From a virus: 64,000 nt of DNA. Made by a program: the position numbers and the translations under genes. The stretch lies in IMG/VR virus record IMGVR_UViG_3300048591_000147, positions 188,001 to 252,000 of that record; one strand, written 5' to 3'. Every line of letters starts with the position of its first letter. Within the stretch, counting starts at the first letter, position 1. Shown piece after piece: positions 1-64,000 of this stretch. Under the pieces are notes generated by a model. It was not told the origin of the DNA. It searched no databases and worked only from the letters and a program-made list of their open reading frames with translations.

Positions 1-1666
1 CAGAAGCATAACCAATGTCTGACAAGTGAGAACATGTTCCACGTTGTACACCAGCAGGAGCATACCATTCAGCCTGAACATCATCATTATACGCAAACAC
101 ACGTAATGCTGTTGATCCGGCAGATGTCATGATGTTATTACCATCTATATTAGATGAAATGCCATGACCGTAGTGATATGCAATGTGTTGTTTTGTCTTT
201 CTGGCTGGAGTTACCGCCCATTGTGCGATTGAGTTAGGACCAGTAGGTGGTTTGTCAAATGGGGTTTCACCTATGATGAAAACTTCATTGTTCATTGCAT
301 CGTCTAATCTTAACAACTCATCGGCCAACTCTGGATAACCCGGAGCCAATGTTATGTTGTATTCGATCCATTCGTTTCTTGAACCATTGAATGGGTTGTT
401 TACTGCTGCCTGAAGCGCTGTAACAATGGTTGCTCTACGAGCAGCATCGTTATCACCAAGCTTGGAGAATTCAACGAATTCTTTGGTGTTGTCAAACATG
501 TCAGCCGCTGCTAGTAACAAACCTTCAGCGTCATCGGCAGAGAATTCAGTTGTTTCAGGGGTGCCTGAAGTCCAATCATCGATTATGCTGTATAGACCAT
601 CATAGTCGCCTATGATATCAAAGTCGTTATAATCATCAGTGTAAATCGCCAATGAATCTGCGCCATAACCCGGTTTTGGATCTTCGATGCGGTCGAATAA
701 GTTTAGTGATGCGAATAATGGTAATGTGCTTGACTGTCCGTCAGATACTATTGTCACTTCTGAAGTTGCACCTTCATATGTACTTGTGATCTTTATAGCA
801 CCTTGAATTATTTCAGCTACTGCGTAACCTTCCATCACCACATTCATAGCATCAACCAAATCACCAAAGGTGATTATGTCTTCGCCGTTAAACTCAAATG
901 ATGCGGTAAATGATGCTGCACTGTTGTCATCTTCTGGATCACCAACTATGTCTATAATAGCGCCATAAACTTGACCATCTTCGTAACCAGTAACGTCACC
1001 AGCCACCACAAATCCAGCGTAAGTTTCTGTTAGAACACGCTGATATGCTGGTTGAGGGTTTGTGTGATCAAGTAAGAAAGCATCACGGAATTCTGGTTTC
1101 TGGAACGAATATGATGAGAATACATCAGTTAATGCCTGATCTATCAATTCTTTCAATGTTGCTGCATCTACCTGTGTCTTGTAATCTGCCACGTCTGCTG
1201 GGAAAAAGTTGTTAACAGTGTTGTAAGTATCCAACCAATCCTGTACCAATTCATTCAAATAGTCGGCAGCCGCCTGAATCTTCTTAACCCATAAGGTCTT
1301 GATATCTGCTAAATCATCATTTAAATTTACATTAGCTCTGATAACATATGCTCTATTACCAATTTCTAAGAATTTATTTAGAGCGTCTAGACCATATTCG
1401 TTTCTAGCGTCACCGTGGTGAGGCTGACCAGTTGCTGATCTATGGAATTTTGGAACGCCATAAAGTTCTAGAGACTGTTTTAAGCTTGTAACAGTTCTCA
1501 TAACATTGTTTTCGTATGTTCCCACCGCTGGAGAAACACCATCAACTTGGAATTTTTCATCCGCTGTTGCAATAAAAATTAACGGTACGCAAGCGGCGCG
1601 CCCCGGAATATAGAACGATTCGTCAATGATTTGTACGTCAACGCCCGGACTGATTAAAGTTCCCAT
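1..1666 (-). CDS. 18: Tail sheath protein, gp18-like (C-terminus outside window)
   Basis: The reading frame is open from the ATG at 1666 to the window edge, about 555 codons, so the C-terminus is missing. The N-terminus (MGTLISPGVDVQIIDES) has the SPGV start typical of contractile sheath proteins. Near the window edge there is a WYAPAGVQRGT segment, like the conserved sheath motif with Trp-x-x-Pro-Ala-Gly. The sheath polymer surrounds the tail tube and contracts to drive DNA injection. An AAGGAG ribosome site lies just upstream, and an AATAAATA late-promoter box lies about 35 bases before the start. The family call is firm; strain-level identity is unknown. Confidence 0.88.
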   Translation of the reverse strand, partial: MGTLISPGVDVQIIDESFYIPGRAACVPLIFIATADEKFQVDGVSPAVGTYENNVMRTVTSLKQSLELYGVPKFHRSATGQPHHGDARNEYGLDALNKFLEIGNRAYVIRANVNLNDDLADIKTLWVKKIQAAADYLNELVQDWLDTYNTVNNFFPADVADYKTQVDAATLKELIDQALTDVFSSYSFQKPEFRDAFLLDHTNPQPAYQRVLTETYAGFVVAGDVTGYEDGQVYGAIIDIVGDPEDDNSAASFTASFEFNGEDIITFGDLVDAMNVVMEGYAVAEIIQGAIKITSTYEGATSEVTIVSDGQSSTLPLFASLNLFDRIEDPKPGYGADSLAIYTDDYNDFDIIGDYDGLYSIIDDWTSGTPETTEFSADDAEGLLLAAADMFDNTKEFVEFSKLGDNDAARRATIVTALQAAVNNPFNGSRNEWIEYNITLAPGYPELADELLRLDDAMNNEVFIIGETPFDKPPTGPNSIAQWAVTPARKTKQHIAYHYGHGISSNIDGNNIMTSAGSTALRVFAYNDDVQAEWYAPAGVQRGTCSHLSDIGYAS

Positions 1667-1700
1667 CTGCTTCTCCTTAAAATAAAAAAGATGTTATAGT

Positions 1701-1708
1701 TATTTATT
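1701..1708 (-). promoter_or_regulatory. Late promoter box for tail sheath
   Basis: AATAAATA on the minus strand matches the T4 late -10 consensus TATAAATA in 7 of 8 positions and lies upstream of the sheath gene. Confidence 0.6.
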
Positions 1709-1733
1709 AAGGATGCAAAAAATATTATTAAAT

Positions 1734-2165
1734 CTATTTAAAATATCGTATTTGAGCAGCGTCAAAGTAAACTAAGAATTGGTGTGCCCCCTTGCCACCA
1801 TAATCAACCTCAGATGACATACTAGAGAGATCGCAATCTTTAGCGTATACATTAGATAGCGTTTTCATGTCTCCATCCAATAACTGTATCAAAAAGTCAT
1901 TATACCCATTAAACTCAGAATTCACATAATCTAGCACTTTATTGTCGATATCATCTTCCAATACAATTAGTAATGAGCCACCGCGCACAGCTTTAAAATA
2001 TTTACTATACAGGCATTTGTTTGTTTGTAGCGTTACTATATGACTCTGCTCCGTGACTTGATCTTCTATTGGTTGGGAGAAATCAATAGGTGTATTAAAA
2101 TGATTAATTTTGAATCTATATTCAGACTTTGGGCGGATTATTCCACTAATGTTTAACGATTCCAT
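1734..2165 (-). CDS. Hypothetical late protein, 143 aa
   Basis: I do not recognise this protein. It has no signal peptide or membrane segment and is acidic overall, with a C-terminus rich in aromatic residues (FLVYFDAAQIRYFK). It lies directly upstream of the tail sheath on the same strand and has its own late-promoter box (GATAAATA). This suggests a virion or tail-assembly role, but no motif supports a specific function. T4 gp19 (tail tube) is near the sheath gene in T4, but I see no convincing tube signature here. Confidence 0.7.
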   Translation of the reverse strand: MESLNISGIIRPKSEYRFKINHFNTPIDFSQPIEDQVTEQSHIVTLQTNKCLYSKYFKAVRGGSLLIVLEDDIDNKVLDYVNSEFNGYNDFLIQLLDGDMKTLSNVYAKDCDLSSMSSEVDYGGKGAHQFLVYFDAAQIRYFK

Positions 2166-2191
2166 GCGTTGATGACCCTATTTTGTAGTTC

Positions 2192-2199
2192 TATTTATC
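2192..2199 (-). promoter_or_regulatory. Late promoter box
   Basis: GATAAATA on the minus strand, about 27 bases upstream of the ATG at 2165. It is divergent from the host-type promoter that begins ten bases away at 2209. Confidence 0.6.
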
Positions 2200-2208
2200 A
2201 CGCAAAAG

Positions 2209-2238
2209 TTGACAGATATTACACACATGGGGTATCAT
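2209..2238 (+). promoter_or_regulatory. Sigma70-type promoter for HAD gene
   Basis: TTGACA at 2209-2214 and TATCAT at 2233-2238, spacing 18. It drives the isolated plus-strand HAD gene at 2270. Confidence 0.65.
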
Positions 2239-2269
2239 ACATTATCAATAAAAACTAGAGAGTAATGTT

Positions 2270-2767
2270 ATGAAGAGATTTAATGAGCAGTGGACCTTAG
2301 CGGTAGACTCCGATGGGGTGGTGGCACACTTTGAGAAAAAGGTTGCTGAGATCAACAAGATGGAATTCCATAAAATCCCAAGAGGGCGTCTATGGTCATC
2401 TATCGATGCGTATGACAAAAACGTGGAGCCATTCTTTGAGTCGTTGGATCTGATGCCAGATGCGATGGAACTAATGGACTTTATCACTGGCAACTTTATA
2501 AACTATTTCATCTTGACTGCGTGTGGTTACACTCCAAAGAACGCTGCGCAACAGAAGCGTAATTGGTATAAGCGCCGTTTTGGTGACATAATTGTTAAGC
2601 CGGTGCAAAGTAGCGAAGATAAGGCTAAGTTTGCAAACGCAAACACCATATTGATCGATGATAGAAGCAAGTCTATCGATCCATGGGTTCGCGCTGGTGG
2701 TATCGGCGTGTTGCATACGTCGGCTGCGGACAGCATCGCGCAGATCAAAAAGATCGTGGGGCTATAA
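2270..2767 (+). CDS. HAD-family 5'(3')-deoxyribonucleotidase-like phosphatase
   Basis: 165 aa. The HAD motif I DSDGV (Asp13, Asp15) supplies the nucleophile and acid/base pair of this phosphatase superfamily. A later LTACGY segment fits motif II, and LIDDRSKS near residue 127 fits the metal-binding motif of motif IV. Size and motif layout resemble the small 5' nucleotidases of T4-like phages, which dephosphorylate dNMPs; the substrate here is inferred. The gene is alone on the plus strand between minus-strand virion genes, with its own sigma70 promoter and a terminator whose stem overlaps the stop codon, so it is a self-contained expression unit. Confidence 0.75.
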   Translation: MKRFNEQWTLAVDSDGVVAHFEKKVAEINKMEFHKIPRGRLWSSIDAYDKNVEPFFESLDLMPDAMELMDFITGNFINYFILTACGYTPKNAAQQKRNWYKRRFGDIIVKPVQSSEDKAKFANANTILIDDRSKSIDPWVRAGGIGVLHTSAADSIAQIKKIVGL

Positions 2768-2781
2768 GCCCCACGTTTTTT
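2755..2781 (+). terminator. Intrinsic terminator overlapping HAD stop codon
   Basis: Perfect 8-bp stem CGTGGGGC / GCCCCACG around loop TATAA, followed by six T. The left arm includes the last codons of the HAD gene and the loop contains its TAA stop. Confidence 0.85.
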
Positions 2782-3238
2782 AACCTTGTAGTATGTATTG
2801 GTTACCAGATGTTGCTAAGTGCCAAGCGTCTGTGCCTATTTTTGTAGCAACAGCCCATGAATAATTTCCGTCTATGACAAAAGCGGTGTCTAATACGCCG
2901 TTTATTGAACCTCCTGCGTGAATTTCAAAGGATATTTCAGAAGTGTTTATATTAATAACTCTGCACTGAAATCCTATTGGTAGTGGAACCACGGCATTCT
3001 CTGGCAACGTTACATAAATGTGAGAGGATGTACCAGCATCCACATTACACCAGATATCAGTACCATTATCAGATGCGGCTAATGTAAAGTCAGCAGTTTT
3101 AACGGTGTAATTCAATATCTTTACATATTTCTTTACGTCATCAGTAGTGCCAGCTACGTTAGCACTGTCCTTAACTAATGGAAGCATTTCCGTACCATCT
3201 AACACACCAGCGGCTGGCATTACACTTATCTTTGACAT
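2780..3238 (-). CDS. Putative tail fibre/decoration-type virion protein
   Basis: 152 aa. The N-terminus MSKISVMPAAGVLDGTEMLP is of the kind found at the start of many phage fibre and appendage proteins (ISxMPAAxxLxGxE). The rest is predicted to be beta-rich, with repeated short hydrophobic strands and no transmembrane segment. It directly follows the giant structural gene on the same strand and has its own late box GATAAATA upstream, so it is probably a late virion component. Which appendage it belongs to is not visible. Confidence 0.6.
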   Translation of the reverse strand: MSKISVMPAAGVLDGTEMLPLVKDSANVAGTTDDVKKYVKILNYTVKTADFTLAASDNGTDIWCNVDAGTSSHIYVTLPENAVVPLPIGFQCRVININTSEISFEIHAGGSINGVLDTAFVIDGNYSWAVATKIGTDAWHLATSGNQYILQG

Positions 3239-3267
3239 TTTAATTCCTATTCAATGTTAATATATGT

Positions 3268-3275
3268 TATTTATC
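3268..3275 (-). promoter_or_regulatory. Late promoter box
   Basis: GATAAATA on the minus strand, about 30 bases upstream of the ATG at 3238. Confidence 0.6.
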
Positions 3276-3283
3276 AAGTATGA

Positions 3284-6200
3284 TTATAGTTCCACTGCTG
3301 CTGGGCACACACCATCTACAAAGGTTGTAGTTCTTAGGACACCATTAGAAGGTGCTCTAACATTTTGGGTCGCTTGTAGCGCCACCCAAGAGGTTTTAAA
3401 GATGTCCGCATGTTCTCTTTTCAATGACATTGCCGCATGCAAAAATTCAAAGAATATCGCATTCACCTCATCTATCGTAAAATTGTTATAAATGTCATAC
3501 ATCATTAAAACTAATGATGCTTGATCTTCCATATTATAATTCTTAATGAATTCATTTATATCAACGTTTCTAAAATTGAACGTATTATTAACAAGTAATG
3601 AATTGATAATATATAATCCAAGATCCTTATCGATAAATGTCTGTTCTTCACCTAACCCAAATCGCGTGTCTGAGTTGTATAGTTGGTCATATATGAATCT
3701 ATTAATAGTAGGTATCACAACTTCTTGATTACCCTCTTCCGCGTCTGGATTCAAGTATACGACACCATTGACCACTCTCTTACCAATCAAAGACTCTGTT
3801 ATTCTATCCCACAAGAATGCGTCAATCTTGAATAATTGCTTCTCTCTGAATAGTTTCCACTCCCAATGCACATTTTTCAAATATAGTGGTGTGTATATTG
3901 AGTTTGGTCCCGGTAAATTATCACGTAGTGTGAAGTCACGCATAAATCTCAGAGAATATCTATCATCGTCTTTTACCGTGTTCTCTAAACCTTTCACAAC
4001 TAATTGGGTGTATCGATGTGGTAATTCGTATGCATCTTCATCAAACACTGTACCATAGATCAAACCATAACCAAATTCTGGCGTTCGTGGACCCTGTAAA
4101 ATCATATAAGGCGCAGGAATATTTCTTAACTGTTTAGCAGCCTCTTGCATATTCATATATGCGTCGCCAGTTATCGCGATCTTATTTGTTTTGTTTTTCA
4201 CCCAGAAATAGTACACGCTGAATTCTGCTCTAGAAACTGGGTCAATCTTGGTGGTAACTGAGTATGGGAACACCTTTTTATATTCTACACCAGCTTCTAA
4301 TTGCGCCATGGTTGGAGTCACAGCAACTTTTATCAAAGTTAGCATGTCTTGTGGTCTTGGTTTAGCTATTTGCCCGTCCAATTCAACACCATAACAGAAT
4401 TCACTTATGGTATCTGTATCTAGGTCCAGAGTGCCAGCGTACTTACCATTGATATAAGCGTCAACGACACCGTCAATTGCTGGGTTTGTCGGAACTGTAA
4501 ACTGCTGCACTAGCGCGACTATAAAGTCTTCTGTTACATCGACATGTTCTACCCATACTGGATCTTCGTCTGGGTCAGTCTCAGTATTCTTATATAGTTT
4601 ATAGTACGCTGAACCAGATCTTTTCTGATCCTGTAATAAATTGGTATTCTTGGCATCTTTCAGTACAGTCGCGTCCCATTCTGTTGGTGGCACCAATGAC
4701 TCTGTCCATTGATATAAATCTATGCTACCCCAATCGGCCATACTACCCCATTTTAGGATTCTTTCGTTTATATCTGTAAAGATTCTAGCATCATAGTATG
4801 GTATGTAAACCATTTTTGTTGTATCTGACCATACCGTAGATACTTTATCAGCGAGCCATGTAGTCTCAGTCTGAGATACATCCTCATAATTATACACCGC
4901 AACATCACTGTCATTTCTGATATCAATAATAGAATTGGCTACATGATAATGCTGTCCCAACGCTGGATGCCATAATTGGACTCTAGTCACAACGGTCCCC
5001 GCGCGCTTATCAATCAGCGTGGCAGGATTTTGCGCATCATAGTTATATGAAAGAATATAAACGGATAATCCATCTATAGTTCTTGGGTCTGCACCAGCAA
5101 TAGAGTTCATTTGTATCACTCTACCATTTATAAATGAATACTCATACCCTTCAGATAGCTGAACAGTTTCCTCTTTTACAGAATCCCAATATGATATGAT
5201 TACTTTGTCAGCGTGTACTGGTAGTCTCAATACTAATTTGTTATTGATAGACGCAATATCATTTTCAACATTATTCATTATGTTGATCACCTGACTGTCG
5301 AAATAGAATGAGGACTTAGGCTTCAGACTGAATAGCTGATCAGGTTGGTTCCACCATCTCGACAAATCGGTTAAACGCACTGGTTCGAACGTTTCATCTA
5401 ATACCGTATTGTCTGGAGTAACGAACTCAACACGCATTTCTTTTGTTGATACATCTCGCGTAAACAACTTCAATTCTGGATATATCTTCTCTTTATTATC
5501 ACCAAAACAACCAAGTCTATATGCCCAGAATTCATCCACATGTGCATCATCAAATACAGGCTGATTGACAAATGCTTTAATAGCATTATTTGTGCCCTTG
5601 TTCTGTATCATTCCTCTCCAGAACGCAAACTGTGTTTTGTCATTTATTTGTAGATCGTCCATATAATCTCTAGGACCATCATAACCGATAGACTTTCTAG
5701 CGCGTTCAATAATAGGTTTATTTTCTACTATCTTGTAAGTGTCATACAGATATCTGATATTCTCTACACTGTTTTCGATGTTATCAACCAATTTACCATC
5801 TTGTAGTACATAACCGCCAAGGTTTGGACGCAATGTGTACTTGTCTGATTTACTGAACTCGACATAGAATCTAGGAGTTCTAATCCCTAAGAAAGAATCG
5901 AAAATCATTGATCCATCTACTGAGATGTTATTGAATGTTAAGATATGTTCGTATGCATCTAGTAATAATTTGAAACCGGACATATTGACGATTTTCTGAT
6001 TTATCACCACACTGACTTGTTCAGTACCGTTGGTATTTTGTCTCTTAACATACTCAAAGTACTTTGCATTACTGTTTATAATATCTTTCAGCAATGAAAT
6101 CTTAGTTTCTTTATCTTGACGATACATCAATATGGAATCAATGTTTAATATATTTCCATTCTGATCATATATCTTAGGTGTTTCTGTAAAGTAGTAATCG

Positions 6201-9200
6201 GTTCTGTGGAATATATCACTGATTATGCCAAGGTCGTGGTGAACCCATACCATGTTCTTAACAGGGTTTATATCGTATGCTGGGTAATTAACAATATTGG
6301 TATATGACTGGATGTAGAACAATCCACTACCAGATGTCGTAATCGGAATCGCATTACCCTTTAATGCGTCATGCTTCGATACCGCTACCTGAAACTTAGT
6401 ATTAGTGGTGTTTCTAATTATATAATATGGTATATACTCTGATAGAGGATTATTAAATGGTTGTGGTAGCTCTGCATTACTATTCTTCAAGAATATGATC
6501 GGTGTGCCAGTAGCCCAACCAACAGTAGAATTGGATAGCTCCAAAGTATTATCCGATAAGTTAACAGAACATTGTAGTTTTAACTTGTTCTCTTGTTTGA
6601 TGGATTTTACTTGGTATGCCCAGTTTATGAATTTCTCAAGGTGCAACTGCCAATCGTTAGTTCTGCCAGTATCGGGATCGCTATTGTCCCCATCAGGATT
6701 CTTGAATTGAATTCCTTCATCATATAAGTATGACTCATATCCTTTAACGAAGTTGACAACACTCTGAATACCAGAAAGTTCTATTGGGAAGTTCTCAACG
6801 CGCACCGTGCGCTTATCATCTTCATAGACTCTCCATGGATATGTGGTGTTTGTACTTGCCAGTGCGTTGAAAGTTCTTTTTAATCTGCCGACAGAGTGAA
6901 TGCCATTGCCGACAGTCTGGATAGTTATAGCATTACCAAGACTTGCGGCACCAGCGTTTTTAGCTAACTTGAAAGAATAATCGTCTAGTCTGATTATGTA
7001 GTATGGAGTAAATAGATCTAACGGGGATGGTAACACACTACTAGAATCTAGGAAGATTTCTGTACCTGTTAACCATGTCGCTGGTAATGTTTTTGTGTCA
7101 TCAGAAATCAAATATCCATCCATGACACCGTCACTTATGCTGACGCTTTCATATACAAATATCTTGGTGGTCTGCGCTGTTATATCATACACACTATTTA
7201 ACACAATATAATCACCGTCATAGTTAGTACTATCTGCGATTTTAAATGTGCTTCTAGGTGAGAAAGTTCTCGTAACATTACCATACACTTCAAAAATTTT
7301 ATTAAATGTGTATGAAGACACTGAACTACTATGAATGACGAAGAAATCACTTACCGATGCGAACAAACCGGCATCGACAATACTAACGGCTGAAGCCCCA
7401 CCTATTGTGTTACTGATTATCTTCAGATTACCGTATTCTAGTATTGCTTCACCATATTCTGAAATTCTCTCATTGATCTCTGATAATAGAGCGCCCACAG
7501 TTTGAGCGTTGTAGCCCTTGATTATCAAATCCACAGTATTAATATTATCAAATTCTATACTAGCATAATAGGAGAAAGCAGTATTTGATAATTCGGTCTT
7601 CTTTGAATTAGTCAATGTCTGATTATAGTCAACTATCTGAAATCCTCTAGGCACAGTAATTGATGCTGTTTGTAATGGATATCTACCAACATCGCATATA
7701 TTGTTGAGCGTATCTACATAGAAGTCGAAGCACTCTGGGTCGTATAATGATATCGTTTTCACGGGTGTTAGTGAATCCAACTCTACTGTCCAGCCAATAC
7801 CATTATCTCTAGTCTTGCTATATTTGGATGGGACACTTAGTAATGTTGCCTGTAGCCCTACCATTGATTTGGAATCGAATGACTTCGTCTTGTTTATGGT
7901 TACATTAAAGTCTTTATCTGTTATGTCAAAGTTGTAGTTAAATACTGACAAATTATCAGTGTCTATCATACCACCGAACAAATAGGATAGCTTATGCTCC
8001 CATGTCTTCCAGATGGTTTTAAACGCTGACACTTCACCGTCAATGCTTGTGTATCTGATAAAGTATGCATACCATTGATTAATACCATTGGCCACATACA
8101 ATTGGTTATCAACTAGTTCACCGTGGAATGTTATTTCGCGATGGTTTCTAACTTTTTGTAATGTGCCGTCTATTTGTAGGCATGCAATAGTACAAAAGGT
8201 GGAATCAAATATCGCATTGAACACTTCAATTGGGTCTAATTTGAATGCTATGATTAGATCATCATAGTTTTTCCAAATACTTTTTTTCCACAACCATTCT
8301 ACCGTACCATGTTGCCCGAATTCGAAATCTAAATTAGGTGTCGTAACACCCTGATTCAAATTAATGTCAAAAAGCGTACGTATATTTGCATTTGTGGTGT
8401 TGGAGCTATTCCAATACGGTGGTAATAGATCATCTGGTGCATACCCATCATTAGTGTTCACAGAATCTATATTGACTGGTAGGAAATCAAATGTTGTATC
8501 TATCTGGCTGCTACCATTTGATGTATCGCCATTAGGTAGTAGATATCCACTTGGTACTATACCAGAAAGAATATTGGTCCACATGACAGAGTCCCAATAC
8601 CTATTGATCGACGCATTCGTGTTTACATATTCTGCATCCCACCACAACGGTTTATCGGTGTAACCCTGCAAAATCCAAGGTTGGTTGTTCGGATAAGCAG
8701 TTCCATACACATATTCGTATAATGCCTGCCAGCAACCAAATGTCGTATTGTCTTCAAGTCCGGTTACAGGGTGCTCTGGTATAGAAGTGTATGCGTAATT
8801 CCAAGTGAATGGGTCATTACTGTTAAACACTAAAGAATTCTTTAATGGATTAGTGATGTTATTAAGATTGATGAAATTATAGAACCGATCTTTTGCGAAT
8901 TCATCGTATCGGCCTAGTGTATTCACATCGTCAAAATTGTAACGATATTCATATGCTAGACAATCATTATATAACTTTAACTCGATATCTAGAATAAGAT
9001 TCGCCATTAATAGTTCTATATCAACTTTAAACCAAGTCAATGTCTCTGAAGACTTATAAATCTCTCTTGTTAGTGATTGCAAATCTGTTCTAACCAAAAT
9101 CTCACCAACATACGCAATATTGGGGAATGGTTCTGATGAAGCGTCCACTGTCTGGTACTGTGGGGATAGTTTCTTAATAATGGTTTCACGCTCTGCATTC

Positions 9201-12200
9201 AATAGACTAACTACTGAATGATGTCCGTCATGATGTACTATGACATAATTATCCAATTCATTTTTGAATTTATGTGGGTACGTCTTGTTGAAAATACCAA
9301 GACCAGCAGCACTGGTTATGAAGTTTTTAATTGATGTGTTTGTAGAGTCACCAAACCATTCAACATATTTGTCATTGTTTTCAAATTCGTCGATACAGTT
9401 TAACACGGTGTTATTGTTCAGGTCCGCTAATGTATTATTCGCAGATGATAAAATATCAATGTGTATTCTGTTCTTGAAAATTTCTTTAATATAGTTTATG
9501 GAAGAGTTGTAAGCGTTTGCTGCAAAATCCATAACATTTATCGGAGATCCACCATTAATAAACAACGCAGATACTAGGTTGTCTAACCCGCCGTTATGTT
9601 CTTTTATAGTACCACCAAGAATCTTATTAACATTGTCTAACAGATAATACTTACTGTTATTCTTTCCAAATAGCACGGACACTTCTTGAGCATCAATCAA
9701 ACTTGATACATGTCGCAATATCTCGCCACCACTAATCGTCTTTCTATTCTGATGTTCTATATTGTAGTACCAAGGATTTAATATATCCCATTGGTCTGAT
9801 ACTTTGACTGGAAGTGGTTTTTCCAAATTATTACCATGTTTCCAAACTGTTTCCAGTCTGTCTGTTAATAAATCATTATATGCATACAACGGTTGATCTT
9901 CGGACTGCAATAGGTTTTCAAATGTGAAGCCGCGCTTAATATAATCAAACACCATTCTTTTAAATGTGTATGGGCTAACTGGCATATCACTTGACTCAGC
10001 ATATTTGAATATTTCAGATGCTATGTCCGCTGGTGTTCCGTCACAATTGAAAATTTTAAATACTGGGTAAGAGTTTCTCGTAAATCTTTTCTGTTCTATC
10101 TTTCTAAGTCTTACTAGGTTGTACTTCTCATAGCCTGTCGGCGTATATATTAATACATCCCGTCTTCCGATATCTTCTAAGAAAGCTTCACCAACTTCTA
10201 TTCTAACAATATCATCTGTAGTCAATGTCACAGAATTATTAAACGTTATTCCTCCGACATAATCTGAGTTAATTAACGAACCATTATCAGTGAAATTGGC
10301 ATACTGGCGTACGCCATTGATATAGACTCTTATATCACCTTCTTGGTAATCGTCAAATAATACAATTTCTTGAAGACTCTCATGAAGTTCGATTGTTGCC
10401 CCAGACGTATTTGTTTTGATATTAAATTCTTGTGCAGTCAAGTATAAGTTTGAGTAGTAATCCCCCACACTGGAATATGATACAAAATCATTTACCATTG
10501 GATTTGGTGTCCAGTCATAACTAGACGCCACAATCTGTTTTACACCTTTAAATCTCCAATGATTCTCCGCATATCCCAACCAATCATCACCGAGACTTGT
10601 CTTGCTTGGACCTATTCTTGCGCCTATTGGTTTATCATTGATATCCGCTACATCATCCTTCAGATGTATCTTTGTCACGTAGCGTCCAGACGATGAATTC
10701 TTTACAAATTCGCAATAATCGATTGCATATACCCCATTATTTTCTGTAAAGTCCATGAACTTTAAACTAGAGCCCTCAATTGATGGTGTCAAATTACCAT
10801 ATTTTTCATTAAATACTACGGTGTAGTAATTCTCAAAATAGAATTCGTCGTCATCAGCAGTTAGCACTATATCATGCAACTCTAATAATTGTGGTTGCAC
10901 ATCTGTAGGTAAATACGAGTTATCACTAGTCTCTCTATAATCCCATTCATGTGATGCATATGAAGTATCAGATAATTCTACGAACGCATCAAATTCAATG
11001 ATAGGAATTTGCGCTCTTGATTTATCGGTGGTGTCACTTACCTGATCTTTATGTTCCCAGAAATTATTTGTATGCCAATCATCGTGTTGTGATATTTCGA
11101 TTAAGTGTTTGCCTCCAGTTAAACTTACGATATAACTAACGTTACGTACAACAACATTCCAAGAAGACCCGTCATACTGTAATAGTTCATCTTCCACACT
11201 GTCGTAGTATGTACTGTAAGGAGACGCTATTTGTGATTTGGTTAAAATGTTCTGTTTTCTGATTATCTTATAACTGATTGCAGAGTCACTCAAGAATCTG
11301 TTGTTAATGTTTAGGTTTAATTGTGTTCCGTATACTTCTAGTATTTCATAAATCCCAGTATACAGACCACTACTTATGATTACATAGTCGCCAGCGACAA
11401 CACCGCCCCCTATAAAATCTTGTAAACCATCGCTTAGTGTTTTTGTAGCTGCTAATACTTCCCCAGTACTAACAGTGTCTACTACCAATGCATTTTTAAA
11501 CCATATTTTTTCTAGATCTCTTAACGCCCATTCAGTATCAACGCTCACCGTAGTATTTCCAGTGGCGAAGAATTCTTTTTCTCCCTTCAACAGATATACT
11601 ATTGGAAGCAGATTTATGAACTGGCTTGGTGCTGTAAGGGTGCTTGGCAACCCTTCAACTGTGATGGTGGTTCTAAGACTCGCCGGATCGGAGTTAAATG
11701 CGCTTGATACACACTTCAATAAAATATCATTACTATCGAAGATACTAAACACATAACCCGGACAGAATAAATCAGTAACATTACCACTTACTGTTATAGT
11801 TGAGTCTACTAAATTGAAACCATTTATCACAACAGCCAATTTAGGATTACATACTCTTTTTATAATTCCAGTTAACGTTTCGGTAAATGTTAGCGTTGTT
11901 CTTCGAGAGCCACTATTGTAAAAGGTACTTGATATTTCTCGAACCACACCAGAACTCAATCCGTTAGTTATTTCGACATTCAATAAAATGTTATCACCAA
12001 CTGAGAATTGTGTAGTGAAATCACCGGCTATTTCAACGTATCCAATTGTATTGGGTAATGTTGACTCGTAGTGTGCATCATGTGATTGCACGACATTGAA
12101 TATGCTTTCCTGTGTCTGATTGAACCTAGAGGCAGAAAATTGGGAATAATTCTTTATCGTGATATAATCTACATCTATTTCCGGTCTTGTCCAGAAATAA

Positions 12201-12604
12201 TCTCTGTAGTTCATCAGCTTGTCTAAATTAATAGGAGGAACCCAATTAAATTCTAATAGCGCGCCCCATCTATCTAGACTTGGTATATCAACACCAATAG
12301 AATTCAACTTATCAACAAATTGTTCAAACGTCATGTATGAGTCTATGGAGCCAGTCTTCAAATGCGCAACTGGCTGCAATTGATTTACAGACCTGTATTC
12401 AGTAGGTTCATTTATTTTATATGACGCCACACTGGTAGTGTCTTCGTCGCCTATATTGCCGATATATCTAGTTAGTTCACTTTTAGACAGATATCTGTTA
12501 AACAGATTCTCGTTAATACTCTCCAATATCTTAGATTTATTAACGTTCGGTATTAGATTATTTAGATTAGTTCTTTTCTTAGAATAATCAGAGTTATTCG
12601 CCAT
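3284..12604 (-). CDS. Giant structural protein in the gp7 position (baseplate/tail)
   Basis: 3106 aa, the largest protein in the window. I start it at the ATG at 12604, because GAGG lies five bases upstream, rather than at an in-frame TTG six codons earlier. It follows gp6 in the same orientation with a 59-base gap and its own late box, the place where T4 carries the wedge protein gp7 (1032 aa). The sequence is rich in Asn, Tyr, Trp and Asp, has many short beta-type segments, and includes a YINGVRQYANF stretch resembling receptor-binding and wedge proteins. I see no catalytic motif. A gp7-like core enlarged by inserted domains, or a fusion of several baseplate genes, are both possible. Confidence 0.7.
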   Translation of the reverse strand: MANNSDYSKKRTNLNNLIPNVNKSKILESINENLFNRYLSKSELTRYIGNIGDEDTTSVASYKINEPTEYRSVNQLQPVAHLKTGSIDSYMTFEQFVDKLNSIGVDIPSLDRWGALLEFNWVPPINLDKLMNYRDYFWTRPEIDVDYITIKNYSQFSASRFNQTQESIFNVVQSHDAHYESTLPNTIGYVEIAGDFTTQFSVGDNILLNVEITNGLSSGVVREISSTFYNSGSRRTTLTFTETLTGIIKRVCNPKLAVVINGFNLVDSTITVSGNVTDLFCPGYVFSIFDSNDILLKCVSSAFNSDPASLRTTITVEGLPSTLTAPSQFINLLPIVYLLKGEKEFFATGNTTVSVDTEWALRDLEKIWFKNALVVDTVSTGEVLAATKTLSDGLQDFIGGGVVAGDYVIISSGLYTGIYEILEVYGTQLNLNINNRFLSDSAISYKIIRKQNILTKSQIASPYSTYYDSVEDELLQYDGSSWNVVVRNVSYIVSLTGGKHLIEISQHDDWHTNNFWEHKDQVSDTTDKSRAQIPIIEFDAFVELSDTSYASHEWDYRETSDNSYLPTDVQPQLLELHDIVLTADDDEFYFENYYTVVFNEKYGNLTPSIEGSSLKFMDFTENNGVYAIDYCEFVKNSSSGRYVTKIHLKDDVADINDKPIGARIGPSKTSLGDDWLGYAENHWRFKGVKQIVASSYDWTPNPMVNDFVSYSSVGDYYSNLYLTAQEFNIKTNTSGATIELHESLQEIVLFDDYQEGDIRVYINGVRQYANFTDNGSLINSDYVGGITFNNSVTLTTDDIVRIEVGEAFLEDIGRRDVLIYTPTGYEKYNLVRLRKIEQKRFTRNSYPVFKIFNCDGTPADIASEIFKYAESSDMPVSPYTFKRMVFDYIKRGFTFENLLQSEDQPLYAYNDLLTDRLETVWKHGNNLEKPLPVKVSDQWDILNPWYYNIEHQNRKTISGGEILRHVSSLIDAQEVSVLFGKNNSKYYLLDNVNKILGGTIKEHNGGLDNLVSALFINGGSPINVMDFAANAYNSSINYIKEIFKNRIHIDILSSANNTLADLNNNTVLNCIDEFENNDKYVEWFGDSTNTSIKNFITSAAGLGIFNKTYPHKFKNELDNYVIVHHDGHHSVVSLLNAERETIIKKLSPQYQTVDASSEPFPNIAYVGEILVRTDLQSLTREIYKSSETLTWFKVDIELLMANLILDIELKLYNDCLAYEYRYNFDDVNTLGRYDEFAKDRFYNFINLNNITNPLKNSLVFNSNDPFTWNYAYTSIPEHPVTGLEDNTTFGCWQALYEYVYGTAYPNNQPWILQGYTDKPLWWDAEYVNTNASINRYWDSVMWTNILSGIVPSGYLLPNGDTSNGSSQIDTTFDFLPVNIDSVNTNDGYAPDDLLPPYWNSSNTTNANIRTLFDINLNQGVTTPNLDFEFGQHGTVEWLWKKSIWKNYDDLIIAFKLDPIEVFNAIFDSTFCTIACLQIDGTLQKVRNHREITFHGELVDNQLYVANGINQWYAYFIRYTSIDGEVSAFKTIWKTWEHKLSYLFGGMIDTDNLSVFNYNFDITDKDFNVTINKTKSFDSKSMVGLQATLLSVPSKYSKTRDNGIGWTVELDSLTPVKTISLYDPECFDFYVDTLNNICDVGRYPLQTASITVPRGFQIVDYNQTLTNSKKTELSNTAFSYYASIEFDNINTVDLIIKGYNAQTVGALLSEINERISEYGEAILEYGNLKIISNTIGGASAVSIVDAGLFASVSDFFVIHSSSVSSYTFNKIFEVYGNVTRTFSPRSTFKIADSTNYDGDYIVLNSVYDITAQTTKIFVYESVSISDGVMDGYLISDDTKTLPATWLTGTEIFLDSSSVLPSPLDLFTPYYIIRLDDYSFKLAKNAGAASLGNAITIQTVGNGIHSVGRLKRTFNALASTNTTYPWRVYEDDKRTVRVENFPIELSGIQSVVNFVKGYESYLYDEGIQFKNPDGDNSDPDTGRTNDWQLHLEKFINWAYQVKSIKQENKLKLQCSVNLSDNTLELSNSTVGWATGTPIIFLKNSNAELPQPFNNPLSEYIPYYIIRNTTNTKFQVAVSKHDALKGNAIPITTSGSGLFYIQSYTNIVNYPAYDINPVKNMVWVHHDLGIISDIFHRTDYYFTETPKIYDQNGNILNIDSILMYRQDKETKISLLKDIINSNAKYFEYVKRQNTNGTEQVSVVINQKIVNMSGFKLLLDAYEHILTFNNISVDGSMIFDSFLGIRTPRFYVEFSKSDKYTLRPNLGGYVLQDGKLVDNIENSVENIRYLYDTYKIVENKPIIERARKSIGYDGPRDYMDDLQINDKTQFAFWRGMIQNKGTNNAIKAFVNQPVFDDAHVDEFWAYRLGCFGDNKEKIYPELKLFTRDVSTKEMRVEFVTPDNTVLDETFEPVRLTDLSRWWNQPDQLFSLKPKSSFYFDSQVINIMNNVENDIASINNKLVLRLPVHADKVIISYWDSVKEETVQLSEGYEYSFINGRVIQMNSIAGADPRTIDGLSVYILSYNYDAQNPATLIDKRAGTVVTRVQLWHPALGQHYHVANSIIDIRNDSDVAVYNYEDVSQTETTWLADKVSTVWSDTTKMVYIPYYDARIFTDINERILKWGSMADWGSIDLYQWTESLVPPTEWDATVLKDAKNTNLLQDQKRSGSAYYKLYKNTETDPDEDPVWVEHVDVTEDFIVALVQQFTVPTNPAIDGVVDAYINGKYAGTLDLDTDTISEFCYGVELDGQIAKPRPQDMLTLIKVAVTPTMAQLEAGVEYKKVFPYSVTTKIDPVSRAEFSVYYFWVKNKTNKIAITGDAYMNMQEAAKQLRNIPAPYMILQGPRTPEFGYGLIYGTVFDEDAYELPHRYTQLVVKGLENTVKDDDRYSLRFMRDFTLRDNLPGPNSIYTPLYLKNVHWEWKLFREKQLFKIDAFLWDRITESLIGKRVVNGVVYLNPDAEEGNQEVVIPTINRFIYDQLYNSDTRFGLGEEQTFIDKDLGLYIINSLLVNNTFNFRNVDINEFIKNYNMEDQASLVLMMYDIYNNFTIDEVNAIFFEFLHAAMSLKREHADIFKTSWVALQATQNVRAPSNGVLRTTTFVDGVCPAAVEL

Positions 12605-12628
12605 AGTATCCTCAAATTTCAACTAAGA

Positions 12629-12636
12629 TATTTATG
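12629..12636 (-). promoter_or_regulatory. Late promoter box for giant structural gene
   Basis: CATAAATA on the minus strand, 25 bases before the ATG at 12604. Confidence 0.6.
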
Positions 12637-12663
12637 CCGTTGTCCAAGCGTTAATTTAGGTCA

Positions 12664-15564
12664 TCATAGATTTTGTTTTAGTATGGTTGGCGTCAACGAT
12701 TGAACTATTTCTACATCATCAACTGATATTGATGGTTGGATTATTTCATCCTCTTTACAGAATACCTGCATCAGATCACCAAATATATGTTGTGGGCTTG
12801 TAGGAACCAATACAACAGAGTCCAATTCTACTGGTAATCTGTTATGAATGAAACTAGCTAGTGACGTGAAATAAAATGTCTGGTTAAACTCCCATTTATT
12901 TACATCAAAATATTCTTTTACGGCATCTACGATGACGGTCTTTATTTGATTATTGCTAAGTTTCTTATTAGGCGATCTAATTACTTTTATCTTAGCACGT
13001 AGGCTTGGAATTGCATGCTTACCGATGATTGGTTTTATCTTTCCGGGGTGCAAGATGATTGAATCTGAAATCATCTTATTGTCTAGAAATTTTGCGTAAT
13101 CCCCTCTTAATATAAATGTATTTGGTGGGACTGGTTTGTCAGCCGTCTTGTCAGCCAACCACAATTTGACAGCAGTATAATATCCTCTGGTCAATACGAA
13201 CATATCGATTATGTTGGATGGTGAAGGATCTACTAGATGATATCTAGGAGTTCTATGCAGCCATAAGAAATTTACAGCCTGCTTTCCGTTTTCTCTCTTC
13301 CACAATCCAGTCTCTTCGATCTGGTCGTTCTGATACGCAAGAATATTCTCAGCAGATGCTGTCATCCATACCCAAGGTGCCTGTGTCGTTTCTCTAGTAA
13401 AGTACACATAATCAGTAGCAGAGAATAGATACGGGAGATTGACTTGATCGGGTATGCCATCGTTATCATCATCGTTCGGTATTACTATCAGGTCGTGTAT
13501 GCTTTCTAGACCTGAATCATTACCTACATCTATAACATCTTGGCGAATAACTCTGAATGAATAATTTCGTGACAATGAACACGTAGATACGCCAGTGTTC
13601 GCGCTTAATATCACGATTGTGTCATAGTTAGTATTCAACGTATCATACGTAATAACTTTTCGATCATCGTTTGATATCCAAAATTTTAATTCATCACTAT
13701 GAACAACTAGTTGTTTTGTCTTGTATACGAGTTCCCAGTTATCTGCGTTACCTATCAATATAATGTCCGCACTACTTTCATCTAACGGGTCGCTGGAAAA
13801 TGTCCATACATCATTAGCTACCGAGTATGTCATGAATAGACTATCTGGTAGATTGTTTATTACGATCAATAGTCTAGCTTCTAGGTCTGCACGTTCTACT
13901 GGTGTGAAGTCTTTTCTAATTGCATTCGGCGATACGCCATCTAAAATACTCTTTACAAAATAATCTTCGGTATCAAATACCGGAATTACGTAGTTATCAA
14001 TCAGTGCGTCTATAGTATCTTCAAATCCGGTTATCTGGCTTTCATCTGGTAATTCAGAAGTCGATATCACTTGATGTTTACTACCAGATCTAAAATATAC
14101 GACAAGATCTTCACCAAACAGCTTTACATTTTCGTAATAATTACGCGGGTCATGCCAATACACATATTTTGAATCACCGGCGAATGTTCTATTGACAGCC
14201 TTCAATTTCAATATTGAGTTGTCTTGTAATAGAAACTCATTATAATCTTTTGCGTTGACCATTCGGTCTTGTGTAAAATATACAGACGGTGCTATTCTTC
14301 TAATACTTTCAATGTCTTCAGACGGTGCTGAATTTTGAATTGGATCTACCAACGAGAAGGTGAAAGATAAAGCCTGACGTTTCAATGACTTATCAGTGTA
14401 TTGTATTCTGCCTGCTAAGTTCTGCACAGCGCTCGTAGGCACAACAAATTCAGCATTGGCTGATACTCTGTACCATATATCAAAGGTGCCGTTAGGGATG
14501 TTGGCGAATTTACCATCACCGAAAATAAGCCTGAATCTATCTCTGTCTAATGTTTCTACTTCGAACTTATTTCTATTTGGATTTGTATTAAACACGATGT
14601 TCTGAGAATTTGCTAAATCAACCTCTTCCCATTCACCCTGTCTCACTATTGCATTTAGGTCGGTCCCAACAATTATATCGCCAGTATCTGGGTCAATATT
14701 GTTAAGCCAAACGTCAGAATTGTTACAATCATCAACTAATATATCTATTGTCTGATTTGGTGTTATGCCATCGAATGTTACTGTTTGTTTCTGTAGTGTG
14801 CCCTGTTTTGTGAATATGAAAAATCCGGTATTATCGGACGTGTCGCCCAGTCCATCACTGGCATACAAAATATTAAACTTCTGGTTCTTCTCTGGACGCT
14901 TCTCATACGGTCCATTCTCATTAAGCATCGAACTGACTAATTCGAAAGGTAATGACTCTGTTGAAATTGGGGCGGTGAATGGAATCACACCGTTTACCAA
15001 TTCGTCGTTATTGAACGAATATATTTCGAATAGTACGTCCTGCACCTGAATTCTATCAGATGCCAAAACACTACCAAAGGGTTGCTCTAAACCTTTATTC
15101 AAGATTAGTAAAAATTTCTCTTTCCAGTTGGAGTCTACGGGGTCATTCCAAGTAATGAATTTGTTGGAAATATCATTACCATTAGCATCAAAAAGCTTTT
15201 CTGATGTCGATATGGACTTGATCTTTACCAACCCCCTTGCCGGTATGTTTCTATACGCTTTATAACTTAGAAATTTAGCTAATCGAAGGATTGATTCTTT
15301 TCTATTGGCATCTGTTATAAAATTTTCGTGAGCATTTAGGTCTAAACGATATGCGACTAACTCACAGATGTAAGCAAACAATTCCAATACCATAATAAAT
15401 TCAGAGCTTTCTATGTAGTCTGAAAAGTCTTCTGGGTGATATATCTTTAAATAATCAAGTAGAGATTCTTTTATAGTTACATAATCCCACGCAGCAAAAT
15501 TGATATGCTGATAGGCTTCGTAAACTTTTTCCCAACTTTCGGCGCGGTTTATTTCTCTACTCAT
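12664..15564 (-). CDS. 6: Baseplate wedge protein, gp6-like
   Basis: 966 aa, against about 660 in T4. The N-terminal 130 residues show the gp6/gpJ-type wedge signature: a helical segment with LELFAYICELVAYRLDLNAHENF, then a region ending KAYRNIPARG. The C-terminus has the conserved FNQTFYFTSLASFIHN and VDSVVLVP-type strands that close this family. The protein forms the dimeric arms of the baseplate wedge that reorganise on contraction. It sits between gp25 and the giant gp7-position protein, matching the order of T4-type baseplate operons. The extra length appears to lie in the middle. Confidence 0.85.
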   Translation of the reverse strand: MSREINRAESWEKVYEAYQHINFAAWDYVTIKESLLDYLKIYHPEDFSDYIESSEFIMVLELFAYICELVAYRLDLNAHENFITDANRKESILRLAKFLSYKAYRNIPARGLVKIKSISTSEKLFDANGNDISNKFITWNDPVDSNWKEKFLLILNKGLEQPFGSVLASDRIQVQDVLFEIYSFNNDELVNGVIPFTAPISTESLPFELVSSMLNENGPYEKRPEKNQKFNILYASDGLGDTSDNTGFFIFTKQGTLQKQTVTFDGITPNQTIDILVDDCNNSDVWLNNIDPDTGDIIVGTDLNAIVRQGEWEEVDLANSQNIVFNTNPNRNKFEVETLDRDRFRLIFGDGKFANIPNGTFDIWYRVSANAEFVVPTSAVQNLAGRIQYTDKSLKRQALSFTFSLVDPIQNSAPSEDIESIRRIAPSVYFTQDRMVNAKDYNEFLLQDNSILKLKAVNRTFAGDSKYVYWHDPRNYYENVKLFGEDLVVYFRSGSKHQVISTSELPDESQITGFEDTIDALIDNYVIPVFDTEDYFVKSILDGVSPNAIRKDFTPVERADLEARLLIVINNLPDSLFMTYSVANDVWTFSSDPLDESSADIILIGNADNWELVYKTKQLVVHSDELKFWISNDDRKVITYDTLNTNYDTIVILSANTGVSTCSLSRNYSFRVIRQDVIDVGNDSGLESIHDLIVIPNDDDNDGIPDQVNLPYLFSATDYVYFTRETTQAPWVWMTASAENILAYQNDQIEETGLWKRENGKQAVNFLWLHRTPRYHLVDPSPSNIIDMFVLTRGYYTAVKLWLADKTADKPVPPNTFILRGDYAKFLDNKMISDSIILHPGKIKPIIGKHAIPSLRAKIKVIRSPNKKLSNNQIKTVIVDAVKEYFDVNKWEFNQTFYFTSLASFIHNRLPVELDSVVLVPTSPQHIFGDLMQVFCKEDEIIQPSISVDDVEIVQSLTPTILKQNL

Positions 15565-15572
15565 TTTATTAT

Positions 15573-15950
15573 TTACCTGTCAAATTCAATGTGTATATCT
15601 AATGTATCTATTACGTTCAATTCTATGTATTGTAATTTCGCATATGCCAGTACTATATTTTCATCAAAGTCTGGCACAATTTGTAGATCTAATAGCTTAA
15701 CTCTGGGATCATATTTGATTATATCTTCCAAATCTCCGTAAATGGTCGCTAGTGATAGCTGATCTAATGGTTCGAACGGCATATCAGGTATTCTAGATCC
15801 AAAGGTCGCCATTTTTACTCTCTCACCGAATCGCGTGTAGATATGATTGGTTATATCCGCTTTGACGACTTCCACGTCTACCAATAAAAACGATTTGTTA
15901 TTTTCATAGTTTTTAAAGGAGAACCCTTTATAAATGTGACTTTTTTTCAT
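15573..15950 (-). CDS. 25: Baseplate wedge protein, gp25-like
   Basis: 125 aa, the usual size for gp25. It has the family pattern: an N-terminal segment, RFGERVKMATFGSRIPDMPFEPLD (the conserved R-G-E-x-x-x-P-x-x-G stretch), then LATIYGDLEDIIKYDPRVKL (a helix leading to the E-P/D-P-R-V motif). gp25 nucleates sheath polymerisation and packs with gp6 and gp53 in the wedge core. The gene ends nine bases before gp6 and has a GATAAATA box upstream that overlaps the end of the previous gene. Confidence 0.88.
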   Translation of the reverse strand: MKKSHIYKGFSFKNYENNKSFLLVDVEVVKADITNHIYTRFGERVKMATFGSRIPDMPFEPLDQLSLATIYGDLEDIIKYDPRVKLLDLQIVPDFDENIVLAYAKLQYIELNVIDTLDIHIEFDR

Positions 15951-15973
15951 GAGAGACTCTTGTAGTTAATTTA

Positions 15974-15981
15974 TATTTATC
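15974..15981 (-). promoter_or_regulatory. Late promoter box for gp25-gp6
   Basis: GATAAATA on the minus strand, about 24 bases before the gp25 start and overlapping the end of the upstream 109-aa gene. Confidence 0.6.
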
Positions 15982-16306
15982 TGCGCCACAGTTCGCCTCT
16001 TTCAATTACCTCATCACCCTCGACTCTACCAATTGGTTGCAATCCTGCTGGACTGGTCACATTATCATATTGATCGATGTGGTGAACATTCTTAGTATAT
16101 TCATCGTTCATACTGTTTGGTGGCGGTGATGTATCACCTTTCATGACTCTCGGCCATGGTTCATGTTCGGGCACGCGATTAGTCCACAGCGCTTGTCTGG
16201 CTACTGATAAACACGCCGTTTCTGCGTATTTAGGAGCGATTAATAAAGTGGCACCGGACATCGTGAAATCCGTGAATCCGCTTACAACTGATTGATTAAC
16301 TTCCAT
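15977..16306 (-). CDS. Small baseplate/spike-associated protein
   Basis: 109 aa between gp5 and gp25. It contains NRVPEHEPWPRVMKGD, a VPxHEPWxR motif that I associate with the C-terminal part of gp5-type hub proteins in T4-like phages; here it is encoded separately. AGGA precedes the start codon, and the gene follows the gp5 stop by 14 bases, so the two are probably co-translated. A role in the spike tip or in joining gp5 to the hub is an inference from position and that motif. A PAAR fold is possible but I do not see its repeats. Confidence 0.55.
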   Translation of the reverse strand: MEVNQSVVSGFTDFTMSGATLLIAPKYAETACLSVARQALWTNRVPEHEPWPRVMKGDTSPPPNSMNDEYTKNVHHIDQYDNVTSPAGLQPIGRVEGDEVIERGELWRR

Positions 16307-16320
16307 TTATATTCCTTTAA

Positions 16321-17883
16321 TTATACCGATTCAAGATATACGGCTGATATGTCTGGGTCGAACGGCTCTGGTGATTCTAGTACAGGGTCTGCGTTGGGTA
16401 TTAGAGTGGCCGTACCGTATGCTGCTATATTAATATCCGCTAGAATAGATTTTAAGTTCATTCCCTGTAATGATCCAATATCTAGTTTTCCGGTAAATGA
16501 ATGAATCTGGCCATTTCCAGTCGAAGCGATTAACATCGTACCTAATGATAATGTTTTACTATCACCATTGATTAACTCGTTCAAATCTCCAGTGACTGTT
16601 AAATTAAAGTCACCAGTATTAGTTACAATATTGATATCTTGTTGGACTTGTAGATAGGAAGATTCTCCGATAGTCTCACATTTCTTACCACCGATTTCGA
16701 AAAGAGAATTTTCAAATGATAACCAACGCATGTTTTTCTTAGTTATCAAGTGGAAGTCGTCTTCTGCTTGTATGCGTATTTCGCCATCATTTGGGGCTCC
16801 CGGTAAATTCTCTTGTCCGGTATTGTTCCCGGCATATAGATGAATGCCCTTTTTGGCATGAACTCTAAATGTTTCATCAGTGGTGATATTAATATCTTGT
16901 TTCGCATGCATTGATATTCTCTTATCTGAATACATACAAATATTCCCACTTGAATCCATTTCCACCCAAGATTTACCTTGATTGGTCATTATGTATATGC
17001 GCTCATTCGTATCATCTAATATTATTTGATGACCAGTGGCACTTCGCATTCTAAATCTACAATTAAACGCTCTATCATCCATTGACCATGAATGGAAGCC
17101 GGGACTAGAGAATCCATAAACTCTTGATGACAAGAATTCACCAAGATCCTTATATCCCGTCCAGTCGTAACCATGGGCACCCAATATTGGTTTTACCCAT
17201 CCATCCTGTTCAGCTTCTGAAATTTTATCATACTGTTGATCTAGATATGTCGTCTTCGTGTCATTAGGATTCTCACCAACATCCTCTCTTACGGCAGTTG
17301 CTTGATATTCTGCTCCACGAGTCTTCCATTCTCTAGAAGTTCTATCGTCTTTAAATGCTTTACTATAATTAGTATAGATTGGTTCAATTGGTTCGTTATC
17401 CGATGTCAGTGGGCCATCAGGTATTCCACCTTCACCCCATTTGAATCTACCGTGTAGCAGGGTGTGGGTTTCTTGATGTTCTGGTAAACATCCAAAATAA
17501 AAACGTCTTCTAGAATCTCCATCTAAACATCCTATTACAACATGCGCGCCCTGCTCTGGTATTGCCCACATACCATAATGAACTGCTCCGGTAGATTTCT
17601 CTGGTCCGACTTTTGCGCCTCGTGTGAACTTGTCATTCTTTATAGACCCGCCAAACGGTGACAAGTACGCACACCAAGGTAGATGTAACATCTTTTTAGG
17701 ATTATCACCGTATGCTGGGCAGAAAACTTGTACTCTACCCTGTTGTAATGGATCATCAGTATTGATCACAATTCCAACACTAGGATGGTTCAAGAATTTT
17801 TCATAATGTTCGCCTTTGGCGTCAATAGAGTTTATGGTATGAAACTCATTCAACATTTTTAATATCTGTTCATTTAGATTCAT
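16321..17883 (-). CDS. 5: Baseplate central spike, gp5-like, without lysozyme domain
   Basis: 520 aa. Residues about 35-150 read as the OB-fold of gp5/VgrG spikes (VGIVINTDDPLQQGRVQVFCP, then CLDGDSRRRFYFG). The C-terminal half has short beta repeats (DINITTDETFRVHAKKGIHL, DINIVTNTGDFNLTV), as expected for the triple-stranded beta-helix needle. The middle lysozyme domain that T4 gp5 carries is not evident. In this phage a GH19-type domain is attached to the tape measure protein instead. The gene lies between the hub candidate and the small VPEHEPW protein. Confidence 0.82.
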   Translation of the reverse strand: MNLNEQILKMLNEFHTINSIDAKGEHYEKFLNHPSVGIVINTDDPLQQGRVQVFCPAYGDNPKKMLHLPWCAYLSPFGGSIKNDKFTRGAKVGPEKSTGAVHYGMWAIPEQGAHVVIGCLDGDSRRRFYFGCLPEHQETHTLLHGRFKWGEGGIPDGPLTSDNEPIEPIYTNYSKAFKDDRTSREWKTRGAEYQATAVREDVGENPNDTKTTYLDQQYDKISEAEQDGWVKPILGAHGYDWTGYKDLGEFLSSRVYGFSSPGFHSWSMDDRAFNCRFRMRSATGHQIILDDTNERIYIMTNQGKSWVEMDSSGNICMYSDKRISMHAKQDINITTDETFRVHAKKGIHLYAGNNTGQENLPGAPNDGEIRIQAEDDFHLITKKNMRWLSFENSLFEIGGKKCETIGESSYLQVQQDINIVTNTGDFNLTVTGDLNELINGDSKTLSLGTMLIASTGNGQIHSFTGKLDIGSLQGMNLKSILADINIAAYGTATLIPNADPVLESPEPFDPDISAVYLESV

Positions 17884-17892
17884 TATGTTACC

Positions 17893-19695
17893 TTATGTGA
17901 AATCATCTATTCTTGCTAAGTGTAGTACCTGCACGAATTTACTACCGAAGAATGAGTTGGTTATCTTATGAGCATGATAATGTTTTTCATGATAAAATTT
18001 TGGACTAGCATTGTCATCATACTTACCCAATGTCGAACCTGCTGGGGCAATATAAACATTAACTTTCATATAAATGGGATATGTTTCCGGGAATTTGTAT
18101 AGTGCTGGATTATCTGGATCTCTATTCTTGACCTTCCATGGGTTTCTACATAAATCACTGTATAAGTTTGGGTTGCCATGTATTTCCATGACGCTGTCAG
18201 TGGTTTGCGGCATTTTGTATGGTGATAGACTATAATCTATTTTAGCCGCTTCAGACGCATGTTCCAGTCCGTAGTTCTTCGGATCTGACAAACCTCTAAC
18301 ACCAGAGAACAAAGATTTGAAATATTTTTTCTGTGGTATTCGTTCAAATGTTATTTGTTCTCTATTACCATAGACTACTTCAGCCTCATCTTCTTGTACA
18401 ATATCTTCTAATATCCCATAATCAATATCTGATGTCGTATATATTTCTATAAATGTTTGGTCAACATCTTCGGCACCGGGTTTGTTGATGGTAAATTCTA
18501 ATACCTTATCAACAACGCTCTTGCCCGGCCCTGTATCGGTGCCAGAGGAATTCTTTGCAACTTCTGCTTGGTTAACTACGACGAAGACGTCATATTTACC
18601 TCCACATCTTCTACAAATGGTCAAAGATGTTTTCCATGTAGCTTCTGGTGCCAACATTCCAGCCTGTTTTGACAACTTCATTATAAAGTCTATAGCAGTT
18701 ACTATATTCTTACCCGGTGGAATGTTTAATGACCTAATACCGTTTTTATCTTGTGCTTGTTCCGGCTGTTCCCATGGCATGTTTCTATTATCAATATCAA
18801 ACTGAAGGTTTCCGCTTAATCCTAAAATATAATCTATCGGTAGCTCATCACCCTTCTTCTGTACGACTTCTTCGATTTTTTTAACGTATCCCGGAGTTCT
18901 TACTCTGTCTAGCCATTCTTGTAACTGTCTTTTATGTGCAAATCGCTGCTCTTTTAGTTCTAATTCAAAAGCGTCAAGAACCTCTTGTAGAGTTTTCATC
19001 GGCTTGCTTTTTTCCATTCTCTTGAGTCTCGCCTCTGCTTTCAAAGCATCTTCTGCTACTCTGGTGAGAATCTCTGCGTTTGGAGCCTCTGGTTTTGGAA
19101 TCTCTTTATGTAAGGCACCATCTTTATGTGTTATTGTCATCTGATGAATACCAGAAAAACACGGTAGCTGTCCAAATGTATTATACGTTGCCATGAAATT
19201 CATATCGAACAGATGCGTCTTCCTAGACCCTAACTTATATGTTAGATCATTCGTATGGAATATAAGAGGTTTCATGAACAATATATCATCAGTGCCGTCA
19301 CGCTTTCTACAAACAAATGCCGTTCTAAGCCAATAGGTAAGGTGTGTAACACTCATTTCGAATGTCGCAGCAGCCTTAGCCAGTAACATCACAAACTCAC
19401 CAGCAACTTGTGATGACACTTGCAATGTACCCGTTAATGCTGTGGTTGTAGTTGAAATTGGACTGAAATAGCTAAATGTCCAGTCCAATTTGTTTACTGA
19501 ATACAGTGGATCTTCTAACTCGTTTATTAGAATAACATTTTTTCCACAATAAGACTTTGGAAGTGCATCACCTACTTTTCCAACCATAGAAGGTACTTTG
19601 GTTTTGCATGCCGATTCAGTAAACTCAAACGCAACTAACAAATGTTTTATTGAATAGCCTTCATAATCATCTAGCGGATTTTTTGGTTCAGACAT
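17893..19695 (-). CDS. Putative baseplate hub protein (gp27 position)
   Basis: 600 aa. It is placed between gp53 and gp5 and overlaps the end of gp53 by eight bases. The N-terminal 200 residues look like a beta-rich structural domain. Residues about 220-290 are strongly charged and probably helical (EARLKRMEK, LELKEQRFAHKRQLQEW). The C-terminal half again looks beta-rich. A CRRCGG motif lies near residue 375. I recognise no catalytic signature. By position it could be the hub protein that holds the spike (gp27 role), but sequence support for that name is weak. Confidence 0.55.
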   Translation of the reverse strand: MSEPKNPLDDYEGYSIKHLLVAFEFTESACKTKVPSMVGKVGDALPKSYCGKNVILINELEDPLYSVNKLDWTFSYFSPISTTTTALTGTLQVSSQVAGEFVMLLAKAAATFEMSVTHLTYWLRTAFVCRKRDGTDDILFMKPLIFHTNDLTYKLGSRKTHLFDMNFMATYNTFGQLPCFSGIHQMTITHKDGALHKEIPKPEAPNAEILTRVAEDALKAEARLKRMEKSKPMKTLQEVLDAFELELKEQRFAHKRQLQEWLDRVRTPGYVKKIEEVVQKKGDELPIDYILGLSGNLQFDIDNRNMPWEQPEQAQDKNGIRSLNIPPGKNIVTAIDFIMKLSKQAGMLAPEATWKTSLTICRRCGGKYDVFVVVNQAEVAKNSSGTDTGPGKSVVDKVLEFTINKPGAEDVDQTFIEIYTTSDIDYGILEDIVQEDEAEVVYGNREQITFERIPQKKYFKSLFSGVRGLSDPKNYGLEHASEAAKIDYSLSPYKMPQTTDSVMEIHGNPNLYSDLCRNPWKVKNRDPDNPALYKFPETYPIYMKVNVYIAPAGSTLGKYDDNASPKFYHEKHYHAHKITNSFFGSKFVQVLHLARIDDFT

Positions 19696-20047
19696 CTAAT
19701 ATTCTCAAGTTGTTGGTCATTATATCTCCGATTATTCTCATTCTATTAGGCATTATGATTGTTGCACCAGTTACAAACTCTTCATTGACATCTACAATAT
19801 TATTGTATTGTAGAATTACCCATTCGAAATCTGCCCTACCATATACATCATACGCCAATAGGTCTGGTCTTCGATCATATACTGCTATTAGCGATTTAAT
19901 CACTATATCATTAAACTGATTTTCTTTCAAGTCTAATTGCTCCCACCATCCTAACCTGTTTGCAAAGACTTCTGTGTTTCCACCCTGAACATATCTTGAG
20001 TAGTTCTTGAATGTGGATGATTTTCTAGAGTATAGCTTATATTTCAT
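19688..20047 (-). CDS. 53: Baseplate wedge protein, gp53-like
   Basis: 119 aa. The central part carries the gp53/LysM-like pattern: RPDLLAYDVYGRADFEWVIL, then NNIVDVNEEFVTGATIIMP. That is the conserved sequence of the small wedge subunit that clamps gp6 and gp25. The gene starts three bases after the upstream 226-aa gene and overlaps the next gene by eight bases, so it belongs to a tightly coupled baseplate operon. Confidence 0.82.
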   Translation of the reverse strand: MKYKLYSRKSSTFKNYSRYVQGGNTEVFANRLGWWEQLDLKENQFNDIVIKSLIAVYDRRPDLLAYDVYGRADFEWVILQYNNIVDVNEEFVTGATIIMPNRMRIIGDIMTNNLRILDV

Positions 20048-20050
20048 ATT

Positions 20051-20731
20051 TTACCACCATGGTAGATTTCCTTGACTGAAACTGATTATATCAAAATTAG
20101 CAAAGTCCGCTATTGTATGTATTTCTTTCAATGTCATGCTAACTGGCCATATTATAGGAATGTCAGTATTATTAGTTGCTTTTATATAATCTACTTCGTC
20201 ATTCAATTCTATATTTAAAGATTGTAATACGACTGGTATTCCCCTAAATGTGTTTCCGTACCCGAATAAGTGTAATACCTCTGGCTCTGCCACATAAAGA
20301 TTTCTACCACCTTCTATAAATGGCATTCTCCAACTTCTCAATAAATTAACATATCGGAATGTTCTATCTGCTTCTTTTTTTGTTCTAGATATAAACTTTG
20401 CATTTATACTAAAAGTTCTTGAAGGTGATCCCATATATGTCAATATTGACGCTGGTGCTCTATTATCTGATATTTCTGACCAATTTGAATTGGCAGACTC
20501 TTGAATCTGTGGAGTTGCGTGAAATTTAACCGTATTGTCATTATTAAAATCACCATCTTCTGGACCGCCACCATTAGTGGTCCCCGCAGCAACGCCACTT
20601 TGTGATGTTGCTGCACTCTCGCTTCTCACGTCACCCTGCGCCGCATCTTGAAATGAAAATCTAGATGCGGCAGCCTCGGAACCTGAGTTTTTCTTTACTT
20701 TGAGCATTACTCTATTTTCGTAATCTGCCAT
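20051..20731 (-). CDS. Baseplate tube-cap/initiator-like protein (gp48-like)
   Basis: 226 aa. The first 80 residues are Ser/Ala/Gly-rich and probably disordered. Residues 95-226 contain FSINAKFISRTKKEADRTF, RSWRMPFIEGG and PVSMTLKEIHTIADF, resembling the tube-initiator domain of gp48/gp54-type proteins, which cap the hub and start tail-tube polymerisation. It is the first gene of the minus-strand baseplate operon, with a late-type box upstream. gp48 versus gp54 cannot be settled by eye. Confidence 0.58.
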   Translation of the reverse strand: MADYENRVMLKVKKNSGSEAAASRFSFQDAAQGDVRSESAATSQSGVAAGTTNGGGPEDGDFNNDNTVKFHATPQIQESANSNWSEISDNRAPASILTYMGSPSRTFSINAKFISRTKKEADRTFRYVNLLRSWRMPFIEGGRNLYVAEPEVLHLFGYGNTFRGIPVVLQSLNIELNDEVDYIKATNNTDIPIIWPVSMTLKEIHTIADFANFDIISFSQGNLPWW

Positions 20732-20760
20732 TAATAATCATCCGATTTAATATGTTCAAA

Positions 20761-20768
20761 TATTTAGA
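20761..20768 (-). promoter_or_regulatory. Late promoter-like box for baseplate operon
   Basis: TCTAAATA on the minus strand, about 30 bases before the start at 20731. It is a weaker match to TATAAATA than the others. Confidence 0.45.
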
Positions 20769-20807
20769 GGTTATACAGGTTCGTTGATTTCATACAAAAA
20801 CACACTT

Positions 20808-20815
20808 CATAAATA
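20808..20815 (+). promoter_or_regulatory. Late promoter box for gp26
   Basis: CATAAATA 28 bases upstream of the gp26 start at 20844, divergent from the minus-strand box at 20761. Confidence 0.62.
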
Positions 20816-20843
20816 GCTCATACAACATAAACAAGGACAATTT

Positions 20844-21797
20844 ATGACTCCAGAACAATTCAAGGAAAGTATAAAAAGTGGAAGGCTTATTACAGATACT
20901 CCAGACGAAGTAACAAAAGAAGAGATAGTCGTACAACCAACAATTGACACCCCAATCCTAAAAACAGAAAAACCAAAATCAGACAAAATCAATCCGTTAC
21001 TAAAAAAAATACAGCGCATTCCCGGTGAAACATTCAAATTGCCTAGTCGAGGTATCTTTTATAAAAATGACGAACTAGATGAAGATGTGGTTGATGGTGA
21101 GGTTGTTATATTTCCAATGACTGGATATGATGAGTTATTGTTCAAATCACCGGATGCACTATTCCAAGGCACTGCGATAGAAAACGTTATTAGGCGCTGC
21201 GTACCAGCGATTAAGAACCCATTGGCATTATCTGCGAATGATATTGACTTTCTACTTACCTGTATAAGAAAAGTTACTTATGGTGAAAACATCACCATTA
21301 AGTTCAACTGTTATTCTGAAAAATGTAAAGAAAAGAATGTAGAGCGTGAATATGATGTATCTTTGTTGAAATTCATCTCACAAAGTAAACAGATCACACA
21401 GAATGAAATTGATAAACTTACATTCGTATTAGGCGACTTATATACTGTTAAGTTACGTCCAGCGAAGATGATCGACCTTATTGGAATATATCAGAATAGC
21501 ATTCCAGAATATGATGATAAGTTCGAAGCTCAATATACCAATCATGTGAAAGTATTGGTTTCTATTATAGAAAGTGTTGATGACGTTGATGATAAAGATA
21601 ACATTATTGAATGGATTAATGCGCTTCCGGCAAACATGGCTGATAATTTACTGAAGCAGATTCACAATTTAAACAGTTGGGGTGTGGAGTTCAAATATTC
21701 CATCACTTGTAAGGACTGTAAGAAGGCAATGGAAGTTACAACTCCAATGAACCCATTACATTTTTTTATGAAACCCTCCGACTTCGTGACCCCGTAA
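20844..21797 (+). CDS. 26: Baseplate hub assembly protein, gp26-like
   Basis: 317 aa. The core matches the T4 baseplate-protein family: FKLPSRGIFYKNDELDEDV, PMTGYDELLFKSPDALF, VIRRCVPAIKNP and DIDFLLTCIRKVTYG in order. Two Cys pairs (CYSEKC and CKDCKK) could bind a metal. An AAGGA ribosome site precedes the ATG. The 3' end has a run of seven T at 21761-21767 read as T TTT TTT, followed by a stem, and the -1 frame leads into the next ORF, so a longer 386-residue fusion may be made (see findings). Confidence 0.8.
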   Translation: MTPEQFKESIKSGRLITDTPDEVTKEEIVVQPTIDTPILKTEKPKSDKINPLLKKIQRIPGETFKLPSRGIFYKNDELDEDVVDGEVVIFPMTGYDELLFKSPDALFQGTAIENVIRRCVPAIKNPLALSANDIDFLLTCIRKVTYGENITIKFNCYSEKCKEKNVEREYDVSLLKFISQSKQITQNEIDKLTFVLGDLYTVKLRPAKMIDLIGIYQNSIPEYDDKFEAQYTNHVKVLVSIIESVDDVDDKDNIIEWINALPANMADNLLKQIHNLNSWGVEFKYSITCKDCKKAMEVTTPMNPLHFFMKPSDFVTP

Positions 21798-21828
21798 AAA
21801 CACAACAGATGTTCAGGGATTTGGAGGG
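21761..21828 (+). promoter_or_regulatory. Candidate programmed -1 ribosomal frameshift site
   Basis: The T7 run at 21761-21767 is in the X XXY YYZ phase relative to gp26. After six bases, CCCTCCGA (21774-21781) can pair with TTGGAGGG (21821-21828), an 8-bp stem with one G-U pair. The -1 frame continues open through the gp51-like ORF to 22003. Confidence 0.6.
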
Positions 21829-22003
21829 ACAGGCGACAAGACTTATCGACAGTTTTGTTGAACTATCATTTTACATGCGTGGCAGTGTTCAATATGAAGA
21901 TTTCTTTAATATAACACCAGCCGAACGATCTAGAATGTTTGATTTTGTATCAAAACGGCTGGAGCCAGAAATGAAGAAACATATGCAAGTGTGTGTATAC
22001 TAA
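21809..22003 (+). CDS. Baseplate hub assembly protein, gp51-like (possibly a -1 frameshift product)
   Basis: 64 aa if started at the ATG at 21809, but no ribosome binding site precedes that ATG. The sequence (VELSFYMRGSVQYEDFFNITPAERSRMF) resembles the small gp51/tail-chaperone-type proteins encoded next to gp26 in T4-like phages. The frame is open upstream through the gp26 3' end to the slippery T7 run. It may therefore be made mainly as the C-terminal extension of gp26, in the manner of G/GT-type tail chaperones. Function by name is inferred from position and size. Confidence 0.6.
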   Translation: MFRDLEGQATRLIDSFVELSFYMRGSVQYEDFFNITPAERSRMFDFVSKRLEPEMKKHMQVCVY

Positions 22004-22004
22004 A

Positions 22005-22679
22005 ATGACTACTATAACCATAGATCCATCCATATCATGCACTGCCATGGTAATAGACGACAAAAAATTTATATTTACTAATAAATCATACGCATCCACC
22101 AAAACAGGACTGAATAAATGGTTTACAAAGTGTAGTGATTACATACATTATGAGATTCTGGATGACCTTCCGAAGTGTGATGACTATTCCGTATCAGAAA
22201 TTGAAAAGATAAAGCGATATAAATCTATCGCTACATCTATTCTGGGGACCATCACCAAAAATATAAAGTCAAGCCATACTTTGAAAATATATATTGAGGG
22301 TTACAGCTATTCTTCTATAGCTGGCCCCATTATAGACTTGGTTACCCTTGGCACATTGATCCGGGATAAATGCATTAGTATTGCAGATGAAGTCATTATA
22401 GTATCGCCAAAAACTTTAAAGATTGAAACCTGTAAGTTCGCATATGCGCCGATACAAGTTAAAAAGAAGACAGAATATCGAAATAATAGTGGAGTATCGG
22501 GTGGTAAATTTACCAAAACTGAAATGTGTCAGTCACTTCTTGATAGTAAACTAGATTGTGAATGGGTGACCTTTCTCAGAGATAATAAAGAAGAGATTCT
22601 TAAAAACAAGTCAATTCCAAAACCAATAGAAGATATTAATGATGCTAAATTAATGTTTGAGATCTTTAAAGATAAATAA
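22005..22679 (+). CDS. RuvC-like Holliday-junction resolvase/nuclease
   Basis: 224 aa, starting at the ATG one base after the upstream stop rather than at a GTG four codons earlier. It has the RNase H-fold resolvase pattern: ITIDPSISCTAMVI (Asp7), KIYIEGYSYSS (Glu98) and EDINDAKLMFEI (Asp210/Asp213), spaced like the catalytic acidic residues of RuvC-type and poxvirus-type resolvases. It could resolve branched DNA before packaging, the job of gp49 (endonuclease VII) in T4. It is embedded in a late tail-gene transcript. Confidence in the fold is moderate. Confidence 0.62.
   Translation: MTTITIDPSISCTAMVIDDKKFIFTNKSYASTKTGLNKWFTKCSDYIHYEILDDLPKCDDYSVSEIEKIKRYKSIATSILGTITKNIKSSHTLKIYIEGYSYSSIAGPIIDLVTLGTLIRDKCISIADEVIIVSPKTLKIETCKFAYAPIQVKKKTEYRNNSGVSGGKFTKTEMCQSLLDSKLDCEWVTFLRDNKEEILKNKSIPKPIEDINDAKLMFEIFKDK
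22671..22678 (+). promoter_or_regulatory. Late promoter box
   Basis: GATAAATA overlapping the 3' end of the RuvC-like gene, 23 bases before the ATG at 22701. Confidence 0.55.
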
Positions 22680-22700
22680 TAAGAAATACGGAATTGAAAA

Positions 22701-23948
22701 ATGCTAACAAAATTTTATAGACTAAATGAAGCTCTAGAAGGTGCTGATGCCACTGCTATCAACAACCAAATCATAGATGCAATAAAGGCTACTGGATATT
22801 CTGGTACTCCATCTCAGCAATGGATTGCAGGCGCTATCAGAGCGCTTCAGAAATCTACCAGCGAACATAAACATCTTGTTAGTATGTTACACAAATACGA
22901 ACGTCTTCCACCAGACGAGCAGTTAGAATTTGGTAAAAAATTTAGTGTGCCAACCGCAAAGAATATCAGAGCGTTGTATAAAGTATTAGCAGATAACAAC
23001 TTAATTGATGCCGTAAAGAAAGAGACTGGTGAAATAGTATATAATTGGCCATCCAGTGAAGATGGTAATGATTTCAAAGGTAAGACTGACGTACTTAGCG
23101 AAATATCACGTTTAGTGGTAGCATCAAACGCTGAAAAGAATAAGAATAATGATGTCTTCGACAAGACTAAAAAAGAGATTCGTAGAGCGGATCAGTTAGT
23201 CAATGATGACGAAGAGGCTAAATTACGCGCCAACGGATATGGGAAGATATTTGACGTATTGCAATCCATGTCAGAAAGTGATATTAAGGGTGTTAGCTAC
23301 ATCACAAAAGTGCGCGAATATGCTAAGAAACATAAAACAAATTATTCACAGATACTAAAACAGCAGTTAGAGCGCGGTGGTAAAATTACTACCAGCTTAC
23401 ATAATTTCGGTTTTATCAACGATGACGGTAAACTTAACAACGAACTGATATCTTCGTTCTTTAAACTATTTAATAGTGACCCTCGTCTAGTGTTCAAGAT
23501 AAACAAAAATGCAAAAACATTATATGATATGTTAGAGAAAGCATCTGCTGATCAAGCATATGTCGATAATGACACTGCCAGAGAGTTGCAAGGTTCTGGC
23601 GAGGAACAACAAGCTACCCAATTGATGTCCCAGCTAACGCAGAAAGATATTGATGCTATAACAAGAAATCAAGTGTTCCCAGAAAGATTCAAGAAAATGG
23701 GACTATTGGATTCTCGTGGTAGAACTAATAAAGTGTATGCAGCTTTACAGGTAATGTTAAAGCGAAAAGCCAGTAGTTTGGGTGATGTTGTACAAGGAAC
23801 GAAGGATAGAACTGGTAGAGATGAAAAAACTGGTAGACTAGAACCGTCGCATCCAACTAATACGGGTGACACACATGCTAGGAAGCTTGATGACATCAAT
23901 AGACGTATTCAACAATTCTCACAGTTTAACAAGTCAAAACAGGCTTGA
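22701..23948 (+). CDS. Putative internal head protein of unknown function
   Basis: 415 aa, not recognised by family. It is highly charged (Lys/Asp/Glu/Gln), predicted mostly helical, with no membrane segments or catalytic motif. The N-terminus MLTKFYRLNEALEGADA resembles T4 capsid-targeting sequences, with a possible gp21-type cleavage after LNE. The same style of N-terminus recurs in several other genes of this window. A late box precedes it. Packaging in the head as a DNA-associated internal protein is an inference from these features. Confidence 0.6.
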   Translation: MLTKFYRLNEALEGADATAINNQIIDAIKATGYSGTPSQQWIAGAIRALQKSTSEHKHLVSMLHKYERLPPDEQLEFGKKFSVPTAKNIRALYKVLADNNLIDAVKKETGEIVYNWPSSEDGNDFKGKTDVLSEISRLVVASNAEKNKNNDVFDKTKKEIRRADQLVNDDEEAKLRANGYGKIFDVLQSMSESDIKGVSYITKVREYAKKHKTNYSQILKQQLERGGKITTSLHNFGFINDDGKLNNELISSFFKLFNSDPRLVFKINKNAKTLYDMLEKASADQAYVDNDTARELQGSGEEQQATQLMSQLTQKDIDAITRNQVFPERFKKMGLLDSRGRTNKVYAALQVMLKRKASSLGDVVQGTKDRTGRDEKTGRLEPSHPTNTGDTHARKLDDINRRIQQFSQFNKSKQA

Positions 23949-23973
23949 CATACTCTATATACTGTAGTAGTAT
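23945..23973 (+). promoter_or_regulatory. Sigma70-type promoter reading into the non-coding region
   Basis: TTGACA at 23945-23950, 17-base spacer, TAGTAT at 23968-23973. It overlaps the stop codon of the preceding gene and points into about 570 bases without a clear gene. Confidence 0.55.
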
Positions 23974-24402
23974 CCCACAAAATTTGGTAATATTGAAACG
24001 GTTGCGTTGAGGTTAATAACCAAGACCGAAGAGTTACTAGACATTAAGGAATATGTCTAGTTCAAAAAGCTCAAAGATCGTTGTAGATGAATTTAATATG
24101 TGAAAGCTTTTCGATATTAAGCGTTATATTAAATGATATGATCTACTAAAACAATGTGAAGCACCTTAGCTTCATGTTCCGTAATTGGCGCAATGCCATT
24201 TTGCGGCTCCGTTAATGGCAAGGTTATGGCTGGGTTTTGGACTGGGTGTCTTTCCCGATTTGCATATAATTAATATTATAGCTTCTAAAAGATGGGGGGA
24301 AATCTTATCTTTTGGATTATGGCTTTTAGATAATGAATAATAAATCAAAAGCAAAAATACGAGCGAATGCGAGTATTTTTGTGCGAAGCACATAATTAAA
24401 TA

Positions 24403-24452
24403 ATGGCTTTAATTATATGGAAAAATTTTTTAATTATGGCTTTAATTATATG
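24403..24452 (+). repeat. 17-bp direct repeat, two copies
   Basis: ATGGCTTTAATTATATG occurs at 24403-24419 and 24436-24452 (33-base period). A related ATTATGGCTTTTAGATAATG lies near 24316. Confidence 0.8.
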
Positions 24453-24476
24453 CGTTTTTGTAAACAAATAAAGCAA

Positions 24477-24505
24477 TTGACAAAACGACAAATAAATGCT
24501 AAGAT
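24477..24505 (+). promoter_or_regulatory. Sigma70-type promoter for DinG-like helicase
   Basis: TTGACA at 24477-24482, 17-base spacer, TAAGAT at 24500-24505. The box overlaps an in-frame upstream ATG at 24496, which argues for the ATG at 24541 as the real start. Confidence 0.6.
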
Positions 24506-24540
24506 TTTCTGGCTTTTTCATTCAAAAGGACCGAACACAC

Positions 24541-26139
24541 ATGTCAATTTTAAACCACTGGCCATTTAAACATTCACCACCACGTCAAACACAAATTGAT
24601 GTGCTTAAATGGGTAGAAGCATTACCAGAAAAAATTCGCTTCATTATTTGTGAAGTGCCAGTAGGTGGTGGTAAATCTCCTATTGCATTAACTATTAGCG
24701 CTTGGCTAAATGGACCAGTAGGTAATTCATTTATTCTAACACCACAGAAAATATTACAAAAGCAATATGAGGATTCATTTCCAGACAAGACCTTTGGGTT
24801 CTATGGGAAATCGAATTATGAATGCACTTTGAAAGGTACTAATTGTGAAATTGGTGATCTTATAAAGCCAAGGTGTGGAAGCACTTTGTGCCCCCACAAG
24901 TGCGCTTACGAAAGCGCACTCGAATCAAGTAATTTAATTATAAACTATTCATTAGCAATTACTTATCGATTGACTCCAGCAGATCTGATGAAGCGCAGAT
25001 CATTAATTGTATTTGATGAATGCCATAATCTGGAGAAGCAATTGATTGATATCTTTGGCGTCTTCATCTCTGAGAAGGCATGTAGGAAATATCTGTGCAA
25101 ATATAAAAAGCCGAAGAACTTGGTAGAAGGCTATAATTTCATTAAAGATGATTATAAAAACGCCATAATCTCCTACATCGCCAATAGGCAGATATATGTA
25201 GATGAAATAACCAATAACATGAATAATGGCCGTAAGGTCAGTAAAGATGAGGTCATGGCGATAGATGAATTGGACAAAACCAAGAAGCACCTGTTGATGA
25301 TCAATTTCTTGTTAGATAAAAAACAGGAAGACTTCGTCAATGATCACGTATTGATTGAACATGCCGAATCATTCGAAATAAAGGAATTATACGCAAAGAA
25401 CATCTTCAGCAACTTCTTCAACACAGTTGCCGATAAATTTCTATTCATGTCATCCACCATTCTGGATAAGGATGAATTTTGCCATGACTTGGGAATTCCA
25501 TTGGATCAAGTCGCATTCATTTCCACCCAATCGGAATTCGAGGTAGAAAACAGACAGGTGGTATTCAAACCATGCGCAAAAATGACCTATGGCTGGGAAA
25601 ACCGAGAAGCAGACAAGAACAAAATGCTGACATCGATTAAAACGCTCTGTAACGATGTTCATGACGAACACAACGGAGTTATCCATGCAGGTAGCTATCA
25701 GGTCGCTATGTGGCTTGTGAAGGCACTGGAGGGCAAGATACCGCATCGGATATACCACCACAATTCGGATGCAGAAATGAAGCGCGAGCAAGTCATTAAA
25801 GAATTCCAATCAGATGACTACAATGGGCCGAAAATATTGATCAGTCCATCAGTAACAGAGGGCTTGGATTTGAAAGATGATTTGGGTCGGTTTGGCATCA
25901 TTGCGAAAACACCATATCCATATCTGGGCGATGCTTGGGTTAAACGTCGTGCAGAAATAAGCCAGAAATGGTATATGCTACAAGCAATGAAAACCATCAT
26001 CCAGTCATCAGGGCGTGTGGTTAGATCAAAGGAAGATTGGGGCGTTACGTACATATTGGATGATTCATTCACCGCATTATATAATAGGATGCGAATGTAT
26101 ACACCGCAATGGTGGGTAGACTCTCTAGTCTATATGTAA
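24541..26139 (+). CDS. DinG/XPD-type superfamily 2 DNA helicase with Fe-S cluster cysteines
   Basis: 532 aa from the ATG at 24541. Walker A is VPVGGGKS (residues 39-46), and the DEAH-type box is FDECHNLE (about 157-164). Between them lie five Cys at about residues 95-120 (NYEC, NC, RC, LC, KC), as expected for the 4Fe-4S cluster of XPD/DinG helicases. The C-terminal half has SPSVTEGLDLKDD (motif V) and SSGRVVRSKED (motif VI). Such 5'-3' helicases unwind forked DNA and R-loops; its role in phage replication is inferred. It is transcribed from its own sigma70 promoter and ends at a bidirectional terminator facing gp46. Confidence 0.85.
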   Translation: MSILNHWPFKHSPPRQTQIDVLKWVEALPEKIRFIICEVPVGGGKSPIALTISAWLNGPVGNSFILTPQKILQKQYEDSFPDKTFGFYGKSNYECTLKGTNCEIGDLIKPRCGSTLCPHKCAYESALESSNLIINYSLAITYRLTPADLMKRRSLIVFDECHNLEKQLIDIFGVFISEKACRKYLCKYKKPKNLVEGYNFIKDDYKNAIISYIANRQIYVDEITNNMNNGRKVSKDEVMAIDELDKTKKHLLMINFLLDKKQEDFVNDHVLIEHAESFEIKELYAKNIFSNFFNTVADKFLFMSSTILDKDEFCHDLGIPLDQVAFISTQSEFEVENRQVVFKPCAKMTYGWENREADKNKMLTSIKTLCNDVHDEHNGVIHAGSYQVAMWLVKALEGKIPHRIYHHNSDAEMKREQVIKEFQSDDYNGPKILISPSVTEGLDLKDDLGRFGIIAKTPYPYLGDAWVKRRAEISQKWYMLQAMKTIIQSSGRVVRSKEDWGVTYILDDSFTALYNRMRMYTPQWWVDSLVYM

Positions 26140-26140
26140 G

Positions 26141-26168
26141 AAAAAAGGGGCCAACTGGCCCCTTTTTT
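26141..26168. terminator. Bidirectional terminator between helicase and gp46
   Basis: AAAAAA GGGGCC AACT GGCCCC TTTTTT: a symmetric GC-rich hairpin flanked by A and T runs, between two convergent genes. Confidence 0.9.
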
Positions 26169-28350
26169 ATTCTACTGTTATCGTAGAAAATCCATTTTTG
26201 TATTGGATCTCCAGACGTCTTGAGAACATGGCCGAAGCTTCATCTCTGTGGGAGATTACGAACAGGGATAATTTCTGTTCCTCGGCAATATCTTTAATCA
26301 ATTTAGCCGCTAATTGAACGCCAGTATTACCAAGTCCAACGTCCAAACACTCGTCCAACATACAGAAATTGACATTACCATGTCTATATTGTAATACATC
26401 TCTGAATGCGAAACATAGCGCCAAGTTTATTCGAGCCTTCTGACCTGAAGATAATTGATTGTACTCTAGTTCCGTATCAAATTGTTTAATTTGCGCGGAC
26501 ATGTTTTCCATGAACGATACCTTATGCGGTAAACCCATCTTCTCCAAGTAAATCTTTAAACGAGTATTAAGCAATGGTAGGTTCTTTTGTAGCAGACTCT
26601 TACGAATGAATGAGTCTTTCTTGGTCAATAACTTTACAAGGAAGTCCTGATGTTCCATGAGTTTTACTAACTCATCCAATTCTTTCTCTTTAGTCTCTGG
26701 CAACTTCATGGCTTTCATCTGATTAAGTGATTCGGTGTGTGGATTAACTCTTGTTTTTTCCACTCTTAGTTGCTTATTTAAAGAATCCAACTCACTCTGT
26801 TTTTGAATCATCTGTCTTTCAGAATCGAACTTCAACTCCTGTCTATTCGAGTCTAATACAAACTGAAGAGAGGCCAATTTTACATTGTTCTGTTCTATCC
26901 CATCCGTTTCTAAAAACAATTCTTCACATGTAAATGGATTTTCAGCTTGTTTGGCTTGCTCCAATAACCTTCTATTATTGTCCAAGGTCGCCTTCATCGT
27001 ATTCAATTGATTTGATGTAAATCTACATTTCTTCTTCATTTCAATTAATTGAAATGTTTGCTCTTGGTATTTTTTCGAGATGCTTTGTTCTAAACCCTGT
27101 TGGGCATTGATTTCTTCCTTGAGAGTTTCTTGAATGGAACATATTTCAGAATGTTTCTTCTTTGCATCGGCAAAGTTCTGCTGACAGTACGGACACTCAT
27201 TGGTTGCAAGTTTTTTCAATTCATTATCGTTCTTTGAAAACAATTTACTCTTTTCATGCAATAGAATGCTAGCAGCGTCTAACTGGCGCTTCAATTCTGC
27301 GGTTTCTACATCAAGTGCATTCAGATATTCTAATTGTCTAAACTCAGCATCGAAGTCGAAGCTATCGAATTCTTGAACTTTTTTGGTCAGGTCGATAAGA
27401 TTTTTAGCATTGGTGTCCGACCAATTTTTGCTTAGTGCCATGGTTTTATTATAGTTATCAATAACTTGCGCCAATTTTATATTATCTTGTTTCGTTGATA
27501 ATATTTCATTTTCTGTCTGTTTTATTCTATCAAACAACAACTCCTGTTTTTTGAAGTCTATGGTGGATAGTAAGTTTATATTGGTCTGGATATCTTGAAC
27601 CGTTCGCTTCTGTTCAGCCACCCACTCTTTACTCCGAGCGGTAAGGCTGGTTATCTGTTGATTTATTCTATTATGTTCTGCGACTATATTATCATTGATA
27701 AGCTTCTCTTGCTCGAATAGCTTCTTGTTGTCTTTCAATAAGTCTTTCAACATATCTGCTTTTTCGGACACTTCAGTGTATCCAAACAATTCTTCTAGAA
27801 TGGCGATCTGATTAGCGTCATTTTGTGACGATGATGGTAATGATAGAAATGGCATGTGTGTAGCCGAGAACACCACAATTCTGGAAAACACTTCGAACGG
27901 CTTTCCAATCAACTTGACAATCGCTTTGTTGAAATTGCCTATACTATCTGGCGCAAACTCATTGGCCGCATCAAACTCCCACTTATCATTACCGTGTCTG
28001 AATATTTTGACACCGTCACCACCAAGCTGTTTGTTCTTTCTGAATCGCGTTATTTTATATCTAACACCATCAATTGATAAGTATAATGATACCAACATAT
28101 CCTTTTTATTGATGTTATTGATTAATTTATCTTTGGAAACGTCCGACAAAACTTTGTCGTATAGCGCAAAACAGATGGCATTCAAGATTGAACTCTTACC
28201 AGAACCATTAGAGTCTGATCCGTCAGAAGACGCTGTAAAGTTCTTACCCACTATCAAGGTGGGTGTAGGTGTTGATAAATCAACCTTAGTTAGGTTATTA
28301 CCATACGAGAGGAAGTTGCTCATCTCTAAATGTGAAAATACTATGTCCAT
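26167..28350 (-). CDS. 46: Recombination nuclease ATPase subunit, gp46 (Rad50/SbcC-like)
   Basis: 727 aa. The ABC-type ATPase head is split by long coiled coils: Walker A near residues 45-54 (SNGSGKSS), a CPYC zinc hook near residue 386, the signature LSSGQKARINLAL near 630-642, and Walker B FCMLDE near 658-663. With gp47 it processes DNA ends for recombination-dependent replication and helps host DNA breakdown. The start overlaps the stop of gp47, so translation is coupled. The P-loop has about ten extra residues between GKN and NGSGK compared with the usual GxNGxGKS. Confidence 0.95.
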   Translation of the reverse strand: MDIVFSHLEMSNFLSYGNNLTKVDLSTPTPTLIVGKNFTASSDGSDSNGSGKSSILNAICFALYDKVLSDVSKDKLINNINKKDMLVSLYLSIDGVRYKITRFRKNKQLGGDGVKIFRHGNDKWEFDAANEFAPDSIGNFNKAIVKLIGKPFEVFSRIVVFSATHMPFLSLPSSSQNDANQIAILEELFGYTEVSEKADMLKDLLKDNKKLFEQEKLINDNIVAEHNRINQQITSLTARSKEWVAEQKRTVQDIQTNINLLSTIDFKKQELLFDRIKQTENEILSTKQDNIKLAQVIDNYNKTMALSKNWSDTNAKNLIDLTKKVQEFDSFDFDAEFRQLEYLNALDVETAELKRQLDAASILLHEKSKLFSKNDNELKKLATNECPYCQQNFADAKKKHSEICSIQETLKEEINAQQGLEQSISKKYQEQTFQLIEMKKKCRFTSNQLNTMKATLDNNRRLLEQAKQAENPFTCEELFLETDGIEQNNVKLASLQFVLDSNRQELKFDSERQMIQKQSELDSLNKQLRVEKTRVNPHTESLNQMKAMKLPETKEKELDELVKLMEHQDFLVKLLTKKDSFIRKSLLQKNLPLLNTRLKIYLEKMGLPHKVSFMENMSAQIKQFDTELEYNQLSSGQKARINLALCFAFRDVLQYRHGNVNFCMLDECLDVGLGNTGVQLAAKLIKDIAEEQKLSLFVISHRDEASAMFSRRLEIQYKNGFSTITVE

Positions 28351-29393
28351 TACTTTAATCCCTCGTATATTTTAACTAACAACTCTTTATCCATTTTCTC
28401 GGAAACGATTTGCATCAGCATTGATTTGATCAATTCGTGTGTAGACTGAGTGTCTAATTGCTCTTCATTTAGTTCTGTATTTTCTAGTACTTCCTGTTTC
28501 TCTTGCGTTTCATTAAAAAACAGTTCTCGTAGCTTATATGATTCTATAAGAATATTACGTAATTCTATGCTTTCTGAGTAACTGATCTCAACGTCAACAG
28601 TGCATCGCACTCTTGCACCAGATAATAGGATGTCACCATCCTCTAACGCATCACTGAGTTTGCATGTGATGTACTTAGGACAGTCTGGCCAATCAATGAA
28701 CTCCAGTGCATTTGTTTCAAAGTTGTATATGGCCATGCCCCTAGCGTTGTCATTAGCATCAGAAAAATCCATGGGGAATGTATTACCAATATAATGTATA
28801 TTGTCTGCTTCCTGTCTTTTATGGAAATGACCAGAGAAAACACGTTTTTGTTTTTTGAAAAATTTCTTATGGTCCAGACCGTGAGTCGAGATAGAATGCT
28901 CGCCTGTTAATATAAACCCTGCCAAATCCAAGTGCCCTAGTGCGACAGGAACTTTTTCATGTTTCAGCAACTCGGCATTTTCATTCTCATAGATGTATGG
29001 AATCAATAACACCGAATTGTGTACGTTTGTCAGTACTGTAATGTCGTTGATGACATTGAAGTTTGATAAGTGCTCAAATATTTCAGTGTTGAATACATCT
29101 CTATTGTTTCTATTATGTAGATCATGGTTGCCGACAATGAAATATATTGGAAGACCAAGACTGTTTAATTTCTTGGCGCATCTGTTTGAGTATTGTAATG
29201 TCAGCCCATTGATGGATGATCGATGCTCGTACCAATCACCCAAGAAATATATGTGATCTATTGATTTGTCTTTCTTGACCTGTTCACAGAACCAATCTAC
29301 ATAGTTCACACAGTCGGTGTTGTGCTCTTCACTGTTGTTGCGCCTCCCCAAGTGAATATCCGTAAACATCGCGGCTTTTTTAAGTTTATTCAT
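28350..29393 (-). CDS. 47: Recombination nuclease subunit, gp47 (Mre11/SbcD-like)
   Basis: 347 aa. The calcineurin-type phosphoesterase motifs are all present in order: TDIHLG (residues 11-16), GDWYEH (about 52-57), GNHDLH (about 93-98), and GHFHK (about 190-194). These bind two metal ions for exo- and endonuclease activity. It forms a complex with gp46, whose gene overlaps its stop codon. It also overlaps the end of gp55 by eight bases, giving a gp55-gp47-gp46 operon. Confidence 0.95.
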   Translation of the reverse strand: MNKLKKAAMFTDIHLGRRNNSEEHNTDCVNYVDWFCEQVKKDKSIDHIYFLGDWYEHRSSINGLTLQYSNRCAKKLNSLGLPIYFIVGNHDLHNRNNRDVFNTEIFEHLSNFNVINDITVLTNVHNSVLLIPYIYENENAELLKHEKVPVALGHLDLAGFILTGEHSISTHGLDHKKFFKKQKRVFSGHFHKRQEADNIHYIGNTFPMDFSDANDNARGMAIYNFETNALEFIDWPDCPKYITCKLSDALEDGDILLSGARVRCTVDVEISYSESIELRNILIESYKLRELFFNETQEKQEVLENTELNEEQLDTQSTHELIKSMLMQIVSEKMDKELLVKIYEGLK

Positions 29394-29976
29394 TTACTTC
29401 CTGTTCCTTCTCTACGTCTGGTTCAATTATATCTTCATTGACACCTTCAGGCAACACGATGAATAACTTATCATCCAATTCATCGACTGCATCAGTATTG
29501 GGATCGTTGAAAAATAATACATCAGATTCGGTGTCACTTGAATCTTCGAACCCTACAATAAAGTTATCTCTACCGACTCTTTCCATCTCTAATAATTCCA
29601 TGAATGAAGGATTCAATCCTAAATCTTTCTTCACGGCTTTCTTGGTGTCTTGTGCCTTTTTCTCTGAGTTACCATATTGGTAAAAGGCGTGTCGTAGAAT
29701 TTGCGTAAAGTACGCGAACGGATTTTTTGATTTTTCTGGGTTGAAAGACTTCCATACTTTGACGACAGTTAAAAGGCCGAATGCCTGCATGTCTTCTTCG
29801 TGTGAGAACACGTTGGAATAGTCTGGGTGTTTCGCGTATCGTTTACATAAAACCATTATCATCTTACCAAGTTCATTCGTCATTCTATTTTGCGCATGAC
29901 TCAGTTCGATCTCTTTCATCAGGTCCGCATTGTTTAAATAGTTCTTCGGTTTCTTCTTTTTCACTATCTCTGTCAT
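29386..29976 (-). CDS. 55: Late-transcription sigma factor, gp55
   Basis: 196 aa. I start it at the ATG at 29976, which has GGAG upstream; the ATG five codons earlier has none. The N-terminal half has the T4 late-sigma pattern: NELGKMIMVLCKRYAKHPDY, EEDMQAFGLLTVVKVWKSFNPEKSKNPFAYFTQILRHAF, a reduced sigma region 2 that recognises the TATAAATA box. The C-terminal part is very acidic and less conserved. It works with the sliding clamp and directs host RNA polymerase to the late boxes listed here. Confidence 0.9.
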   Translation of the reverse strand: MTEIVKKKKPKNYLNNADLMKEIELSHAQNRMTNELGKMIMVLCKRYAKHPDYSNVFSHEEDMQAFGLLTVVKVWKSFNPEKSKNPFAYFTQILRHAFYQYGNSEKKAQDTKKAVKKDLGLNPSFMELLEMERVGRDNFIVGFEDSSDTESDVLFFNDPNTDAVDELDDKLFIVLPEGVNEDIIEPDVEKEQEVNE

Positions 29977-30000
29977 ATTGATTAGCTCCATTTGCAGTTT

Positions 30001-30029
30001 AGTATAACAATAAAATCTATAAAGATCAA
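30001..30029 (-). promoter_or_regulatory. Sigma70-type promoter for gp55-gp47-gp46
   Basis: On the minus strand, TTGATC (30029-30024), 17-base spacer, TATACT (30006-30001), upstream of the gp55 start. Confidence 0.6.
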
Positions 30030-30031
30030 AT

Positions 30032-30039
30032 CATAAATA
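30032..30039 (+). promoter_or_regulatory. Late promoter box for tape measure gene
   Basis: CATAAATA 26 bases before the ATG at 30066, adjacent to the divergent promoter of the gp55 operon. Confidence 0.6.
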
Positions 30040-30065
30040 TGCATAATTAATGGGATTTGTATTTA

Positions 30066-33000
30066 ATGGACTTTAACGATAAAGATATTTTGAAAAAACT
30101 AATGGAGGCAGTTACTAAGCTTGCTGGTAATAGTCAATATTCAAGACCATCGGCTAACTCAGGGTCTTCAGCAGAAGACGCTTTAGAAAAATATCAAAAG
30201 TTTCTAGTTGAAGAAACTACGCTGGCCGGAAAATATCAAAAAGCATTCTCCAATGGGTTATTTAGAACCTTGGCCGGTTTACCAAAAACATTGAACAAGG
30301 TTTATGATCAGATCGAAGCTGACTTGCGCACCAATAATGACGCCATAAACAAGATACAGAAGCAAACAATAGAAAGTGTTAAAGCTCACAAACTGAATAA
30401 TAAAGAGATAACTAAACTAGCTCTGGAGACTGGTAAGATATCTGACGATATTAGCAAACACTCTAAAGCTGTTGGTGTTAATACTGCATTACAAAAACTT
30501 TCTAATGAGAAATTGAAGAACGCTACAGAAAAGCATAATGCCGCATTATCAGAACAGGCCAGCTTGATAAAGAAGCGATCAGAAGCAACTCATAAAATGC
30601 TTAAAGAAACCCTAGCCGATGAACTTAAAAAAATCGGGAGCGTGTTAAAACAGTCTGCCGCCGATCTTAAAGAATCAAGTGATGATGACGCAGAGATAAG
30701 ACGGAAAATATCAGAAAGTGCTAATGAGCTTCGTGACTCCCTTGATTTGATATCAAATAGTAAAATATTTGATAATCTTGATAAGCATGATCAGGATGCT
30801 ATAAAAGATTTTATAAAGAGTGGTTCAGTTGAAATGACTGACGCTGTTGTATCAGCGATGAAGAAATTTGAAGAGATGTCGCCAGCTATCCAAAATACTT
30901 TGAAATCATTGGTTAATAAATCGGTAGAACATATTAGAACTGGTGTTAGTGACATATCATCAAAATTGCACCGTGCCGGCGCAATGGCAGTTGTGTCTGG
31001 CAAGGGTATTTTAGATTCATATAGAGCACAATTAAGTGCTAACTTGATTGAATCAACGCCAACTTCCATTATGGGATATGGTATGGATGCCGGTGAACAA
31101 GCAGATATAATTAAAGGGTTTGCAAGAGAAATAGCATCAATCAGTGGCACTAATAATATGTCAAAGGCATATAACGAGAGTGTTACGTTATCCGATTTAC
31201 ATGACACCGCTAAATTGTATGGGTTGACTGGTAAAGCTGCACAAGAATTAGCTTTACAAAGCGTTCGGACTGTTAATCAAATGGGTGCTGGTACGTCTGG
31301 CACAAGTACATCCACCACTGCTAAAGCACTTATGCAGCAAATGTCGTCATCTGCGGCTTATTTACAAACTGATAAAGCGGCTTTTGCTCAAGACACTATA
31401 AACGAGTTACAGAGTGGCATATATGATAGTGAGATTACTCGCCTACGCATGCAAGGAAAAACTGGTGCCGATCTTTCCAAAAACATGATACAAAACATAA
31501 CTGCACTTAAAGGGAACACGGTACAATTAGGATTTAGTAATTCGTATGCGCAACAATTATTACAAAATTCCATGAATGCCAAATTCGGTGGACTTAGTGA
31601 ACTCATTAATCGTAAAGTGGCCTCTGGGATGGGCGGCCAAATAATACCAAATATGCTTGGTGGCAACGTTGCTAAAGAAAAGATGGATGCTTTTAGAAAA
31701 TATCAAGAGGGTGGTGGGTTCTCGGCACTAAAAACTCCTGAAGAACAAACTGCATATTTACAGCTTACACAAGATTTTGCTACGGCATATAACAAGGCAT
31801 ATGAAGCCAGTAATAATGCACCCGCTAACAGCATCGAAAAACGAGAAGCTGATAGTAAATTGATGGCGCTTGGTGCACAAATAGAAATATTACGTGCAAG
31901 AAACATTGACATGGCATCTCCAGAAACAATGTCAGCAGCGCTAAGATCGGGATTTGTACAAGAATCTATAACCAATCAAACTACTAAAGATTTTAGTCCA
32001 GTGGTAAACGTAAATAAAGAATCCGTGGCTGCTGCTGGAAGTATTGAGAGTTTTAACAATACTATGGGAGTATTTGAACAGCGATTCCTTGAATTATCAG
32101 AATGGGCAAGAGGTATTGCCAACAATCCATTTGGAAATCTAGCTGGAGCGGCAATTGGTGGTATTGGTAGTATGGTCGGTAGTGCTGTTGGTACTGGACT
32201 TACAATGTGGTTAATGGGAGCCGGTGGAGTTGCAGCGACAGCAGCTATAGGCACTGTAGTTGCAGGCGCATTAACAATTACAGGAATCGTGGCAGCAGTT
32301 GGTTTAGTAGCGTATTCAGTAGATACAATATTTGATTCTTTTAAAACACTGTTGAAATGGTATGGAGAGGACAGAACAAGAGAAGAAGAAGAGAGAAAAA
32401 GAGTTGCGGCAAGATATGAAGCAAGTAAAGCTAGAGAGGCATCAGGGCAGCCAGCAGTTCTTGGAGATATGTATAGAAAAGTATTCGAAGAGGCTACCGG
32501 AAAAACGCTTACTAAAGATGATGATTTTAGTTATGATGGTAAGGGTAGAATGACATATAATGGTGAAGTTGTCAGTGATGCAGATAGAATAAAGGTAGAA
32601 AATCTTGCGTATTCCAAACAAATTGCAAAAACTGGTAATAGCGACAGATTAACAGGTGCTCCATTAGAACAGCGTTCCAGAATATTAAGAGAAGAAGAGG
32701 CAGCATACCGTAATTGGAGAACTAAAGAAGTAACTCCTGTTATGCCATCTGGCGCACAGCGAACTGGCGGTAGAGGAAAAGCATTAACACCTGTAGCGCC
32801 CATGGTTAACCCAACACCTACCGCCGTTCCATCACCTATATCTAGTTCCGCACCATCAACACCAACTATTGCGCCGCAAACCTCTGCCATCGCAAACACA
32901 TCAGGCTTGACAGATGTACAAGCTAGCTTAGTAAACTCGTTGGCATCACAAGGCATAACAGACCCAAATAAAGTTTCTAATATATTGGCACAGGTAGAAG

Positions 33001-33737
33001 GTGAATCAAAATTTGTGCCGAAGAGTGAGAATATGAATTATTCCGCACAGCGACTAATGGAAGTGTTTCCATCACACTTCTCATCACTTGCGGATGCACA
33101 ATCAGTAGTAGATCAGGGTCAGGAAGCAATAGGTAATAGAGTTTATGGTGGTAGAAACGGTAACGCTCAGAATGAAGGATATAAGTATAGAGGAAGAGGA
33201 TTTATACAATTATCAAACAAAGATAATTATGAGATGTTCGGAAAAATAATAGGCGAAGATTTAGTAAATAATCCAGATCTAGCGAACGATCCTGTTATCG
33301 CGTCAAAGATAATGGCAGCCTATTTCAAACAACGGGAAAACACTGGTAAATATGATTTAACAGATATCAATTCCACAGGAAAGGCAGTTGGTTATGCAAC
33401 TGGTCCGAAAGAGACTGCCCATCGTGCCTCAATCGCAGAACAATTTAAGAGTAAACTAAGTCTTCAGTCAAATGTGACAGGATCTATCAATAGCAATCTT
33501 GCAAATCCCGCTAATAATCCAGTCACCATGTGGAGCATGATCGCTAATACATTGTCAACTGGTAATTCTGCATTGGTAAGCGGTATAGATAAGCTTAACG
33601 ATGGCATACAAACTAATAATAAATTAACTGGCATAACTGCTGCAAACACAAATCCAGAATTGAATCGCAAACCAGCTACGGAAAACGAGCAAAAGCCTTC
33701 TTACCGAGCGGGTAATAGACAAGTAGCCGCGACATAA
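30066..33737 (+). CDS. Tape measure-type protein with C-terminal GH19 lysozyme/chitinase-like domain
   Basis: 1223 aa, with the ATG at 30066 preferred over a TTG three codons upstream. Residues 40-330 are charged and helical (coiled-coil type). About 690-755 is a long hydrophobic Gly/Ala segment (GNLAGAAIGGIGSMVGSAVG onward), typical of tape measure proteins that insert in the membrane. About 900-960 is a Pro/Thr linker. About 965-1130 reads as a GH19-like domain: AQVEGESKFVPKSE, then GYKYRGRGFIQLSNKDNY. It sets tail length and probably opens peptidoglycan at injection. The gp5-like spike lacks a lysozyme domain, so this domain may replace it. Confidence 0.78.
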   Translation: MDFNDKDILKKLMEAVTKLAGNSQYSRPSANSGSSAEDALEKYQKFLVEETTLAGKYQKAFSNGLFRTLAGLPKTLNKVYDQIEADLRTNNDAINKIQKQTIESVKAHKLNNKEITKLALETGKISDDISKHSKAVGVNTALQKLSNEKLKNATEKHNAALSEQASLIKKRSEATHKMLKETLADELKKIGSVLKQSAADLKESSDDDAEIRRKISESANELRDSLDLISNSKIFDNLDKHDQDAIKDFIKSGSVEMTDAVVSAMKKFEEMSPAIQNTLKSLVNKSVEHIRTGVSDISSKLHRAGAMAVVSGKGILDSYRAQLSANLIESTPTSIMGYGMDAGEQADIIKGFAREIASISGTNNMSKAYNESVTLSDLHDTAKLYGLTGKAAQELALQSVRTVNQMGAGTSGTSTSTTAKALMQQMSSSAAYLQTDKAAFAQDTINELQSGIYDSEITRLRMQGKTGADLSKNMIQNITALKGNTVQLGFSNSYAQQLLQNSMNAKFGGLSELINRKVASGMGGQIIPNMLGGNVAKEKMDAFRKYQEGGGFSALKTPEEQTAYLQLTQDFATAYNKAYEASNNAPANSIEKREADSKLMALGAQIEILRARNIDMASPETMSAALRSGFVQESITNQTTKDFSPVVNVNKESVAAAGSIESFNNTMGVFEQRFLELSEWARGIANNPFGNLAGAAIGGIGSMVGSAVGTGLTMWLMGAGGVAATAAIGTVVAGALTITGIVAAVGLVAYSVDTIFDSFKTLLKWYGEDRTREEEERKRVAARYEASKAREASGQPAVLGDMYRKVFEEATGKTLTKDDDFSYDGKGRMTYNGEVVSDADRIKVENLAYSKQIAKTGNSDRLTGAPLEQRSRILREEEAAYRNWRTKEVTPVMPSGAQRTGGRGKALTPVAPMVNPTPTAVPSPISSSAPSTPTIAPQTSAIANTSGLTDVQASLVNSLASQGITDPNKVSNILAQVEGESKFVPKSENMNYSAQRLMEVFPSHFSSLADAQSVVDQGQEAIGNRVYGGRNGNAQNEGYKYRGRGFIQLSNKDNYEMFGKIIGEDLVNNPDLANDPVIASKIMAAYFKQRENTGKYDLTDINSTGKAVGYATGPKETAHRASIAEQFKSKLSLQSNVTGSINSNLANPANNPVTMWSMIANTLSTGNSALVSGIDKLNDGIQTNNKLTGITAANTNPELNRKPATENEQKPSYRAGNRQVAAT

Positions 33738-33763
33738 CAAAAAAGACGCTAATAAAAAGAAGC

Positions 33764-33771
33764 AATAAATA
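33764..33771 (+). promoter_or_regulatory. Late promoter box for portal
   Basis: AATAAATA 28 bases before the portal start. Confidence 0.6.
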
Positions 33772-33799
33772 ACAACAATAAGAGTATTGAGAAATATAA

Positions 33800-35542
33800 A
33801 TGGCATTAAGTAAATTCTATAAAATGATAACCCCTGCTTCGCCAACTACTCCAGTTGGTGACAATCAGGATCTAAGCGGAGTTGGAGGGTTATATGGAAA
33901 TTATGCGTGGTATCATAGAATCATAGCCGGTTCTTCCAGCAGAATCACAAGATATCGTGAATATGATCTAATGGATAATGATATTGACGTTAACGTTTGT
34001 CTGGATTTAATGGCTGAAGAAATCACGGGCAACAATATCAAAGGTGAGCTACCGCTTAAATTAGAGATTGTTACAGGGCAAGAGCAATATGTAGCACCAC
34101 GAGTAGTAGTGACGCTAAACGCCGCATTAAGAACTTGGTGTACGATCCATGACTGGCATTCTAAATTATTTTCTATTGCTAGAAATACTATAAAATATGG
34201 TGACACGTTCTTTCTAAAACCAAAACATAAACAGAAATCTTTCATTTATGTTAACACTAAGAATGTGTTGGGCGCTATTGTAAGAGAGGATGATATAACT
34301 GATGTGCGTGGTTGGCAGATCAGAATGGACTCTAATGCTGTTAATGGCCCTGCTGGATCATATGGCACGGGTGGTGATAGTACTATTGGAGATGGTATTG
34401 TAGAATATGACATCAAAGATATCATAAGATTCTCTTTGTATCAGGAAACAGACGAAGAGGCACCGTTTGGTAAGTCTGTATTACATCCAATCTATAAGAC
34501 TTTCAAACAGAAAGAGTTGTTAGAAGATGCCATTCTAATCTATAGAATACAAAGAGCACCAGAAAAAAGAGCGTTTTATATTGACGTTGGTAATATGCAT
34601 CCCGGTCAACGTGCGAAGCATATGGAATCCATCAAAGCTGAAATCAAACAAAAGAAGATTCCTAGTTATGGCGGCGGTGCGTCACAGATAGAAAGTGTTT
34701 ATAACCCAATGTCACAGCAAGAGGACTTTTGGTTCCCTATGCGTGCAGACGGTAGTGGATCAAGAGTAGAAGTATTACCTGCTGGTCAGAATCTAGGGTC
34801 TTTAGAAGATTTAATGTACTTCTACAATAAAATCTTCAGAGGTCTAAGAATTCCAAGATCGTTTGTCGATCCAACGTCAGAGGGTGGTGGCGTAGCTAAT
34901 GATGGTAAGGTTGGTATAGCGTATATACAAGAAGTCAAATTTTCGTTGTATATGGAACGATTACAGCGTTGTTTAGAAAAGACATTTGATAAAGAGTTCA
35001 AAGATTTTATTAAATTAAACGGCATCAACGTTGACACAACAATTTTCAAAATTACATTACCACCACCATCAAATTATGAAGCATCGCGTAAGCAGATGAT
35101 GGATGCAGACCTATTGGCCAATTACAGTACTGTTTCTGGAATACAAGAAATTTCTAAACGATTCGGATTGGTTAAGTATGGACAATGGACAGAAGCGGAT
35201 TTGAAGATGAATGAAAGACTATTACGCCAAGAAAAGGGTTTAAATCCTGATGGCGATGATCGTGACCTACCTAAACTTTATAATCCAGAACAAGCTGAGT
35301 TAGGCGGATTTGAAGGTGGATTTGGTGGGGGCGGCGGTAGCTTTGCTGGAGGCGGCGGTGATATTCCAGATTTAGACGGTGGTGATGATGGAACTGGCGA
35401 AGGTGGTGAAACCGGGGTAACTGGTGAAGGTGGTTTACCAGAATTAGGTGGTAATGTTGGTGGAAAACCTAATGCACCAGCTAATGCTAATCAGAAAGGC
35501 GCTCCACAAAACAGTAAGCCAGCAGCAGGCAAAACCAAATAA
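33800..35542 (+). CDS. 20: Portal protein, gp20
   Basis: 580 aa. The N-terminal third has the gp20 pattern (YREYDLMDNDIDVNVCLDLMAEEIT) and the middle has the conserved RIQRAPEKRAFYIDVGNM and LEDLMYFYNKIFRGLRIPRSF segments. Twelve copies form the head-tail vertex through which DNA enters and leaves, and from which prohead assembly starts. The last 100 residues are a low-complexity Gly/Asp-rich tail ending in a Pro/Asn/Ala segment, longer than I expect for T4. It is followed by gp67-, gp68- and gp21-like genes as in T4. Confidence 0.93.
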   Translation: MALSKFYKMITPASPTTPVGDNQDLSGVGGLYGNYAWYHRIIAGSSSRITRYREYDLMDNDIDVNVCLDLMAEEITGNNIKGELPLKLEIVTGQEQYVAPRVVVTLNAALRTWCTIHDWHSKLFSIARNTIKYGDTFFLKPKHKQKSFIYVNTKNVLGAIVREDDITDVRGWQIRMDSNAVNGPAGSYGTGGDSTIGDGIVEYDIKDIIRFSLYQETDEEAPFGKSVLHPIYKTFKQKELLEDAILIYRIQRAPEKRAFYIDVGNMHPGQRAKHMESIKAEIKQKKIPSYGGGASQIESVYNPMSQQEDFWFPMRADGSGSRVEVLPAGQNLGSLEDLMYFYNKIFRGLRIPRSFVDPTSEGGGVANDGKVGIAYIQEVKFSLYMERLQRCLEKTFDKEFKDFIKLNGINVDTTIFKITLPPPSNYEASRKQMMDADLLANYSTVSGIQEISKRFGLVKYGQWTEADLKMNERLLRQEKGLNPDGDDRDLPKLYNPEQAELGGFEGGFGGGGGSFAGGGGDIPDLDGGDDGTGEGGETGVTGEGGLPELGGNVGGKPNAPANANQKGAPQNSKPAAGKTK

Positions 35543-35564
35543 TATTTCAAAAAAATATGATATG

Positions 35565-35572
35565 CATAAATA
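35565..35572 (+). promoter_or_regulatory. Late promoter box for prohead core genes
   Basis: CATAAATA 28 bases before the ATG at 35601. Confidence 0.6.
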
Positions 35573-35600
35573 TTAATAATATTTCTTAGTGAGGATAAAC

Positions 35601-36032
35601 ATGAGATACTTAAAATTATTTTTAGAACATTTTCTAGAAGGCGATGAAAAGGGTGCAAAGAAAGCGCTTCGAAATGCTTTATTTGAAAAGCAGTCAAAAC
35701 TAATCAATGAAACTGATGAAGAAGATGACGATAAATCCGAAAAGGAAGAATCCGATTCAAAGGATGATAAGCCATCTAAGGGTGATAAGAAAGATGACGA
35801 TAAATCCGATAAGAAAGACAAGAAGTCGGATAAGAAAGATGACGATAAAGACGATGATAAAGACGATGACAAAGATGACGACAAGTCTGACAAGAAAGAT
35901 AAGAAATCTGACGATAAAGACGATGACGACAAAAAGTCTGACGATAAGAAAGAAGATGACGACGATGATGATAAGTCAGACGACGACAAACCTTCCAAAT
36001 TCGAATTCTTCAAAAAGAAGAAAAAGAAATAA
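35601..36032 (+). CDS. Prohead core protein, gp67-like, with Asp/Lys low-complexity tail
   Basis: 143 aa. I start it at the ATG at 35601 (GAGG six bases upstream) rather than at the overlapping GTG at 35589. The N-terminal 35 residues are helical (YLKLFLEHFLEGDEKGAKKALRNAL); the rest is almost entirely Asp, Lys and Ser in DDDKSDKKDKK-type repeats. T4 gp67 is also small, lies just after the portal gene and has an acidic tail, so this is its positional and compositional counterpart in the scaffold core. The tail here is longer and much richer in Lys. Its stop overlaps the next start (TAATG). Confidence 0.68.
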   Translation: MRYLKLFLEHFLEGDEKGAKKALRNALFEKQSKLINETDEEDDDKSEKEESDSKDDKPSKGDKKDDDKSDKKDKKSDKKDDDKDDDKDDDKDDDKSDKKDKKSDDKDDDDKKSDDKKEDDDDDDKSDDDKPSKFEFFKKKKKK

Positions 36033-36211
36033 TGAAACACTCTTTTATACAGTATATCAATGAGCAGTTCGTCACCATGGCCGATGTAGTCGATAAGGAC
36101 TGTGACGGCTGTTCAGAGAAAGATAGTGCAAAAAAGAGAAAGAAATTTAAGAAGCAATTCCATAATGCGAATCTACTTAAATATATACAACAACATAACG
36201 TAGCACAATAA
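36032..36211 (+). CDS. Small basic prohead/internal protein, 59 aa
   Basis: The start overlaps the gp67 stop by one base (TAATG), so translation is probably coupled. The N-terminus MKHSFIQYINEQ resembles capsid-targeting sequences cleaved after Glu by gp21. The remainder is Lys-rich (AKKRKKFKKQFHN) with a CDGC pair. By location among prohead core genes it may be an internal or core peptide; I recognise no family. Confidence 0.6.
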   Translation: MKHSFIQYINEQFVTMADVVDKDCDGCSEKDSAKKRKKFKKQFHNANLLKYIQQHNVAQ

Positions 36212-36222
36212 CGGAGATCGTC

Positions 36223-36609
36223 ATGAACAACGAACATTTAAACAAATTTATAGATGGTGTAATTAATAGTAACGATGACGATGTATCCGCATCAGCACAT
36301 CAATTCGCCTTAGAAAAAGTTAAGTCCATTGTAGCAGAGTTTAAAAGCGCTAAATTAAACAAATTACATGAATCGCTACAGGCAGTATTACTAGAATATA
36401 ATGAGAAGACTGGTTATAACATAGAAATTAGCCATTCTGGTGAGGTTATTATAAATGGTACGGTAGTTGGTAAAGTCCAATACGATATGAACGATTTTGA
36501 CTCTGGTGTTAGCTTCGTAGCCGCTGACGGTCGTTTTTCAAGAGAATTTACGACAGTGGAAGAACTAACAGCTTGGCTTGGACGTTCATATGGGGGTAAA
36601 GGTAAATGA
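36223..36609 (+). CDS. Prohead core protein, gp68 position
   Basis: 128 aa, close to the 141 aa of T4 gp68, and located between the gp67-like gene and gp21 as in T4. The N-terminal half looks helical (SAHQFALEKVKSIVAEFKSAKLNKLHESL). The C-terminal half has beta-type segments with GEVIINGTVVGKVQY and ends Gly/Lys-rich. The stop overlaps the gp21 start by four bases. The assignment rests mainly on gene order. Confidence 0.6.
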   Translation: MNNEHLNKFIDGVINSNDDDVSASAHQFALEKVKSIVAEFKSAKLNKLHESLQAVLLEYNEKTGYNIEISHSGEVIINGTVVGKVQYDMNDFDSGVSFVAADGRFSREFTTVEELTAWLGRSYGGKGK

Positions 36610-37232
36610 AGAATCAATTATTGATAGAAGAATATTCTAATAACGAGTCTGTTATAGTATGTGAGGCTAGTGAAGATTCTAAGAATTTATTCTTAAAAGG
36701 CATCTTCATGCAGGCAGACGTACAGAACAGAAACAAAAGAATATACCCTTTACATGAAATGTGTCAGGCGGTAGCGTCAGCTAACAGAATGATCGCTGAA
36801 AATGGCGGTATATTCGGAGAGGCAGACCATCCAAATACATTGAATATTAATATCGACCGAATATCACATGTCATAACAGAATTGTATATGGATGGGAGCA
36901 ACGCGATAGGAAAGGCTAAAATTTTAGACACACCAATGGGCAAGATCGTGAAAGAATTGACTAAAACTGGTGTTAAAATTGGCGTTTCCAGTAGAGGAAC
37001 TGGTCAGGTAAATGAAGAGGGATTAGTTAGTGGGTTTAATATTGTATCAGTGGATGTAGTTGTAAACCCTAGTGCAATTGGTGCTACTCCGACTTCCATA
37101 TATGAAAATCTACAATCATATAAAAAGAATGAGCGAATAATTACATTGGCGGAATCATTACAGACTGATAAGGCGGCACAAAAGTATTTCACTAGAGAAA
37201 TTGATGCGTTCTTGAAATCGTTGCTTAAGTAA
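36606..37232 (+). CDS. 21: Prohead maturation protease, gp21
   Basis: 208 aa. It has the gp21/herpesvirus-fold protease pattern: a strand region with GIFMQADVQNRNKRIYPLH, catalytic His75 in FGEADHP, and Ser128/Ser129 in GVKIGVSSRGTG, followed by VSVDVVVNPSAIGA. In T4 the enzyme cleaves scaffold, internal proteins and the capsid protein after Glu in (Leu/Ile)-x-Glu sites. Several proteins in this window have such sites near the N-terminus. It ends before a bidirectional terminator. Confidence 0.92.
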   Translation: MKNQLLIEEYSNNESVIVCEASEDSKNLFLKGIFMQADVQNRNKRIYPLHEMCQAVASANRMIAENGGIFGEADHPNTLNINIDRISHVITELYMDGSNAIGKAKILDTPMGKIVKELTKTGVKIGVSSRGTGQVNEEGLVSGFNIVSVDVVVNPSAIGATPTSIYENLQSYKKNERIITLAESLQTDKAAQKYFTREIDAFLKSLLK

Positions 37233-37253
37233 AGTAAGTAAATTGTATAGAAC

Positions 37254-37280
37254 AAAAAAGGCGCATAAAGCGCCTTTTTT
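37254..37280. terminator. Bidirectional terminator after gp21
   Basis: AAAAAA GGCGC ATAAA GCGCC TTTTTT between convergent genes ending at 37232 and 37299. Confidence 0.88.
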
Positions 37281-37298
37281 GTTTGTTGTGAAATGATA

Positions 37299-37667
37299 TC
37301 AGAATCGCAATTCGTCATCACCGCCATCGTCATTGAAAGACTGTGGCTCATTTTTCAATTTCTTGTTTGAAGCGGATGTAGCAGAGGATAGAGCAGCAAT
37401 TTCTGGTGCTAGACCGTTTAATTCATTATAGATGTCAACCATCTTTTCACCAGAATCAGTGACGTCACCAAGATATACTAAGCCTAAACTTTCTAGTTCA
37501 TCTATGGTGCGCTTTGTATTAGCTGAAACGGTGTCATACGAAATTGCACCAGAGTACAGCTTGGCCAATACCGATTTCTGGATATCACTTAGATCACCAT
37601 ATGAGATGGTTTCCGAGCCTACTCCAGCTACATTTTGTGATTCATTTACAAGATGTTGAATTTTCAT
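37299..37667 (-). CDS. Late protein of unknown function, possible internal head protein
   Basis: 122 aa. The N-terminus MKIQHLVNESQNVAG looks like a short capsid-targeting sequence with a VNE|S site. The rest has a compact helical region (LSDIQKSVLAKLYSGAISYDTVS, TIDELESLGLVYLGD), perhaps winged-helix-like, and an acidic C-terminus. A perfect TATAAATA late box precedes it. Function unknown. Confidence 0.6.
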   Translation of the reverse strand: MKIQHLVNESQNVAGVGSETISYGDLSDIQKSVLAKLYSGAISYDTVSANTKRTIDELESLGLVYLGDVTDSGEKMVDIYNELNGLAPEIAALSSATSASNKKLKNEPQSFNDDGGDDELRF

Positions 37668-37694
37668 TTATGTTACTCCATGTTAGGTTAATGA

Positions 37695-37702
37695 TATTTA
37701 TA
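37695..37702 (-). promoter_or_regulatory. Late promoter box, perfect TATAAATA
   Basis: Exact T4 late consensus on the minus strand, about 28 bases before the ATG at 37667. It is divergent from the host-type promoter at 37708. Confidence 0.72.
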
Positions 37703-37707
37703 ACTAA

Positions 37708-37736
37708 TTGACAATTTTATCGTGTTGGTCTATCAT
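37708..37736 (+). promoter_or_regulatory. Sigma70-type promoter for Pth2 operon
   Basis: TTGACA at 37708-37713, 17-base spacer, TATCAT at 37731-37736, upstream of the gene at 37763. Confidence 0.72.
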
Positions 37737-37762
37737 ATACTAAATTAATAAAGGATCTAGCA

Positions 37763-38143
37763 ATGGTTAAACAGGTGATCATAGTACGCAAAGATTTGAA
37801 CATGCGCAAGGGCAAGATGTGCGCGCAGGTAGCACATGCATCAATGGCGTTCATGTCTAAGATGATTGCACTTCACACTCAAACGAAGTTACCTATTATT
37901 TTATCCCAAGAAGTGGATGAGTGGATCAGCAAATCTTTTGCAAAGATCGTGGTAGGCGTAGACTCAGAACAAGAATTAAAAGAACTCATAGATATAGCTA
38001 TGAGTTCTGATGTTATGGTGTCACCAATAGTAGATAGTGGCGCTACTGAATTTCATAATGTTCCTACTTTGACGTGTGCTGCAATCGGTCCAGACCATGA
38101 TTTTATCTTGGATAAGATATCTGGACATTTAAAATTATTATGA
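37763..38143 (+). CDS. Peptidyl-tRNA hydrolase, Pth2 family
   Basis: 126 aa, full length for Pth2. It has the family pattern: VIIVRKDLNMRKGKMCAQVAHASM at the N-terminus, a central KIVVGVDSEQELKEL region, IVDSGATEF and a C-terminal LTCAAIGPDHDFILDKISGHLKLL. Pth2 enzymes, mainly archaeal and eukaryotic with some bacterial and phage members, release peptides from peptidyl-tRNA. A second Pth2-like region occurs in the gene at 48138, so this phage encodes two such modules. The gene heads an operon with its own sigma70 promoter. Confidence 0.85.
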   Translation: MVKQVIIVRKDLNMRKGKMCAQVAHASMAFMSKMIALHTQTKLPIILSQEVDEWISKSFAKIVVGVDSEQELKELIDIAMSSDVMVSPIVDSGATEFHNVPTLTCAAIGPDHDFILDKISGHLKLL

Positions 38144-38153
38144 GGAAAATGAG

Positions 38154-38675
38154 ATGTACTTTTGTAATACTGAGTTAGTGTCTGTCGATAGGAAATCTCC
38201 TACGGAAAACAGTCAAGAGTTGGTAAGGATTGAAGGGTATGATGCGGTCTTTAGTTTGAATAGATCGAAATCAATGGATGCGATGTTTACACAATTTTAT
38301 AAACTATTAAAGGTTAACAACAGAATCATTAATAGTAGTTTCGCATTCTTCAATCAGGATCTAGAAGTCATAAGAAATAGATTGATAGAAGATACGGGTA
38401 TTAAACCAAATAGGCTAATATATTCTGACTTACAGTGTTATGAGAAAGTTTGGAATGGTAGAGAACCGTCACGATTCTATGAACATAAAATATTGGTTAA
38501 CGCTGAGTCATCGAATGAGTTTGTGGTATGTTCGTATTCAGCAGTTTGTACCATTGGTACACTCATAGAATATAACGTCAAGCGGGATGAATGGGTTTTC
38601 AAAGAACCCGATTACATAGACAAAAAATATAAGAAATCGCATTACAATTACTATTACGGGATAAAATTTTCATGA
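38154..38675 (+). CDS. Hypothetical protein, 173 aa
   Basis: Not recognised. A soluble protein rich in Tyr, Asn and Lys, with no obvious motif, located between Pth2 and the GroES-like gene. GAGG precedes the start, and its stop overlaps the next start by four bases (ATGA). Confidence 0.65.
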   Translation: MYFCNTELVSVDRKSPTENSQELVRIEGYDAVFSLNRSKSMDAMFTQFYKLLKVNNRIINSSFAFFNQDLEVIRNRLIEDTGIKPNRLIYSDLQCYEKVWNGREPSRFYEHKILVNAESSNEFVVCSYSAVCTIGTLIEYNVKRDEWVFKEPDYIDKKYKKSHYNYYYGIKFS

Positions 38676-38956
38676 GCGACAATATAACAGCATTAGGTAG
38701 ACATATTTTAATTGAGAAGATAGAAAATGAGGTAGAATCCAAAACCATTATAGCTATTCCAGATAAGGTTAATGTCGATTCATACGCATTTGCTAAGGTG
38801 GTATCTGCCTCAGAAGGATATTATGATAAGAATGATAAGTACGTTAAGATGAGTGTCAAAGCTGGTGACATCATTGTGTACAAAGAAGAGTCGGCGTTAA
38901 AAGTTGACAAACGCTTATTTCTGATAGAAGAGCATATATTTGCAATAGTCAACTAA
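38672..38956 (+). CDS. GroES-like co-chaperonin (gp31-type role)
   Basis: 94 aa, the size of bacterial GroES. It has the cpn10 layout: LGRHILIEKIENEVES at the N-terminus, a mobile-loop position around KTIIAIPDK, KAGDIIVYKEESALKV in the middle, and FLIEEHIFAIVN at the C-terminus. In T4 gp31 replaces GroES so that GroEL can fold the large capsid protein gp23; the same role is likely here. Its loop sequence is closer to ordinary GroES in length than I expect for gp31. Ends at a bidirectional terminator. Confidence 0.82.
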   Translation: MSDNITALGRHILIEKIENEVESKTIIAIPDKVNVDSYAFAKVVSASEGYYDKNDKYVKMSVKAGDIIVYKEESALKVDKRLFLIEEHIFAIVN

Positions 38957-38957
38957 T

Positions 38958-38984
38958 AAAAAACCCCTCGAAAGAGGGGTTTTT
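38958..38984. terminator. Bidirectional terminator after GroES-like gene
   Basis: AAAAAA CCCCTC GAAA GAGGGG TTTTT between convergent genes ending at 38956 and 38988. Confidence 0.88.
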
Positions 38985-38987
38985 GTT

Positions 38988-39410
38988 TTACGCCATCCCA
39001 CGTTGTGGAGGCTGTTGAACTGGACGCTGTTGTTGTTGTTGTGGCTGTACTGGAGGTTGACCCTGACCAGCATCATCTGCACCGGCGCTATCTTCCAACT
39101 TTTTCTGAATAAAATTGAACAATGAGCGAATCTTGTTTAAGTTGCCCATAATCTTTCTACGGTGTAAAACTCTGCTGTCACCCGGTGGTAGTTTATTGGT
39201 CAAACCTAATCCGCGTCTAGCCGCGTCTAATCGTTTTGCTAATTGTTCCATAGCGGTATCAAGATCTGGGTCTAAATCGTCTGTGACACCTTCTACAAGC
39301 GCTAGATTATAGCTGAATTGCATTGTGTGAAATGCCTCGTCAAATTTATTAAGTTGCTTTTCTAAAGCGTCCATGATACCATTATGTATTGTTTCTTGGA
39401 TAAATTTCAT
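38988..39410 (-). CDS. Late protein of unknown function with Gln/Pro-rich tail
   Basis: 140 aa. The N-terminus MKFIQETIHNGIMDALEKQ is helical and contains a FIQE|T site of the capsid-targeting type. The middle is helical (DTAMEQLAKRLDAARRGLGL, GNLNKIRSLFNFIQKKLED). The last 35 residues are nearly all Gln and Pro. A GATAAATA late box lies upstream, so it is probably a virion or internal protein. Confidence 0.6.
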   Translation of the reverse strand: MKFIQETIHNGIMDALEKQLNKFDEAFHTMQFSYNLALVEGVTDDLDPDLDTAMEQLAKRLDAARRGLGLTNKLPPGDSRVLHRRKIMGNLNKIRSLFNFIQKKLEDSAGADDAGQGQPPVQPQQQQQRPVQQPPQRGMA

Positions 39411-39443
39411 TACAGTAAACTCCTAAGTTTAAGTTATTTACTA

Positions 39444-39451
39444 TATTTATC
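39444..39451 (-). promoter_or_regulatory. Late promoter box
   Basis: GATAAATA on the minus strand, about 34 bases before the ATG at 39410. Confidence 0.58.
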
Positions 39452-39476
39452 AAAAATAAAATTGCAGGAATATAAA

Positions 39477-39656
39477 ATGCCGATATTTACATATGTTTGT
39501 GAAAAATGCTGTGAAAAAGAAGATAGGTTGGTAAGTCAGGCTGAGCGCGAGACACAATTATGCGAACAGTGCCAAAGTAAAATGCAAGAATTGTTTCCAG
39601 ACTCTTTCAATTTTTCATTGAAGGGCAACTGGTACAAGAATACTAAATCATATTAA
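39477..39656 (+). CDS. FmdB-like small zinc-ribbon protein
   Basis: 59 aa from the ATG at 39477 (AGGA seven bases upstream). MPIFTYVCEKCCEKEDRLVS then LCEQCQSK is the FmdB/CxxC-CxxC zinc-ribbon pattern: two CxxC knuckles about 25 residues apart. Such proteins are common in phages and bacteria and are suspected nucleic-acid-binding regulators; the exact role is unknown. Confidence 0.75.
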   Translation: MPIFTYVCEKCCEKEDRLVSQAERETQLCEQCQSKMQELFPDSFNFSLKGNWYKNTKSY

Positions 39657-39681
39657 ATAATAAAAACAAGGAGTTACAACA

Positions 39682-40653
39682 ATGACATTTCCATTTTCAT
39701 CGCTTTTCGCTACACCATCACCGAGTTACAGACCAATAATGCAAGACGCTCTGGATGCACTAGAGCGGGGGGAAGAAGTAAATCTAAAAATACCGTTCGA
39801 TGATACCAACGAAATTTTTCAAAGAATAGATAATGTTGAATATTTGGCTTGCACATTTGATGAAATTGATCCTGATGATCCAAGACATCATAACACGGTT
39901 ATAACACCAAAACTAAAAGAGTTTTTGAATGCTAGACGACAGTGGTGTAGATTTGGTCTAAGAAATTTTAGGCTATTAACTCATATTGGTAGTTCAAGAT
40001 TGTTAGAAACGATCGAACCTGACAGACTTTCTGCCGCATATGCTCTCGCAACTCCACAAATGATTTATGAGGTAATTGATACTAGCGAGGTTGGTGATAT
40101 CGCCATTAAGTTGATCGAAACTAATGAGCTATTTAAAGATGTATTAATATCTACCATCAAAATACATTCCGAGCCTACAACTTGGGTGGACGCTGATGGA
40201 AATAAAAGTAGCAGATTGAGCGCATATCTTCTAATTTACGGATATAATATTACAAAATCTCAGCGATTGTCGCCTGAAGTAGATGGGCTATCAGTACCAC
40301 ATGTAGTGACAGTAGATTGCCGTGTCCCGACATTTTCAATAAAGAACCAAATAAAATTTGATGGTTCGCGTGCAGACTTTCGCTTTTCGTGGGATAGTAA
40401 ACGATTATACATATGCAAAACATTGATAAACAAGAACGTTGATCTGGATGTTCTATCCAACAGTGTAAAAGATTATATTGACAATAATGACTATGTTCTA
40501 ATAGAAAGTTGTATAATATTGCGCAATATAAGTCTGGACGGGACCGAAGATTTAATAATAGTTGGCAAATATGTGTGCCCGGAACGCAGTAGAAATACCA
40601 TTAACAGAGACATAGAGGCAATAATGGATAATCTTTTAATAACCCATGAATAA
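39682..40653 (+). CDS. Hypothetical protein, 323 aa
   Basis: Not recognised. Soluble, acidic, with mixed alpha/beta character and no signal peptide. AGGAG lies nine bases before the ATG. Its stop overlaps the start of the SLOG gene by eight bases, indicating an operon with SLOG, GNAT and a small membrane protein. Confidence 0.65.
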   Translation: MTFPFSSLFATPSPSYRPIMQDALDALERGEEVNLKIPFDDTNEIFQRIDNVEYLACTFDEIDPDDPRHHNTVITPKLKEFLNARRQWCRFGLRNFRLLTHIGSSRLLETIEPDRLSAAYALATPQMIYEVIDTSEVGDIAIKLIETNELFKDVLISTIKIHSEPTTWVDADGNKSSRLSAYLLIYGYNITKSQRLSPEVDGLSVPHVVTVDCRVPTFSIKNQIKFDGSRADFRFSWDSKRLYICKTLINKNVDLDVLSNSVKDYIDNNDYVLIESCIILRNISLDGTEDLIIVGKYVCPERSRNTINRDIEAIMDNLLITHE

Positions 40654-41188
40654 ATTCTTCTGTGGCGTTGGCTCAAGGGAAACACCCGACTATATTTGTC
40701 GGGTGTTTACGTATATTTCACAAGAACTGTGCGGGCGTGGATACACACTTAGGTCTGGCGGTGCCGATGGTGCAGATTTGGCGTTTGAAAATGGAGCGCG
40801 CTATAAACAAATATGGTTGCCATGGACTGGATTTAATAAGAGTAAATCTCAGTTCATTTTTCATAGAGATTTGGCCGTCCCACACTTAGCAGGTATAATA
40901 GATACTGCTCACTGGAATAGATTGTCTGAAGGTGGAAGAAAATTACATAGTAGAAATGTACATCAAGTATTAGGCGATCTACGTGGTGAGCCTTATAGTG
41001 AGTTTGTATTATGTTGGACAGAGAATGCCCAAACCATCGGTGGGACTGCCACCGCAATTAAACTTGCAAAGAAATTCGGGATACCTGTGTTCAATTTTGG
41101 TAAATGTAAAACATCGTTTGACGCGATGGAATATTGGGATCAGGTTAAGATGTTTATGGAGCTACATGAAAATCCAACTGATAGTTGA
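40646..41188 (+). CDS. SLOG-domain (DprA/LOG-like Rossmann) protein
   Basis: 180 aa. GVGSRETP near residues 7-14 and RSGGADGADLAFE near 36-48 are the nucleotide-binding motifs of SLOG-superfamily proteins. TIGGTATAIKLAKKFGIPVFNF near 132-153 is the second glycine-rich motif. Members include DprA, LOG hydrolases and proteins that sense or make nucleotide ligands in bacterial conflict systems. The substrate here is unknown. It overlaps the GNAT gene by 23 bases. Confidence 0.72.
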   Translation: MNKFFCGVGSRETPDYICRVFTYISQELCGRGYTLRSGGADGADLAFENGARYKQIWLPWTGFNKSKSQFIFHRDLAVPHLAGIIDTAHWNRLSEGGRKLHSRNVHQVLGDLRGEPYSEFVLCWTENAQTIGGTATAIKLAKKFGIPVFNFGKCKTSFDAMEYWDQVKMFMELHENPTDS

Positions 41189-41510
41189 TGACATCCTCGT
41201 CGGATATGCAGAATTTAGCAAACAGACTAACGTAAATCGTTACTTATACTGCATCCCAGATAATTGTATGAAGCGACCAATATATTTACAACTGTTACGC
41301 ATAAGGCCGGAATATAGGCGCATGGGATATTCAACTAAACTAATTGAACTCATAAAGAAATATGCGGATGATAATAATATGGTGATATGCTTAGATGCTG
41401 AGCCACTGGACAAGACAACCCACCCTGCGGTACTATATAAAATCTATAAGAATAATGGATTCGTCTATTGTAGAGATAATTCATATACATACGGAATAAC
41501 TCATGAGTAA
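41166..41510 (+). CDS. GNAT-family N-acetyltransferase
   Basis: 114 aa from the ATG at 41166 with GGAG just upstream. LLRIRPEYRRMGYSTKLIELIKKYA carries the acetyl-CoA-binding motif (Arg-x-x-Gly pattern), and YKIYKNNGFVYC is the usual GNAT C-terminal motif. The N-terminal part is short, so it is a minimal GNAT. The acceptor is unknown. It lies inside an operon with overlapping neighbours on both sides. Confidence 0.75.
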   Translation: MKIQLIVDDILVGYAEFSKQTNVNRYLYCIPDNCMKRPIYLQLLRIRPEYRRMGYSTKLIELIKKYADDNNMVICLDAEPLDKTTHPAVLYKIYKNNGFVYCRDNSYTYGITHE

Positions 41511-41703
41511 AATAATAATAAAAATATTAACCGTGTTACAAACCGTTTGTATATTATTAATCTTACCTTCACCTATTGTCATGGTGATAGTCAAGCTATT
41601 CACTACATACAGTGTACTCCCGATAATTAAAGTTGTAATTGGATTAATCGCCTGTTCTATAGGACTTTCATACACTGCCAAAATCATTGATGAAATCGAT
41701 TGA
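41503..41703 (+). CDS. Small two-segment membrane protein
   Basis: 66 aa with two long hydrophobic stretches (residues about 5-34 and 40-58) separated by a short Lys/Tyr-containing turn, and a short acidic tail. It would sit in the inner membrane. It overlaps the GNAT stop codon by eight bases. No family recognised. Confidence 0.62.
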   Translation: MSKIIIKILTVLQTVCILLILPSPIVMVIVKLFTTYSVLPIIKVVIGLIACSIGLSYTAKIIDEID

Positions 41704-41728
41704 CAAGATTTTTTAGGGCATATATACT
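41700..41728 (+). promoter_or_regulatory. Sigma70-type promoter for outer-membrane protein gene
   Basis: TTGACA at 41700-41705, 17-base spacer, TATACT at 41723-41728. The -35 box contains the stop codon of the preceding gene. Confidence 0.75.
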
Positions 41729-41757
41729 TACTCAACAATCACAAAAGGATAAATTAA

Positions 41758-42450
41758 ATGATTAATAAATTTTTGAACTTAACAGCAGTCGTGACATTAG
41801 CCTTGGCTTCATCAGTCTCTGTAGCATCAGAGAGTAACTCCACTGCGGTCTTACGCGCAGGGTCAGACTTCATTTATCGTGGTCAGGATTTAACAGGCTC
41901 ACAGGGGACAGTAGGTTTAGGGTTATTGTTTGACAATGTAGTGTGGGACGGTGTGTATGTATCAGGTGATTTTGACACAGTAGAAGTAACGCCATTGAAT
42001 GACAACACACAGGTTCGCACCGATTTTCAGGTTGGTTATGGTAACGTCTGGAATGACTTTACATATTCAGCATCCTTGGCCCGTGTGTTGAATCCAGTTA
42101 GCTATGCTGCTGACTATACTGAGTTTCGTGCGCGAGGTCAGTATTCAATCGCATATGTAGAAGTTGGGCAAGGACTATCCAATGATATCAACACTGATAC
42201 ATACTTTGCGGTTGGCGTAGAAGGTCGTCCATTTTCCGATAAACTGTTGTTAGGTACATCAACCAGTTTTATTAGTTATGATGGCGATGCTTATGGTGCT
42301 TCTAACGTGGAGTGGAACAACTTCCAAGTCTACGCAAGCTACGATCTGTGGCGTGAGTTGGACGTCAATGCAGGTTTCTCACTTGGTGGTGACCAGCCAC
42401 TAGTTGGAGTTGACGATCATGCTTGGGTAGGCGCTTCATACACATTCTAA
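41758..42450 (+). CDS. Outer-membrane beta-barrel protein with signal peptide
   Basis: 230 aa. A clear Sec signal peptide (Lys, hydrophobic stretch, cleavage near SVSVAS|ES, residues 1-24) is followed by alternating beta-strand sequence with many Gly, Tyr and Asp, ending in ASYTF with a C-terminal Phe as required by the BAM complex. It resembles small gammaproteobacterial outer-membrane proteins of the TIGR02001 type. It has its own sigma70 promoter and a terminator directly after it, so it is expressed as a single-gene unit early in infection. A role in superinfection exclusion or envelope change is inferred. Confidence 0.8.
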   Translation: MINKFLNLTAVVTLALASSVSVASESNSTAVLRAGSDFIYRGQDLTGSQGTVGLGLLFDNVVWDGVYVSGDFDTVEVTPLNDNTQVRTDFQVGYGNVWNDFTYSASLARVLNPVSYAADYTEFRARGQYSIAYVEVGQGLSNDINTDTYFAVGVEGRPFSDKLLLGTSTSFISYDGDAYGASNVEWNNFQVYASYDLWRELDVNAGFSLGGDQPLVGVDDHAWVGASYTF

Positions 42451-42469
42451 TGGATGTTTAAGTTGTGAG

Positions 42470-42493
42470 AAAAGGCCGCATTCGCGGCCTTTT
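42470..42493 (+). terminator. Intrinsic terminator after outer-membrane protein gene
   Basis: AAAA GGCCGC ATTC GCGGCC TTTT, with the next promoter's -35 box starting five bases later. Confidence 0.88.
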
Positions 42494-42497
42494 CTAT

Positions 42498-42526
42498 TTG
42501 ACAATATATAGAATATGATGTATGCT
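42498..42526 (+). promoter_or_regulatory. Sigma70-type promoter for Cys-rich protein gene
   Basis: TTGACA at 42498-42503, 17-base spacer, TATGCT at 42521-42526. Confidence 0.68.
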
Positions 42527-42545
42527 GCTGACAGAGGGATTAAAC

Positions 42546-42983
42546 ATGGCAAATTATAAAATAACCACAGGTAGCTATCCAGTTGATGATGTCAACTATA
42601 AAGACACTTTTAGTAAAATTTTAGATATTACTAAATTAATTTATGAAAAAACTGAAAAATTGCGCCAATTGCAGATAATTCAGGATCGTGTGGAAGATGA
42701 ATTGGCAAATACTAGAGATTCTATTAGTGATACGCAAAAAGAATTAGACGACTGTATTAAACAACGCGATGAATTGGAAGGCAGGGAAAAAGGACGTGGA
42801 GTGTGGGTTCCACTACCAGTACCAACCAGCCCGCCAACCCCATTTAACCCATACGTGCCGTATGTACCGTATATGCCATACGCTATGCATAATAAATGTG
42901 AGGTTTGTGGCATTGACTTCTCATCAGCGATGGGGTATTGTTGCAGCAACATGAATTGTCCTATACCAAGAGCAACGTGTTGA
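42546..42983 (+). CDS. Coiled-coil protein with Pro/Tyr repeat and Cys-rich C-terminus
   Basis: 145 aa from the ATG at 42546 (GAGG upstream; an earlier in-frame ATG is too close to the promoter). Residues about 20-85 form a heptad-like coiled coil. About 90-120 is Pro-rich with PYVPYVPYMPY, and the C-terminus has CEVCG and CCSNMNC, a likely zinc site. No known family. It precedes the tRNA genes and probably shares their transcript. Confidence 0.62.
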   Translation: MANYKITTGSYPVDDVNYKDTFSKILDITKLIYEKTEKLRQLQIIQDRVEDELANTRDSISDTQKELDDCIKQRDELEGREKGRGVWVPLPVPTSPPTPFNPYVPYVPYMPYAMHNKCEVCGIDFSSAMGYCCSNMNCPIPRATC

Positions 42984-43016
42984 TTGCACTACGGCAACAC
43001 TAAATAGATTTAATAT

Positions 43017-43108
43017 GGATAGGTGGGGGAGAGGTTTAACCCATCCTGTTGCTAACTGGGCGAGTCGCCTAAAAAACGGCTCCGTGGGTTCGAATCCCAC
43101 CCTATCCG
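43017..43108 (+). tRNA. tRNA-Ser (anticodon GCT)
   Basis: Acceptor stem GGATAGG/CCTATCC, D arm with three pairs, anticodon loop TTGCTAA (anticodon GCT, codons AGC/AGU), a long variable arm with a six-pair stem (43062-43067 with 43077-43082), and a perfect T arm GTGGG TTCGAAT CCCAC. The long variable arm is diagnostic of Ser/Leu/Tyr class tRNAs. There is one T-T mismatch in the anticodon stem. CCA is not encoded. Confidence 0.88.
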
Positions 43109-43114
43109 AAAATT

Positions 43115-43190
43115 GGTAATGTAGCTTAACTGGTAGAGCAGAAGTTTCATAAACTTTTAGATGTTGGTTCGATTCCAATCATTACCACCA
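43115..43190 (+). tRNA. tRNA with CAT anticodon (elongator Met or Ile2)
   Basis: Acceptor GGTAATG/CATTACC, four-pair D stem, anticodon loop TTCATAA, five-base variable loop, T arm GTTGG TTCGATT CCAAT, discriminator A and encoded CCA (43188-43190). The G1-C72 pair excludes an initiator tRNA. Met versus lysidine-modified Ile2 cannot be decided by eye. Confidence 0.9.
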
Positions 43191-43197
43191 AATTTTG

Positions 43198-43494
43198 ATG
43201 ATAAAAATGAACGATAATTCTTTTGCATATTTCAATTTAACACTTGAGTTGTTTCGGGCAAGACGTAATCCAAATTACACGGAAGAACGACTAGAACAAA
43301 TTGAAAATTTTTTGTGTGATGAAATGGATGTCGCATGGTATCAGACACCTGATGAAGATGATTTTAATATACGCTCATTAGTTCAATATCTGATTGCACA
43401 AGATAATCCGAATGTTTTTATAAATAAAGAAAAGCAATGGATAGTTGGCAGAGAGGACTATAGCACCAACTTGGAAAGTTGGAGATCGCCCTAA
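43198..43494 (+). CDS. Hypothetical protein overlapping a tRNA gene
   Basis: 98 aa from the ATG at 43198 (TTG at 43195 or ATG at 43207 are also possible). Acidic and soluble, with EERLEQIENFLCDEMDVAWYQ and DEDDFNIRSLVQYLIAQDNPNVFINKEKQWIVG, which reads like a genuine protein. It begins within eight bases of the tRNA-CAT 3' end and its last 18 or so codons lie inside tRNA-Ser(GGA). No ribosome site is visible. Function unknown. Confidence 0.5.
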   Translation: MIKMNDNSFAYFNLTLELFRARRNPNYTEERLEQIENFLCDEMDVAWYQTPDEDDFNIRSLVQYLIAQDNPNVFINKEKQWIVGREDYSTNLESWRSP

Positions 43495-43530
43495 ACAAGT
43501 GGTCCGTAGGTTCGAATCCTACACTATCCG
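43439..43530 (+). tRNA. tRNA-Ser (anticodon GGA)
   Basis: Acceptor GGATAGT/ACTATCC, weak D stem, anticodon arm CCAAC TTGGAAA GTTGG (anticodon GGA, codons UCC/UCU), long variable arm with a six-pair stem (43484-43489 with 43499-43504), T arm GTAGG TTCGAAT CCTAC. CCA not encoded. It resembles the other Ser tRNA at both ends and overlaps the 3' end of the ORF at 43198. Confidence 0.85.
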
Positions 43531-43537
43531 AAAATAT

Positions 43538-43609
43538 GGCGATGAAGCCCAATGGTTAGGCGTCTGACTCTGAATCAGATTTTACTGGGTTCGATTCCTA
43601 GCATCGCTG
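43538..43609 (+). tRNA. tRNA-Gln (anticodon CTG)
   Basis: Anticodon arm TCTGA CTCTGAA TCAGA (anticodon CTG, codon CAG), T arm CTGGG TTCGATT CCTAG, acceptor GGCGATG/CATCGCT with a G-U pair at 1-72, followed by encoded CCA at 43610-43612. Confidence 0.87.
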
Positions 43610-43614
43610 CCAAT

Positions 43615-43643
43615 AAAAAAGCCCGTCACTTGACGGGCTTTTT
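43615..43643 (+). terminator. Intrinsic terminator after tRNA cluster
   Basis: AAAAAA GCCCGTCA CT TGACGGGC TTTTT, immediately after tRNA-Gln. Confidence 0.9.
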
Positions 43644-43689
43644 CGTTTGTGTGATCATATCACTCTAACCGTTACAAGAGAGTTAACTA

Positions 43690-43917
43690 ATGAATTTTTG
43701 TTTGAAGTGGACATTCCCTAACAGTAATAGGGCGGTTTTTGTAGGTGAAGATGGTATAGAAAAGGTAATGCCACTTAATATATTGTATCAAATAATTCCA
43801 TTCATCCAAGTAGGAGATTGCGGAACCATCATAGACAACAATGGCAGACCAAAGTTTATTCTAGTAACCGAAGATCAAGTCGAGTACCCTTTACAACTAA
43901 CCCATGATGTAGTATAG
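43690..43917 (+). CDS. Hypothetical protein, 75 aa
   Basis: A small soluble protein with beta-type segments (CLKWTFPNSNRAVFVGEDG, GDCGTIIDNNGRPKFILV). AGAGAG lies before the ATG. The promoter of the following vWA gene is inside its 3' end. No family recognised. Confidence 0.6.
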   Translation: MNFCLKWTFPNSNRAVFVGEDGIEKVMPLNILYQIIPFIQVGDCGTIIDNNGRPKFILVTEDQVEYPLQLTHDVV

Positions 43918-43918
43918 T
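43890..43918 (+). promoter_or_regulatory. Sigma70-type promoter for vWA gene
   Basis: TTTACA at 43890-43895, 17-base spacer, TATAGT at 43913-43918, 28 bases before the start. Confidence 0.68.
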
Positions 43919-43945
43919 TACATCACCAAATAAGAGAGAAATTTT

Positions 43946-45751
43946 ATGTCACTAAAAGTTTATACAACTGAACACAATGATCAGTTCCTTTGCACGAAGG
44001 AACAATCGGACATCCTTGATACACTACGTGAATTGAACCGTGGTGGTATTGGTGCTGTCCACGGTTATGTTCCAACATCTGGTTATGATGTTTCCCCAGA
44101 ATTGGATCTACAAATTATTACGCGCATTTCAACAAATGCGCTGTATGAGCGAAAGATTGCTGCATTGGAAAGCATCCAATTCAGTGATATCGCAAGTGAA
44201 CTCGCACAGCATCCCAAGTTGGCTGCTCTGACATTCAGAGAAGCGGAAGATTTGTTTAATCTCCGTAAGCAATCCAACATCGATTCAATGAAGAAGACCC
44301 TATCCGGTGACCGTTCTGGTGCCGCTCGTGAAGGTCATGACCGTAATAATATCTCGGTATGTCAAGGTGTTAAGGTCAATCTGGAAGGCACCAAGGTTGA
44401 TGGTGCGAAGGTTCCTACATTGTATCCCGCTCCAAATGGTAAGAAGCTTCCAAAATGCGAAAGCATTCTATTAAGCTATCTTGAAATTTCCCGCACGATT
44501 GTCAAGCCGGGTCAGTTGAAGGTCGTTAATTCTGGTGCTCCAGTTTTGATGAGCGACTTGATCGAATCCAAGTTGAACAAGAAGAGCGTTGGTCTGAAGA
44601 CTTTGTCATTGGACCCTTCCAAGTTCAAGCGTATTGTAGTAGCGAAGAAAGAAATCCTCAAGGAAGATTTGGTTAATGCTACTAAGGATCTGACTATTGC
44701 TGACATGATCATGTATCTGCTTCAGCAGTATGACAACGAGCAGAATACTACATCGAAGATTATTAATCACATTATCTATGTGCTTGACTGTTCTTCTTCC
44801 ATGCATGATCACCTGACGTCAGCCAGAAAGGTTTTGACTGCATCATTGGATGCTATCAAGAATACTTCCAAGAGTATGGGACATGAAACTTATGTGTCAC
44901 TGTATACATTCGCAGATAATGTAGTTCGCCTGTTCTTTGATCGTCCTATTGAGACTGTCAATTTGGATAATATCAATTTCCGTGCGCAGGGTATGACTGC
45001 GCTGATCGATGCTACGATGACTCCAATTCTTGATGGCTGCCAAACTCAGGTGGACCGTGTCAAGAAAGAGAATCATGCATATCTGCTGAACGTTATTACG
45101 GATGGTGAAGAAAATCGTTCACGATCAAAGGCTTACGATCTAGTTCAGGTTATTAACAAGCTGAACGACGAATGGACATTGGCCATTCAGGTGCCTAATC
45201 AGAGTGGCGTATTCCACGCAAAGAATTGTGGTTTCCCCGCTGGAAACATTCAGGTTTGGGACGCTAATTCACGTCAGGGACTAGAAGAAAGCACACGATC
45301 ATTCACCGATTCGTATGCCAGCTATGCCAATGCACGTTCAGCAGGTTTTACAAAGTCAACCAATTACTACACGGTTGATGCTGTGAATGTCGGACGTAGC
45401 GCTGTCAAGGCCGATCTATCAGAAGTGAATGGTAAGATTTACCACGCACAGTCTGGCCCACATCAGATCAGGGATTTCATCGAACAGTATGCCAAGGTTG
45501 TTTATAACAAGGGTAAGGCATATTATGAATTGGTGAAGCCTGAATTGATCCAGTCGAGTAAGGGTATTGTCATTGTAGACAAGATCAGTGGTAAGAAGTA
45601 TGGCGGTACAAATGCTCGTCAGTTGCTGGGAATTCCTGCAAACAATTGTAAGGTAACTCCGGGTGACTATGGCAACTATCGCATCTTCGTCCAGTCTACC
45701 TCGGTGAATCGAAAGGTTGCCAAGGGGACATCAGTCTTCCTCGAAGATTGA
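43946..45751 (+). CDS. von Willebrand factor A-domain protein with intact MIDAS
   Basis: 601 aa. The central domain (about 275-460) has the complete metal-ion-dependent adhesion site: LDCSSSM (DxSxS, near residues 281-285), the Thr of GMTALIDA near 350, and the Asp of ITDGEEN near 385. The first 270 residues are a helical/mixed domain I do not recognise; the C-terminal 140 are also unassigned. vWA domains mediate metal-dependent protein contacts; partners often include MoxR-type ATPases, but none is seen next to it. No signal peptide, so it is cytoplasmic. The gene uses AAG and GTC codons more than its neighbours, which may reflect high expression or a different origin. Confidence 0.78.
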   Translation: MSLKVYTTEHNDQFLCTKEQSDILDTLRELNRGGIGAVHGYVPTSGYDVSPELDLQIITRISTNALYERKIAALESIQFSDIASELAQHPKLAALTFREAEDLFNLRKQSNIDSMKKTLSGDRSGAAREGHDRNNISVCQGVKVNLEGTKVDGAKVPTLYPAPNGKKLPKCESILLSYLEISRTIVKPGQLKVVNSGAPVLMSDLIESKLNKKSVGLKTLSLDPSKFKRIVVAKKEILKEDLVNATKDLTIADMIMYLLQQYDNEQNTTSKIINHIIYVLDCSSSMHDHLTSARKVLTASLDAIKNTSKSMGHETYVSLYTFADNVVRLFFDRPIETVNLDNINFRAQGMTALIDATMTPILDGCQTQVDRVKKENHAYLLNVITDGEENRSRSKAYDLVQVINKLNDEWTLAIQVPNQSGVFHAKNCGFPAGNIQVWDANSRQGLEESTRSFTDSYASYANARSAGFTKSTNYYTVDAVNVGRSAVKADLSEVNGKIYHAQSGPHQIRDFIEQYAKVVYNKGKAYYELVKPELIQSSKGIVIVDKISGKKYGGTNARQLLGIPANNCKVTPGDYGNYRIFVQSTSVNRKVAKGTSVFLED

Positions 45752-45753
45752 TC

Positions 45754-45782
45754 TTGACAATCAGGTAGTAGAGTAATAGAAT
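45754..45782 (+). promoter_or_regulatory. Sigma70-type promoter nested in terminator
   Basis: TTGACA at 45754-45759, 17-base spacer, TAGAAT at 45777-45782. The predicted start falls at about 45789, inside the loop of the terminator hairpin, so the new transcript does not carry the left arm. Confidence 0.66.
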
Positions 45783-45820
45783 CCCCCTCGTGATAGATAA
45801 GTCATCAGGGGGATTTTTTT
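45781..45820 (+). terminator. Intrinsic terminator after vWA gene
   Basis: ATCCCCCT (45781-45788) pairs with AGGGGGAT (45807-45814), followed by a run of T. Confidence 0.82.
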
Positions 45821-45991
45821 ATGTTTGTGTATATGGCAACTATAACCGTTATCTGCTGGTGCGTAGTCATTTTCATGACTAAGTGTGCACTAGAATCTAT
45901 TCAAGCAGAAACTTTCCATGACATCTTTACTCAAGCGCGTTTTATTGCTATAGTCATGACCGGAATAACGACTTTATCTTTAATCGTATAG
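45821..45991 (+). CDS. Small membrane protein, 56 aa
   Basis: ATG at 45821, stop TAG at 45989. It has two hydrophobic stretches, residues about 6-19 (ATITVICWCVVIFM) and 42-56 (AIVMTGITTLSLIV), so it is likely a hairpin in the inner membrane. It directly follows the terminator run and is served by the nested promoter. The start has no strong ribosome site. Function unknown. Confidence 0.5.
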   Translation: MFVYMATITVICWCVVIFMTKCALESIQAETFHDIFTQARFIAIVMTGITTLSLIV

Positions 45992-46001
45992 GAGAGTAAT
46001 T

Positions 46002-46196
46002 ATGAGTCATAGCATCAAGACAACAATATTACTTACAGTAATCGATCTGGTTAGCAACTTTATCTATTATGATCGCAAAGACGATGAAGATCTACCACGC
46101 GGCGTTATAGAAGAAGCAATCAAGAGTGGCGCCATTACGCAGGCTGAGATCTGTGAAGTTTTTCAAAAAGCTCTTGAAGACGCACTAGATAATTAA
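46002..46196 (+). CDS. Hypothetical protein, 64 aa
   Basis: GGAGAG precedes the ATG. A small acidic helical protein (LPRGVIEEAIKSGAITQAEICEVFQKALEDALDN) with no recognised family, in the same operon as the following phosphoesterase. Confidence 0.62.
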   Translation: MSHSIKTTILLTVIDLVSNFIYYDRKDDEDLPRGVIEEAIKSGAITQAEICEVFQKALEDALDN

Positions 46197-46214
46197 TAAA
46201 ATAAGGAGTATCAA

Positions 46215-46784
46215 TTGGGTCAGACACATTTTACCAGTGATTGCCACTGGTTTCACAAAAACATTATAAAATATTCTAATCGTCCGTTCGAGTCAGTTGA
46301 TGACATGACTGAGAAGATGATTAAACTTTGGAATAAACAAGTTGCCCCAGACGATACAGTTTATAGTCTTGGTGACTGGGCCTTTGGCCAAATAGAAAAA
46401 TCAGAAGAATTGATTCCAAGATTGAATGGTCGTTTGACCATGATCACTGGCAATCATGATAAAGAAATTAAGAAGAATCGAAGACGTCTATTAGACGCTG
46501 GGTTGGTAGACCATATCTATGGCGAACACGAACTTTACGTAAATAATCAATTCATCTGTTTATATCATTATGGTTGTAGAGTATGGAACAAGTCCCACCA
46601 CGGTGCATGGCAGTTGTTCGGACATTCTCACGGTTCATTACCTCCATATGGTAAGAGTGTTGATGTTGGTGTAGACGCGCCATTCATTACTGGCAAGGCA
46701 GAATATCGTCCATTTTCTTTCTATGAAATTAAACAATTCATGGACAAACAGGTTACCGAGAAAGTAGATCACCACGGAGATTAA
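46215..46784 (+). CDS. Calcineurin-like metallophosphoesterase (TTG start)
   Basis: 189 aa. The start is TTG at 46215 with AGGAG six bases upstream; no nearby ATG has an equivalent site. The motifs are TSDCHWFHKN (residues 8-17, with Cys in place of the usual Thr/Leu), SLGDWAFG, ITGNHDKE, and FGHSHG near 135: a complete two-metal active site. The family includes phosphodiesterases and protein or nucleotide phosphatases common in phages. It ends one base before the MazG-like gene. Confidence 0.85.
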   Translation: MGQTHFTSDCHWFHKNIIKYSNRPFESVDDMTEKMIKLWNKQVAPDDTVYSLGDWAFGQIEKSEELIPRLNGRLTMITGNHDKEIKKNRRRLLDAGLVDHIYGEHELYVNNQFICLYHYGCRVWNKSHHGAWQLFGHSHGSLPPYGKSVDVGVDAPFITGKAEYRPFSFYEIKQFMDKQVTEKVDHHGD

Positions 46785-46785
46785 A

Positions 46786-47469
46786 ATGGGCTATCATCTA
46801 AGAACAATAACAAAACGTCAGGTAGGCACCATCGAAAAGGTTCTTGAGGAAGTTGAAGAATATCAGGATGCCATGGAACAGGGTTGCGAAATCATGGCGC
46901 TTGTAGAACTCTCTGACATTTATGGCGCACTACAATTAGTTGTAGAAAAACACAATAAGACCATGGAAGATTTAAAAGCCATGGCAACAGTCACACGTCG
47001 TGCATTCGAAGATGGTAGTAGAAAATCATCTGAAAGCTCCCCACCCAAAACAGTAATTTATGGTGACGTGTATGAGGGAGATGTCATCTCTCAACGTCCC
47101 AAATCTGAAATCGAAGCAATAGAAACAATTGTAGCCGAATTCAACGCTTACGATAAAGACTTGCGATTTGACATGAATTCTAATACAGTAGATGTATCAG
47201 TGGTACATTTACCGACTGGACTGATCGCCAATTGCAACCAATATCCAAATCTGCTAGCCAATAAAAAACACGCTTTACTAAATTTAGCTGTATTATTGTA
47301 TGATCATAGGCAATCTGAAAAAATACAAGACATAAAGAAAAGATTTAAAGAAACACTTAAAGCTCCCGGTGTCCCTTTAATAATGCCGCACACTAGTTAT
47401 GGATGTGGCTGTGGACGTGGGAATGATTGTTGTTTGGTCAAAGAACATATCACTAACAAATTCGGATAG
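46786..47469 (+). CDS. MazG-like pyrophosphohydrolase fused to an RF-1-like segment
   Basis: 227 aa. Residues 15-78 have the MazG-type pattern: EEVEEYQDA and, after a short helix, ELSDIY, then a C-terminal helix to RRAFEDGSR. Residues about 108-185 include VSVVHLPTGLIANCNQYPNLLANKKHALLNLAVLLYD in parts, strongly reminiscent of the region after the GGQ loop of class I release factors (HLPTGIVVxCxxxRSQxxNKxxAL), but no GGQ motif precedes it. The last 25 residues have a Cys cluster (CGCG, DCC). It is in an operon with the aaRS-like gene. The fusion and its role are inference. Confidence 0.6.
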   Translation: MGYHLRTITKRQVGTIEKVLEEVEEYQDAMEQGCEIMALVELSDIYGALQLVVEKHNKTMEDLKAMATVTRRAFEDGSRKSSESSPPKTVIYGDVYEGDVISQRPKSEIEAIETIVAEFNAYDKDLRFDMNSNTVDVSVVHLPTGLIANCNQYPNLLANKKHALLNLAVLLYDHRQSEKIQDIKKRFKETLKAPGVPLIMPHTSYGCGCGRGNDCCLVKEHITNKFG

Positions 47470-47474
47470 ACCGT

Positions 47475-48071
47475 ATGAACATAAACTACGAATACATTAG
47501 CAAAGCAATAGCATTCTACACGAAAAATAGATATAAGTATGTTGATGTTCCTTGGAATGTAACCAAGGATATAATAATGATGACTAAGCCACAAATTGAC
47601 TCACCCGATTATCATTTACCCATAAATGATAAGTATTTGATTGCAAGTGGTGAGCAAGGGTTTCTATATTCTATAATGAAAGGATATCTCGCCCCCGGAA
47701 GATACGTAACATGCACGCCATGCTATAGATTCGAAACACAGGATTGGCTACATCGTAAGACTTTTATGAAAGTTGAATTAATAGAATTCTCTTTTGATGT
47801 GTCAACCGACTTCACGGCTAATGAAGTAGAAGAACATGCGTACAGATTTTTCCATACATTATTACCGTTGTCTAAAGTGTCTCCAATAGTTCCAGCGGAA
47901 TCTGATAAAGGTCCATTAGATATTGTTACTCCAATGGACTGGACGCTCAACGGCGTTGAGATAGGGAGCTACGGTGTGAGGCAATATAAGAATTTAGTGA
48001 AATGGGTGTATGGTACTGGACTAGCAGAACCAAGATTCACAACTGCAAAAAATTATGACGCACCGAGATAA
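47475..48071 (+). CDS. Minimal class II aminoacyl-tRNA synthetase-like core protein
   Basis: 198 aa. The class II catalytic-core order is visible: a motif 1-like VDVPWNVT (residues 23-30), motif 2 CYRFETQDWLHRKTFMKVE (residues 83-101; Arg85, Glu87, His93, Phe97, Glu101), GVEIGSYGVRQ (160-170), and motif 3 YGTGLAEPR ending in Arg187. There is no anticodon-binding domain. Known stand-alone relatives include AsnA, HisZ and EpmA types. The substrate is unknown. It lies between the MazG/RF-like gene and the HD/Pth2-like gene, near four tRNAs. Confidence 0.62.
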   Translation: MNINYEYISKAIAFYTKNRYKYVDVPWNVTKDIIMMTKPQIDSPDYHLPINDKYLIASGEQGFLYSIMKGYLAPGRYVTCTPCYRFETQDWLHRKTFMKVELIEFSFDVSTDFTANEVEEHAYRFFHTLLPLSKVSPIVPAESDKGPLDIVTPMDWTLNGVEIGSYGVRQYKNLVKWVYGTGLAEPRFTTAKNYDAPR

Positions 48072-48074
48072 ATA
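48067..48074 (+). promoter_or_regulatory. Possible late box
   Basis: GATAAATA overlapping the stop of the aaRS-like gene, 64 bases before the next ATG; the host-type promoter next to it may be the one used. Confidence 0.3.
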
Positions 48075-48078
48075 TCAA

Positions 48079-48107
48079 TTGACACACTGAAAAATGTGTG
48101 TCATCAT
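48079..48107 (+). promoter_or_regulatory. Sigma70-type promoter with a palindromic operator-like repeat
   Basis: TTGACA at 48079-48084, 17-base spacer, CATCAT at 48102-48107. A perfect inverted repeat TGACACAC/GTGTGTCA (48080-48087 and 48096-48103) covers the -35 box and spacer. Confidence 0.55.
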
Positions 48108-48137
48108 ATCATAACATAAAACAACAGGAGATATTTT

Positions 48138-49010
48138 ATGAATAGTAACACTGGTTGGTAGGTTGCACTTGAAAATGCAACAAATTCTTTTCAATTTAAT
48201 GACGTGTCCTTCATACGTCATGGAGAAATGGTTTGGGAAGAATACAAAAAACTGATAGACGCAAAGTTTGTCGGGACATTTCTAGAAAAATACGCAGATA
48301 AACTAATAGCACTTCAACATCCAAGCGATGTTGTCAGAGACTATGCAATTTACCACGATATTGGTAAGCCGATCGCTCTGGTTATTGATCAGGACGGTAA
48401 GAAGCATTACCCAGATCATGCGAATATTTCTGCAAATTTATACGCAGAACACAATAAAGACAATCCAAATTGTGAGCTAATTTCTAACCTGATCAGAAAT
48501 GACATGCTGTTCCATGTCAATACTGGCTATGAAATTTTGCATCAAGTTAATAATCAGAACGATTTGGCTACTCTACTGTGTGTGGCATTGGCAGAGTTGT
48601 ATGCTAATAGGCCAATGTTCGGCGAAGATTCTTTTAAGATAAAATACAAGAAACTGGCTAAGAAAGCTAAATTGATTCTTGGCTATCTTTTCGAACATCC
48701 GTATTTGTATATCTTAACAAGGAAAGATTTGCCGCTTCCGCAGATAGCGGTGCAGTCTTGTCACTCTGCTATTGAGGCTGGTAAAAAATATCCTACACAC
48801 CATCACCCGTCTGTGATTCTATGTACCGTGAAAAATGAGAATGATCTCATGAATCAGGCAAGGTATTTAGAAAACAATGGTATAGAGTTTATAGAATTTA
48901 GAGAGCCTGACAGGGATAATGAGCTAACATCAATTTGTTCCGAACCTATCTATGGTGATGATAGGAAAATATTTTCAAAATTTCAATTATTCAAAGGAGA
49001 ATTAAAATGA
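48138..49010 (+). CDS. HD-domain protein fused to Pth2-like region, with in-frame amber at codon 8
   Basis: The ATG at 48138 has AGGAG at ideal spacing, but codon 8 is TAG (48159-48161); the frame then stays open to 49010. A GTG at 48204 without a ribosome site would give 268 aa. From that GTG, residues about 25-85 form an HD phosphohydrolase core (YAIYHDIGKP, PDHANIS), and about 178-265 resemble Pth2 (ILTRKDLPLPQIAVQSCHSAIEAG, SVILCTVKNENDLMNQA). The enzyme could hydrolyse a nucleotide or peptidyl-tRNA-type substrate; this is inference. Elsewhere TAG is used as a normal stop (43917, 45991, 47469). Confidence 0.6.
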
Positions 49011-49366
49011 GATATTTCAATAGTGACGAAGATTATTATCAATACATTAAGAACTGGAAGGCTTTAGCGAATTCTGGGGAACTTAAGAGTCGCCCACATT
49101 TGTTTATGATACACAATATATTAAAAGATAGGGATGCGTTTCATGGATTTTCAGAGAATACTCGCCAGCATTCATTATTCTCTATCAACCTATCATTGGA
49201 CCACGAGTTACGGCTATATGGGTACACCGATAAGCGGTCATTCATTTTAAAACTTTTCGAAGGTACTAATTTAGATTCGAAACGCTTTATCGATAACCTA
49301 CGTGCAGTTAGTAGTGATATAATTAAAAAGGCTAGGGATATTGAGAATAATATAAATATGGGGTAA
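49007..49366 (+). CDS. Hypothetical protein, 119 aa
   Basis: Start overlaps the previous stop (ATGA), with GGAG upstream. Soluble, rich in Arg, Asn and Asp, mostly helical at the C-terminus (SKRFIDNLRAVSSDIIKKAR). No family recognised. A perfect late box for the next gene lies in its 3' end. Confidence 0.62.
   Translation: MRYFNSDEDYYQYIKNWKALANSGELKSRPHLFMIHNILKDRDAFHGFSENTRQHSLFSINLSLDHELRLYGYTDKRSFILKLFEGTNLDSKRFIDNLRAVSSDIIKKARDIENNINMG
49351..49358 (+). promoter_or_regulatory. Late promoter box, perfect TATAAATA
   Basis: Exact T4 late consensus, 27 bases before the CAP-domain gene start at 49385. Confidence 0.68.
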
Positions 49367-49384
49367 AGGGATGTACAATATCCA

Positions 49385-49999
49385 ATGCGATATATCATAT
49401 TAATACTCTGTTTATTATTGTCAACACCAGTGTTTGCTCAAGTACCGGCAAACACTGGTGTATGTTTAAATGCTCAGGAAAATGAGCTAGCTATATCGGT
49501 CAATGCATATAGAGTCCAGAACGGGCTCCAACCAGTACCAGTATCATACTGGATATCAACAGTTGGGCAGTGGCATGTATGGGATTTGATGGATAATAAT
49601 CCTGTGTCTGCTTCCTGCAACATACACAGTTGGTCAAATATAATGCCATCTTTATGGCAGCCGGTATGTTATACGCCAGATCATGCACAAGCCGCACAGA
49701 TGTGGGGCAAACCTCGTCAAATTTCTGCAAATACCTTCACAGGAAACGGTTATGAGAATGCCGCAGTATCCGGCATTGATATAGACGCGCAAACTGCATT
49801 AGCGCTATGGAAAAATAGCTCGGCGCATAATGATGTGATTTTAAATCGTGGCATCTGGGCTGGAGTGACATTTCGTGCAATGGGAGTTGGTATATATCGT
49901 AATTATGCAGTACTCTGGTTTGCTGATGGTATTACTGATCCGGCAGGCACAATGACATTGTGTCAAACCGATAATATTTTTGCAAATGGATTTGAGTAA
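49385..49999 (+). CDS. Exported CAP/SCP-domain protein
   Basis: 204 aa. Signal peptide of residues 1-18 (ILILCLLLSTPVFA|Q). The mature part has CAP-domain features: NAYRVQNGLQPVPV, a His-containing HSWSN segment, NGYENAAVS, and ALWKNSSAHNDVILNRG with the conserved Ser-x-x-His-Asn. Several Cys suggest periplasmic disulfides. It ends TDNIFANGFE, a C-terminal motif I associate with exported proteins of some gammaproteobacteria. A perfect late promoter precedes it, so it is made late, and could act in the envelope at lysis or be attached to the virion. Confidence 0.75.
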   Translation: MRYIILILCLLLSTPVFAQVPANTGVCLNAQENELAISVNAYRVQNGLQPVPVSYWISTVGQWHVWDLMDNNPVSASCNIHSWSNIMPSLWQPVCYTPDHAQAAQMWGKPRQISANTFTGNGYENAAVSGIDIDAQTALALWKNSSAHNDVILNRGIWAGVTFRAMGVGIYRNYAVLWFADGITDPAGTMTLCQTDNIFANGFE

Positions 50000-50000
50000 T

Positions 50001-50357
50001 CTATCTGATTATAATATCAATTTTATTAGGGTCTGGTATTAGCTGTTCCACTATAGTCTCCCACCCAATGTGATCTGGGTTATATGCCCTGTCGTCAATT
50101 AGCGCAGCAAATAATGGTTTACCATATTGTATAAAATCGTATGGTATGTCATACCGTTTTAGATATTGGATGACCTTGTCACCGTCGATTCGATCACATA
50201 TCTCCATATTAAATCTACAACTGTAGATTCCTACTCTATAGAATTCGAATAATTTCTTAATGGCGCTGACAACTTCAAAAGTCGGCGCCACGGTAAAGCC
50301 GTGGGTTGGTGAAATCGTCCCATCGAAATCTATCATAACTATTTGATTACTTTTCAT
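50001..50357 (-). CDS. Small HAD-like phosphatase
   Basis: 118 aa. MIDFDGTIS (Asp10, Asp12) is HAD motif I; IYSCRF fits motif II and AALIDDRAY fits the metal-binding motif IV. There is no cap domain, so the substrate may be a macromolecule or a nucleic-acid end, but this is inference. It is the only minus-strand gene here, ends one base after the CAP gene's stop, and has its own host-type promoter. Confidence 0.72.
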   Translation of the reverse strand: MKSNQIVMIDFDGTISPTHGFTVAPTFEVVSAIKKLFEFYRVGIYSCRFNMEICDRIDGDKVIQYLKRYDIPYDFIQYGKPLFAALIDDRAYNPDHIGWETIVEQLIPDPNKIDIIIR

Positions 50358-50381
50358 GTAAAATATCTCTGTAAAAACAAT

Positions 50382-50410
50382 ACTTTACAGCATTTTTAAT
50401 GGCTTGTCAA
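50382..50410 (-). promoter_or_regulatory. Sigma70-type promoter for HAD-like gene
   Basis: On the minus strand TTGACA (50410-50405), 17-base spacer, TAAAGT (50387-50382). Confidence 0.6.
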
Positions 50411-50493
50411 TACGTATTTTTAAAATTTCAAAATAAAAAAATCGTTATAAATCAAGCACTTATACGATTATGTATTTTTTCATCGTAGCACAA

Positions 50494-50501
50494 CATAAAT
50501 A
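50494..50501 (+). promoter_or_regulatory. Late promoter box for scaffold and capsid genes
   Basis: CATAAATA 45 bases before the gp22 start. Confidence 0.62.
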
Positions 50502-50546
50502 TTACCAATAATACCATTTCTGAAATTATTGTTTAGGAGAATATAA

Positions 50547-51485
50547 ATGGAAGAACTACTAAAGAAATTGTTAGCCAGTGAACTTTTAACTGAAGACACT
50601 AGAGTTGAGTTAAAAGAATCATTTACAAAATTGATACAGGAAACTGTTGAAAATGCTAAGAAAGAAACTGAAGACAAAGTTCGCGTTGAATTGACTGAAC
50701 AATTTATTGCAGACAAAGAAAATCTTATCGAAGCCTTAGATACTAAGGCCGAAGAATATTTCCGTAAGGAAATGGAAGAGCTTAGAGAGGATATTGAAAA
50801 TTTCAAGGATTTGGAAGTTCAGTATGCTGACAAGTTAAATGTTGAAAAGAAGAAATTACAAGAACAGTTAAAAGTCGAAATGAAAGAATTACTAGAAAAT
50901 CTAGACGGATTCTTGGATGCGGTCTTGGCTGAAGAATTTGAAGAACTACGTGAAAGTATTGAAGAAGTTAAAAAGAATCAGCTAGGTATGAAGATTTTTG
51001 AAGCTTTCGAAGATACATTCAGAAAAGTACATATTGATGAAAGCAAGTTACAAGCAACATTATCAACTAAAGAAACCGAGCTTGCAAATACAGCTTCTGA
51101 GTTGAAGAAGTTGAAAGAAGAACATGCAGTTCTATCACATGCTAAGAAATTGGCAGAAGTGTTAGAGCCATTGACTGGACGCTCAAGAGAATTGATGGAA
51201 GCGTTATTGAAGAATAAGCCAATTGAAAAATTGGAAGAAGGCTACAAAACTTACATTACAAGAATTTTGACTGAAACAGTTGCTACAAAACCTGTAGACA
51301 CTACGGAGAAGGAAGTAACAAAGGTACTTGCCGAAGGTGATAAAGGTTCAACAACTGATGAAAAAACAGTTGTAAAAACTGGTGATTTACCATCACAAGT
51401 TAATGAGAGTACAAATCAGCAAACTACTACAGTTGATCGTGTGAAATATGCTGAATTACAGAAATTGGCTGGTATAGTAAATTAA
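50547..51485 (+). CDS. 22: Prohead core scaffold protein, gp22-like
   Basis: 312 aa, placed directly before the major capsid gene as in T4. Almost wholly helical and acidic, with long heptad-rich stretches (residues about 15-220). The last 80 residues are Thr/Lys-rich and extended. Several (Leu/Ile)-x-Glu sites would be substrates for gp21, which degrades the scaffold during head maturation. AGGAG lies before the ATG. Confidence 0.85.
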   Translation: MEELLKKLLASELLTEDTRVELKESFTKLIQETVENAKKETEDKVRVELTEQFIADKENLIEALDTKAEEYFRKEMEELREDIENFKDLEVQYADKLNVEKKKLQEQLKVEMKELLENLDGFLDAVLAEEFEELRESIEEVKKNQLGMKIFEAFEDTFRKVHIDESKLQATLSTKETELANTASELKKLKEEHAVLSHAKKLAEVLEPLTGRSRELMEALLKNKPIEKLEEGYKTYITRILTETVATKPVDTTEKEVTKVLAEGDKGSTTDEKTVVKTGDLPSQVNESTNQQTTTVDRVKYAELQKLAGIVN

Positions 51486-51527
51486 CCAATTATCATTCTA
51501 TAACATACTAATAAAGGAGACAATGAA

Positions 51528-52931
51528 ATGAATGAAAATCAAATATTAGGTGAAGGCTGGCAGGAAACTAAGAGTGCCCTTCTTGAAGGTCTATCACAAT
51601 CAAAAAGAGAAATCACAGAAAAGGTTCTAGATAATACACGTTTGTATTTAACTGGTGGATTAACTGAAACTGCTGCTGCTGGTGCGATTGTTGCAAATGA
51701 CATTGCAGGCTTCCGTAAGACTCTATTACCGTTGATTCGCCGTATTATCCCCGGTACTATTGCTACAGAAATCGTCGGTGTTCAGCCAATGTCTGGCCCA
51801 GTAGCTCAAGTGTTTTCAATGAAATACACTTATGGCGAAGATATGACTCATGATCCATCTCGTTCTCAGTTCGGCGGATTTAATATCTCTGCTGGCGACG
51901 AAGCGTTTGGTAATGCTAGCCCAATTCGTCAGTTTTATGCTGGTAATACTGGTGCTGCACAAGATGCAGGTGCTTCTGGTATAGGTTACACTGGTGCACA
52001 ACCAACTGATATCGATGCAGCTACTGCTGACGGTGCAGGTTGGGGAGCAACATTAGATTCAACTACTTATACTTCCGGTACTACATTGTACGGTGAAGCT
52101 GTTGGTGGTAGTCTGTACGGTGGTTCCGGTTCCTTCCTAGAAGGTTCTGCTGGTCGTAAGATGGGCCTACAGTTGAAATCTCAGGCTGTTGAAGCCAAGA
52201 GCCGTAAACTACAGGCTGGTTGGACAATCGAAGCGATGCAGGATGCGAGAAACATGCATGGTATCAATATCGAAAATGAAATGACTAAAGCCTTATCCGC
52301 TGAAATCGTTCAGGAAATCGACGCTGAAATCATCAATGATCTATTAGCATTGGCTGGTACTTTGAGAACTTTCGATTTCGCAGCAACTTCAGCACCTAAC
52401 TATGCTCCGGCATTCGTTGGTGATCGTTTCTCACACGTTGGTGTAAGAATCGGTGAAGTAGCGAACGTTATCGCACGTAAGACTCGTAGAGGTCCGGGTA
52501 ATTTCGTGGTTGTTTCACCAATGATCGTGTCTGTTCTACAGACTGCTGCTAAGGCTGTATTCGCACCAGCGGTTGAAGGTTCATTCAAGGGTCCAAACAA
52601 CAACATGTTGGTTGGTACTTTAAACGGTTCTATCAAGGTTTATTCATACTTGTGGAATCAGGCTGAACCGGGTTCTTCAGACCCAGCAGGATCTGACAAG
52701 ATTCTAGTTGGTTTGAAATCAGGTAATGGTGAAACTGATGCAGGTTATTTCTACTGCCCATATGTGCCTGTAATGAGCAGCGGAGTTGTTGTTAACCCTG
52801 TTACAATGCAGCCAGTGGTTGGTTTGATGACTCGCTACGGTAAAGCAACATTCACTGATCCTACCATTTCACTAGGTAACTCATCAGATTACTACGGACG
52901 TGTTAACGTTGTTAACCTAGAGTTCGTGTAA
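51528..52931 (+). CDS. 23: Major capsid protein, gp23
   Basis: 467 aa. It has the gp23 landmarks: LIRRIIPGTIATEIVGVQPMSGPVAQVF after the propeptide, a Gly-rich insertion loop region, EIVQEIDAEIINDL, and the C-terminal YYGRVNVVNLEF. The N-terminal propeptide probably ends at LTE|T near residue 46, a gp21-type site. It makes the hexameric shell after GroEL/GroES-type folding; a GroES-like gene is in the same window. Followed by a strong terminator. Confidence 0.95.
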   Translation: MNENQILGEGWQETKSALLEGLSQSKREITEKVLDNTRLYLTGGLTETAAAGAIVANDIAGFRKTLLPLIRRIIPGTIATEIVGVQPMSGPVAQVFSMKYTYGEDMTHDPSRSQFGGFNISAGDEAFGNASPIRQFYAGNTGAAQDAGASGIGYTGAQPTDIDAATADGAGWGATLDSTTYTSGTTLYGEAVGGSLYGGSGSFLEGSAGRKMGLQLKSQAVEAKSRKLQAGWTIEAMQDARNMHGINIENEMTKALSAEIVQEIDAEIINDLLALAGTLRTFDFAATSAPNYAPAFVGDRFSHVGVRIGEVANVIARKTRRGPGNFVVVSPMIVSVLQTAAKAVFAPAVEGSFKGPNNNMLVGTLNGSIKVYSYLWNQAEPGSSDPAGSDKILVGLKSGNGETDAGYFYCPYVPVMSSGVVVNPVTMQPVVGLMTRYGKATFTDPTISLGNSSDYYGRVNVVNLEFV

Positions 52932-52955
52932 TAATATCGTAAAAAGAGGTAAAAC

Positions 52956-52983
52956 AAAAAGGGGACCGTATGGTCCCCTTTTT
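52956..52983 (+). terminator. Intrinsic terminator after gp23
   Basis: AAAAA GGGGACC GTAT GGTCCCC TTTTT. Confidence 0.9.
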
Positions 52984-53001
52984 CATTTGTGGAAATAAAA
53001 A

Positions 53002-53009
53002 TATAAATA
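53002..53009 (+). promoter_or_regulatory. Late promoter box, perfect TATAAATA
   Basis: Exact consensus, 27 bases before the kinase-like gene. Confidence 0.72.
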
Positions 53010-53028
53010 TGTAAAAAGACCTAATTAA

Positions 53029-53664
53029 ATGAAAAGATTTATTCAATATCTCCAAGAAGCACCATTACCAGAAGATTGGGATGCTGCGATATATTCAGAA
53101 AGAGTCCCATTCGCTCAACGTATAAGATACGCTAAAGCAAAAGCCAAACAACTTGGTGCAGGTTCATCAAGAGTCGCATTCGAGATTCCATACCAAGGCA
53201 GACGAACGGTATTAAAAATTGCCAAGAATAATAAAGGCATGGCACAAAATGCTGAAGAGGCATCAGCGTTATCCGATTGGTATCTGAAGGGGCTAAATCT
53301 AACAATCCCATTAATAGATTATGACGAACAAACTGACAGTCCAACATGGATTCATACGGAGTTTGCTACCAAGGCTAAAAATTCTGATTTTAAGAAAGCT
53401 ACTGGTGCACCACTATATGATTTTGTTATGTACTGTGTTAGACAAAGCGGAAGAGAGCGTAGCGGTAGTAATAAACCAGAAGATTATGGGATAGATCCAG
53501 ATAGCGAATTGGTCCAGAACTTTACAGATTACGTAGGTAACTATACACATCATCCGTGGGTGGAATATACTAATTTAAGAAATTGGGGGATTTATCAGGG
53601 TAATCCAGTAATAATCGATATTGGGCTAACTCAAGATATATGGAATGATCATTATAAACGTTGA
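53029..53664 (+). CDS. Kinase-fold-like protein with capsid-targeting-like N-terminus
   Basis: 211 aa. Residues 1-12 (MKRFIQYLQEAP) resemble a T4 capsid-targeting sequence with a YLQE|A cleavage site. The rest reads like a reduced protein-kinase fold: LGAGSSRVAF (42-51) as glycine-rich loop, VLKIAK with Lys63, a Glu-containing helix near 75-80, and near the C-terminus NWGIYQGNPVIIDIGLT with Asp197 in the DFG position. It is expressed from a perfect late promoter. Packaging in the head and delivery to the host is an inference; kinase activity is unproven. Confidence 0.6.
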   Translation: MKRFIQYLQEAPLPEDWDAAIYSERVPFAQRIRYAKAKAKQLGAGSSRVAFEIPYQGRRTVLKIAKNNKGMAQNAEEASALSDWYLKGLNLTIPLIDYDEQTDSPTWIHTEFATKAKNSDFKKATGAPLYDFVMYCVRQSGRERSGSNKPEDYGIDPDSELVQNFTDYVGNYTHHPWVEYTNLRNWGIYQGNPVIIDIGLTQDIWNDHYKR

Positions 53665-53666
53665 TC

Positions 53667-53674
53667 AATAAATA
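53667..53674 (+). promoter_or_regulatory. Late promoter box
   Basis: AATAAATA 27 bases before the start at 53702. Confidence 0.58.
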
Positions 53675-53701
53675 CTACTATAAGAACAACGAGGAATATT
53701 A

Positions 53702-54130
53702 ATGAGTTTCATAGTACTAGAGCGGTTTGCATACACACCATTTGGCACATTCGGTAGATTGGTCTACAACGACTTCAGAGCGTTTTCTGTTGAACTGCCA
53801 TGGGCCGATAACAAACCTAGAGTATCATGCATCCCAGAGGGCAAATACACGGTTAAGTGGTACGATTCACCAACGTTTGGCAAGACGTTAGCAGTGATTG
53901 GTGACACAGTTAGTTTATTTCCTAATAATACACATCAACGGTCAGCAATTCTATTCCACAAAGCAAACACAATGGATGACTTATTGGGATGTATAGGATT
54001 GGGTAAATCATTAGGATACATAAATGGTAAGTGGGCAGTTACGAGTAGTACGCCAGCCATTACAGAATTTTTAAATCTGAAAATACCTGATAACACCACA
54101 TTATTCATTAAACAATTTTTAATCTCATAA
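53702..54130 (+). CDS. DUF5675-like protein
   Basis: 142 aa. The pattern TPFGTFGRLVYNDFRAFSVELPW, CIPEGKYTV, SPTFGKTLAVIG, LFHKANTMDDLLGCIGLG matches what I know of DUF5675: a beta-rich domain with an invariant His and a GC pair near the C-terminus. Members occur in phages and mobile elements and may be peptidoglycan- or virion-related; the function is unknown. Late promoter upstream. Confidence 0.72.
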   Translation: MSFIVLERFAYTPFGTFGRLVYNDFRAFSVELPWADNKPRVSCIPEGKYTVKWYDSPTFGKTLAVIGDTVSLFPNNTHQRSAILFHKANTMDDLLGCIGLGKSLGYINGKWAVTSSTPAITEFLNLKIPDNTTLFIKQFLIS

Positions 54131-54133
54131 ATA
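54126..54133 (+). promoter_or_regulatory. Late promoter box
   Basis: CATAAATA at the end of the DUF5675 gene; the leader length fits the ATG at 54160 better than the one at 54148. Confidence 0.55.
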
Positions 54134-54159
54134 ATTATATAATTACTATGGAATCTAAA

Positions 54160-54471
54160 ATGCGTTTATCATTCTCGGAATATGTAGAGTCAAAAAACAT
54201 TTTAAAAATGGCAGTGGAAGACGCTCCGAAACATATGCAAGTGTTTAACGTCACCAAATATTGCAAGATACCAGTGCATGAAGATATCAAATCTAATTCC
54301 AAAGCATATGTTGGATTAAAGCCCAAAGACTCTGTCCAAGTGATATGGGAAACACACGAACAACAAATGATCGTAAGGTATATAATAATCAACGAAGAAT
54401 ACAATTATTTCCCCACATGGACGAATAAAAAGTTTTGCAACTGGTTGACCCTCAACTGTAAAGTCATATAA
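54160..54471 (+). CDS. Late hypothetical protein, 103 aa
   Basis: I choose the ATG at 54160 (GGA seven bases before it) over that at 54148. The N-terminus MRLSFSEYVESKNIL resembles a capsid-targeting sequence with a YVE|S site. The rest is a small mixed alpha/beta protein (DSVQVIWETHEQQMIVRYIIIN) with an Trp-rich end. No family recognised. Confidence 0.55.
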   Translation: MRLSFSEYVESKNILKMAVEDAPKHMQVFNVTKYCKIPVHEDIKSNSKAYVGLKPKDSVQVIWETHEQQMIVRYIIINEEYNYFPTWTNKKFCNWLTLNCKVI

Positions 54472-54494
54472 TACCTGAAATTAATTACCTATTA

Positions 54495-54502
54495 AATAAA
54501 TA
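54495..54502 (+). promoter_or_regulatory. Late promoter box
   Basis: AATAAATA 18 bases before the start at 54521. Confidence 0.5.
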
Positions 54503-54520
54503 GTTAAAAGGTGATTTTTC

Positions 54521-55171
54521 ATGGAAAATATTTTAAATTTCGTAGTATCTTATGGATGGGGTGCTTTTTTAATTATATGTGTTTTCTTTATGACATACGT
54601 ATTAGTATTTAAAGATAAAGTACTTCAAGATGTGTTTACTAAAGAGCGCGTGGATTCCGATATAAAATTCCATTCGTTCTTTCGCCACGCTCAATACCGT
54701 ATGATGGTTGAGCTTCCAGCGTTAACATTATGTCCAGACAAACCAGTGAAACAGGGGATGTTTATCGACCTGTTACAGGTGGCGACTAAGTGCACGTATG
54801 ATACGTGTCTGAACGTTGTTAGCATGGACATGTCTCATTGGGATTCAAATAGATGGGCTAGTGAGATTTCCACTGCGATGGCCAACAACTTTAAGTCGTG
54901 GAATGACCAAGCTACCAAGATGTCTATACCACCAATCGTCATTAATAAATTTATGGTATGGTGTACTCCAACTATAACAATGGTGGGTGAATATATAACC
55001 GCTTTGGCAGATTCCAAGATATATAGTGACAATCTAACCAGAACAAATACACTATTACTGATAATGAATCTATTATTGATTAATATTATTACTGATGCAG
55101 AGAGAACATTGCGAGATATCAATGGTGACCTTGACGGTGTGCTATATAAAGGTGAACCGATAGAGCATTGA
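54521..55171 (+). CDS. Late membrane-anchored protein, 216 aa
   Basis: One N-terminal transmembrane segment (residues about 10-30, YGWGAFLIICVFFMTYVLVF), then a soluble helical domain with four Cys and a hydrophobic helix near 175-195 (TLLLIMNLLLINIITDAE). Preceded by a late box. It lies among virion genes; possible roles include the envelope side of DNA entry or lysis control, but no motif supports either. Confidence 0.6.
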   Translation: MENILNFVVSYGWGAFLIICVFFMTYVLVFKDKVLQDVFTKERVDSDIKFHSFFRHAQYRMMVELPALTLCPDKPVKQGMFIDLLQVATKCTYDTCLNVVSMDMSHWDSNRWASEISTAMANNFKSWNDQATKMSIPPIVINKFMVWCTPTITMVGEYITALADSKIYSDNLTRTNTLLLIMNLLLINIITDAERTLRDINGDLDGVLYKGEPIEH

Positions 55172-55174
55172 TCG

Positions 55175-55182
55175 GATAAATA
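55175..55182 (+). promoter_or_regulatory. Late promoter box
   Basis: GATAAATA 27 bases before the start at 55210. Confidence 0.6.
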
Positions 55183-55209
55183 TTATTACTCAAAATAAGG
55201 TTGAAATAG

Positions 55210-58128
55210 ATGGGCGTATATGATGGATTTGCTGATTCACCAAATCAGATAATAAAAGAAGGCCGCGAGATTACTATTAATTTCGAGAGAGGCGCTAACA
55301 ATACCGGAATTGTTACATGGAATGTCCCAGCACCGGCTGCCGGATGTGGTAGTGATGCACCGGGTACATATGACGGTATCGTTATTACTGTAAGTAGTGG
55401 TCCAGCTAATTATCTAAGTACATCGCCAAAAGATAGTTTTTATTATTCTTATGATCCAACTGTCGATCCTAATTTACACAGTGCGGATAAACTTGACACG
55501 GCAATGGTCATTGGTGCGTTTTATCATGATAGAACAACTACTAGATTAGTAATTAATGATGTACAACAGCGAACACCATATTACATTTCTGGTTATGCAG
55601 TGGATAAAGTCGGCAGATACCACAGAGAGGGGGTGCACGCATATTCTTTACCAACTGGTGAACAAGAGATCGGTACACCAGATATAAAGGCATATCATGA
55701 TGTAGTTATCGATGTAGTGGGTGGTATAAGACCCTCGCTAAAGACTGGACTGCCTCACAGAAACTTCAACGAAAAACTCAACATCAATGATGTTGAATAC
55801 AGTATAACTGTGAATGGATCTGAAGCTATTACATATGCGGAATTAGTGAAGACAATAAACAAGAAGATCGCTCTGTTGGAAAACCCAATATTAAGTGCGC
55901 CATATCCTTTTGCTGGTGATTTGTATTTAGACAAAGCTAACAAAAAATTACATAGATGGACGGGGTTGACACATGAAGAGGTTCCATTAACAGTCTCTAT
56001 AACCGATCCATCTATACCAGCTATCGGTACGTATTGGACAGATAAGGACGATGGTATTTTATACCTATATGACTCTTCTGGATGGGTTGTAGTTGACACT
56101 ATTAATTTCTCTGCACAGCCAGACCAATTAGCATGTGGTCAGGTATGGTTTGATGGCGTTGACGCATGGCAGTGGGATGGTAATCATTGGTGTAAGCTAT
56201 GTGTTTATAACCAGATTAGAAATCCTTTACTACCACCATTACTAACATGTAATACTTATTGGTTCGATTCTGATGGACAATTATTTTACAGATGGAATGT
56301 AAATGTAAAAAAATGGGATGAAAAATTAATAATTCTTTCAGACAAAGATCCCAACACCCTAAACACTGGCGATTTCTGGTTCAACGAAACAGAAAGTAAG
56401 GTTTATGAATATGTTGGCGCGGCATGGGGGTTATTAACATCCATAAAATACGCTGAAAGAAACTCAGAAGGTGAACTAGATAATCCCGGCGTCAATGTAT
56501 TCTGGTTCATACCATCAGAAAGTTTATTGTTTAGAAGAGACAACGAAGATTTGGAATGGATCGAACAACCATTTACGTCATATCCTACAGACCCGCTAGA
56601 TAGAAAATCATGTGATATGTGGTGGAATACCACAAGCACCAATGACATTTATGCGTGGGATGAACTTAACTCACAATGGGTTAATGTAGAAGAGTTTTTT
56701 AATCAGCCAATCGATCCTATGATTGCGCCGACATTACCAGCGTGCGCTGTTTGGTATAACCCATCTAATAATACGATTAAAATTGTAAAAGATTCTCGCT
56801 GTGACGATATAAAATATATATCACACTCACACGATCCAGATAATTTACCATTAGGATCTGTTTGGTTTGATGGTGTGTTGTATTTTGTGTATGACGGTAG
56901 AGACTGGGTACGCATCAATCCTATTCAAAGTAATGAAGATCCATTTCAGGTGGATGTTGGCGAATACTGGTACAACCCTAACACACAAATTCTTTATATT
57001 TGGGATGGGCTTGTATGGTCTGTGGTAACACCAAAATATGTTCCAGTGACACCATTAGTTAATACTTTGTGGTATAATTTGATTGATGAAAAATTATATA
57101 CATGGACTGGTACTAGATGGGCAGAAAAGTTATCATTGGGATATGTTGAATTGATCCCAGCTACCAAAAAAGACGGTCGTTCAATACTTAAATTCTTAAC
57201 CAGAGATGCTGGCTGTCAATATGGTATTTTTGTCGTACAAGAGAATGACGATTTATTATCTAATTTAACGCAGAATGTAATTTATTATGAGCCTGTAGAA
57301 GGCGGTTCTGGGTTAGTTGCTGGGCCAACGTATTCACAACTTGGTATAGGCGATGATGGTTCTCCAGATGAAAGAAGAGATTTACACAACATAATTCGCA
57401 GTTTCCTTGGGGCTGGTTCCGTGAAAGTTGAATTGAAGAAAGACGATATCGACCAATGTATTAATAATGCATTAAGAGAGCTTAGAAAATATTCTGGCGC
57501 GGCATATAAGCGCGGCTTTTTCTTCTTAGATTTGAAGAGAAACCAACAGACGTATATATTAACTAATAAATGCGTAGGATTTAATAAAATAGTTGATGTA
57601 TTAAACACCCATAGAATGCGTGCAGGCTGGTTGCGGACATCTAATATGGGTCAAGATGTGTTTGCGTATGCAGCGCTACAACAACTTTATTCTCTCGGCA
57701 CGTTTGATATATTGACTTTTCATTTAGTTTCAGCGTACATTGAAGAACTTGAAACATTGTTCGCTTCAAAAATATTGTTCAATTGGGACGAACGTACCAG
57801 AGAATTAAAGTTGTATCAGATGGTCGCACAGAATGAAAGAATATTGATTGATGCTACTCTGGAGCGTACTGAACAAGAGTTATTAGTTGATAGAGAAACA
57901 GGCTTATGGATTCAGCGCTGGGCGGTAGCAGAAGCTAAGCAGATATTGTCTCAGATCAGAGGCAAGTTCCAAACTCTTCCGGGACCAAGTGGAAGTACCA
58001 CACTGAACAGTCAGGAATTAATAACACAAGCAGAATCAGAGAAACAGGAATTGCGAGCAATGTTGTTGGATAACTCAATGCAAAATATTGACGATTATGG
58101 TGCGGCAGTACATTTGGTGATAGGATAA
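55210..58128 (+). CDS. Large virion protein with Trp-rich tandem repeats and neck-like C-terminus
   Basis: 972 aa. About 1-190 is a beta-rich N-terminal domain. About 230-645 contains roughly eleven degenerate repeats of about 38 residues, each with a core like GxxWFDxxxxxLYxWDGxxWV. The last 230 residues have DIDQCINNALRELRKYSG, LWIQRWAVAEAKQILSQIRGKF and LPGPSGSTTLNSQELITQAE, a C-terminal pattern I associate with structural/neck proteins of marine T4-like phages. The repeats may bind glycans or form a fibre-like arm. Late promoter upstream; the next gene starts four bases after the stop. Confidence 0.66.
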   Translation: MGVYDGFADSPNQIIKEGREITINFERGANNTGIVTWNVPAPAAGCGSDAPGTYDGIVITVSSGPANYLSTSPKDSFYYSYDPTVDPNLHSADKLDTAMVIGAFYHDRTTTRLVINDVQQRTPYYISGYAVDKVGRYHREGVHAYSLPTGEQEIGTPDIKAYHDVVIDVVGGIRPSLKTGLPHRNFNEKLNINDVEYSITVNGSEAITYAELVKTINKKIALLENPILSAPYPFAGDLYLDKANKKLHRWTGLTHEEVPLTVSITDPSIPAIGTYWTDKDDGILYLYDSSGWVVVDTINFSAQPDQLACGQVWFDGVDAWQWDGNHWCKLCVYNQIRNPLLPPLLTCNTYWFDSDGQLFYRWNVNVKKWDEKLIILSDKDPNTLNTGDFWFNETESKVYEYVGAAWGLLTSIKYAERNSEGELDNPGVNVFWFIPSESLLFRRDNEDLEWIEQPFTSYPTDPLDRKSCDMWWNTTSTNDIYAWDELNSQWVNVEEFFNQPIDPMIAPTLPACAVWYNPSNNTIKIVKDSRCDDIKYISHSHDPDNLPLGSVWFDGVLYFVYDGRDWVRINPIQSNEDPFQVDVGEYWYNPNTQILYIWDGLVWSVVTPKYVPVTPLVNTLWYNLIDEKLYTWTGTRWAEKLSLGYVELIPATKKDGRSILKFLTRDAGCQYGIFVVQENDDLLSNLTQNVIYYEPVEGGSGLVAGPTYSQLGIGDDGSPDERRDLHNIIRSFLGAGSVKVELKKDDIDQCINNALRELRKYSGAAYKRGFFFLDLKRNQQTYILTNKCVGFNKIVDVLNTHRMRAGWLRTSNMGQDVFAYAALQQLYSLGTFDILTFHLVSAYIEELETLFASKILFNWDERTRELKLYQMVAQNERILIDATLERTEQELLVDRETGLWIQRWAVAEAKQILSQIRGKFQTLPGPSGSTTLNSQELITQAESEKQELRAMLLDNSMQNIDDYGAAVHLVIG

Positions 58129-58131
58129 TTT

Positions 58132-59868
58132 ATGAGTGATTGCACTACTTGTAACATCCCGCTTGTAGCGACTTTACCGAAGTCTGGTGCTGATTGTGGC
58201 GTAGTTAATGAAGATCCATTAACTACGCCGGGTAATTGCACGCTTGACGAAAATGGCAAACCAGTTACAACCACACCACCGACTTCCTCTGGTAATAATA
58301 GTTGTATTACAACGGCGAATGGTGTGGTTTGCCCGCCTAACAATCTTTGCACCATCTTTGACATATCACAAGGTCCAGAATCATGTTTGATCTCTTCAGT
58401 AATTGAAGAGAGTTTGAACATTGGTGGGGCAGATATAAACGTATACAAATTGCTGGGTGTTCATGAACAGGGCTCATTAATTGATCAAGTTGGTACTGGT
58501 GCCGCCATTGCTAGTAGTTATCTCGGCGGATATGAACCAATCAACGCATTTGATAAGTACATAACAGAATGGCGATCAGCAGAATTTGGTGATGCAGTTA
58601 TAGCAAAATCGTACATCGGGTATGATTTTGGACCTATTAGAATGGAGAATGGTAGACTGCGTTATGGTATAGACACATACGTTAAAAAAGACGTTGCCAC
58701 AATAAAGATCAAGCAAGAATGTTCTACGAATAGAGTTACAAGAGCTAGACTAGAACGTTCAAATGACGGCATCGAATGGTTTGGCGCATCAATTGTGTCA
58801 TTACCAGACTGCGATGGATTGGTAACGATTTCAGTTAGACGTACAGTACCATCAAGATGGTGGAGATTACGCCCGATCACATTCAAGGGTGGAGCAAATG
58901 ATTATTGGGCGGTGCAAGCATTACAATTGATTGATTACGAAGAGACTCATATTTACAATATACAAGACAGAATTCTTTTAGAAAATAGAGATATAGAATA
59001 TGCGTTGGCACCAATCAAGATGAAGGCGCAATATACACCACCAGACGTCCGTAGCACATCCTCTAAATGGGGTATGTTGTTCGATGAGAATGAGTTTTCA
59101 ATTGAGGTATCGTTCAATCAAGCAGTTGCTAGATTGGGGCGACCTTTTGTTATTGGCGACATATTAGAACTGCCAAGCGAAACACAATACACATCAGAGA
59201 TGCGCCCCGTGTTGAAATATTTGGAAGTTGAAAGTGTGGGTTGGAGCGTTAACGGCTATACGCCAAATTGGAAACCTACCATACAAATGTTAATCTGTAA
59301 GCCAGCTTTAGCAACTCAGGAAACTCAGGACATCTTCGGTAAATTAACTCAAACCATTGACACATCTGGACTGTCTGATATATTTGATGGTAGTAATACG
59401 AAGTATCAAGATATTGCTAATATATCACAGACCATAAAAGCTGATGCTAATACAATGGTCCCAGAAGAAGGAATTGATTACTCTGAGGTTTCCGTTCTTT
59501 CCAAAGAACTATTAGAGTATAGTAAGAGCCATCCATTTATGAATCTGGAGAAGCTTGGTCGTAATAGACATCCTTTAGGGGTTGACGCAATGCCACCAAA
59601 TGGTGCACCATATACACAAGGTGATGCGTTTCCAGATACGCCAGTAAATGGCGATTATCATAGATTAACATACACGCAATTAGGTAACAACATAGCGGCA
59701 AGGTTGCACAGATGGTCATCGGCAAAAAGGCAGTGGATTTACTTAGAACAAGACAGTAGATCTCAGATAAAGAACGCCAGAACGGTCGTTGAAGAATTCA
59801 AGGCACCATCGTTATTCAAATCTAAAGCGGTATCTACGTCTGAAGTGGATGAAAACGTAAAGCCGTAA
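58132..59868 (+). CDS. Virion structural protein with discoidin-like domain
   Basis: 578 aa. The first 90 residues are Cys/Thr/Pro-rich. About 125-275 reads like an F5/8-type C (discoidin) beta-sandwich: GGYEPINAFDKYITEWRSAEFG, SYIGYDFG, RARLERSNDGIEW, SRWWRLRPITF. The remainder is unassigned, with a low-complexity region near 400-460. Discoidin domains bind glycans or phospholipids, so it may help attach the particle to cells. It follows the Trp-repeat protein within three bases and is presumably cotranscribed. Confidence 0.6.
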   Translation: MSDCTTCNIPLVATLPKSGADCGVVNEDPLTTPGNCTLDENGKPVTTTPPTSSGNNSCITTANGVVCPPNNLCTIFDISQGPESCLISSVIEESLNIGGADINVYKLLGVHEQGSLIDQVGTGAAIASSYLGGYEPINAFDKYITEWRSAEFGDAVIAKSYIGYDFGPIRMENGRLRYGIDTYVKKDVATIKIKQECSTNRVTRARLERSNDGIEWFGASIVSLPDCDGLVTISVRRTVPSRWWRLRPITFKGGANDYWAVQALQLIDYEETHIYNIQDRILLENRDIEYALAPIKMKAQYTPPDVRSTSSKWGMLFDENEFSIEVSFNQAVARLGRPFVIGDILELPSETQYTSEMRPVLKYLEVESVGWSVNGYTPNWKPTIQMLICKPALATQETQDIFGKLTQTIDTSGLSDIFDGSNTKYQDIANISQTIKADANTMVPEEGIDYSEVSVLSKELLEYSKSHPFMNLEKLGRNRHPLGVDAMPPNGAPYTQGDAFPDTPVNGDYHRLTYTQLGNNIAARLHRWSSAKRQWIYLEQDSRSQIKNARTVVEEFKAPSLFKSKAVSTSEVDENVKP

Positions 59869-59883
59869 CACTCAAGGGGCTAA

Positions 59884-61320
59884 ATGAATATAAAAGAAGA
59901 GAAAATGATCATCCAATACTTATTGGGGTCAAATGATGTGTTTTCTAGATGTATCGCGATAGTTGAACCGGCGTATTTTCATCACACACTAACACCTATT
60001 GTAGCATTTATAAAAAGTTATTACGAAAAATACAATTCTATAGTACCTATAGAAATATTACACGCTAAGTACGACGAAACCTTTCTCATCAAAGAGACTG
60101 CTAGGGGCGAGTACAAGTTTGCATGTGATACGATAGAACTATTCTGTAAACAGCAAGCGTGCGTAAATGCGGTCATGGATTCAATGCCAGAAGTCGAAAA
60201 GGGCAATGTCTCGGTGTTGTATGATAGAGTGATGAAAGCCGTTTCAATCGGTTTGTCTGTTGATCTTGGTTATGACGTTTTTAAAGACTCGGAAAAGATC
60301 TTCGATAAACTTATGAATAGCGCGAAACCATATACAACTGGTATCAAAGCGCTGGACGATAGAATAGCCGGTGGAGGATACAGAAAACAACTAACGTTGT
60401 TCTCAGCTAACTCTGGTGGTGGTAAATCAGTTGTCCTAACCAATCTAGGCGTCAATTACGCTCTACAAGGGCTCTCAGTGCTTTATCTATCGCTAGAGCT
60501 ACCAGAAGATCAGATCTTCCTTAGAGCCGCTTCTATGCTGTCTGGCATAGCAATCAAGACATGGCGCGATAGCATACCACAGTACGTATCATCTTTATTA
60601 CGTAATAGGAATGAAGGTGCTGGCGACTTTATGATAAAGCGCATAAAAGGTGATGCTTGTACCAACGACATCAGGTCTTATATCAAACAATATGAATTAG
60701 AGTTTGGAAAAGTCCCTGACGTGTTGATCGTAGACTATGTGGATAAAATGTCTCCAAATGGAGGAAAGAAACAGATGTCGATTTCCGAACAAGACAAAGA
60801 AAAAACTGAACAACTGGCTGAACTAATATTTGACCTAGACATGATAGGTTTCTCAGCTTCACAGCAGAATAGAGAAGCAATCGGTAATGGTGCACCAACG
60901 CAAGGCGTAATTGCTGGTGGTCTTACGAAGGTGAATACGGTTGACAACTACATCTCAATCTTTATGCCTGAAGATATGAAGCTAAAAGGCGAAATGTTAT
61001 TTTTCTTCCTCAAGACAAGATACTCAGATGGTGTCGGTGAACAAGCTCTACTGAAATACAATTCGTCTACGTTGAAGATTACAGACCTTTCTGGGCCAAT
61101 GACATTGAAGTCAACCCTGAAGGATAGAAAGCGCCAAATAGAAGAGTTGATTTTTGATGGACTTGTCAATAATGGTAGTGTAGAATATGCAGAGAATAAT
61201 CCTATAGTGAAAGAGATTCTTTTCGCAGAATCACCAGAAGTGGTGATTGACGAGTCAATCCCGATATTTAAATCTATATTGGATGATGCATTCGGTATTG
61301 AAGATCAGGTTAGTATTTAA
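59884..61320 (+). CDS. 41: Replicative DNA helicase, gp41 (DnaB-like)
   Basis: 478 aa. RecA-fold helicase: GIKALDDRIAGGG before Walker A SANSGGGKSV (174-183), LYLSLELPEDQI, Walker B LIVDYVDKM near 278-286, then ASQQNREA and the FFFLKTRYSDGVGE arginine-finger region. The N-terminal 120 residues are the DnaB-type helical domain. It moves 5'-3' on the lagging strand with primase and a loader. The loader and primase are not in the window. GGG at 59876 precedes the ATG. Confidence 0.93.
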   Translation: MNIKEEKMIIQYLLGSNDVFSRCIAIVEPAYFHHTLTPIVAFIKSYYEKYNSIVPIEILHAKYDETFLIKETARGEYKFACDTIELFCKQQACVNAVMDSMPEVEKGNVSVLYDRVMKAVSIGLSVDLGYDVFKDSEKIFDKLMNSAKPYTTGIKALDDRIAGGGYRKQLTLFSANSGGGKSVVLTNLGVNYALQGLSVLYLSLELPEDQIFLRAASMLSGIAIKTWRDSIPQYVSSLLRNRNEGAGDFMIKRIKGDACTNDIRSYIKQYELEFGKVPDVLIVDYVDKMSPNGGKKQMSISEQDKEKTEQLAELIFDLDMIGFSASQQNREAIGNGAPTQGVIAGGLTKVNTVDNYISIFMPEDMKLKGEMLFFFLKTRYSDGVGEQALLKYNSSTLKITDLSGPMTLKSTLKDRKRQIEELIFDGLVNNGSVEYAENNPIVKEILFAESPEVVIDESIPIFKSILDDAFGIEDQVSI

Positions 61321-61328
61321 GGAGTAAT

Positions 61329-61586
61329 ATGATGTTAGATGTAGAAAAAACAAAGTTCTTGGTGTTAAATGGAAAAAATGTAGCCATTGAAGATTTTCCA
61401 AAAAAGATTCGACAAGAAATTGATCTCTTTGATGACATAAAGACAGATCTGCGAGATGCTGAAAAGCGGGTTAGAATTCTCGTATTAGCGTTAACTGCGC
61501 AAAATTCCAAGGTCGGTCAATTGATTGAACAGTATACGAAATCTTCGGAAGCACCTATATCACCAGCGGCAGAACGAGATGTTTAA
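61329..61586 (+). CDS. Small DUF6447-like protein
   Basis: 85 aa. The pattern FLVLNGKNVAIEDFPKKIRQEIDLFDDIKTDLRDAEKRVRILVLALTAQ (a short beta hairpin followed by a long helix) fits small phage/marine proteins of the DUF6447 kind. GGAG lies five bases before the ATG. It overlaps the next ORF by eight bases. Function unknown. Confidence 0.6.
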   Translation: MMLDVEKTKFLVLNGKNVAIEDFPKKIRQEIDLFDDIKTDLRDAEKRVRILVLALTAQNSKVGQLIEQYTKSSEAPISPAAERDV

Positions 61587-61818
61587 TAGGGACGTTTGCC
61601 TCTCATCGTATAGGTCGTACTGCCAGTTTTATATTAAGCAAAGGGGATACCTTGCTGATATGGCAAATGTGCCCGTCGATGACGTAGAATTAATAAATCA
61701 TTTACATCAAAGATTGCTTACATTTAAGGCATGGTTCGAAACTCATTATGATTATGCTAAGTTTCCTGACGAGTGGAATGACATAGCAGACATAAAATTT
61801 GGTCCAATAAATATCTAA
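61579..61818 (+). CDS. Hypothetical protein, 79 aa
   Basis: ATG at 61579 overlaps the end of the previous gene. Small helical protein with several Tyr, Cys and Trp residues (SSYRSYCQFYIKQRGYLADMA). An in-frame upstream start at 61525 would lie fully inside the previous gene and has no ribosome site. Not recognised. Confidence 0.55.
   Translation: MFNRDVCLSSYRSYCQFYIKQRGYLADMANVPVDDVELINHLHQRLLTFKAWFETHYDYAKFPDEWNDIADIKFGPINI
61806..61813 (+). promoter_or_regulatory. Possible late box
   Basis: AATAAATA 28 bases before the ATG at 61834, inside the end of the previous gene. A chance match is possible. Confidence 0.3.
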
Positions 61819-61833
61819 ACAATTGGACAAATC

Positions 61834-62295
61834 ATGAATAAGAAAAACGTTACAATACAAACGGATCACCCTTTAGAATCATTTCTTGGAATAGAAGACA
61901 ATTCTACGCTAATGACTCATACTGAAAGGCAACAACAAGACCTTGTTGTTTCTGACTTGTATGACGACAAGGACTGCGATATAGAAGAACAAATATCAGA
62001 GATTCAGCGCGAAGCGTTGGATGCACATGATGCTTTACGTGAGAAGATGGACAGCGGCACAGATCCAAAATATCTGGCCCGGTTGGGCGAAGTTGATAAT
62101 CAATATCTTGGCACGGCATTAAGTGCCATAGCCATGAAAGCCAAAATAAAAGCCGAGAAAGACAAGCTGGCCAATAAAAAGAATAATCCTAGTGGTCCGA
62201 ATAAGATTGTAAATAATACGGTCATAATGGATAGAAACGAAATGCTTAAGAATATGATGAATGGAAACACAATAATAGACGGGGATCAATTATAA
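61834..62295 (+). CDS. Hypothetical protein, possibly gp16 (small terminase)-like
   Basis: 153 aa, acidic and helical (EEQISEIQREALDAHDALREKM, LGTALSAIAMKAKIKAEKDKLANKK), with an Asn-rich C-terminus ending MDRNEMLKNMM. T4 gp16, the small terminase subunit, is 164 aa with a similar helical core, and its Asn/Val C-terminal segment is reminiscent. No large terminase lies next to it in the window, so the assignment is weak. Its last base overlaps the start of the next gene. Confidence 0.45.
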   Translation: MNKKNVTIQTDHPLESFLGIEDNSTLMTHTERQQQDLVVSDLYDDKDCDIEEQISEIQREALDAHDALREKMDSGTDPKYLARLGEVDNQYLGTALSAIAMKAKIKAEKDKLANKKNNPSGPNKIVNNTVIMDRNEMLKNMMNGNTIIDGDQL

Positions 62296-63980
62296 TGGCT
62301 AAAAATAACGTACTTTCACAGAAAGAATTCATAAAACAATACATGACTGCGGCAAAGATTGGTTTTACCAAGGAACAATTAACAAATTACCTTGGTATCC
62401 AGATCGATAGCTTACGTCGAAGAAAACTATCCGTGAAAAAGGAAACTGGTGTTGAATTACCAGAATTAAAAAGTGGAAAAGACAATGTCATTCCACAGGA
62501 CAAATTGGAAAAATTCTTAGCAGTATTGGAAGTAGCCGAAGATAAGCCACCGATAACCGGGTATAAAAGATATGTCATAACATCTGCGCAAAACGCAACA
62601 CCAGTTCATCAGAAGTTTTTAAACACGCTATTAAGCTATTGTAGAGTTAATAACGCTAGACTATTAGTTATTCCTTACAGATATAAGAATCCAACGTCAG
62701 TATGGACGCAGAATAGCAAGGGTGATGAGTGGTGGGCGCCACAGATAAAAGAATTCATCTGTGATGACGACGTTAGACTTTGTGACTCACTAATAGTTGT
62801 GGGTAAAGTTAAAATGCAACCGACAGCCACAGAGCCATTATTAGGAATGGATAGTTATACACACTTGTGCTCTGCGATATTTGGGCATCCTAAAGTGCAA
62901 CTAAAGACTGTTCCGACACCTAATAAAAAACTACCAAAAATATTAACTACAACTGGTAGCGTAACCGACAAAAACTATACAGACTCTAAAGCAGGATGGA
63001 AGGGCAATTTTCATCACTCTTTTGCAGCGACCGTTATTGAATTGGAAGATGATGGCACGTTCCATCTAAGACAGATAAACGCGGATGATATTGATGGATC
63101 ATTTTATGACCTCAATAGATTTTACAACGGTGCTGCGGTATCAGAATCGACAATATCTGCGCTGGTCACTGGTGACGAGCATGCCATTTTCGCAGATGAT
63201 AAGGTAAAGCACGCGACATACTTAGATGATAACAGTATAGTAAAAATGCTCAAACCTAAGTCCATCGTAAGACATGACTCGACCGACTTCTATTCAAGAT
63301 CGCATCACCACAATTCAAATTTCTTGCTACAGTATGCAAAGCATTTATATGCTAAGGATGCCAATAACAAGAATACGGTTGCTAGAAATAATGTAGAAGC
63401 TGAATTACAGATAACGGCTGATTACATAGACGAAACCACTCCAGCATTTGCGCAAAACATAATTGTTAAGTCGAATCATGATGAGGCATTTGACAGATGG
63501 TTGAGCGAATGTAATCCAAAAGACGATCCTGAAAACGCCATGTTCTACTTTTACATGCGTTATAACCAATACAAATATGTAACGCCAACAGAGACTGGCT
63601 TTACTTCGATAGACCCATTTGAATTTTGGTGTTCGAATCCTGAGTCACAGACTGGATTAAAGTGCGTTGATCAAACTACGTTTCTAAATCGTGACCAAGA
63701 TTATATGATCGAAGGTATCGAAGTTGGTTTCCATGGTGATGTTGGTCCAAATGGTTCACGAGGAAATATAAAACAATTTAGTAAGATCGGTCCTAAAACC
63801 ATCATAGCGCACTCTCATAGTTGCGGTATCTACGAAGGATGTTTCCAAGTAGGTGTTAGCGCTAAATTGAACCTAGAATATAGAAAAGGTCCATCGTCAT
63901 GGTTGCACACTCATTGTATAATTTATCCAAATGGATCTAGAACTTTAATTAATATAATCAACGGGAAATGGAAGATATGA
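62295..63980 (+). CDS. T5 A1-like DNA-transfer/nuclease-type protein
   Basis: 561 aa. Residues 10-50 look like a helix-turn-helix (FTKEQLTNYLGIQIDSLRRRKLSV). The rest reads like the A1-type proteins of T5-like phages: YVITSAQNATPVHQKFLNTLL, ARLLVIPYRYKNPTSVW, LKTVPTPNKKLPKILTTTGSV, NYTDSKAGWKGNFHHSFAA, and a C-terminal GFHGDVGPNGSRG ... AHSHSCGI region with phosphoesterase-type His/Asp residues. In T5, A1 is needed for second-step DNA transfer and host DNA degradation. A nuclease role here is an inference. Confidence 0.6.
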   Translation: MAKNNVLSQKEFIKQYMTAAKIGFTKEQLTNYLGIQIDSLRRRKLSVKKETGVELPELKSGKDNVIPQDKLEKFLAVLEVAEDKPPITGYKRYVITSAQNATPVHQKFLNTLLSYCRVNNARLLVIPYRYKNPTSVWTQNSKGDEWWAPQIKEFICDDDVRLCDSLIVVGKVKMQPTATEPLLGMDSYTHLCSAIFGHPKVQLKTVPTPNKKLPKILTTTGSVTDKNYTDSKAGWKGNFHHSFAATVIELEDDGTFHLRQINADDIDGSFYDLNRFYNGAAVSESTISALVTGDEHAIFADDKVKHATYLDDNSIVKMLKPKSIVRHDSTDFYSRSHHHNSNFLLQYAKHLYAKDANNKNTVARNNVEAELQITADYIDETTPAFAQNIIVKSNHDEAFDRWLSECNPKDDPENAMFYFYMRYNQYKYVTPTETGFTSIDPFEFWCSNPESQTGLKCVDQTTFLNRDQDYMIEGIEVGFHGDVGPNGSRGNIKQFSKIGPKTIIAHSHSCGIYEGCFQVGVSAKLNLEYRKGPSSWLHTHCIIYPNGSRTLINIINGKWKI

Positions 63981-64000
63981 AAAATGTAAAAATGAAGGTG
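63977..64000 (+). CDS. Start of next gene (cut by window edge)
   Basis: ATG at 63977 overlaps the previous stop (ATGA) and the frame stays open for eight codons to the edge (MKNVKMKV). Too short to identify. Confidence 0.4.

Follow-up and report, generated by a model that had tools for sequence, protein, structure and literature searches.

Frameshifted tail chaperone genes are already known, T4-like phages included. Vladimirov, Gautam and Davidson (2022, Virology 566:9-15) reportedly found conserved frameshifting in several T4-like groups, and T4 itself is said there to use the separate genes 26 and 51. Phage lambda uses a -1 shift to set the ratio of gpG to gpGT, which both act as chaperones for the tape measure protein, and T4 is listed as the exception (PMC5009743). 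For T4, gp26 and gp51 are classed among the hub assembly chaperones; the latter is essential and absent from the particle, and its function is given as unknown (PMC3004832). According to the PRFect paper, which cites Vladimirov et al. 2022, some T4-like phages have a long fused gene besides a short one, and the Adele paper (PMC12846349) credits the same authors with poly-T slip sites in T4-like TAC-N genes. A conserved -1 shift at the 3′ end of TAC-N, on the poly-T slip site GTTTTT, is likewise described in the Vandenendeviridae/Andersonviridae (phage Adele, PMC12846349), which are phage families other than that of the locus examined here. This locus adds one more example, and the suggestion in the original prediction that such a fusion was undescribed for T4-like hub proteins does not hold, since chaperone genes of T4-like phages were published in 2022 (Vladimirov et al., as cited in later papers).

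The window, which is the whole stretch of DNA that was analysed, comprises 64,000 nucleotides (positions 188,001 to 252,000 of the 314,956-base IMG/VR virus record IMGVR_UViG_3300048591_000147), and the matches of its portal, major head, protease and baseplate genes to phage families are consistent with a T4-like jumbo phage. A gp26-like gene lies at 20844-21797 on the + strand, as do all other window features given below, and its ATG is preceded by AAGGA at 20833-20837. Its zero-frame product, the 317-aa short form (TAC-N), belongs to the family PF12322 (E 1.8e-16, 60.9 bits against a curated cut-off of 24.5) and matches phrog_150 (6e-18). A profile search of the virus record found this single PF12322 gene, so a T4-style second copy was rejected. 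Two pairs of cysteines are also conserved in the short form (C156/C161 and C289/C292), and may form a zinc site close to the junction.

At its 3′ end, the gene reads CAT TTT TTT ATG AAA CCC TCC GAC TTC GTG ACC CCG TAA in the zero frame, which places a slippery heptamer of the X XXY YYZ type, T TTT TTT, in phase at 21761-21767 over the conserved Phe307-Phe308. It is followed by the 6-nt spacer ATGAAA (21768-21773) and by a putative stimulator stem, in which the 5′ arm CCCTCCGA (21774-21781) can form 8 bp with the 3′ arm TTGGAGGG (21821-21828) around a loop of 39 nt (21782-21820). The -1 frame is free of stops from 21722, ahead of the slip site, as far as the TAA at 22001-22003, and its product from the T7 run onwards would be FF-YETLRLRDPVKTQQMFRDLEGQATRLIDSFVELSFYMRGSVQYEDFFNITPAERSRMFDFVSKRLEPEMKKHMQVCVY. 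The extension encoded in this frame (21767-22003, 78 aa), which homology and AlphaFold2 indicate to be a helical TAC-C or gp51 C-terminal-like domain, would give a fusion of 308 + 78 = 386 residues. The run and its phase, the spacer, stem and loop, the open frame and the size of the fusion were thus all as the original prediction had described them. The next gene encodes a RuvC-like resolvase (21993-22679, phrog_159 4e-8), whose likely start is the ATG at 22006.

The combination of these features is rare in the window, to which this control was confined. Among its 81 stop-to-stop frames of at least 100 aa, six have an in-phase XXXYYYZ heptamer within the last 22 codons and 12 have a -1 frame that stays open for at least 150 nt beyond the stop, and the gp26-like gene is the only one to have both (1/81).

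The slip site is conserved across distant relatives. In the first five, all isolates with a protein identity of 28-41% (XacN1, RAS14, MIJ3, Atu_ph07 and Phosso), the conserved Phe-Phe likewise carries an in-phase TTTTTTT or TTTTTTC, and the -1 frame is open. The search of IMG/VR yielded 471 relatives, of which 80 were kept, and in nearly all of the 88 sequences examined in total the heptamer is in phase at this Phe-Phe and the -1 frame is open past the stop. The exceptions are L019, which reads G TTT TTT, the truncated or broken L055 and L057, and two sequences in which Leu-Phe replaces Phe-Phe: L041, which keeps T TTT TCA, and L037 (IMGVR 3300002055, 3346-3364), which has no obvious slip site and yet an open and conserved -1 frame. 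After removal of near-duplicates, the 63 non-redundant sequences have T TTT TTT in 39 cases, T TTT TTC in 21 and other sites in three. A T precedes the run in 60 of the 63, where the codon use of these genes for the residues concerned predicts 28.9 (log10 P about -22, an optimistic value, as these statistics ignore phylogeny), and the first of the two Phe residues is encoded by TTT in 61 of the 63, while TTT makes up 62% of the Phe codons elsewhere in these genes. As these constraints fall on synonymous positions, they concern the RNA and not the protein.

The RNA downstream of the slip site is likewise constrained, which is clear across the family and weak for the window alone, where the predicted fold (-18.5 kcal/mol, z -1.25) is unremarkable by its energy. 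In the relatives, the 75 nt after the heptamer have a mean z of -1.93 relative to dinucleotide shuffles, with 48% below -2, as compared to -0.25 and 6% for other stretches of gp26 in the same genes (p 4e-14 for the difference); these p-values are optimistic, because related sequences are not independent. Perfect helices of at least 7 bp that begin at an offset of 6 nt are present in 16 sequences against 0.5 expected in shuffles, and any other offset occurs in at most four, although many relatives have no such helix at offset 6. The arms of these helices differ from one sequence to another (CCCTCCGA/TTGGAGGG, CCATCAAGTCC/GGACTTGATGG, CGCTGAAATC/GATTTCAGCG, GGCTCTTTGT/ACAAAGAGCC and GGGCAATTAG/CTAGTTGCCC), and therefore it is the pairing and its position that are kept rather than the sequence. 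Hence, the alignment check put forward with the original prediction, namely that run, spacer and stem be conserved in related phages, came out in its favour, both for the run (60/63) and for the helices at offset 6 (16 against 0.5). A covariation count on the subset with a CCCTC stem had two pairing registers one base apart and was dropped, the helix-offset test with shuffles being used. An Rfam search returned one sub-threshold chance match and nothing else.

The downstream reading frame could also be entered without any frameshift, if the 64-residue ORF that begins with the first -1-frame ATG (21809-21811) were a separate gene, translated by coupling or by re-initiation after the stop at 21797. 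This ATG lies only 12 nt past the gp26 stop, small ORFs are annotated at this place in XacN1 (ORF316), RAS14, Munch and 121Q, and in some relatives a start codon is found within a few codons of the slip. However, inspection of the region upstream of it, CCCGTAAAAACACAA, found no Shine-Dalgarno sequence, as had been noted originally, and among the relatives the first -1-frame start codon varies in position and kind or is absent, ribosome-binding sites not being conserved: MIJ3 has none, and several others have none before codon 40. The -1 frame is moreover coding ahead of its usual first ATG, as judged from the substitutions in codons 3-13 between pairs of relatives, where mismatches at third positions (252) are about twice as many as those at first (124) and second positions (122). 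In the tblastn comparison with XacN1 (4e-8), the match starts immediately behind the slip, at residue 1. Coding before the ATG, homology from the slip onwards and scattered start codons would be hard to reconcile with separate initiation, which also leaves the conserved T run and its phase unexplained; we consider it very unlikely, and the ATG at 21809 is most likely an internal Met codon.

RNA polymerases are able to slip on T runs, and the addition or loss of a U within the T7 run would provide some mRNAs that encode the fusion in a single frame, and hence the same products. This would, however, not account for the 21 of 63 relatives in which the run is T6 followed by C, and slippage of the polymerase is blind to phase, while the zero-frame phase of the heptamer and the constant distance of 6 nt to the stem are ribosomal signatures, so that we regard transcriptional slippage as slightly more improbable still. 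Since homopolymers are prone to error and the sequence comes from an IMG/VR virus record, one continuous gene might also have been split by a missing or extra T during sequencing or assembly. This is refuted by the recurrence of the same break in independently sequenced isolate genomes (XacN1, RAS14, MIJ3, Atu_ph07, Phosso and RaK2, and also BF, Munch, 121Q, S-PM2, P-SSM2, KVP40 and others), many isolates having only T6C, and we give such an error next to no credence.

Taken together, the conserved slip site, phase, spacer and stem, and the -1 frame that is open and coding beyond the zero-frame stop, strongly support a -1 frameshift of the lambda G/GT type, as originally proposed, and we put the probability that a programmed -1 ribosomal frameshift makes a short and a long chaperone form from this gene at roughly 0.92. 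Most ribosomes would read gp26 to the stop at 21797 and produce the 317-aa TAC-N. In a minority of cases, the ribosome would be held up by the stem 6 nt beyond the run while two Phe-tRNAs occupy T TTT TTT, slip back by one base and read the -1 frame to 22003, giving the 386-aa long form (TAC-NC). By analogy with lambda G/GT, the common N-domain may bind the tape measure protein and the extension may recruit tail tube subunits, with the rate of the shift setting the ratio of short to long form.

We compared the two forms with gp26 and gp51 of T4, which has two PF12322 genes. This family covers the full length of both gp26 (208 aa, 8.8e-64) and gp51 (249 aa, 3.9e-52), which on sequence comparison are paralogues, gp51 being a gp26-like protein with about 50 additional C-terminal residues. 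These residues align with the -1 domains of T4-like phages that have a single copy of the gene (a 27-letter stretch against YYKINFALMQHHKYSLTELENMMPWERE; hhalign 2.2e-10), and these domains in turn align with those of the jumbo phages (1.6e-6), while the direct comparison of jumbo -1 domains with gp51 gives only 1.6e-4 (probability 51). In hmmsearch, the single-copy T4-like -1 domains retrieve T4 gp51 at 2e-6 (best shuffled decoy 0.42), and jumbo and T4-like domains combined retrieve it at 0.0058 (best decoy 0.059), with better values for relatives of gp51. Pfam and PHROGs searched with the window's own -1 domain gave no match. The C-terminal extension is thus homologous to that of gp51, and since gp51 is a gp26 paralogue with such a C-terminus, it is the whole 386-residue fusion that would be the counterpart of gp51, and not the downstream ORF, which the original prediction had called gp51-like. 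In another gp51-like gene (L123, IMGVR 2974754850), stops are met when it is translated to its end in the expected frame.

T4 would therefore have the same short/long pair of the same family, encoded in two genes where the window has one gene and a frameshift. In whole-record searches, a single PF12322 gene was found in the genomes of seven jumbo phages (XacN1, RAS14, MIJ3, Atu_ph07, Phosso, RaK2 and BF) and in ten further records (S-PM2, P-SSM2, KVP40, Aeh1, Cr30, phiM12, phiM9, Munch, 121Q and GXN1), and two were found in T4 and in RB43. Of the 18 single-gene records, the window's included, 17 combine an in-phase TTTTTT[TCG] with a -1 extension, and in GXN1 the extension is +1, whereas no T-run heptamer with an open -1 extension was found in T4 or RB43. 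A single frameshifted gene and a pair of genes without frameshift are thus alternatives, which is the pattern predicted by a functional short/long pair. T4 genes 26 and 51 were also considered as a frameshift pair, which was rejected as they lie on opposite strands.

Coding potential and comparison thus give a short and a long form sharing an N-domain, which probably work like the tail assembly chaperones gpG and gpGT of lambda, although the window differs from lambda in its T TTT TTT slip site and in that the gene does not adjoin that of the tape measure protein. The candidate for the latter (30057-33737) is about 8 kb away, and hence the gp26-like gene is not in the position that is usual, if not strictly defining, for these chaperones. 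The 1226-aa product of this candidate, encoded upstream of the portal gene, has an endolysin-like domain at residues 939-1108 (phrog_181, 3e-42); its length and position suggest that it is the tape measure protein, and it would be the client of the chaperones. The homologues in SP-15 (Bacillus) and LIS04 (Listeria) do occupy the classical chaperone position, flanked by the genes for the tail tube and the tape measure protein. This synteny and the listing of the T4 proteins as assembly chaperones (PMC3004832) speak for chaperones rather than the structural hub proteins that had been assumed, a function that is well supported but inferred. AlphaFold2 models, built on alignments of the window and IMG/VR rows, reached a pLDDT of 87 for the window's gp26 and 84 for the -1 extension. 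The best PDB match of the gp26 model was the HK97 tail assembly chaperone 2ob9 (chains A and B at ranks 1 and 4), which is not significant (E 1.7, probability 0.38), and PHROG chaperone matches were weak (E about 0.01). The fold search with the -1 domain gave nothing below 1e-3, its insignificant matches including the Moogle tape measure chaperone and a gp51-type protein of ZZ1.

These results back T4 gp26 and the essential, long unexplained gp51 as tail assembly chaperones, and make a requirement for a given ratio of the two testable. They also imply that, in jumbo phages such as RaK2, 121Q, Munch and XacN1, two routinely mis-annotated ORFs ('baseplate hub subunit' and 'hypothetical protein') would be one frameshifted chaperone gene.

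A related form, Thornevirus-like (L100, L126, L127 and L131-L161), is found in Streptococcus phage GXN1, Bacillus phage SP-15, Listeria phage LIS04 and uncultured IMG/VR relatives. It shares homology with the -1 clade in both the N-domain (hhalign 4.9e-24) and the C-domain (6.4e-8), and the extension is in the +1 frame in all 26 members, which are these three phages and 23 non-redundant IMG/VR loci, continuing for 130-274 nt past the stop. The gene end is mostly GA[AG] TT[TC] TTT C.., with a base other than T before the run in 25 of the 26, and TTT C, on which tRNA-Phe can slide from UUU to UUC, is present in 20 of the 26. Some members lack it, such as LIS04 (TTA TTT AAT CCC A), and may shift elsewhere.

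The long form of PF12322 thus comes about in different ways: by a -1 shift on T TTT TT[TC] in the window, the jumbo phages and the cyanophages, by way of a +1 extension, mostly at TTT C, in the SP-15-type phages of Bacillus, Listeria and Streptococcus and their relatives, and by gene duplication in T4 and RB43. On balance, we favour the reading that the three routes are exchangeable and all act at this Phe-Phe position, with the register of the T-rich run deciding the direction of the shift. PF12322 would then be one family that appears to meet a single need for stoichiometry by a -1 shift, a +1 shift or gene duplication, and we consider the switch of frameshift direction within one chaperone family the most interesting result of the analysis. 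In RB43 (64622-65903; L097, L109 and L114), the gp51-like and gp26-like paralogues lie in tandem on one strand, while those of T4 are divergent, and the tandem arrangement fits an origin by tandem duplication.

Follow-up and report, generated by a model that had tools for sequence, protein, structure and literature searches.

The window, a 64,000-nucleotide stretch of a 314,956-base virus record, carries two adjoining genes on one strand: a gene for a 198-residue protein that resembles the catalytic core of a class II aminoacyl-tRNA synthetase and, immediately upstream, a partner gene whose product begins with a putative pyrophosphohydrolase domain (Table 1). The synthetase-like open reading frame is present exactly where an earlier, sequence-only reading of this DNA had placed it. 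It matches the PHROG 4806 profile over residues 1 to 191 (E = 6.1e-42), almost its entire length, and belongs to that family. Homologues with up to 41% identity occur in 272 of 50,697 phage records, where they are annotated as histidyl- or seryl-tRNA synthetase or as hypothetical proteins. PHROG 4806 itself is labeled "histidyl tRNA synthetase," with no mention of the partner, and some GenBank entries read "putative seryl-tRNA synthetase." The family is thus already known by annotation, its functional label is inherited annotation, and our literature search returned no experiment on it. Scanning viral contigs with a pattern taken from one sequence gave no matches; an alignment-based scan yielded 172 relatives, 80 of which were kept. 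PADLOC matched neither the synthetase-like protein nor its partner.

Table 1. Features of the synthetase-like gene, its partner, and their surroundings. Positions without a prefix are those of the window; L numbers denote other loci.
Feature	Position	Strand	Remarks
Peptidyl-tRNA hydrolase 2	37763-38143		Pfam PTH2, E = 4.2e-31; about 9 kb upstream of synthetase-like gene
Four tRNA genes	43016-43612		
601-aa protein with VWA domain	43946-45751		E = 7.5e-5; downstream of tRNA genes
Protein with calcineurin-like phosphoesterase motifs	46215-46784		GDW, GNHD, and GHSH by eye, no Pfam match; 1 nt before partner gene
Partner gene	46786-47469	+	227 aa; ends 5 nt before synthetase-like gene
Putative HisE/MazG-like all-alpha NTP pyrophosphohydrolase domain	46786-47025	+	aa 1-80 of partner; PHROG 6408
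RF-1-like domain without GGQ	47176-47352	+	aa 131-189 of partner; Pfam RF-1
Mini class II aminoacyl-tRNA synthetase core, SerRS-like	47475-48071	+	ATG start; 198 aa; PHROG 4806
Motif 1-like helix/strand	47517-47585	+	aa 15-37; Y15, P26, W27, and T37 conserved
SGEQ	47646-47657	+	aa 58-61; counterpart of SerRS TxE amino-acid loop
Motif 2	47715-47780	+	aa 81-102; P82, C83, R85, F97, K99, and E101; loop shortened
EIGSYGVR	47958-47981	+	aa 162-169; counterpart of SerRS E355-x-x-S358 ATP/metal segment
Motif 3, YGTGLAEPR	48009-48035	+	aa 179-187; T181 = SerRS serine-site Thr; R187 = motif 3 Arg
HD-domain protein	48204-49010		Pfam HD, E = 1.7e-5; 132 nt downstream of synthetase-like gene
Protein with signal-peptide-like N terminus	49385-49999		No Pfam match; directly before capsid genes
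Cellular cassette, fusion plus small radical SAM gene	L101:7466-9474; L105:7011-9475; L107:7290-8798; L126; L127		
CcrColossus gp133	L007:3746-4600		Synthetase-like core plus N-terminal domain, Pfam E = 3.1e-6
phi92 YqeY-like gene	L009:4586-5020		Pfam YqeY, E = 5e-7
BpSp pair gp012-gp011	L129:2420-3383		

Modeling with AlphaFold2 from an alignment of 75 sequences (window, viral, and genome) predicts a class II aminoacyl-tRNA synthetase fold for the 198-residue protein (mean pLDDT, 92.5; pTM, 0.90), with the long strands and helices arranged in class II order. The prediction, which had been suggested as a check, bears out the earlier proposal of a class II core without an anticodon-binding domain. 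A Foldseek search of the PDB placed E. coli SerRS at the top (E = 1.2e-9), followed by compact domains of pyrrolysyl-tRNA synthetase, the next structural neighbor among the compact cores, which differs in its amino-acid pocket and in having a dedicated tRNA-binding surface. In VIA-align the best match is human mitochondrial SerRS (Z = 21.1 over 195 residues), with model residues 1 to 198 aligned to residues 231 to 470, the catalytic domain only. Z is at least 8 for 954 of the 1,000 aligned PDB chains, and the 50 matches listed are all class II synthetases or fusions of one. Similarly, a profile search of PDB sequences returned SerRS first (E = 3e-7), and serS was the sole NCBIfam match, at 16.6 bits against an equivalog cut-off of 301.65.

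These searches point to SerRS as the nearest relative instead of AspRS, LysRS, or AsnA, which the sequence-only reading had named for comparison; AsnA is absent among the structural and sequence matches listed. HisRS structures also lie close to the model (4rdx, Z = 19.4, versus 21.1 for SerRS). The sequence searches returned SerRS and not HisRS, and the protein is too short for a HisRS-type C-terminal domain. Stand-alone class II cores that work outside tRNA charging include HisZ, AsnA, EpmA, and the aminoacyl:carrier-protein ligases. None of these was returned by sequence searches with the 198-residue protein, and we know of none that is paired with a HisE/MazG enzyme.

All of the segments named in the sequence-only reading are present, namely, CYRFE (residues 83 to 87), HRKTF (93 to 97), EIGSYGVRQ (162 to 170), and YGTGLAEPR (179 to 187), along with a VELIEF segment at residues 100 to 105. 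Motif 1, which that reading had left unnamed, is there as well, with P26 found in 73 of the 75 homologues. Residues T37, S58, E60, Q61, P82, C83, F97, K99, and E101 and, in the C-terminal part, E162, G164, S165, T181, A184, and P186 are invariant in all 75. The motif 2 and motif 3 arginines (R85 and R187), whose retention among homologues had been singled out as worth checking, are each kept in 74 of 75. The motif segments are far beyond chance because they coincide with the PHROG 4806 match (E = 6e-42), homologues in 272 records, a model with a pLDDT of 92.5, and structural matches to SerRS.

As a reference for residue equivalences, we used the genuine SerRS encoded in an archaeal locus (L103). 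Residues S58, E60, R85, F97, and E101 of the 198-residue protein align with T237, E239, R268, F287, and E291 of this SerRS, and E162, S165, T181, and R187 align with E355, S358, T389, and R395; in SerRS structures these residues include ATP contacts and those that hold the amino and hydroxyl groups of serine. The serine-site residues of SerRS (the TxE loop, E291, and the motif 3 Thr/Ser) are retained in 75 of 75 sequences, with Thr replaced by Ser at position 58. Because the adenylation residues are nearly or fully invariant among the 75 homologues, the protein is likely to be catalytic rather than an inert fold. As its substrate, our best guess is serine or some amino acid about as small.

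The likeness to the catalytic core of SerRS, a subclass IIa enzyme, thus takes in the fold, motifs 1 to 3, and the ATP- and serine-site residues, whereas sequence identity is only about 15 to 22% and the N-terminal helical arm that SerRS has for tRNA-Ser is lacking. Further, the motif 2 Arg and Phe are 12 to 14 residues apart in all 75 sequences, compared to 19 in SerRS. The motif 2 loop of synthetases touches the tRNA acceptor stem. Judging from the alignment and the predicted model, the parts that would grip tRNA are reduced, with no helical arm and a shorter motif 2 loop.

The start of the partner protein matches PHROG 6408 (E = 6.5e-32), a domain that the sequence-only reading had missed. 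Residues E21, E22, E25, E41, and D44 are invariant in 35 of 35 members and form an EExxE...ExxD pattern, which we take to be the metal-binding pattern of all-alpha NTP pyrophosphohydrolases. Searched singly, 21 of the 35 members are hit by Pfam PRA-PH (the HisE family; best E = 2.5e-5) and 5 by MazG, with no match to either model for the window's own partner by itself. When the partner was compared, profile against profile, with four canonical MazG-like proteins, no useful signal emerged, probably because the set was small and divergent. In the phi92 record, a MazG-like fold is already noted for gp197, which adjoins gp196. The motif and the weak profile matches suggest that the domain is HisE/MazG-like and a putative pyrophosphohydrolase. 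It has the EExxE...ExxD motif and the PRA-PH matches in common with HisE, MazG, phage dCTPase, and MazZ but differs from them in its length of only 80 residues and in two features of its own, a GYH at the start and a T-x(3)-F-x(4)-R at the end, which are found among its relatives.

The two genes are rarely apart. Across 101 non-redundant loci drawn from phage records, IMG/VR, and genome contigs, the partner is found in 96 (upstream in 54, downstream in 35, and fused in 7), with a median gap of 14 nt between the domains and reading frames that often overlap. When the whole records of the five loci without a neighboring partner reading frame were searched, the partner was found directly beside the gene in two (L032 and L052), and no partner was found in phage Acj61 or in the MAG loci L100 and L108. 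With a synthetase-partner fusion as the query, a single place covers at least 80% of it in 244 of 274 phage records. The partner alone as the query likewise found 244 phage records, Bacillus phage BpSp included, in which gp011, the neighbor of partner gp012, is a far more divergent member of the synthetase-like family (E = 6.5e-19). Its motif 3 reads SNTGIASPR, in the style of SerRS, and gp011 is possibly an intermediate between SerRS and the phage family. The partner domain occurs almost only beside the synthetase-like gene.

Fusions of the two domains occur in DPANN-type archaea, in WWE3, and in Microcystis phages; a fused protein was predicted domain by domain with a pLDDT of 93.9 and a pTM of 0.75. 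The two proteins co-diverge (Mantel r = 0.43, reached in 0 of 999 permutations), a pattern that shared phage descent gives as well and that we therefore do not count as evidence. Travel of the genes together in both orders, unfused and fused, is strong evidence that the synthetase-like protein and its partner share one pathway. The synthetase-like family itself is catalogued. A literature search of open-access papers, with most subscription journals outside its scope, found no account of the pair, the fusions, or a cellular association with a radical SAM gene. The genome paper on phage RXM lists both genes, separately (PMC8953757), and we otherwise found no paper linking the family to MazG/HisE.

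The sequence-only reading had looked for context in tRNA genes, a release-factor-like segment, and two Pth2-like modules. Four tRNA genes are real, although they lie 3.9 kb upstream of the synthetase-like gene and not beside it. The release-factor-like segment is also real (Pfam RF-1, E = 9e-5) but turns out to form the C-terminal portion of the partner encoded upstream; the GGQ is missing from it, the sequence reading DLRFDMNSNTVDVSVVHLPTG, and no such domain was found in the seven other long partner proteins scanned. One Pth2-like module is clear, and the second, at the C terminus of the HD-domain protein, is weak (E = 0.044). None of these features is conserved around the family, so the informative neighbor is instead the near-obligate partner. 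The HD protein is not conserved around the family either, and a search of the 101 loci for a conserved third gene around the pair found none. RlaP-type nucleotidyltransferase, Pth2-like, thymidylate synthase, and ribonucleotide reductase genes were considered as functional clues and set aside, each being present in only 4 to 6 of the 101 loci; these recurrences fit common phage neighborhoods. Other genes in this part of the window encode the VWA-domain protein, the protein with calcineurin-like phosphoesterase motifs, and the protein with a signal-peptide-like N terminus (Table 1).

In cells the pair is rare, at 5 of 279, 3 of 380, and 1 of 299 genomes in samples of three phyla, each of which includes genomes previously known as carriers. 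It takes the form of one fused protein in Woesearchaeota, Nanoarchaeota, other archaea, and WWE3 (L101, L102, L103, L105, L107, L126, and L127). Several of these fusion loci are embedded among housekeeping genes, and a divergently transcribed HTH protein is common to the archaeal loci. Five of the seven fusions abut a radical SAM protein of one kind, 221 to 228 residues long, which scores against the MoaA and viperin models far under the NCBIfam cut-offs. The adjoining radical SAM gene suggests metabolite chemistry, and the cassette has the look of a mobile unit, biosynthetic or defence-like in nature, in DPANN-type archaea and WWE3. An AAA_28 P-loop NTPase beside the archaeal L101 fusion was rejected as a linked gene; among the loci fetched, just two others have a relative of it, encoded on the opposite strand at a distance of more than 1.5 kb.

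We tentatively favor, at somewhat short of an even chance, a reading in which the synthetase-like protein is a SerRS-type catalytic adenylating core that works in one pathway with the pyrophosphohydrolase, with an acceptor that is probably not tRNA and an aminoacylated nucleotide as the most plausible product. We infer the activity of the pair, its serine specificity, its physical complex, its acceptor, and its product. On this reading, a seryl-tRNA synthetase-type core would have given rise to a minimal class II adenylating enzyme, which would most likely take up ATP together with serine, or else some other small amino acid, and convert them to an aminoacyl-adenylate. Two features make tRNA an improbable acceptor: the protein has no tRNA-binding arm, and its motif 2 loop is cut short. 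Both proteins would act in one pathway, probably in one complex: the partner would act on one specific (d)NTP, or on a derivative of an NTP, to yield the monophosphate, and the synthetase-like enzyme would join the activated amino acid to that monophosphate, giving the aminoacylated nucleotide. This hypothesis is modeled on phage base-modification pathways, in which dedicated all-alpha dNTP pyrophosphatases (dCTPase and MazZ) feed a modifying enzyme.

Points against the favored reading are the carriers in which no partner was found (L100, L108, and phage Acj61), the lack of a conserved third gene that might point to the acceptor, the weak profile matches behind the HisE/MazG-like assignment, and the two tRNA-Ser genes encoded in the window. 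Together with the SerRS structures as closest matches, the conserved serine-site residues, the tRNA-rich genomes of some carriers (CcrBL9), and the even more SerRS-like motif 3 of BpSp gp011, these tRNA-Ser genes speak for a rival in which the protein is a seryl-tRNA synthetase of minimal size, charging tRNA-Ser of the host or the phage, and the partner is an accessory. We nevertheless consider this unlikely: the tRNA-binding arm is absent, the motif 2 loop is shortened, the serS score falls below the equivalog cut-off, at least one cellular carrier (L103) also encodes a full SerRS of its own, and the partner is a nucleotide pyrophosphohydrolase, for which we know of no role in tRNA charging. 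Moreover, phage RXM has the pair with a single tRNA gene, for tRNA-Trp (PMC8953757), so that charging of phage-encoded tRNAs cannot be the general role, although host tRNA may conceivably be charged; a dedicated role in charging the phage's own tRNAs, one of the functions first suggested for the window gene, is therefore disfavored.

That the protein almost always accompanies a nucleotide hydrolase, whether fused to it or not, would also fit an amino-acid-sensing regulatory subunit that controls the pyrophosphohydrolase, the pair trimming the NTP pool or an alarmone, e.g., (p)ppGpp, during infection. The similarity of the partner to HisE points the same way, and HisZ, a synthetase paralogue that controls HisG, offers a precedent for a sensor subunit. 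However, HisZ has lost some adenylation residues, as would be expected of a pure sensor, whereas those of the 198-residue protein are almost perfectly conserved, and we regard a sensor as quite unlikely. Less probable again is the transfer of an activated amino acid to a protein, as by EpmA on EF-P, or to a carrier, as by the SerRS-type aminoacyl:carrier-protein ligases. Other stand-alone class II cores are known to act in these ways, and the tRNA-binding parts are missing here, but the 101 loci show no conserved neighbor of the pair that could serve as the acceptor protein, and the pyrophosphohydrolase would be left unexplained. Class II synthetases also make Ap4A as a side product, and a fusion would co-locate producer and cleaner if the partner removed such by-products (e.g., diadenosine polyphosphates) while the main reaction was something else. 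This house-cleaning role seems very improbable, as HisE/MazG enzymes are not, to our knowledge, Ap4A hydrolases and we know of no such companion for ordinary synthetases.

Genome annotation has treated the family as phage histidyl- or seryl-tRNA synthetase, and translation stories have been built on that label (PMC8953757, for example). The family's almost constant association with a nucleotide pyrophosphohydrolase, whichever gene comes first and also in fused form, points instead to a shared pathway, an idea that is directly testable in phages infecting E. coli K-12. Extended to all carriers, the favored reading becomes an undescribed two-enzyme pathway present in large phages and, sporadically, in DPANN-type archaea and bacteria of candidate phyla. 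A mini-ligase derived from SerRS would work with its dedicated HisE/MazG-like pyrophosphohydrolase to make an aminoacylated nucleotide (a new modified DNA or RNA precursor, or a new nucleotide signal or counter-defence molecule), with radical SAM tailoring in some cells; in this full form we hold the reading to be doubtful. Should an aminoacylated nucleotide indeed be the product, phages would be using a recycled synthetase core for nucleotide chemistry of a new type, and the protein, at 198 residues, would be very small for a natural class II adenylating core.

Two variants of the phage loci were also observed. In CcrColossus, gp133 joins the synthetase-like core to an N-terminal domain resembling the C-terminal domain of RNA polymerase alpha, and in phi92 a YqeY-like gene lies directly downstream of the synthetase-like gene (Table 1).
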